Shown here in pieces: positions 1 through 24,602 of a stretch of DNA of 24,602 nucleotides; the stretch's first letter is position 1, and each line of letters opens with the position of its first letter. The DNA lies in IMG/VR virus record IMGVR_UViG_3300027985_000550, positions 1 through 24,602 of that record; one strand, written 5' to 3'. Made by a program: the position numbers and the translations under genes. The notes under the pieces are model-generated. The model searched no databases. It saw nothing but the letters and a program-made list of their open reading frames with translations, and had not been told where the DNA came from. This DNA comes from a virus.

Positions 1-273
1 CGATAATGCTGTTAATCCTGCATTGCCTCTAGTCCAATCCATTTCCAAGTCTTCCCCTGCAATTGAACCGCTAAGAACTAATCCGTTAACATCACTTCCA
101 CCCCAACCGTAATTAGTATATTCATTGCCTACTAATTCATTAGGCTTACCTGTGAATAGGTATTGGAAGTTAGATGAGTAATTAGTTCCTGAACTAATGA
201 ATAACCCATTGGCTTCTAATAGCCCTCGCTGCAATAACAATCTCTGCTTAGACAATACTCCTCTACTTATCAT
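1..273 (-). CDS. Unrecognised tail-region protein, N-terminal 91 residues (3' end beyond window)
   Basis: An ATG at 271-273 opens a frame that stays open to the left edge, giving 91 residues with no stop, so the gene continues outside the window. The sequence starts MISRGVLSKQRLLLQRGLLE, which looks helical, and then becomes rich in Gly, Asn, Ser, Thr and aromatic residues (for example NYGWGGSDVNGL), which suggests a beta-rich extracellular or virion-surface domain. No family is recognised. It follows the 103-aa gene by 8 bp in the tail-tip operon, so a tail accessory or receptor-contact role is plausible by position only. A GAGGTAGGG stretch sits just upstream of the ATG, a better ribosome-binding-site candidate than most genes here have, although it partly encodes the end of the preceding gene. 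Confidence 0.65.
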   Translation of the reverse strand, partial: MISRGVLSKQRLLLQRGLLEANGLFISSGTNYSSNFQYLFTGKPNELVGNEYTNYGWGGSDVNGLVLSGSIAGEDLEMDWTRGNAGLTALS

Positions 274-281
274 TCCCTACC

Positions 282-593
282 TCAATTAATCAAATTAGCA
301 ACTTCTCTAAGAGAGCAATTATCAATAATAATCTTACCATTAAGTACCCCCTTGAACGCAATATATCGCGCAAAACGAATAACATAAGGAGCATTAAGAG
401 TTAATGGGGTTGGCTCTTCTGCTGTTCCTGCATCTAACATTTCAGTTGTCCTATTCGTTGGTATCGGAGATACGAATACTTCAACACTTGTTGTTTCGTC
501 TATCCCCATTAAGAATATTGTCCCCTTTTCAGATCCATTGTCTGGTATTACCTCATATACCTTCCCTAATTGTGCTTCACTCTGAGTTTTCAT
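282..593 (-). CDS. Hypothetical 103-aa tail-region protein
   Basis: A complete short frame, starting MKTQSEAQLGKVYEVIPDNG and ending in LIN. It has no signal peptide or membrane segment and alternates beta-forming segments (KVYEVI, GTIFLMGI, SVEVFVSPI, YVIRFARYIAFKGV, GKIIID), so a compact beta-sandwich is likely. I do not recognise the family. It lies 8 bp downstream of the GLUG-repeat tail protein and just upstream of the truncated gene at the window edge, in the same operon. A virion accessory or fibre-attachment role is inferred from position only. Its start has no Shine-Dalgarno sequence, as is usual in this window. Confidence 0.7.
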   Translation of the reverse strand: MKTQSEAQLGKVYEVIPDNGSEKGTIFLMGIDETTSVEVFVSPIPTNRTTEMLDAGTAEEPTPLTLNAPYVIRFARYIAFKGVLNGKIIIDNCSLREVANLIN

Positions 594-601
594 TCTATCT
601 A

Positions 602-1645
602 TTATATATTAATTAATTCCGGATAACTTACCCCCTCGTTAATGCTCCATATATTCGTGAAATCCCACCCAACATACGTAGCTTGTTGTTTCATTTCTGC
701 CGTTGTTTTTGGAATGCCCGTACCTGTATCCGTTAATCCTGATACTGTTGTGTCATAATATGAATTAATTACCGTTGCTCCGCTTCCGCCAACTAATCCC
801 CTCAAAATTCCACTACCAGACACTGTGCCAATTGCATAGCAGTTTTTAATTTGTCCTGAAAAAGCGCCACCAACCGCACCTCCCCCGTATTGAGTGGAGT
901 TAACCGTACTTTGCGTATAGCAATCATGCATATATGTGCTGAGGAAGTTGCCAACTAGCCCTCCAACCCTTAATTCGCTATTGATTATCGCTTCACTATA
1001 ACATTTATATATCTCGCCGGCAGAACTTGAACCCACTAGTCCTCCAGCGCTTATATTCGAGCCACTACCTCCATTAACTACACCAAATGAATTACATCTC
1101 CTTACCGTTCCAAAATTTCTGTCAAGCAACAAACCATCCTTTGCAGTTCCCGATACGCTGCAATTTTCTACTATTGCATCGGATAAGGCTGACCCATTCA
1201 TCGAGCCTAATAATGCAGACTCAGATACTGAATCTTCGATTATAACATTGCGTATAATTGTTGATGAGCCAACTTGAATACCTCCTATAAGTCCAACTTG
1301 AACTAAGCCTCCTCCTTTTAGAATGTTTGCGTTATTTATTTTCACTCTATTTCCATCAAAAATACCAGAAAAAGAAGTCTCACTTGGGGTAAATAACTGA
1401 TTTTCAAAATCAAGATTATATATAACTACATAATTCTTATCACGCCCTAATTGATATTGCCTATACCACGGACTATTTGCCCCCATGTACTGAACATTAG
1501 ATAGTAAATTGAATTTATTAAATTCCGATACGTTTGCAATAGGTATATAATCTAACATATTAATCATATATTCTAATGTAACATAGTCGTATATGCCATC
1601 TTGATTAAAGTTAAACATAAAATTATGACCGTAAAATAATCCCAT
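602..1645 (-). CDS. GLUG-repeat tail fibre/adhesin-like protein
   Basis: 347 aa. Residues 1-100 form a non-repetitive N-terminal region. From about residue 110 the protein becomes a chain of GLUG-type repeats: GGLVGSSSAGEIYKCYS at 201-217, GGLVGNFLSTYMHDCYT at 228-244, GGAVGGAFSGQIKNCYAIG at 255-273 and RGLVGGSGATVINSYYD at 282-298. The end (MKQQATYVGWDFTNIWSI then SYPEL) is the typical closing segment of bacterial GLUG proteins. Such repeats form beta-solenoid-like adhesins on cell surfaces. In the tail-tip operon of a phage the natural reading is a fibre that contacts the host surface. Its start codon shares one base with the stop of the upstream fibre gene (TAATG at 1643-1647), which implies coupled translation. 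The GLUG assignment is secure; the receptor-binding role is inferred. Confidence 0.8.
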   Translation of the reverse strand: MGLFYGHNFMFNFNQDGIYDYVTLEYMINMLDYIPIANVSEFNKFNLLSNVQYMGANSPWYRQYQLGRDKNYVVIYNLDFENQLFTPSETSFSGIFDGNRVKINNANILKGGGLVQVGLIGGIQVGSSTIIRNVIIEDSVSESALLGSMNGSALSDAIVENCSVSGTAKDGLLLDRNFGTVRRCNSFGVVNGGSGSNISAGGLVGSSSAGEIYKCYSEAIINSELRVGGLVGNFLSTYMHDCYTQSTVNSTQYGGGAVGGAFSGQIKNCYAIGTVSGSGILRGLVGGSGATVINSYYDTTVSGLTDTGTGIPKTTAEMKQQATYVGWDFTNIWSINEGVSYPELINI

Positions 1646-3090
1646 TAGCTATTAGTATAATTAGTTCCGTAAGTAATATTCAATGCTGCTCCATCATACT
1701 TATACGATATTATTGTTCTATTGCTTGCTGATATGTTAACTACTCCCGCACCGAATCCAATTACATAAGGTGTAGGAGTGATTGTAGCAGTATAACTTCC
1801 TGTATTATCAATTATAACCTCTCCTTGGTCTCCCGCCGTTAGGTTAGAGAATGTAATTGTAGCATTATGGGCTAACGATAACTTTGCATTAGCTCCATCG
1901 TTTACATTCATGGTAATACTTGCACTACTTGTTAACGTTTGAAATCGCTTATCTGCGAATTGTGTTCTGAAATATGTTAATAATGTAGCTTTTAAGTTGG
2001 CAAATGTTATTTTTCTTAGAACAGAATTGAAAAATGAAATATAATCAGTATCAATTATTGCTGCTTCGCTTGCTGCATTATGCTTATCATATACATAACT
2101 GCTTTTAATCTGCAACTCATTCCCTACTACAACAAAGTCATTAACAGAGATTGTGTTAAATGGCTTGCCCGTTACATTACTCCATGTAGGCTGTATCTGT
2201 TGGTTGTCAACCTTAGCCCAACCCGTGGCAGTCTTAACAGCCCAATCGTTAACCGCCCAATCAATAGTGAATTGAGTTCCTGCCGTTGTTACAATCCAAA
2301 ATTGCCCGGTTGTAGCACTCGATATGTCGGGAGTATTAGTAGAGGCATTCCATTCACCCTCGGGCAATAACGGGGTATCTACAATTGGTATTGATACGGT
2401 TATATTTCCGCCACCCTTCTTTGTTAGCGTTAATATATCTGTGTTAACATCGTAACTAGCACTATTAATATGGTCGTTATCATTCGCAGTAAACTCCGCC
2501 TGCTGTAATGTGCTTATAGGCTTGTTTAAGTCCGAAGTGTTATCTACATTGCTTAGTCCTACTGTATTCTTCGAAATTAAACTGAATATATTACTAAGCG
2601 TCCGCTTGAACCAACCTGTTGCCGTTTTGAATATAATTTCATTGCTTTCATTCAGTGTAGGAGCTTCTTCTAATTCAAGATTACTGCCTGTTCTATTCGC
2701 ATAATATCCATCTCTCGCAAGTAGGTTTAATGCATTTCCATCGTATTGATACAAAACTTTGTCCTCATCGGCTATATCGGTTACGAATTGTCCTGAATGC
2801 AATGCTTCTGTTTGCCAATATACACTATCTACCGCTGTTAGTATCTCATTAGTATCATTGCTTACATATATATCGCCTTGCTTAAGCCCACTGCCAGGAA
2901 CTCCCGATAATGGACCTACTCCTAAGTTTGCTATAATGTTTGGAAATTCATTATTGATAGTTGCAATAGGTGTAGTTGTTCCGTCTTCATTAATTATTAC
3001 CGCTGTTCCGTCAGGAGTAAAACCATATCCCTTACAGCCGTTAACAGGCTTCGAGAATGTAAATGTTTTCATTATATCAACCTGCGCCAT
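1645..3090 (-). CDS. Phage tail fibre protein
   Basis: 481 aa. The phrase NTVGLSNVDNTSDLNKPIS at residues 175-193 is a very widespread signature of phage tail-fibre shafts. It is followed by a Trp-rich segment at 245-295 (GEWNASTNTPDISSATTGQF and ATGWAKVDN) of the kind seen in the carbohydrate-contact parts of fibres. The C-terminal 90 residues (LSLAHNATITFSNL through the end) resemble a common trimeric fibre tip domain with alternating beta strands. The N-terminal 60 residues probably attach it to the tail. It begins at a TAATG overlap with the 112-aa gene and ends at a TAATG overlap with the GLUG gene, placing it in the receptor-binding cluster. Function as a fibre is well supported; the receptor is unknown. 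Confidence 0.8.
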   Translation of the reverse strand: MAQVDIMKTFTFSKPVNGCKGYGFTPDGTAVIINEDGTTTPIATINNEFPNIIANLGVGPLSGVPGSGLKQGDIYVSNDTNEILTAVDSVYWQTEALHSGQFVTDIADEDKVLYQYDGNALNLLARDGYYANRTGSNLELEEAPTLNESNEIIFKTATGWFKRTLSNIFSLISKNTVGLSNVDNTSDLNKPISTLQQAEFTANDNDHINSASYDVNTDILTLTKKGGGNITVSIPIVDTPLLPEGEWNASTNTPDISSATTGQFWIVTTAGTQFTIDWAVNDWAVKTATGWAKVDNQQIQPTWSNVTGKPFNTISVNDFVVVGNELQIKSSYVYDKHNAASEAAIIDTDYISFFNSVLRKITFANLKATLLTYFRTQFADKRFQTLTSSASITMNVNDGANAKLSLAHNATITFSNLTAGDQGEVIIDNTGSYTATITPTPYVIGFGAGVVNISASNRTIISYKYDGAALNITYGTNYTNS

Positions 3091-3428
3091 TACTCTAATA
3101 TATTTAAATTTCCTTGCACATTAATTAATCCTTCTACTTGCAACCTCATTGTATTGTATTCGTAATATTCAGGTATTGTCAATGTGTCGCATTCCTGTAT
3201 TACTCGCTTAACCCCGCCTATTACCTTACCGTTAATCATACACCCTACTCCAACCGAAGCTGTATCGCCATCGCCGTACCTCTTCATCTTCCCGTTTACG
3301 GCTTGGAAAAAATAATTCTTATCATCAGGATAATAGAACGCTCGCTCTACCCAATATTCACTCTTAGGAGTAAGTGACAATATTTTCTCCTCTGTATTGA
3401 ATTTATATTTTACTACCACGTCTCCCAT
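3090..3428 (-). CDS. Hypothetical 112-aa tail-tip protein
   Basis: A short soluble protein with many charged and aromatic residues (YWVERAFYYPDDKNYFFQAV near residues 25-44) and mixed alpha/beta character; it has no signal peptide and no membrane segment. I do not recognise the family. Its start lies inside the end of the hub gene (16-bp overlap) and its stop shares a base with the start of the fibre gene (TAATG). It is therefore locked between hub and fibre, and a role as an adaptor linking the two, or as a fibre chaperone, is a reasonable guess from position only. Confidence 0.7.
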   Translation of the reverse strand: MGDVVVKYKFNTEEKILSLTPKSEYWVERAFYYPDDKNYFFQAVNGKMKRYGDGDTASVGVGCMINGKVIGGVKRVIQECDTLTIPEYYEYNTMRLQVEGLINVQGNLNILE

Positions 3429-4900
3429 ACTGCGGTTTCTCCCCCTTTAATATTAACTACATCGCTCTTTGTTATTGTCTGCTGAGTAACATTATATATC
3501 CTGTTCGATGTGTTGAACTGCTGCTCCTTTATTAACTGTAGAATATTCTTTCCTACTAAATCCCCAAACTGAATCTTATATCGGTTAGGGTGTACTATGT
3601 TTTGAGTTAATGCTTTTATTTCAAAATAATCATCAAGTTCGAATGTCGGACTTACAACTCTTACCAAGTACCCTATATCGAACACTACCTTATTCAATTC
3701 CACAAAGCTTGCATCTATTTCTCCTTCATAATTAACCAACCCTGTTGAACTTACATTAATATGCTCCTGTGTTGCCTCTTTAAGTTTATTTGTTGCTGCG
3801 TCAATATACGTTTGTGGCATTATTATATCATACAGTTTGTATTTGTCTCCTACTTTTGGCTTTAAGGTGTCGTTCGGAAATTCTCCCGTATCTTCTGTCT
3901 TCTTTATTAACATATACCGCTTTGTAGAGTGATCGTAATTGAACTCAAATTCTATATTCATCAACGCCCCGGTACTGAATTTAAGTTTTGGGGCAACCCC
4001 CGACATTAACTGTACATTAACATCAAAGTCCATCTCTGTATCATAGAATGTTAACATATCATCACCTAAGCTCGTAACTACACCTGTACGTTCTGCCTTT
4101 ATATCGTTGAACTCAACTATCAGCTCCCGCCTGCCGAATTTATCAATATTTTTTTCAAGTTTACTCTCCCCGTTAACTCCCTTAAAATACAGTCTGTTAT
4201 CGCTGTTCAAAATACTATTATATGTTACCCCCCCCTTATCTTCATTAAAGCGGGGTGGCAAATTATCTGAAGAGCCGTACCCGTACACTACCGTTGCAAT
4301 ATCTTCACTCTCTACCGATGTCCGTGTTAAGCTGGTAAACCCAATATTCATACCTACCTGCAATACAATTGCTGTCTCGAAATTACGCTGCCCGAAATTG
4401 AGTTGCTTACCTATCATATACCAGCTTATACCTAGCTTGCTACATATTTCATTACAGGCTTCAAAACCATTCCAATTATTGAATTCTATTATAACATCCT
4501 CTGTCTCTTCGTACTTACCTGCTGTATATCCACCTCCGGTTCGGTTTAAATTCTCTACAACAAATTCAAGTAGTGTTTTGGCATTACCGGTTAACGGAAA
4601 TGAATAATCATACCCTAACATTATTCTAGTGTGCCTCAACTGGTGAATACTCCCCTTAAATACACATTCGTAATTATATTCTCCCTCTCTCTCTATTACC
4701 GATGGTTCCCTATCTATAAAGTATACTTGCTCAGTTTTATCATACGATATATAGTCCCCAACATTTATAGCTACATATTCATTTAATCGAAAATTCAACC
4801 TTATTAAATCCTCGCTTTGTTTTACCTGAATATGCTCCGAACTATCTAGCGGCGATACAGATACTACTTCAATGTTATTTCTGAATATCTGAATTAACAT
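3413..4900 (-). CDS. Tail-tip/baseplate hub protein (tail-associated, gp27/Tal-like)
   Basis: 495 aa. The N-terminal part (MLIQIFRNNIEVVSVSPLDS, then NEYVAINVGDYISYD and YFIDREPSVIEREGEYNYEC) looks like the first beta domain of siphophage tail-associated or hub proteins, which sit under the distal-tail ring and close the tube. The middle (ENLNRTGGGYTAGKYEETED, ACNEICSKLGISWYMIGKQL) fits the beta-barrel/LysM-like arrangement of hub proteins. The protein occupies the position two genes after the distal tail protein, as hubs usually do. I see no obvious peptidase or lysozyme catalytic motif, so cell-wall cleavage, if any, must be done elsewhere. It overlaps the 112-aa gene by 16 bp. The assignment comes from general resemblance plus synteny. 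Confidence 0.65.
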   Translation of the reverse strand: MLIQIFRNNIEVVSVSPLDSSEHIQVKQSEDLIRLNFRLNEYVAINVGDYISYDKTEQVYFIDREPSVIEREGEYNYECVFKGSIHQLRHTRIMLGYDYSFPLTGNAKTLLEFVVENLNRTGGGYTAGKYEETEDVIIEFNNWNGFEACNEICSKLGISWYMIGKQLNFGQRNFETAIVLQVGMNIGFTSLTRTSVESEDIATVVYGYGSSDNLPPRFNEDKGGVTYNSILNSDNRLYFKGVNGESKLEKNIDKFGRRELIVEFNDIKAERTGVVTSLGDDMLTFYDTEMDFDVNVQLMSGVAPKLKFSTGALMNIEFEFNYDHSTKRYMLIKKTEDTGEFPNDTLKPKVGDKYKLYDIIMPQTYIDAATNKLKEATQEHINVSSTGLVNYEGEIDASFVELNKVVFDIGYLVRVVSPTFELDDYFEIKALTQNIVHPNRYKIQFGDLVGKNILQLIKEQQFNTSNRIYNVTQQTITKSDVVNIKGGETAVWETW

Positions 4901-5580
4901 TAGCCGATAGCATTAATGTGTGCCGAAATGAAATACCTGCCTCCTGTATGATAATTATGATAAAATCTTATTATACCCCCCTCAATTTTTATGCACGCAA
5001 TACTTCCCATCGTCCAAGCGTTTCCTCCATTTATTAATATAGGTACGCCTCCATATCTATACCCTCCACTTCTTACTACTATATGCAATATTGCATAATC
5101 GAAAACCTTACCTGCAGGACTTAAATTAATATAAGAGTATTGTCCTGCACTAGTCCAATCTAAGCATACATCCCAGGCATATGCTGTGTCTTCATTATTC
5201 CTATATGCATAGTTTTCATTCACACCCGACCGCTTAAATATTTGAGCTACCGAATTTGTAAATATTATCGGCAAATCAGCCGCTCTTATCAATCCATCTC
5301 CTTCTCCTTTATTAACCTCATCAGGTGTTGCGTGTTTGCCAACTCCATATCGCTCATTAGTCATTGTACTTTTATTGAACCCTGCGGGTGTTAATGCTCG
5401 GTAATTAATATCTGAATTAGTAACAATATCATTGCTCAATAGCATATCAAGTTTCAATTTCTTAGCCTCTGCCTCTGCTAACGATTCATCATCAACATCT
5501 AGCGATATTGAACTTAATAATTGCTTCAACTCTTCTGCTGTTATTGCTGTTAGGTTGTATGTTCTTTTATCAGCTCCCAT
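4900..5580 (-). CDS. Fibre-like tail-tip protein
   Basis: 226 aa. The N-terminal 50 residues are helical and charged (ITAEELKQLLSSISLDVDDE, SLAEAEAKKLKLDMLL). Residues about 62-100 contain ALTPAGFNKSTMTNERYGVG then KHATPDEVNKGEGDGLIRAADL (in two pieces), close to the repeated phrase found in phage tail-fibre shafts in which an AT..EV..G element is followed by a short helix. The C-terminal half is rich in Tyr, Gly and Trp and is likely a beta-structured binding head. It sits between the distal-tail/PKD gene and the hub gene with TAATG overlaps on both sides. I infer a short side fibre or receptor-binding protein; a structural spacer in the tip is the alternative. Confidence 0.6.
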   Translation of the reverse strand: MGADKRTYNLTAITAEELKQLLSSISLDVDDESLAEAEAKKLKLDMLLSNDIVTNSDINYRALTPAGFNKSTMTNERYGVGKHATPDEVNKGEGDGLIRAADLPIIFTNSVAQIFKRSGVNENYAYRNNEDTAYAWDVCLDWTSAGQYSYINLSPAGKVFDYAILHIVVRSGGYRYGGVPILINGGNAWTMGSIACIKIEGGIIRFYHNYHTGGRYFISAHINAIG

Positions 5581-6509
5581 TATGTTATTGCTTTATAGTT
5601 ATTATTCGTAATTAATTTAGCTGCACCGCTGTTATCAATTAGCTTACGTGCAAACCTTACTGTTATGTATTCTGTTTTTATTTCACTATCAGTTCCCCCC
5701 GCCTCATTGAACACTTGCAGCCTTACAGTGAATATACCCGGCTTAGTATAAGTGTGAATAGGGTTCTGTTCTGCACTAGTGTTGCCATCGCCAAAGTCCC
5801 AGCTCCATATTTTTACCCTCCCTTCGCTTAGGTCGGTAAATTGGACAGTATGCGGTTTAATTCCAATCCCTGTATTATCTGACGTGAATTGAGCGGTTAA
5901 CGAATCTATTACCGACATATCCTTATCAATATCAACAACTATATCGGCATATCGGGGCTCGCTATATACATGATAATAATACTTAGAATTACTTACAAAT
6001 TCCCAAGTGCCGTCGCCCCAGAATATCTTAGCCGTTCTACCTTTATCGTAGTAAATACGTACATTCCCTGCCAAATCTGTTGTTTCAATGAATTTTAATC
6101 CATTAGGGTTTACATCACACAACCCTAACGAGAATCGGTATATACTATCCTTCTTCCGAATATTAACACTAGGCACAATATTGCGTGACCGCTTACACAA
6201 TAAGCATTCCCTTACATCTCCTTCTATATCTCGCAACGACAACACGAATAACTTCTTCTCAAACATATAATCGGTTAATGCTTTAGCTAACCTATATGCA
6301 GCTACTTCATTTATTGCCTTAGTGAAGCATTCTACAACAAATTCAAGAGGCTCATATCTGTTATTCCCTAAGTTTTTATCAATCCCCGATTTTACAGGCC
6401 ATATATATTCATCTTCTCGCTCCGATGCTATTCCAAGCATTGCTGTATAATCAAGTATTCGTATGCCGAATTGCTCCTCTATATCCATATTATCAATGAG
6501 TACTTGCAT
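5580..6509 (-). CDS. Distal tail (Dit-like) protein with PKD domains
   Basis: 309 aa. The N-terminal 140 residues begin MQVLIDNMDIEEQFGIRILD and read like the distal-tail ring protein that follows the tape measure in siphophages. The C-terminal half carries Ig-like domains. A degenerate unit with FWGDGTWE at 163-170 and YYYHVYS at 177-183 is followed by a canonical PKD domain at about 208-284 with WDFGDG at 237-242 and HTYTKPGIFTVRL at 252-264. PKD domains are common on Bacteroidetes surface and secreted proteins and bind protein or glycan. The gene starts with a TAATG overlap with the tape-measure stop. The PKD call is very secure; the Dit role rests on position and general resemblance. Confidence 0.75.
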   Translation of the reverse strand: MQVLIDNMDIEEQFGIRILDYTAMLGIASEREDEYIWPVKSGIDKNLGNNRYEPLEFVVECFTKAINEVAAYRLAKALTDYMFEKKLFVLSLRDIEGDVRECLLCKRSRNIVPSVNIRKKDSIYRFSLGLCDVNPNGLKFIETTDLAGNVRIYYDKGRTAKIFWGDGTWEFVSNSKYYYHVYSEPRYADIVVDIDKDMSVIDSLTAQFTSDNTGIGIKPHTVQFTDLSEGRVKIWSWDFGDGNTSAEQNPIHTYTKPGIFTVRLQVFNEAGGTDSEIKTEYITVRFARKLIDNSGAAKLITNNNYKAIT

Positions 6510-9500
6510 TATATCCCTCCCAATTTCTGATATGTCTTCTTTGTGTTTTCCGCTATCTCGGGTAAGTAATCGGTATTGCGTTTTATCTGACCCAACACTA
6601 TAAGGCTATTGGTTGCCAGCTCTAATGCATCAGCCGAATAGCTTGCTATCCTTTCATTGCTTAGCCTTGTTGCATTTATCCCTCCAACAATTTCGGTCCC
6701 GGTAGCCTCTGTTATCGATTCCGAAACCTTGCCCGCATTGCTTCTTTCAGCGGCACTTTCCGAACCGTCGAACGCATTATTGAATCCTGCCTTCGCTGCT
6801 ATCTCATCGGCTTTACTATAAGCTTCCAATACAGCAGGCTGAATAGTGTTTAAGTCCTTGTAAAAATCACCAAGCTCTAATACTATACTCTCCTGAAGAG
6901 TATCGAGCGAAATATTGCCTGCGGTATAGTCTTTACCTATATTCTGTGCTGCTGATTGTAACTCATCGGTAAGGGGCTTTATAAACGCAAAGTCAATAGC
7001 TTGTTGCGAAAAGCTTTCTATCATATCTGTCATACTCTGCTCTAGCCCTGCAAAAGCATCTGAACCGTTTTCATATATATCTCGAAATGCTTTCGATGCT
7101 TCCGATGCTACATCGCCAAATACACTTGCCATATATTCGCCCATGGCCTCGTATGCCTCCTCAATAGCATATGAGGCTTCTAAAGCCCCCTTAAGTATAT
7201 TCTCTTCATTGCCTCCAAGTATTCCCGAATCCAATACGCTCTCTGCTACTACTGTATTCAACTTCCCTTGCTCGTTAATTAACTGCGGGAATAATTCCAG
7301 CAAGTCTTTATATTCATCCTTACGCCAGCGTCTGTCTTTTGTTTTTACCTCTACCCCATTGAGTGCTGTCATATACTTATTGAGTTGAGCTGTTGCCGCT
7401 TTTATACTCTCTGCCGACCCCTCAAACCCCTCTCCGAATTCAAACTTCCCAAAGCTGGTATCATATTTCTTCTGAATCCTGCTCAGGTCTCGGTAGAACG
7501 CTTCTGTCTTCTCAATTATTGATACATATGCCTCATTGAAGTTTCGTTCTATCTCCTCGTTAGCTTCTTTTGTTTTTTTCACAAAACTCGACACTATCTG
7601 TATCAACGGCAGCAATACCCCAACAAGCGCACCTACTATTAGCCCCAGTTTTCCCCCTATTTGCTTCGCTATTTTGAACCCTTCGGTTATGCCGGCAAAC
7701 AACTTATTGAATGTATCTAATATATCGGTTACGTATGTTGCTATTACCTCAAGTACCTCGCTACCTGTTGCTTCACTTAATGCAATCAATGTTTCTGCAA
7801 CCTCTTCTGCTATTGTAACTATTGTCTGCAATGCTGCCGTAACACCTCCTGCACCTTCTTCAACTCCTGCTACGGTATCGGAACTTGCCATTTGCTGAAA
7901 ACTGCTTATAAGGCTACTGAATCCTGTATCGGTGTCTTGTATACTTGTTGTTAATCCTTCTACAGATTTGCGTATCATATCAACCGTTTCTGGAGAAAAC
8001 GAATCTACCTTATCTTGCGATAAGCCAAACATATTGTTATCCCTAAACTTTGTCTTACCGTCAATGTAATCAAGAATATCTACCGCACCGTTTTTAAGTT
8101 CTTGTAATTCTTCAAGCGACTTATTCTTAGTATCGGTAAATAGCTTATTAATCCCCTGGGTCGATGTTGCATAAGCACTATTCAGTTCGTCAAGTTGCTT
8201 ATTTAATTCTTCAATAATATTCCCTTTTACTTTATCCCCTACATTGTTTTTTTCGGCAACTTTAAGTTTTGTGTTTGCTTTATCTATCAAAGCCTTCCTT
8301 TTGGTTAAATAATCACCATACTGATTCAACAACTCATCAAGTTTCTCCTTGTTTATCTGTTCCTCTTCTTCTTTCTGTTTTTCTGCCTCAACAGCAGTAT
8401 CTAATGTTACAGTTTTTATCTCTTGCTTAATTATTTCCTTCTTCCCTAAATCGTTCTCTTTATTTAACTCCTTATTTAAAAATTCAATATATGTATTCCC
8501 TTGCTCTGTAAGAAACTTGTACAGCTCATCAACTTTCGTCTTACGCTCTTCTGTTACCGAACTTACATCACTATTGTATTTTTCATAAAGCGATTTTTGG
8601 TCGCTCAAATACTGTTCGTATGCTTTTAGTTGTTCTTTATATTTATCTGCAAGTTCTTTCTTTTCCTCTTCCGATAATTCTCCCTCAACTCCCTCTCTAA
8701 ACTCAAAATAAAATGGAGACTTCTCAATTTTGAATTTATCTTGCCCGGTGCTCTGTTTCAGGAATGCATTTGTAAAGTCTTCTATCTCCTGTTTACTTGC
8801 CTTGAATTCCTTCCAAGCTTCGTCAGATGCCTGTATCGACTGCAATAAATAATCAAAATCTGTTAGTGCGTGCTTGCTTCCGGGTTGCGTTGCATACGAA
8901 CCATAACTTATTGCAATACCCATCTCTTTTGCATATTTCTTCGCAAGGTCTAATATATTTGACCCTCCTTTTTCAATATCTTCATTTATCTTCTGAAAGT
9001 ATGCAGTAAGCGTTCCTTTATCTATTCTGTCAATATTAAGCAATTTATTAATTGCCTTGCCCTGCGCTTTGTATAACGATTCTCCTATCTCGTCTATCTT
9101 CTCTTGCTTTGAACGTAACGCAATGTTTTCAATTATCTTTTGGTTAACTGCATTTTGCGCAATTTCAATTTCTTTAAGGCTCGCTTTCTCTAAATCGTAA
9201 TTCCCAATTAAGTCGGGATATTTATCATTAAGCTGCTTAATTAATCGGTTTCTCTCATCGGTCTCCGGGTTCGTCTTTTTAAGAGCATCAAAAATACCAT
9301 TAATTTCAAATTGCTCTTTCTTAATCTCAGCATTAAGTTTAACCGTTTCTCTATTCAACTCCTTCTGCTTATCAACGAATTTCATGATTAAAGGAACGGC
9401 AACGCTTAAGGCTGTAACAACCAATCCAAGTGGGTTAGCTACAGCTGCCGCCCTAAGCGACTTTAATCCGTTACTTAGCTTATAGCTTGCTGCAGCAAGT

Positions 9501-11083
9501 CCGTTTTTAGCTATTGCAGCACTCTTGTCTGCTGCCGCCGATATATTTGTTTGTATTGTGTTAAGCTTTTGTTCTGCAGTATTTAGTTTTGTTTTTGTGG
9601 TTGAAATTATTGTTTGTGCCGCTTTCTTCTTTGATATTTCTACGCTCAGTTTATCTTCAAGATTCAATACTCTTTGCTGCACAGCACGGGCTTTTGTCAA
9701 GTCTCTGTTTGCTATTGCTTGCGATAGCTCACGCTTCGATGCTGCTATTTTTGCATTAATTGTAGCAATATTCCCTTTTGATGTTTGCGCCTCTAATATT
9801 GCTGCCGTTTGTACGGCTTTAAGTCTTGCAATCTCTACGTTTAGCGCAGTTGCATTCTCTACAGTCTTCTGCTTAATTAACCCAATCTGTTCAGTTGTTA
9901 GCCTGTTTATGTTCGTAATACCCATAGCTTGCCTTTCCTGTTCCGGAATAAGCTTTGCAAGTTGCTGTGCTTCTGCCTGTGAAGCATCGTTACCTCTCGA
10001 CAGCTTTAGTTTATTAACTATTGCCAGTTGCGCCTTGTAAACCCCCAATGCGGCTGCAACTGAAAGTATTACCTCTTTGTTATCAAGTAAAAATTTAAGA
10101 GCTTCTTTTGCTCCAATTTCAATTTCTTTAAATGGATTCCCTTCCCCCAATAGCGAAGATATTGATTGCTGTATCTCCTTGTTTATGTCAAGTAACCGTT
10201 GCTCTTGCTCTTGTGTCTTTGTTAATTCCTTGTTTGTTTCCGCAAAACCCTCTTCAAGTGAGCCCAGCATTTTTAAAAATTCAATACCTGCATCTTCGCC
10301 TGCACCCCCAAATATATCGGCAATAGCGGTGCCTACCTGCGCACTTGTTGCAGGCAATTCTGCCAGCTTATCTGCTACTTGCTGTATCACCTCGAATGTA
10401 GTTGTAGTTCCTGCACGTAAGCCTGCTTCAATCTCCTTAGAAGACAACCCTATCCCATCAATTGCTTTTGCCGTCGATTCAGTCATCTCCCTCAACCTGA
10501 TATTGCCTTCCTTAATAGTGTCAATACCTTTGTCGGAGAATATACCAGCATCTACTTGCGCTGTCATTAATGCTCTTGCTTCCTTAGCACTTAATCCTGC
10601 TTCTTTAAGTAATGGTGAGTATTCCCTCAGTTGGTCAAGAAATTCGCCACTCCCATCTGCCCCCTCAATAAACCCTCGCTGCACCTCTGACAATGCTTCG
10701 GCGAAGCCTATATTCATACCCTTTGCGAAATTCGATGAAGCTAAAGCTACCTCCTCAACGCTTTTCCCGAAAGTGTTTGCTGTTGCTATTACATCTGCGG
10801 TAAAAGTATCAAGTTCAGCCCCTTGAAGTTTAGTTAACTTTGATATTTCATCTCTGTATTTTGCCGTATCTTTCCCTAGCTCAACTAATTGAGCTCCAAC
10901 TAAACTTATACCTCCAAGAGCTGCTATATTCTTAATAGCATTACCTATTCCTTTAAAGTCTGAATTTATCTTATCTGCCTGTGTGCCAACACCTGCCGTA
11001 AAATCGTTAAGCTGACTGTTCATTCGGCGAAGGTCTGTTTCAAACCCTTTATCTATTCCGCTTGAAAAATATAACCCTTTCAT
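6509..11083 (-). CDS. Tail tape measure protein
   Basis: 1524 aa, the longest gene here. Residues about 55-285 are a TP901-type tape measure core (ELGKDTAKYRDEISKLTKLQ, FGKSVEEVALASSNFAKG, IADIFGGAGEDAG). The rest is mostly long Lys/Glu/Gln/Ala-rich helix and predicted coiled coil. Two hydrophobic stretches are visible, at about 549-570 (ANPLGLVVTALSVAVPLI) and 1145-1170 (LGLIVGALVGVLLPLIQIV), of the type thought to insert in the host inner membrane during DNA ejection. At about 0.15 nm per residue the length implies a tail tube of roughly 230 nm. No lysozyme, NlpC/P60 or peptidase motif is evident. It begins at an ATGA overlap with the tail chaperone frame and precedes the distal tail gene, the canonical siphophage order. 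Confidence 0.95.
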   Translation of the reverse strand: MKGLYFSSGIDKGFETDLRRMNSQLNDFTAGVGTQADKINSDFKGIGNAIKNIAALGGISLVGAQLVELGKDTAKYRDEISKLTKLQGAELDTFTADVIATANTFGKSVEEVALASSNFAKGMNIGFAEALSEVQRGFIEGADGSGEFLDQLREYSPLLKEAGLSAKEARALMTAQVDAGIFSDKGIDTIKEGNIRLREMTESTAKAIDGIGLSSKEIEAGLRAGTTTTFEVIQQVADKLAELPATSAQVGTAIADIFGGAGEDAGIEFLKMLGSLEEGFAETNKELTKTQEQEQRLLDINKEIQQSISSLLGEGNPFKEIEIGAKEALKFLLDNKEVILSVAAALGVYKAQLAIVNKLKLSRGNDASQAEAQQLAKLIPEQERQAMGITNINRLTTEQIGLIKQKTVENATALNVEIARLKAVQTAAILEAQTSKGNIATINAKIAASKRELSQAIANRDLTKARAVQQRVLNLEDKLSVEISKKKAAQTIISTTKTKLNTAEQKLNTIQTNISAAADKSAAIAKNGLAAASYKLSNGLKSLRAAAVANPLGLVVTALSVAVPLIMKFVDKQKELNRETVKLNAEIKKEQFEINGIFDALKKTNPETDERNRLIKQLNDKYPDLIGNYDLEKASLKEIEIAQNAVNQKIIENIALRSKQEKIDEIGESLYKAQGKAINKLLNIDRIDKGTLTAYFQKINEDIEKGGSNILDLAKKYAKEMGIAISYGSYATQPGSKHALTDFDYLLQSIQASDEAWKEFKASKQEIEDFTNAFLKQSTGQDKFKIEKSPFYFEFREGVEGELSEEEKKELADKYKEQLKAYEQYLSDQKSLYEKYNSDVSSVTEERKTKVDELYKFLTEQGNTYIEFLNKELNKENDLGKKEIIKQEIKTVTLDTAVEAEKQKEEEEQINKEKLDELLNQYGDYLTKRKALIDKANTKLKVAEKNNVGDKVKGNIIEELNKQLDELNSAYATSTQGINKLFTDTKNKSLEELQELKNGAVDILDYIDGKTKFRDNNMFGLSQDKVDSFSPETVDMIRKSVEGLTTSIQDTDTGFSSLISSFQQMASSDTVAGVEEGAGGVTAALQTIVTIAEEVAETLIALSEATGSEVLEVIATYVTDILDTFNKLFAGITEGFKIAKQIGGKLGLIVGALVGVLLPLIQIVSSFVKKTKEANEEIERNFNEAYVSIIEKTEAFYRDLSRIQKKYDTSFGKFEFGEGFEGSAESIKAATAQLNKYMTALNGVEVKTKDRRWRKDEYKDLLELFPQLINEQGKLNTVVAESVLDSGILGGNEENILKGALEASYAIEEAYEAMGEYMASVFGDVASEASKAFRDIYENGSDAFAGLEQSMTDMIESFSQQAIDFAFIKPLTDELQSAAQNIGKDYTAGNISLDTLQESIVLELGDFYKDLNTIQPAVLEAYSKADEIAAKAGFNNAFDGSESAAERSNAGKVSESITEATGTEIVGGINATRLSNERIASYSADALELATNSLIVLGQIKRNTDYLPEIAENTKKTYQKLGGI

Positions 11084-11298
11084 ACTTTTTTAATTAATTT
11101 TCGCTCGCTGTCGGTCAGTTCCGATATTTTAGTACCAAACCCTTTCGGCGGCACATCACTTTTATTATTCTTACTCTTATCGTCATAATCAATACTTGGT
11201 GCAGTAAGCGAGCCTATTACATATTGTATGTAAGGCATATTCAATATCTGATTGGGCGACATTCCTGTTTTCTCTTGATAGGCAAACATATTGCCCAT
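11080..11298 (-). CDS. Tail assembly chaperone, downstream (T-like) frame
   Basis: As a separate gene it starts at the ATG at 11296-11298, sharing a base with the stop of the upstream chaperone (TAATG), and gives 72 aa. The frame is open further upstream, to 11376, where it overlaps the upstream gene; a TTG at 11350-11352 would also give 90 aa. The protein reads MGNMFAYQEKTGMSPNQIL, then NMPYIQYVIGSLTAPSIDYD, the compact helical pattern of the domain that binds the tape measure in lambda gpGT-type proteins. The tail (KSKNNKSDVPPKGFG) is charged and probably disordered. It is probably made mainly as the C-terminal part of a frameshift fusion with the upstream gene. A strong AAAGGAGG upstream also permits independent initiation, so both products are possible. 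Confidence 0.7.
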   Translation of the reverse strand: MGNMFAYQEKTGMSPNQILNMPYIQYVIGSLTAPSIDYDDKSKNNKSDVPPKGFGTKISELTDSERKLIKKV

Positions 11299-11741
11299 TA
11301 AGTTCTTTCCTCCTTTAATAGTGTATTGTCTATCCTTAGTATCAGGGTCCAATAGTTCAAAAAAAAAGCAGGATCGTCAAGCTTATGAATCGTCAAAAAT
11401 AAATTCCACAAATGGTAATGTCCGCACTTTTGCAGCTTCCGAATTAATAACTTCTCATAAAGCCTGTGCCCAAAACGAGAGTTCGCCAAAGCTATTGCAC
11501 AATACTCATTAATAAGTGGTATAATTTTGTCCTGCAATTCAGGGTCACTAAAATCATCAAGCATTGCAGGGTTATTATTCTTAATAAGCCGCAATTGCTT
11601 CTTAATCTTACAGAGTTTGATATGTGTCCCGGTAGTAATATATTTAAGGTAAAAGGGGAAAACCCCTAATACCCTAAATCCTTTCAATCGCTTCCGTTCG
11701 TTTGTCACTATGTCCGCTATCTCAAGTGCCAGTTCGCTCAT
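11298..11741 (-). CDS. Tail assembly chaperone, upstream (G-like) frame
   Basis: 147 aa, mostly helical and basic (MSELALEIADIVTNERKRLK, then LCKIKKQLRLIKNN). It lies exactly between the tail tube gene and the tape measure, where siphophages encode a G-like chaperone whose minor -1 frameshift product coats the tape measure during tail assembly. At codons 125-128 the mRNA reads GCU UUU UUU UUG, and an overlapping -1 frame continues to 11080. The ordinary product ends KEERT at 11298. The start overlaps the tube gene stop (TAATG at 11739-11743). The sequence itself does not match a family I know well; the assignment rests on position, size, overlap architecture and the slippery run. Confidence 0.75.
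   Translation of the reverse strand: MSELALEIADIVTNERKRLKGFRVLGVFPFYLKYITTGTHIKLCKIKKQLRLIKNNNPAMLDDFSDPELQDKIIPLINEYCAIALANSRFGHRLYEKLLIRKLQKCGHYHLWNLFLTIHKLDDPAFFLNYWTLILRIDNTLLKEERT
11309..11316 (-). promoter_or_regulatory. Unusually strong Shine-Dalgarno sequence before the ATG at 11296-11298
   Basis: The coding strand reads AAAGGAGG, ten bases before the ATG of the downstream chaperone frame. Almost all other starts in this window have no such sequence, as usual in Bacteroidetes. It could drive separate translation of the 72-aa product. It also encodes Lys-Gly-Gly in the fusion frame, so a coincidence of coding is possible. Confidence 0.4.
11358..11369 (-). other. Probable -1 programmed ribosomal frameshift site in tail chaperone gene
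   Basis: On the coding strand the run reads GCTTTTTTTTTG, nine T in a row, in the zero frame GCT TTT TTT TTG. T TTT TTT is a legitimate slippery heptamer: both tRNA-Phe can re-pair one base back. After slipping, the -1 frame reads F-E-L-L-D-P and continues to the stop at 11080-11082, giving a fusion of about 220 aa (127 residues from the upstream gene plus 93). The -1 frame is closed only 12 bases upstream by a TGA at 11377-11379, so the slip must occur between 11376 and 11298, which contains this run. I did not find a clear downstream pseudoknot by eye. Confidence 0.7.
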
Positions 11742-12499
11742 TATGCCTCTGTTACTGTTACTGTCCAGTTCTGTGTTGTACCGTCAGCGGCTTCAACTGC
11801 AAATACCACAGGTTGGCTGAAATCTATCTCATCACTGCCACATGGGGTTGCATAAGCTCCTATCGAACACTTAATGTAGGGGCTTAACTTCGTAATGTCT
11901 GTTCCCGCCTCAACCTCAATTGAAACAGTATGCAATGTTGTATTAATTGATGCTGCCCCGGTTTGTTCATCTAGTACAAAGCCTTTAATGTCGTTAGCCG
12001 ACTTGTCGAAGCCTTCGTATGAACCTATTGCATTTACTCCCTCTTTCTCAGGCTTCAATGCCGTGCCATTTACTTGTATATATGCCAAGTCCTCGTCCGA
12101 TGTTGCCAAGTATGCATTTAACGCAACGTTTACAGCATAAGTAATCGACATATTCTTATGAATAATCATAACCGACTTCCTTATCCCCTGAACCTGATTA
12201 TCCTTCTTCCACTCTGTTACCTCAGCACTTACTTCAACATCGCCACCCATAAACAGAGCTTTATTTACTGCTGAAATATCAGCCACCTGCATATTAAGTG
12301 AGTAATCGCCGGCCACAACACTCTCTTCGAGTACTTCTCCGTTTACATTCTTGTAGGAGGTTGTACTAGGGTCAGAACCTTCAAGTTTCGAAGTCCCTTC
12401 TCGAACACTACCGTCAATCTTTCGCCAGTTAGTACCTAACCCGCCATCGGGTGCAACATCAGATATTAATATCTTCTTATGTCCAATATCTACCTTCAT
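11741..12499 (-). CDS. Major tail tube protein with C-terminal Ig-like (DUF5018-like) domain
   Basis: 252 aa. The first 165 residues look like a siphophage tail tube subunit (MKVDIGHKKILISDVAPDGG, ADISAVNKALFMGGDVEV, KSVMIIHKNMSITYAVNVAL), and the gene lies between the tail terminator and the chaperones, the usual place. Residues about 172-250 form a separate domain: FVLDEQTGAASINTTLHTVS, then VEAGTDITKLSPYIKCSIGA, ending in AVEAADGTTQNWTVTVTEA. This matches the pattern of a Bacteroidetes surface domain (DUF5018-like, with the closing ADGTxQ.(W/Y)TVTVT phrase). By analogy with the Ig-like domain on lambda gpV, it should project from the outer face of every tube ring. It starts with an ATGA overlap with the terminator gene. 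Confidence 0.8.
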   Translation of the reverse strand: MKVDIGHKKILISDVAPDGGLGTNWRKIDGSVREGTSKLEGSDPSTTSYKNVNGEVLEESVVAGDYSLNMQVADISAVNKALFMGGDVEVSAEVTEWKKDNQVQGIRKSVMIIHKNMSITYAVNVALNAYLATSDEDLAYIQVNGTALKPEKEGVNAIGSYEGFDKSANDIKGFVLDEQTGAASINTTLHTVSIEVEAGTDITKLSPYIKCSIGAYATPCGSDEIDFSQPVVFAVEAADGTTQNWTVTVTEA

Positions 12500-12912
12500 C
12501 TTATTATTTTTTTAAAGTTTATTTTTAAAATTGCATAATGTTGTTGTGTATCTGCCTCTTGAACCGAAGCAGTATAAGTCTCACGTGTTTGTCCCTCGAA
12601 AGCATACTTGTTATTTTCCAATAAATATTCCGAGAACTCGATAAGCAATCGCTCTAAAACTTCGCCTCGCTGCATATCTTCATAGAATGTATTGCCTGAC
12701 TTTATATCATTGTAATATATTTTAATTAATATAGCCCCGTCTTGCACTAATTTCTGCGAAACTCCCGGTATTATACTTATTACACAATCTTCAAGCTTAC
12801 TGTCAGTTGCTCTTGTGCTTTTTATCACATTACCTGATATTGAAGTAGCTATATCACTTTCGGAAACAAGCCTCCATATATCTGTTAATATTTCATTCTT
12901 AGTTAGTATCAT
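12496..12912 (-). CDS. Probable tail terminator protein
   Basis: 138 aa (MILTKNEILTDIWRLVSESD; later GDMQ-like segment EDMQRGEVLERLLIEFSEYL; end AILKINFKKIIR). It combines an N-terminal helix, a beta core (DCVISIIPG, AILIKIYYND) and a long amphipathic helix, the layout of small tail terminator proteins that cap the tube and join it to the head. The gene lies immediately before the tube gene and after the gp10-like gene, with ATGA overlaps at both ends, the standard place for a terminator. I recognise no diagnostic motif, so the name is based on synteny and general fold. Confidence 0.6.
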   Translation of the reverse strand: MILTKNEILTDIWRLVSESDIATSISGNVIKSTRATDSKLEDCVISIIPGVSQKLVQDGAILIKIYYNDIKSGNTFYEDMQRGEVLERLLIEFSEYLLENNKYAFEGQTRETYTASVQEADTQQHYAILKINFKKIIR

Positions 12913-13352
12913 GCCTCTATTTCCCTTTTAATTATATCAAGCATCTTGGGGAGTTCACGTATCAATTCAAGTTCCGATTTTCGCAACACGTTCTTATTCA
13001 ACTCATCTTCAACAAATGTTGCATACTTCATTCCTGCAACTATTACTATTACATACCCATTGCGTTGTTCTGTAAGTAGTGAATTTATGAAATCCATACC
13101 CTCACTATCTCCTATGTCTGCACTCTTATGCTTAGTAAATCCGCTATACTTAATTGGTTTCCCGTCTTTAATTAGTACCCCCCCTATTGAACTTATAAGG
13201 TTTCCTGTCCTTACCGTGTACCCGGCATTGTCACGTGCATGATTCACCAATTGTGCAACCATGTAATTCAGAATCTTAATATAAGCTGCATCAATACGCT
13301 TACTGTAATTTAATATGTAATTATGGACTTGCTTCGTATTCTTCAACTTCAT
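12909..13352 (-). CDS. HK97 gp10-like neck/tail completion protein
   Basis: 147 aa. Hallmarks of the HK97 gp10 family are visible: an N-terminal helix, then YTVRTGNLISSIG at 45-57 (the typical aromatic..TGxLxxSI phrase) and GMKYATFVED at 107-116 (the typical GxxYAxYVE phrase), followed by a C-terminal helix (ELELIRELPKMLDIIKREIE). Proteins of this family act at the head-tail junction or in completing the tail. It starts with an ATGA overlap with the stopper gene and ends with one at the terminator gene, in the canonical neck order. Confidence 0.8.
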   Translation of the reverse strand: MKLKNTKQVHNYILNYSKRIDAAYIKILNYMVAQLVNHARDNAGYTVRTGNLISSIGGVLIKDGKPIKYSGFTKHKSADIGDSEGMDFINSLLTEQRNGYVIVIVAGMKYATFVEDELNKNVLRKSELELIRELPKMLDIIKREIEA

Positions 13353-13708
13353 ACAACTAATTTGAATGCGTTTATGAAATTCAAATGCGATTTCTGATTA
13401 ACCCTGTATTCGCCCAATTCACAACCACTGTTGTCTTTCAGTCTCACTTGCTCTAACACCGATAAATCGAATTCCTTGTAAGTTTCGCCATAAATCAAAG
13501 TAGCGATTTCTGTATCGTCAATAATAATAGAATAAGACCCCTGCGATACTTCTCCATCAGCATACATCTTATATTCTCGTGTTATCTCTGATATATTACA
13601 AGCTACATAGTCGCTCCATTCGTCAGTAGTGGGGAGTGGGTTGCCGTTTGTTTTGTCAACCCCTCCTCCTGTCTGACTTCTAAAAGATATGAACCCCGAA
13701 TTTATCAT
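13349..13708 (-). CDS. Probable head-tail stopper/connector protein
   Basis: 119 aa, mainly beta-forming (ACNISEITREYKMYADGEVS, SYSIIIDDTEIATLIYGETY, CELGEYRVNQKSHLNFIN). It sits between the adaptor and the HK97 gp10-like gene, where siphophages encode the stopper that plugs the portal channel. The segment YADGEVSQGSYSIIID followed by a closing strand after SGCELGEYRVNQ resembles small beta-barrel stoppers of the SPP1 gp16 / HK97 gp7 type, but only loosely. ATGA overlaps on both sides indicate coupled translation within the neck cluster. Confidence 0.6.
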   Translation of the reverse strand: MINSGFISFRSQTGGGVDKTNGNPLPTTDEWSDYVACNISEITREYKMYADGEVSQGSYSIIIDDTEIATLIYGETYKEFDLSVLEQVRLKDNSGCELGEYRVNQKSHLNFINAFKLVV

Positions 13709-14031
13709 ATTTCTGTGCCCTTGTATTGATATACTATATCTTGTATTATGTTACTGTCGCCAAGTTCTTCGTATATCTTATTAGCCTTCTGACGCAAACG
13801 CTCTCTTGCTGCCTCACTAATGCTTATACTAATACCACCCTCTGTAATATTAGGGGCTTCACTTACCCATAATATAACATCAGCTTTTGCAAGCTTAAAG
13901 GGAGACGAAAGCCTAACTTCCAATGTTGCTTCTTCGTTTAATTCTAAAGCTCTTTCATCTGCAATATCATTAATTGCCGATTCTGCAATAGGGTAGTGAT
14001 GTACGGCTTTCAAGCTCTCTCTTACTGTCAT
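13705..14031 (-). CDS. Head-tail adaptor (connector) protein
   Basis: 108 aa. It is largely helical at both ends (MTVRESLKAVHHYPIAESAI; AARERLRQKANKIYEELGD), with a middle strand LAKADVILWVSEAPNITEGG then ISISISEAARERL. The phrase in which KADV..W.S.AP is followed by EGGISIS is a pattern I associate with a Bacteroidetes phage adaptor family (DUF6706-like). Position is decisive: it is the first gene downstream of the major capsid gene, where the portal-docking adaptor is normally encoded. It is 12 bp from the capsid stop and overlaps the stopper gene by ATGA. Confidence 0.65.
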   Translation of the reverse strand: MTVRESLKAVHHYPIAESAINDIADERALELNEEATLEVRLSSPFKLAKADVILWVSEAPNITEGGISISISEAARERLRQKANKIYEELGDSNIIQDIVYQYKGTEI

Positions 14032-14043
14032 AATTCAAAACAA

Positions 14044-15318
14044 CTAAACTCCAAGCAACTCTTTTAGTTCAGCTTCTTGCTCATCACTCAATGTGTTGAC
14101 TTTCTCAATAAGTTTTGCATCACTTATATTAGAAGCTGTACGTATTCCCATATCATTCAATGCAACAACTACATCAGCCTTAATTAATGCCGTATCCCAT
14201 ATTGTGATATTAGCATCGCCTTCAATCTCTCCTGCAGCTAATGCCTGAGCTTCATTCGTATCCATCAACCAAAGGTTATCCACATCAATTACAGGTATAA
14301 CAAGAGCTTGTGAAGTAGTGAACTCTTCGAGAGGATCGTTCTTAGCATACTTCGACACAAGCGTATAGCTGGTTGCTTTCTGATATGCAACTCCTGTTAC
14401 CGGGTGATTCTCTTCTGCAAGCTCTCCGTATTGCAATTCTCCTGCATCAAGCGTTGACAAAAATGCAACACTACCCTCTGCCCATGGTCTTACTGATGTC
14501 TTTTTGCCATTCTTCTCAAATATAGTAGTGCGGTCAATCTCAATAATATTCAGATTATACTCACTCAACATCAATTGCTTAAATTGTTCTTTCAACGGAA
14601 CCGCTGCATTGTTAACATCAGGCAAGCGTAAGCTTGCTGCGAAAAGAGACTTCACTTGCGATGACTGACGAATTATATTCAACGTTGCCCCATCAAGCAA
14701 CATATAATTCAAGTTTACCCCATATTCTTTCGCCTTAGTTAATACATTCTGAATATCATCTAAAGCCTTAGGGTCGCTACCTGTCTCGTATTTTATTTGA
14801 ACTCCGAATTTCTGAGATTCAGGATGCCCGAAATCGGCACGTATTCCTACACCTGCTTTGTCCGAAGGAACTATTACTGAACCGTTCGACAACCCTGTCA
14901 AAAACATATATTCAATTGTTTCTTCAACTCCACCCACAACCTTAGGAACATCACTGAATATCTTAGCTACAACCTCAGCTTCTTTATCTCCTTTATTCTT
15001 AAGAATGTCAATATCACTAAGTTGTTTCTCATTCAATCCGAGCTTCATTCCTGCCTTGGGAATGTCGCCGGTAGCCTTACCCATACTGTCTCGTCTCTTC
15101 AATGGCAGCGAACTGTTCATTGTTACAATATCAGCTGCTACAATACTGCCATTACTCGACAATGAACCCCACTTCAAGTCCGTTGAGAATACTTCCTTAA
15201 GCATACTCTTGAACATATACTTCGGTTGTTCCTTTGTTCCGTTGATTGTCTCCTTAACCTTCTTAACTAATGGATTAAACCACTTCTGTACATACTCGGG
15301 GAATAATGATTCTTTCAT
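14044..15318 (-). CDS. Major capsid protein (HK97-fold, gpE-like family)
   Basis: 424 aa. The pattern LPLKRRDSMGKATGDIPKAG at 71-90, in which the strand leads into a loop with IPK, and the following helical region (LGLNEKQLSDIDIL) fit the gpE-like branch of HK97-fold major capsid proteins. Later features include MLLDGATLNIIRQS at 206-219, the core strand NLNIIEIDRTTIF at 255-267, RPWAEGSVAFLST at 277-289, and the end of the fold at QALVIPVIDVDNLWLMDT (337-354). Residues 355-424 form an extra helical, acidic tail beyond the usual end. It follows the decoration-like and scaffold genes and precedes the adaptor, the standard head order. Capsid identity is very likely; the exact family is less certain. 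Confidence 0.85.
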   Translation of the reverse strand: MKESLFPEYVQKWFNPLVKKVKETINGTKEQPKYMFKSMLKEVFSTDLKWGSLSSNGSIVAADIVTMNSSLPLKRRDSMGKATGDIPKAGMKLGLNEKQLSDIDILKNKGDKEAEVVAKIFSDVPKVVGGVEETIEYMFLTGLSNGSVIVPSDKAGVGIRADFGHPESQKFGVQIKYETGSDPKALDDIQNVLTKAKEYGVNLNYMLLDGATLNIIRQSSQVKSLFAASLRLPDVNNAAVPLKEQFKQLMLSEYNLNIIEIDRTTIFEKNGKKTSVRPWAEGSVAFLSTLDAGELQYGELAEENHPVTGVAYQKATSYTLVSKYAKNDPLEEFTTSQALVIPVIDVDNLWLMDTNEAQALAAGEIEGDANITIWDTALIKADVVVALNDMGIRTASNISDAKLIEKVNTLSDEQEAELKELLGV

Positions 15319-15333
15319 ATTGCCTGCTTATTT

Positions 15334-15723
15334 TTATTCTGAAAAGAATGTGATTAAACTTAAATTCGACTGTACAGTTGCAGGTATTGAGTATACTACT
15401 GCCTCTGTGTTCACACGACATCGCACCGCAATAGGAGCAAATGCTCTTACGGTAAGAATTGTAGCACTTAATACTCCCACAACTTTATCCATTTTATTTC
15501 CCGCACCGGTTTCAATTGCGGTACCTTCACTGTTTAGTGCTAAGGGCTTATATTCGCCATCATCATCTTTAATTACAGGATGTCCTGCGGGTATAATTGC
15601 ATGAGGCCATCCTGTTACATCAAGAGCCTTGCCCCCCGGTATATCCTCAAGTAAGTTCGACACTACTATGTTGTCATTAGTAGTGTCAATTTTCACGCTT
15701 TCTGTTAAAATTACTTCTGCCAT
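15334..15723 (-). CDS. Capsid decoration-like protein
   Basis: 129 aa, beta-rich, lacking signal or membrane segments (MAEVILTESVKIDTTNDNIV, PHAIIPAGHPVIKDDDGEYK). It lies between the scaffold and the major capsid gene, the position and size expected of a head decoration or capsid-stabilising protein of gpD type. The phrase in which PAG.PV..DDG.Y.PL is followed by a VVGVL strand is common to such proteins. Spacing is 14 bp from the scaffold stop and 15 bp before the capsid gene. Its start is preceded by an A-rich stretch, with no Shine-Dalgarno. Confidence 0.65.
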   Translation of the reverse strand: MAEVILTESVKIDTTNDNIVVSNLLEDIPGGKALDVTGWPHAIIPAGHPVIKDDDGEYKPLALNSEGTAIETGAGNKMDKVVGVLSATILTVRAFAPIAVRCRVNTEAVVYSIPATVQSNLSLITFFSE

Positions 15724-15737
15724 TTTTTTTAAAAATT

Positions 15738-16370
15738 TTACATTTTGTCAAGAATCTCCTTAACCTCATCGTCAGAGGCTTCTCCATTATTGCCTCCGCC
15801 AACAGGCAACCCCTTACCCGAACTGCCGGCAATAAATGTTGAATGAAGCTCACTGTACTCTGCCTCCAATGCTTCTACTTGTGATTCGATTGTTGTCTCT
15901 GAATCAACGTCAATTCTACCTGCCCATTTTTTTTGAATAAATTCAGGCAACTTAACGGACTTAGATAATGCAGTTCTCTGCTTCTCCTCTTTACTTAGTT
16001 TTATTTTGTCTTGCTCTAATGTTTGCACTTTCTCGGTTAGTGCCTTATTACTTTCAATAAGTTCCCTTGCCCATTCTGGTGTATCATTATTAGACGGTGT
16101 AGAAGTTACCGGGGGAACATCAGTTAATTTAGTGCCATCTTTAATATTATGCTTCCTTTCATAATTCCTAACCGATGTCTCTGAAGCTTCTGTTGCTCTG
16201 CTATCTCCGTAACTCTTAAGTACATACTGAAAGTCCACCCCGTCAACAGCGGTTTGTGCTTCATCAGCAGTTGTTGCAGTTTTCGCCAGCTTATCGGCAA
16301 TCCTGCCTAAAATCGCATTATCAACCCCCACGAATTTAGCTGCTAATAATGTCAATAGTTGTTCTTTCAT
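15738..16370 (-). CDS. Capsid scaffolding protein
   Basis: 210 aa, acidic and mainly helical. The N-terminal 50 residues form a helical domain (MKEQLLTLLAAKFVGVDNAI). A Pro/Ser/Thr/Asn linker at 85-97 follows, then a predicted coiled coil at 98-132 (ELIESNKALTEKVQTLEQDK). Residues 140-180 contain more helix. A Gly-rich linker at 182-196 leads to a short charged C-terminal helix (DDEVKEILDKM), the usual capsid-docking element of scaffolds. It is the first gene of the head cluster and lies directly upstream of the decoration and capsid genes. No protease motif is seen, so it does not look like a scaffold fused to a maturation protease. Confidence 0.75.
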   Translation of the reverse strand: MKEQLLTLLAAKFVGVDNAILGRIADKLAKTATTADEAQTAVDGVDFQYVLKSYGDSRATEASETSVRNYERKHNIKDGTKLTDVPPVTSTPSNNDTPEWARELIESNKALTEKVQTLEQDKIKLSKEEKQRTALSKSVKLPEFIQKKWAGRIDVDSETTIESQVEALEAEYSELHSTFIAGSSGKGLPVGGGNNGEASDDEVKEILDKM

Positions 16371-16481
16371 TGCAATTGCTTTTAGTTTTCCAATGCAAGA
16401 TACCCGCTTACAATATCTAACATGACATTACGATATCCTTTATGTTCACTTTATGCGAAATGTGATTTTTTTATGGGTTCC

Positions 16482-16540
16482 AAAAAAAAAAAATATTCAA
16501 CAAAAAGGTTGCTGTGGAATAACAGCAATCTCTTTTTTTC
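16482..16540. terminator. Candidate bidirectional intrinsic terminator
   Basis: TTGCTGT at 16509-16515 and ACAGCAA at 16522-16528 form a perfect 7-bp stem with a 6-base loop. On the plus strand it is followed by a T7 run (16533-16539). On the minus strand it is followed by T5 and then by T12 (A12 at 16482-16493 on the plus strand). It lies downstream of the head morphogenesis gene and upstream of the scaffold gene for minus-strand transcription, so it could end or attenuate the packaging transcript before the head cluster. The stem is short and only moderately GC-rich. Confidence 0.5.
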
Positions 16541-16541
16541 T

Positions 16542-16549
16542 TAATTTTG
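16542..16549 (+). promoter_or_regulatory. Candidate Bacteroidetes-type -7 box (TAATTTTG) for the plus-strand gene
   Basis: TAATTTTG fits the Bacteroidetes -7 consensus TAnnTTTG exactly and lies only four bases before the ATG at 16554. Transcription would start at or near the start codon, giving a leaderless or nearly leaderless mRNA. I see no good TTTG -33 box at the expected distance, so the call is tentative. Confidence 0.45.
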
Positions 16550-16553
16550 CCTT

Positions 16554-16781
16554 ATGGAAACAGTATTCGACTATAATATAACAGAAGAAGAAAGAGATAT
16601 TATTGGTGTAGTATACAATAAGCTAGACTACCTAAAAGAAATAGGGGAAGATACTTCTTATATGCATATCGCATATTTACATTGGCATAGGAAAAATGTA
16701 AAAATGGCTGATTTTTTTGCAAATAAAATTAAAAACAACCTTCGAAGATTTGATTGCCTCAGAACGATTCACCACGAATAA
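16554..16781 (+). CDS. Small 75-aa protein, only plus-strand gene (moron-like)
   Basis: The sequence starts METVFDYNITEEERDIIGVV and continues with YMHIAYLHWHRKNVKMADFF. The second part resembles a single TPR-like helix-turn-helix pair, the first a short acidic helix. There is no signal peptide or membrane segment. The family is not recognised. It is oriented against all other genes, has its own candidate promoter and a hairpin just upstream, and its last 23 bp overlap the 3' end of the head morphogenesis gene tail to tail. This is the layout of a moron, a separately expressed accessory gene that in other prophages often acts during lysogeny (for example superinfection exclusion), but there is no direct evidence of that here. 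Confidence 0.65.
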   Translation: METVFDYNITEEERDIIGVVYNKLDYLKEIGEDTSYMHIAYLHWHRKNVKMADFFANKIKNNLRRFDCLRTIHHE

Positions 16782-18648
16782 CTTTCCCAACAAGTACTTT
16801 ATATTCTTCTTCTGAAAAGGAAAGTCCTTTACTAAGCAGCAAAGCTCTGCTGATATTTGGTCTTTTATATTCTATATATTTAACCAGCTCATTTTCTATT
16901 TTCTCATAAGGCGTAGTCAGTATCAAATCTTTAAAGTGATTAAATACTTGTTTTTGGGATAGATTTAGTTTTTCAATCAAGTAATTAAGGTTATTAACGT
17001 TTGTCCCGTAACCTAGTCCTCTAGTCATTATCTCGTTCTTATGCCGTGATTCTGCACCAAGTTGCTTTAGTAAATGCTCATAAGTCATTCTTGCACAAAA
17101 TTGATTAACCGTCTCCATCGCTACAGTTCTTCCAGGATATGCTATGTCCTTATCTATGAATCTTTGATGATGGCTATACCAACCTTTTGCACTTGCATGT
17201 CTTATTTCGTGCCACAAGCTTTCTATCGCATACTCTTGTTTAAATGTAAGCGGTCTGTAATCCTTAATTGCCGTAAGCGCATCTCGTAATTCAACTGCGG
17301 GATTAAACCCATCAAAATCATGACTTGATATGTATATTGTACTTTCCTTTTTAATGTACCTCCCGTTGTTAGCATCATACGAATCAAAATTTCCATGCCC
17401 CATATAGAAATCCGTGCGCTTCGAAATAGACACCCCCTTAAACCCATAAGGGAAATAATCAGGGTTATTTTTAGCTATTAACGCAATAGTCTCTTTAACT
17501 TGCCTTTCGCCTATATCTTCAAACTCTCTTAAATACCCTATTATGTTTTTTGAATCACCGTTATAATACCTTTCAAAAATCCCTGTATTATGCTCAAATA
17601 TTGAGTATTTATTATTGTCTCTTAAAAAATAAGGTAGCGTTTTTGCTTGTTTTATGCGCTCTTCGTTTTCTTGCATCCATATATTGAACTTCTTAGGCAT
17701 ATTAACCACTCTCTGCGAGCTCCGACTTAGTGGTGCTTTTCCTTCAATAATTTCTTTAACATCGGTTGCCAATTCTTCGGGGGTTTTAAGTATCGTTTTA
17801 GTGTAGCACCTGCATTTGGGGTGCCACCCCGAAAACTTAAAATCCTTCGGGTACTTACCCTCTAACCTGTCGCATATATCGGTAAACGCCTTTCCGTTAA
17901 CTGTGTGGTTATTCGACAATACAATTTCAATTCCAACCACAAAATCGAACTGTTGGCTACGTTCATAGTCTGCGTGTCGGTATGCCATATTAGTTTCAGT
18001 CCCTGCAAGCCTCATAGCATTTTTATAACTACTTCGGTACACACCCCGACCCGGGTGGTAAGCTTTTGCCCTCGAACTCAAATGCAAGTTGCCATGCTTA
18101 TCGCGAACTCTTCGAAACAACTCATCGGGATTATTAAGATACCTCTTCAACTCTGAACTAAGTTCCGAAGCCGATTTTCCTTCTCCTAACCCAATATCAA
18201 GCCCCATTTCAATTTCTTCCTTAAATGAATTGGTATAATTCCAGATTCTGTCCGATAGGTTTAGTCCGTTTTCCTTGCGCAACTTGAATGCATCTCTAGC
18301 ATCGTGATTATTCTTATAGTACTTGCGCTTCAATTCTGACGTAAGCTTATCTATATTATCCCCGAACACACGGTTAGCCAGTTCACTATTCTTACTATTG
18401 GCTAATGTCCATTCCGAATCTATCCCGTTAATTATTACACTGTGAATCCCTGAATATAGCCATTTTATTAAGTCTTCAACTTGCTTATTTACACTGGGGT
18501 AATCCGAGAAATAAAAAGGCTTATCCTTGTTAAACACAGAAACACGCTTACCTAACAATGCCGACTGCTTAACCGCCTCATTATATATAGCCTGAATCCG
18601 CCTCTCGTATTCCGCTATCCTCTTTAAATGTTCACTTTCGTAATTCAA
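16759..18648 (-). CDS. Head morphogenesis protein (Mu F/SPP1 gp7-like) with C-terminal HEXXH domain
   Basis: 629 aa, about twice the usual length for a minor head protein. Residues about 150-285 match the Mu gpF/SPP1 gp7 domain: RLAGTETNMAYRHADYERSQ at 213-232, DICDRLEGKYP at 257-267 and the closing HPKCRCYT at 276-... to about 283, a Cys/His pattern typical of this family. These proteins enter the head with the portal. The remaining 340 residues are an added region. It contains SLWHEIRHASAKG at 477-489, an HEXXH motif (H480, E481, H484), and a possible third ligand E512 in AMETVNQF, suggesting a zincin-type metallopeptidase. The gene starts with an ATGA overlap with the 64-aa gene, and its 3' end overlaps the plus-strand gene by 23 bp. 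The gpF part is secure; the peptidase role is inferred. Confidence 0.85.
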   Translation of the reverse strand: MNYESEHLKRIAEYERRIQAIYNEAVKQSALLGKRVSVFNKDKPFYFSDYPSVNKQVEDLIKWLYSGIHSVIINGIDSEWTLANSKNSELANRVFGDNIDKLTSELKRKYYKNNHDARDAFKLRKENGLNLSDRIWNYTNSFKEEIEMGLDIGLGEGKSASELSSELKRYLNNPDELFRRVRDKHGNLHLSSRAKAYHPGRGVYRSSYKNAMRLAGTETNMAYRHADYERSQQFDFVVGIEIVLSNNHTVNGKAFTDICDRLEGKYPKDFKFSGWHPKCRCYTKTILKTPEELATDVKEIIEGKAPLSRSSQRVVNMPKKFNIWMQENEERIKQAKTLPYFLRDNNKYSIFEHNTGIFERYYNGDSKNIIGYLREFEDIGERQVKETIALIAKNNPDYFPYGFKGVSISKRTDFYMGHGNFDSYDANNGRYIKKESTIYISSHDFDGFNPAVELRDALTAIKDYRPLTFKQEYAIESLWHEIRHASAKGWYSHHQRFIDKDIAYPGRTVAMETVNQFCARMTYEHLLKQLGAESRHKNEIMTRGLGYGTNVNNLNYLIEKLNLSQKQVFNHFKDLILTTPYEKIENELVKYIEYKRPNISRALLLSKGLSFSEEEYKVLVGKVIRGESF

Positions 18649-18839
18649 AATACTTTCACTAACGACAACTCATGTTCGTAATACCACATACTTGCTGCCT
18701 CTGCAGAGAAAGCAACACAATACGAATGCTGCTTAGTCAGGTATGAGTATGTTATATCAACAACTACACCTCGGGGGCTGTCTGGGGTTATATGATATAT
18801 AAAACCCCCTATGTTAACAATCGGTTTCACCATCTTCAA
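18645..18839 (-). CDS. Small 64-aa protein between portal and head morphogenesis genes
   Basis: The sequence MKMVKPIVNIGGFIYHITPD, then RGVVVDITYSYLTKQHSYCV, ending ELSLVKVF, has alternating short beta strands like a small SH3-type barrel; I do not recognise the family. ATGA overlaps on both sides place it firmly in the packaging operon between the portal and the Mu F-like gene. It may be an accessory of either, but no function can be assigned. Genuine coding is supported by the tight overlaps and intact frame. Confidence 0.65.
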   Translation of the reverse strand: MKMVKPIVNIGGFIYHITPDSPRGVVVDITYSYLTKQHSYCVAFSAEAASMWYYEHELSLVKVF

Positions 18840-20173
18840 TATGATATATTTATTACATCAACTTTAGTTTCGTTATGTATCCTATTTATTTCTTCGTCCT
18901 TATTCTGAACTATCGGGTTATGCTCTACTGCAAGCTCTTGACTCATTATTGGCTTACCTCCTGTTGCAGTCATTAATGTCTCAATTGTTTCCTTAATATT
19001 GTCAGGTAACACACTTGTGAATTGAACATTATACGCTATATTGCTAACCTCATTAACAGTAAGCTCTCTAGTAATATTAACCATACCTGACACCATTACA
19101 CTCAAGCATCTTTCTACAGCAGTTCTAAAGTCACCTTCATCAAACCTCGCCTTCAATATCGCACCGAAAAACATCATCTGTAGAGCTATTCCCGATACAT
19201 TCCCCAACCCTTTCAAGTTATCAAACGACAAATCGGGAGTATCAGTAAGTCCGTATATTAGCTGCTTATTAGTGTCGAATTCAAGTTTCAATGATTCAGG
19301 AGCCCTGTCCCAACTTATTACATCTAAGTCCGATTGAATAATATTCCCCCTCTGTGTTTCAATTATCGGCAACGAAATAATCTTACCTGTTTTATCTTTG
19401 TTCGGAACCTGACCTGCAGGACCCTTTGCCCGAAACATTGGCGATGCAAAATAATCGTTTGTATCCGCAAATTTAGAAAATGTCATCTCATACCTGTCTA
19501 TCAAGTCCTTCACATCGAACCATTCTGGCTTATCTTGACTAGCGTATACAACCGGTATTTTCCCAAACATATTTGGTTTTGACTGTGCAGTATTCTGCCA
19601 CCCGCTATTATTCACCAATACATAATGATATAAATCTGTAAACAAATGTAAAGTCTCTTTCTCCTTACCTTCAATCCTTGTCTTAAAACGCCACCCAAAA
19701 GCTGTCATATCTCCGAACTCATCGAAATAAGGCAAGAGCTCCCCATTTTCGTGGCTTAATAATCGGCTCTTTATCACTACCTTCCCATTTCTCTGCGCCG
19801 GATAGAATATAATTGCAGCTTCGGTTTCACTTTTTACTGATATCGCAAAATCTAACAATATCGAATCGAGTCGCAGTTTATCCCATTTGTCAATTATTAG
19901 CTGGTTATTGTCAATGTTGGTTGATATTGATACAGGGCTTCCGAATAAGAATGCTGCACTACTGCTAACTATCTTCCTCTGAAATGGAATAGGTATCTTA
20001 GATTCTGTTACCGGTTTTCCGTCTACTATCTTATTCTGCCGCTTACCTACTTGCGTTATCCTTACAGTACGGTCATTGTTGTACTCTTTATAGTATGTAG
20101 CAATATCCGCTTTAGCGGTTAAAAGTTTTACAGCGTCGCTGAATCTTTGTTCTTTTAATAAATCTATTATCAT
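18836..20173 (-). CDS. Portal protein (SPP1 gp6-like)
   Basis: 445 aa. The N-terminal region has the typical portal pattern: PIPFQRKIVSSSAAFLFGSP at 61-80, then VSISTNIDNNQLIIDKWDKL. Later come LFTDLYHYVL, a clip-like middle (FSKFADTNDYFASPMFRAKG), and the stem region LGNVSGIALQMMFFGAILKA with its conserved long helix. The protein forms the dodecameric ring at one vertex of the head through which DNA is packaged and the tail attached. The gene lies 12 bp downstream of the large terminase and overlaps the 64-aa gene by ATGA, the usual order of packaging genes. Confidence 0.9.
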   Translation of the reverse strand: MIIDLLKEQRFSDAVKLLTAKADIATYYKEYNNDRTVRITQVGKRQNKIVDGKPVTESKIPIPFQRKIVSSSAAFLFGSPVSISTNIDNNQLIIDKWDKLRLDSILLDFAISVKSETEAAIIFYPAQRNGKVVIKSRLLSHENGELLPYFDEFGDMTAFGWRFKTRIEGKEKETLHLFTDLYHYVLVNNSGWQNTAQSKPNMFGKIPVVYASQDKPEWFDVKDLIDRYEMTFSKFADTNDYFASPMFRAKGPAGQVPNKDKTGKIISLPIIETQRGNIIQSDLDVISWDRAPESLKLEFDTNKQLIYGLTDTPDLSFDNLKGLGNVSGIALQMMFFGAILKARFDEGDFRTAVERCLSVMVSGMVNITRELTVNEVSNIAYNVQFTSVLPDNIKETIETLMTATGGKPIMSQELAVEHNPIVQNKDEEINRIHNETKVDVINISY

Positions 20174-20185
20174 ATTCGGTATGTG

Positions 20186-21712
20186 TTACAGTAATCCTAG
20201 CGCATTCGCATTAATCTTCATCTCATGTATCATACATCCCATATCAGGATAGAATGTATTAGCTAACGCATCAAACTTGTCAGTTGACCTCTTCAATCGC
20301 TTCTTAATATCTTCCTTAGGTTCAATTATTATCTTCCCATCTGAGCGGAATTTCCATCGTATCTCGGTAGCCTCTTCCATCAATTCACTGTCAAATGGCA
20401 AACAAGCTCCTTTACTATTCGCAGGGTTAAGCCAATCCCGAACCGCCCAAAATAAATATGCTCGCATATTTGCAAATTCGTATACCTCTGTTATGTCCTT
20501 CAACTCATTAGCCGCCTCTGAATACTTACACGAAATAGCCCGTTCATAACCCAATTCTAATAATCGAGAATATACTCCTGCTCCTTCCCCTATTGTATCA
20601 ATTAGAGCCGATAAGTCAGAATTATTCTGCAAGCGGTTGGCTACAATTCCGGCAATATTCATATGGTCTGCCTCTCCATTCCCTGCGTAACTCTCTAATT
20701 GAGCAACATAATTATCTCTCCTTGAACATAACACCGAATTATCTCGCCCCATTCCTGCAACATCTACCCCCAATTTATTCGGAATAAATTCTTTAGCATT
20801 ATATTCCTCCCAATTCCTATTCGCTGCCTCAATCCAAGATATGGGAATTAATGCATCTTCCGATACCTTCGGAAACATTCCTCGAACCTTAACCCTAAAT
20901 AAGTCGTTAGGCCTATACCAGTTCGTAAGTCCATTAACTTCGAATTGAAAGTCGCCTTCACCCTCGTTAGCCTCTTTCATTGATATTGGAGAACACCACG
21001 CTTCAACCTTATCTTTAACCCAATCGTAGTCAACCTGCCCCGGAATTATCATCCTCTTCTCAACTACATTCGGCGAATTAAGAGAATCTAAACTAAACTT
21101 ATTGAATCGCTTCGATTTTTGCGACCGGGCAGCATACCCCGTAGTAATATTCGGGTTAAATACTAACAGTAATCTTGAATTACCCTGCAAGTTCCCTTCA
21201 ATAGCTCCGAATATCTGGTCATCTAACCCCGATGCCTCTGTTACCGCAAACATCGTATTCACGGCATGAAAGCCCGTCCACGCTTCCTGGTTATCTTTCG
21301 ATGCTTTGAACCCCGTAAGAAACCACTCCTCATAATCAGTTCGAATATCGTAGCCTACCGAACGCCCGGGCAATACTTTTGCTCGCTTATATAAGCGCAT
21401 TATTTCGGGATACATAATATTACCTACTTGTCTGTCGGTAGGTGCGGTCATAGCTACCTTTGTATTCCCTATCAATTCGCCTGCCCCATTGAATACCGGA
21501 GTTAAGTACAGGAAGCTTATACAAGCAACCGCAGTAACAAAATCCTTACCTCTTGCAGTGCCGGAACGTACCGAAGTCATTGGATTATGCTGCACTGAGT
21601 TAAGTATATTCTGTTGTTCTCTATCAAGAGTAACACCAAGCACTTCATGCGCAAACTTATTCCAGTCAAGTTGCCACGATTTGAATACCGATATATTTCT
21701 TTCATTACTCAT
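20186..21712 (-). CDS. terL: Terminase large subunit
   Basis: 508 aa. The N-terminal ATPase carries a Walker A-like loop SVRSGTARGKDF at 47-58, where the residue after GK is Asp57 instead of Ser or Thr. The Walker B-like segment FAVTEASGL is at 155-163 with Glu159 as likely catalytic residue, and the coupling motif LLLVFNPNITTG is at 181-192. The C-terminal RNase H-like nuclease has GVDVAGMGRDNSVL at 315-328 (D317), DTIGEGAGVYSRL at 372-384 (D372) and DKFDALANTFY at 478-488 (D481), an expected triad. It cuts concatemeric DNA and pumps it into the head through the portal. The start overlaps the small subunit gene by 8 bp. Confidence 0.93.
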   Translation of the reverse strand: MSNERNISVFKSWQLDWNKFAHEVLGVTLDREQQNILNSVQHNPMTSVRSGTARGKDFVTAVACISFLYLTPVFNGAGELIGNTKVAMTAPTDRQVGNIMYPEIMRLYKRAKVLPGRSVGYDIRTDYEEWFLTGFKASKDNQEAWTGFHAVNTMFAVTEASGLDDQIFGAIEGNLQGNSRLLLVFNPNITTGYAARSQKSKRFNKFSLDSLNSPNVVEKRMIIPGQVDYDWVKDKVEAWCSPISMKEANEGEGDFQFEVNGLTNWYRPNDLFRVKVRGMFPKVSEDALIPISWIEAANRNWEEYNAKEFIPNKLGVDVAGMGRDNSVLCSRRDNYVAQLESYAGNGEADHMNIAGIVANRLQNNSDLSALIDTIGEGAGVYSRLLELGYERAISCKYSEAANELKDITEVYEFANMRAYLFWAVRDWLNPANSKGACLPFDSELMEEATEIRWKFRSDGKIIIEPKEDIKKRLKRSTDKFDALANTFYPDMGCMIHEMKINANALGLL

Positions 21713-22193
21713 TATTACCCGAAGCCATTTTCATCAATTCAAGAAATGCGTTACCCGTGTGTTCTGTCTCTTTCTTGTCAATCAATCCTAAGTCTCTTGC
21801 TATAATGTTGGAATTGAAGAAACCCGAAGCAGCTCCCTCGAACTTTTGGGTGAAGCAAATATCCTTTATACGTGTAGTGACTTGAATAAAGTCTTCTTGT
21901 TTACAGTACTCTGCCCATGTCTTATTGCTAATGTTTGCAAACACATAAAACCCTGTTATTGTATAAGGGCGCATCTTTGGTAACCCTATCTGATAAACTG
22001 TTTTTTCCTTTCCCTCTCCTTCGGATTTAACTTTAATTCCTTTTTGAACAAGTACTGCTTCTTTAAATGGGTTTTCATCTATCCACTGAGTGTACTCATT
22101 GAATTTTTTCCAAAGGGTATTAGGAGAATACTTTTTCTCCCTTCCTGGATTCGTTGCTAATTGCCAATATTTATTTCCCTTTGGTGCTGGCAT
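21705..22193 (-). CDS. terS: Terminase small subunit (DNA-packaging gp3-like)
   Basis: 162 aa. The opening MPAPKGNKYWQLATNPGREK, then KYSPNTLWKKFNEYTQWIDE, and the later YTITGFYVFANISNKTWAEY with FEGAASGFFNSNIIARDLGL, match the gp3-like DNA-packaging family common in Bacteroidetes and Gram-positive phages. The small subunit recognises the packaging start and loads the large subunit. Position immediately before the large subunit, with an 8-bp overlap, fits. The last 20 residues are variable and probably bind the large subunit. No other DNA-binding motif is evident. Confidence 0.8.
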   Translation of the reverse strand: MPAPKGNKYWQLATNPGREKKYSPNTLWKKFNEYTQWIDENPFKEAVLVQKGIKVKSEGEGKEKTVYQIGLPKMRPYTITGFYVFANISNKTWAEYCKQEDFIQVTTRIKDICFTQKFEGAASGFFNSNIIARDLGLIDKKETEHTGNAFLELMKMASGNNE

Positions 22194-22194
22194 A

Positions 22195-22404
22195 TCACTC
22201 TTCTTTTGATAGTGATTCAGTATAATCTAATACCTCCTCATATGTTTCAATCTTTGCTTTAAGCTCAATATAGTTCTGCTTTTGTGTTGATGTGGCAACT
22301 CCCTGCCATATCAAATCCTCCAAATCTTTCTTTTTGGATTCTGCTGTTGCTTTTCTTTTCTCAATGATATCCTTTAACATCGCATACCTAATTTCGTAGT
22401 TCAT
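22195..22404 (-). CDS. Small coiled-coil protein upstream of terminase
   Basis: 69 aa from the ATG at 22402-22404 (MNYEIRYAMLKDIIEKRKAT). The frame remains open to a TTG at 22432-22434 that would add ten residues, but a promoter-like TAATTTTG overlaps that TTG, so I prefer the ATG. The product is almost entirely charged helix with heptad spacing (KAKIETYEEVLDYTESL), a likely coiled coil. The family is not recognised. It precedes the small terminase gene by 1 bp and follows the radical SAM gene, so it may be a packaging accessory. Its function is unknown. Confidence 0.6.
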   Translation of the reverse strand: MNYEIRYAMLKDIIEKRKATAESKKKDLEDLIWQGVATSTQKQNYIELKAKIETYEEVLDYTESLSKEE

Positions 22405-22431
22405 ATCTCTAAATTTTGGGGTTGAAGCCCG

Positions 22432-22439
22432 CAAAATTA
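22432..22439 (-). promoter_or_regulatory. Candidate Bacteroidetes-type -7 box (TAATTTTG) before the packaging operon
   Basis: The minus strand reads TAATTTTG across the end of the radical SAM gene, an exact TAnnTTTG match. It would start a transcript around 22425, just upstream of the ATG at 22404. No clear TTTG -33 box is seen about 20 bases upstream, and the motif is short enough to occur by chance. Confidence 0.3.
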
Positions 22440-23450
22440 GTATTTACTTAATAATTGCCTAACCATTCCCTTATCTTTTGTTGCCTGTTCCATCATATTT
22501 TCAAGGCTTTTCCCCTTAAATACATTCCAAGAAGATGATGTTTGCGATACTGCTTTCATGCACATAGCAGAACCTACCTCTTTTGCACTTTCCGGTGCTT
22601 TGAAGTTTTCCTTATCGTAAACGAAGTGATTCAGGTTATATGTGTTAGGTGTGAATCCTTCCAGCCCATCTATTCCACAGCAACATAAATCATCGCCCAT
22701 ATTTCTCAATCGATTTTCTGCTGCATAAAATTTTAAGCCGTGTGCATGGCATTCGTGCTTTATCTCTTCGAACACCCTTTGAAGCTTTTTAACCGGATAT
22801 ACCCAATCTCCTCCAACTTTTACAAGTCCCGGCTTTTTCTTTTTATGCTTAATCCCCTCGATTGTTATTCCGTGTACTCCTATTTCCTTGTACAGAGGAA
22901 TTGCCTTTAACAGATACTCTGTTACCTCCATAACGAAAGGCTGAACCCTCACAACAACTCTCTTTACCTTTGGGGCAATCTTGCGGATAATTTCTATCCG
23001 TTCTGAGTAAGTTGGTGCTCCGGATTCTAACCTATCATATTTATGGCTTACTAACGAGAATTGCATTACAACATTACACTTCTCTAGCAAGGAGAGATAT
23101 GGCTCTTTTGCTACTAATGCTCCCTTTGTCGATATTACTACCGGATATTGAGTTTTAGCAAATACTTTTAATGCTTCTAAGCTTAATTTGTATTTTTCTT
23201 CAATTGGCTGAAAAGGGTCTGATACTCCTCCCCAGTGAATAGGAATATTCCAATCGCACCAATTTGTTGTTTGGTCTCTATGCCCCTGAATGAATTTTAA
23301 TAGTGATGCAGGACCTTCTCCTTTTTCAATGTGCGCTATGTTGTATTTAAGCTGCACAAAACAGTATGAACATAAATGACTACAACCTTTGTATGTGTCG
23401 AACCTAATAGGTAGGTCGCATATTGTTATTTGGCTTCCGCATTTAGGCAT
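22437..23450 (-). CDS. Radical SAM enzyme, spore photoproduct lyase-like
   Basis: 337 aa. The [4Fe-4S]-binding motif is CSHLCSYC at 23-30 (C23, C27, C30), the canonical CX3CX2C. HWGGVSDPFQPIE at 72-84 and VVISTKGAL at 104-112 are the phrases expected of spore photoproduct lyase-like (SplB/COG1533) proteins. The C-terminal part has an extra Cys cluster, LCCCG at 255-259, and C297 in AMCM, so a second cluster or redox pair is possible. Spore photoproduct lyases repair thymine dimers, but phage relatives can act on other nucleic-acid substrates. The gene overlaps the ParB-like gene by 8 bp, so the two are translationally coupled. The radical SAM identity is certain; the substrate is unknown. Confidence 0.88.
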   Translation of the reverse strand: MPKCGSQITICDLPIRFDTYKGCSHLCSYCFVQLKYNIAHIEKGEGPASLLKFIQGHRDQTTNWCDWNIPIHWGGVSDPFQPIEEKYKLSLEALKVFAKTQYPVVISTKGALVAKEPYLSLLEKCNVVMQFSLVSHKYDRLESGAPTYSERIEIIRKIAPKVKRVVVRVQPFVMEVTEYLLKAIPLYKEIGVHGITIEGIKHKKKKPGLVKVGGDWVYPVKKLQRVFEEIKHECHAHGLKFYAAENRLRNMGDDLCCCGIDGLEGFTPNTYNLNHFVYDKENFKAPESAKEVGSAMCMKAVSQTSSSWNVFKGKSLENMMEQATKDKGMVRQLLSKY

Positions 23451-24012
23451 TTCCGATGTGGTTTAAGATTAATTCAACCAAGGGAACTTTTGTATTAACT
23501 TTTACATATTGCTCAACTTCTTCCCTTTTCTCTTTAGGTAGGGAAAGTGTAAAATCAAAAGTCTCCGAATCTTCTTTGATTGAGTTTGAAAAAGCGTTCA
23601 CCTCCATATCATCGAGCATGTTAATTTCGCCCATGCCAAAGTCTATTTTTTCAAAACCTAAATCTTCAAGTTCCCCAAGCTCAAAATCACTTGCCAACAA
23701 ATCAAAATCAAACTCCGATGTATCTGAGGTTTTATTATCAGCTATAGCTAGAAGCTTTCTTTTTTCGTCCGATGTTGACAGGTCTGTTCTCTTTATCGCG
23801 ATAAGTTCGGTACCATCGCTTTCAATAATCCGAACTTTTAAACCAAGCTCACTAGCTTGCTCATAAACCCCATTTCCGGCTATGAGCACATTGTCATTAT
23901 CAAGCAAAACCGAACGCCCCGCTCCCAAGTCGCTTAAACTATTCTTTATTAACTGCTTGTTTTTATTGCCGTGAATTCGATAATTATTGCTGTCGTATTG
24001 TATTTCCTCCAT
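23443..24012 (-). CDS. ParB-like (ParB/Srx fold) nuclease-domain protein
   Basis: 189 aa. The N-terminal 110 residues match a ParB N-terminal-like domain: DSNNYRIHGNKNKQLIKNSL at 7-26, LGAGRSVLLDNDNVLIAGNG at 29-48 with VYEQA following, and RTDLSTSDEKRKLLAIADNK at 75-94. In the box that is usually G-x-R-R-x-x-A, the protein has GNGVYEQA, lacking the Arg. This variant is known in phage proteins attached to DNA methyltransferases. The remaining part is acidic (residues 100-155), ending in a helix. It overlaps the HTH gene by 29 bp at its 5' end and the radical SAM gene by 8 bp at its 3' end. A role in sensing or modifying phage DNA is inferred from context. Confidence 0.75.
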   Translation of the reverse strand: MEEIQYDSNNYRIHGNKNKQLIKNSLSDLGAGRSVLLDNDNVLIAGNGVYEQASELGLKVRIIESDGTELIAIKRTDLSTSDEKRKLLAIADNKTSDTSEFDFDLLASDFELGELEDLGFEKIDFGMGEINMLDDMEVNAFSNSIKEDSETFDFTLSLPKEKREEVEQYVKVNTKVPLVELILNHIGNA

Positions 24013-24403
24013 ACCTCTCTTTAATTATATCTGCAAGGTATCGAGTGTTGTCCGCAAACTCTTCGTATACAGCAATGTAAATATTCACCTTCTTAATATT
24101 GTGACTAATTAGTGAGGGGTCGCAATTAAGTAATTCAGATATTGCCTTCCGTAATCCCTTGCGCATCTTCTTATATCCTGCCAAACAGTCGGGGTCATAT
24201 AGAGTAAGTAAGATTGATACAAGATATTCCTTTTTAATTGTTTTGCTTTTCGGGAGTATCCTAATGTTCGAATAAATTAATTCTTGTATTGCAGGAAGCA
24301 ATTTCAAATCTTGTAGCGCAGGTAATTGTATAAGCTCCTTCGCTACTGTTGGGTATCTTTCAATAAGTTTCTTTCCAAGTACCTCATAATTAATGTGCTG
24401 CAT
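23984..24403 (-). CDS. Putative HTH regulatory protein upstream of packaging genes
   Basis: 139 aa, all helical and basic. Residues about 80-105 (KMRKGLRKAISELLNCDPSL then ISHNIKKVNIYI) look like a helix-turn-helix, with a RKAI..LL..DPSLIS turn and recognition helix. No catalytic motif, signal peptide or membrane segment is seen. It is the first gene after the recombinase, starts after an AGAGGT sequence close to the ATG, and overlaps the ParB-like gene by 29 bp. It could be a regulator of late gene expression or a DNA-binding partner of the ParB-like and radical SAM proteins. The HTH reading is by eye. Confidence 0.6.
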   Translation of the reverse strand: MQHINYEVLGKKLIERYPTVAKELIQLPALQDLKLLPAIQELIYSNIRILPKSKTIKKEYLVSILLTLYDPDCLAGYKKMRKGLRKAISELLNCDPSLISHNIKKVNIYIAVYEEFADNTRYLADIIKERYGGNTIRQQ

Positions 24404-24473
24404 ACCTCTATGTTTTTTTTGTAAAAAAAAGAAATGAGGCGATAGCTTTTACATTCCGTTGTATTTTTTTAAT

Positions 24474-24602
24474 TTAAATTTCAGCCCGCTTCAAATTATG
24501 CAGATTCTCTATCGAAATATGTGTATATATTTCAGTTGTTTTGCTTGAAGAATGCCCTAATACTCCTTGTATGTAGCGTAAGTTTGTGCCGTTATCCATA
24601 AG
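24474..24602 (-). CDS. Tyrosine recombinase/integrase, C-terminal 42 residues (5' part beyond window)
   Basis: The frame is open from the right edge to a TAA at 24474-24476. It encodes YIQGVLGHSSSKTTEIYTHI, the unmistakable end of a tyrosine recombinase: the GH box (LGH) and the nucleophilic tyrosine in the TEIYTH phrase. It is in the same orientation as the phage genes and 70 bp upstream of the HTH gene. If it belongs to the phage it makes the phage temperate; a chromosomal or mobile-element recombinase flanking a prophage end is the alternative. The stretch 24404-24473 between them holds long A and T runs but no tRNA gene or clear attachment site. Confidence 0.88.
   Translation of the reverse strand, partial: LMDNGTNLRYIQGVLGHSSSKTTEIYTHISIENLHNLKRAEI

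Follow-up and report, generated by a model that had tools for sequence, protein, structure and literature searches.

In the viral DNA analysed here (IMG/VR record IMGVR_UViG_3300027985_000550, positions 1 to 24,602; the window hereafter, 24,602 nucleotides in all), two reading frames, G and T, overlap just ahead of a tape measure gene, and a run of nine Ts (T9) lies inside the overlap. The locus raises the question of whether the two frames are joined into one protein at the run, and of whether the ribosome or the RNA polymerase is the machine that slips. The shift from G to GT is a textbook example of dose control by recoding.

Layout of the G and T frames in the window

The features of the locus, all on the minus strand, were the following.

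6509-11083, minus strand: tail tape measure protein gene, directly downstream of G/T (PF10145 above cut-off and PHROG tape measure matches)
11080-11376, minus strand: T frame, -1 relative to G, the 93 C-terminal residues of the GT fusion (weak homology to the T domains of relatives)
11296-11298, minus strand: T-frame ATG that shares bases with the G stop (TAATG), a possible separate T start (from the sequence)
11298-11741, minus strand: G frame, tail assembly chaperone-like protein of 147 aa (relatives have matching ORFs in this position)
11300-11298, minus strand: TAA stop of G
11308-11313, minus strand: GGA GGA, coding for Gly-Gly of the T-frame linker (several relatives have a Gly-rich linker in this position)
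11358-11364, minus strand: second in-phase heptamer, T.TTT.TTG, identical to that of phage P2 E+E' (from the sequence and the P2 record)
11359-11367, minus strand: T9 run, the slip site, whose first T is the wobble base of GCT (same-phase T9 in 29 other loci)
11361-11367, minus strand: first in-phase heptamer, T.TTT.TTT (from the sequence)
11741-12499, minus strand: putative major tail (tube) protein gene, directly upstream of G (placed by gene order)

The initial annotation had described G and a -1 frame T, and recomputation returned the same coordinates and phase. The two minus-strand frames, G at 11741-11298 and T at 11376-11080, share 79 nt; the T frame is bounded by TGA at 11379-11377 and ends with the stop at 11082-11080. 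The product of a -1 slip was computed as a fusion of 220 aa with a T part of 93 residues, in agreement with the earlier estimate of about 220 aa (127+93), and its junction peptide is predicted to be ...DDPAFFFELLDPDTK. Tail tube and tape measure genes had also been named as neighbours. The tape measure gene is borne out by PF10145, while the tube gene is placed by gene order only: its product had a single PHROG match, of unknown function, and a DUF5018-like C-terminal part below the Pfam cut-off. For window G and T, neither Pfam nor PHROG (E<=0.1) gave a match. Elsewhere in the window, 16759-18648 encodes a head-morphogenesis-like ORF of 629 aa (no Pfam match); its C-terminal part contains the motif HEIRH and may be a peptidase-like domain. 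In addition, a radical-SAM-like protein with the cysteine motif CSHLCSYC, below the Pfam cut-off, is encoded at 22437-23450, at the packaging end of the phage genome.

The coding strand at 11369-11358 reads GCT TTT TTT TTG in slip phase, and the T TTT TTT heptamer noted before was present in the overlap at 11367-11361. The canonical -1 signal, an X.XXY.YYZ heptamer in phase, is thus offered by both T.TTT.TTT and T.TTT.TTG. The run is also a homopolymer of at least nine in coding sequence that joins two frames, which is the pattern of transcriptional slippage. It is the longest homopolymer inside any window gene, and the sole longer run, A12 at 16482-16493, is intergenic. When the codons of G were shuffled, T9 arose in 2.0% of the shuffles, a -1 frame open for at least 75 nt at the end in 5.5%, and such an open end containing a run of at least seven Ts in 0.3%. 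Because of the rates of 2% for T9 and 0.3% for the open end with its run, the window alone is suggestive but short of decisive.

Slip sites and open frames in relatives

No relatives were found with window G or the tape measure protein among viral contigs, or with G among phage records. A capsid protein search recovered relatives where chaperone queries did not; by these searches, the window chaperone is too divergent for relatives to be detected directly. All capsid-found relatives in genome bins were labelled Bacteroidales, and a genome scan with tight alignment gave five Bacteroidales loci. The first useful relative, L002 (capsid 42% identical), carried GCT TTT TTT TTC at this junction, with the phase seen in the window. 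Profile A7, a T-domain query, searches patterns downstream of the junction, so its sample of 80 loci (60 distinct) was not chosen by slip site. Profile A6, whose pattern includes the slip site, added 10 distinct loci, giving 70 distinct in total. Other coding sequence from 30 related loci (234 kb) served as control coding DNA. Against the family profile (A10), window T scored E 6e-6 together with L066 and E 1.4e-3 alone, and its tree branch was very long; the homology of window T to the T of relatives appears moderate at best.

Conservation of both frames and of the T run in related phages had been proposed as a check, which was run and passed: T.TTT.TT(T/C) lay in phase at the G/T junction in 80/80 A7 loci (60 distinct). 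By run, the 60 distinct loci comprised 42 with T6+C, 16 with T9, one with T7 and one with T8. Three points of the initial annotation were revised. It had set the pure U-run against commoner mixed heptamers, whereas a T-only site is usual in the relatives and no oddity, and P2 E+E' has T.TTT.TTG. The run need not be T9 either: the form in most relatives is T6+C, followed by a stem that is missing from the window. The shift, moreover, may come from the ribosome or from the RNA polymerase.

Among 30 G/T pairs with a -1 overlap, T9 was found in 12, T.TTT.TTC in 8, A.AAT.TTT in 5, and A.AAT.TTC and C.CCT.TTT in one each, with no canonical heptamer in 3; the chance expectation per overlap for any heptamer was 0.12-0.33. 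The sites A.AAT.TTT, A.AAT.TTC or C.CCT.TTT occupy the junction in more distant relatives. No run of nine or more Ts occurred in the 234 kb of control coding DNA. In 10/70 distinct loci (A7 and A6) the T-frame stop directly abuts the run, and the shift must therefore occur at the run. Past the run, the G and T frames were open and conserved in 68/68 T6/T9 loci, and the third frame was closed within 15 codons in all 68. Since the junction slip site, the openness of G and T and the closure of the third frame hold across the sample, chance and sequencing error were set aside.

An assembly or replication error in the homopolymer would mean that G and T are really one gene or a broken gene. Homopolymers are error-prone, and G and T share one frame in L008, L052, L055, L057 and L076, but exactly T9 recurs in the same phase in 30 loci, Bacteroidales genome bins included, and the T6+C relatives have the same two frames, so that such an error is highly improbable.

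The T before two Phe codons was kept in 30/30 T9 loci despite its wobble position (p 5e-12 from codon usage, uncorrected for kinship). As this T was kept throughout, though the second heptamer needs no such T, the whole T9 run appears to be under selection. This conservation of the full run fits both a ribosomal and a polymerase reading.

Several loci departed from the common layout. The single open frame of G and T was located at L008:4878-5705, L052:13714-14454, L055:9061-9765, L057:15766-16512 and L076:3649-4371. Four loci considered as long-T-frame exceptions (L119, L127, L137 and L142), together with L121, which had been reported without G, proved to keep the same G frame and slip site. 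At L007:13881, L012:14053 and L095 (about 13967), G.GAT.TTT was found in place of a canonical heptamer, a stem follows after 4-5 nt, and the two frames overlap in -1 as elsewhere; given the stem and the overlap without a heptamer, slippage of a single codon is probable there.

The T frame of the window could also be entered from its own start. A Shine-Dalgarno-like AAAGGAGG, absent from the initial annotation, lies at 11316-11309 ahead of the ATG at 11298-11296. G and T would then be two ordinary genes, coupled through TAATG and AAAGGAGG, and the -1 open stretch and T9 would be chance or relics. The spacing of 10 nt between AAAGGAGG and the ATG suits such a start, and the ATG begins near the conserved part of T. 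However, an in-frame ATG near the G stop was found in 11/72 loci, the window included, and a Shine-Dalgarno-like sequence accompanied it only in the window. Moreover, such a sequence is missing from most window genes, several relatives have Gly-Gly at the same linker place without any start, and relatives conserve the T frame already ahead of the G stop. AAAGGAGG probably represents the Gly-Gly linker codons. A Shine-Dalgarno start for T, seen in the window only among the 72 loci, was thus judged unlikely, and the two-gene arrangement as a whole is improbable; a minor contribution of AAAGGAGG and the ATG to T expression is possible. Fusion of G and T by slippage at T9, whichever machine slips, is very probable.

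Downstream stem and length of the run

In the A7 sample, all 42 distinct T6+C sites were followed by a stem, typically of 8-13 bp, that starts 4-8 nt past the heptamer and closes about 50 nt later. The stem arms vary among phages (CCACUUUC, CCACUUCC, CCGCUUCC, CCGUUUCC, CUGCUUUC, CCAUUUCC), and the partner arms change accordingly. Because the 3' arm is misplaced when MAFFT aligns the whole downstream region, covariation was assessed by swapping arms and in a subset without gaps. The native arm was the best of six in 37/42 loci, and 0/2000 permutations paired as well. In 21 ungapped sequences, 91% of cells paired and five pairs had changed on both sides, while sliding the partner abolished pairing. 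No Rfam element was found at the scanned loci. A stem of different sequence also began 4-5 nt past most of the sites other than T runs (A.AAT.TTT, A.AAT.TTC and the group with G.GAT.TTT).

The T9 sites differed in this respect. Within the same A7 sample, stem scores lay at 17-22 where the run was T6 (42 loci) and at 9.8-16.6 where it was T9 (16 loci), against a null from shuffled DNA with a median of 11 and a 95% value of 16. The 30 T9 sites tested, window included, scored below the T6 sites and near shuffled DNA, and the T9 alignment gave no consensus structure; some T9 loci kept a short stem remnant at the same place. A canonical -1 signal usually, though not always, includes a stimulatory stem or pseudoknot downstream. 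In the window, a search confined to stems found no stimulatory one, with a score of 10 against the null median of 11, and the fold z was -2.2 over 102 nt and -0.6 over 130 nt. Scores of 17-22 were also reached by eight T6 loci whose GC is under about 0.44, which rules out base composition as the cause of the score gap. What is new here, from the sequences compared, is a covarying stem at T6+C sites that is missing at T9 sites.

The association of run and stem had exceptions in L021 (T6+C, no stem) and in L175 (T8, weak stem, score 15.8); L086 has T7 after AAA and no stem at the usual place. On the best tree there were eight changes of run type, of which only two were forced by strong branches, and an independent-pairs test was too small for significance. 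Kinship could therefore account for part of the association. The T run and the stem look like alternatives, and lengthening the run may be another means of setting the chaperone dose. The same junction, occurring either as a short run with a stem or as a long stemless run in near-complete association, offers a matched natural comparison. It bears on whether a homopolymer can replace an RNA stimulator, and on whether the slipping machine changed while the protein output stayed the same.

The slipping machine and known systems

Layout, phase, conservation and the lack of a stem are read directly from the sequences. From these we infer slippage itself, its level, the ribosome as its agent, and its function. 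In the proposed mechanism, G and T would form one tail assembly chaperone in two forms. Most translation would end at the G stop and give the short form, and a minority would shift -1 on T9 to give the 220-aa G-T fusion. The ribosome would slip on T.TTT.TTT.TTG, two heptamers in tandem, whose additional Phe codon would compensate for the lack of the downstream stem used by the T6 relatives. By analogy with lambda, both forms, at a set ratio, would load the tape measure protein with tail-tube subunits.

The T6+C family was taken as ribosomal shifters, since its run is below the usual length for transcriptional slippage and its stem covaries; ribosomal slippage is the best reading of that combination. 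At T9, the ribosome was placed ahead of the polymerase because the slip phase is kept and the other sites of the relatives look ribosomal. The T9 run keeps the T6+C phase and contains the P2 heptamer. Evidence against this reading is that the window has no stimulatory stem and that its G and T match no named family. Ribosomal -1 slippage on T9 as the commonest route to the fusion is favoured with modest confidence.

Alternatively, the RNA polymerase would add a U at T9 in some transcripts, thereby bringing G and T into one frame, and the T9 phages would have switched from a ribosomal slip with a stem to a polymerase slip without one. At a length of nine, transcriptional slippage turns effective in many bacteria, and slippage-prone runs commonly begin there (PMC1088944; PMC3711429 gives Tn with n>8). 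Run lengths cluster at six and nine, with single loci of seven and eight between them, and T9 loci lack the stem, whereas the sole T7 locus of the A7 sample, L156, retains it. The opening T of the run is retained even though the second heptamer could do without it. On the other hand, all T9 runs stand in the exact ribosomal slip phase, which a polymerase would not need (ancestry or dual coding could fix the phase), and L086 lacks a stem at the usual place with only T7. We know of no case of T9 slippage by a Bacteroidales RNA polymerase, and the literature searched linked tail assembly chaperones with transcriptional slippage nowhere beyond general reviews and tools. Polymerase slippage is a serious candidate at rather less than even chances. 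Its wider form, in which Bacteroidales tailed phages would have two interchangeable shift forms, a ribosomal U6C with a covarying stem and a stemless U9 read through RNA-polymerase slippage, with the window as an example of the second, is put forward tentatively. If true, and as far as the literature searched shows, the window would hold the first case of a tail-chaperone fusion that is set during transcription.

Both solutions are known from dnaX, where ribosomal slippage with a hairpin in E. coli and transcriptional slippage on A9 in Thermus give the same output (PMC1088944, PMC3711429). As in the T6+C and T9 phages, a short slip site with a hairpin stands beside a nine-base run; dnaX differs in being a cellular gene with an A run, whose shift yields a shorter product. 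In Shigella mxiE (PMC1088944), slippage at a run of Ts (Tn, n>8, PMC3711429) likewise merges a pair of overlapping frames, and a longer protein results. There, transcriptional slippage was shown, and the protein is unrelated. The phage P2 E/E+E' site, T.TTT.TTG, equals the second heptamer of the window, and it also shifts by -1 just upstream of the tape measure gene. The P2 run has six Ts against nine in the window, and the likeness is one of site and place.

The initial annotation had assigned the pair to the lambda G/GT arrangement. The likeness in layout and mechanism stood: as in lambda, the pair lies between the major tail protein and tape measure genes, with a short upstream frame, a -1 overlap and a slip near the end of G (PMC5009743). 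Chaperones of the lambda type are produced as G and GT at a constant ratio, attach to the tape measure and the tail tube, and stay out of the virion. The lambda G end has G.GGA.AAG in phase where the window has a T run, and similarity between window T and lambda T was not found (hhalign E 0.29). One of eight homologues touched phrog_1613, 'tail assembly chaperone', at E 0.1, and a PDB fold search with a poor model of window G (pLDDT 59.5) gave no significant hit. Tail assembly chaperones of the lambda G/GT type diverge strongly, and the missing homology therefore lowers the case for membership and not that for a similar way of working. By its layout and shift, the window pair appears to work like G/GT, whereas the searches found no sequence link by descent to lambda T or to named chaperone families. 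A practical rule for annotating this group of Bacteroidales phages is to check the ORF preceding the tape measure gene for a terminal T.TTT.TTC or T9.

A tRNA-like gene precedes the chaperone gene at L110:2467-2539, L112:2456-2530, L109:2419-2494 and in about 28 further relatives, and none was found in the window. It mostly has a CAT anticodon and resembles an initiator tRNA, and in most cases it lies 7-45 nt ahead of the likely G start. In L113, L128, L134, L142, L156 and L172 the anticodon is no longer CAT, yet the gene still sits in the same position, a hint that it may serve in structure or processing.
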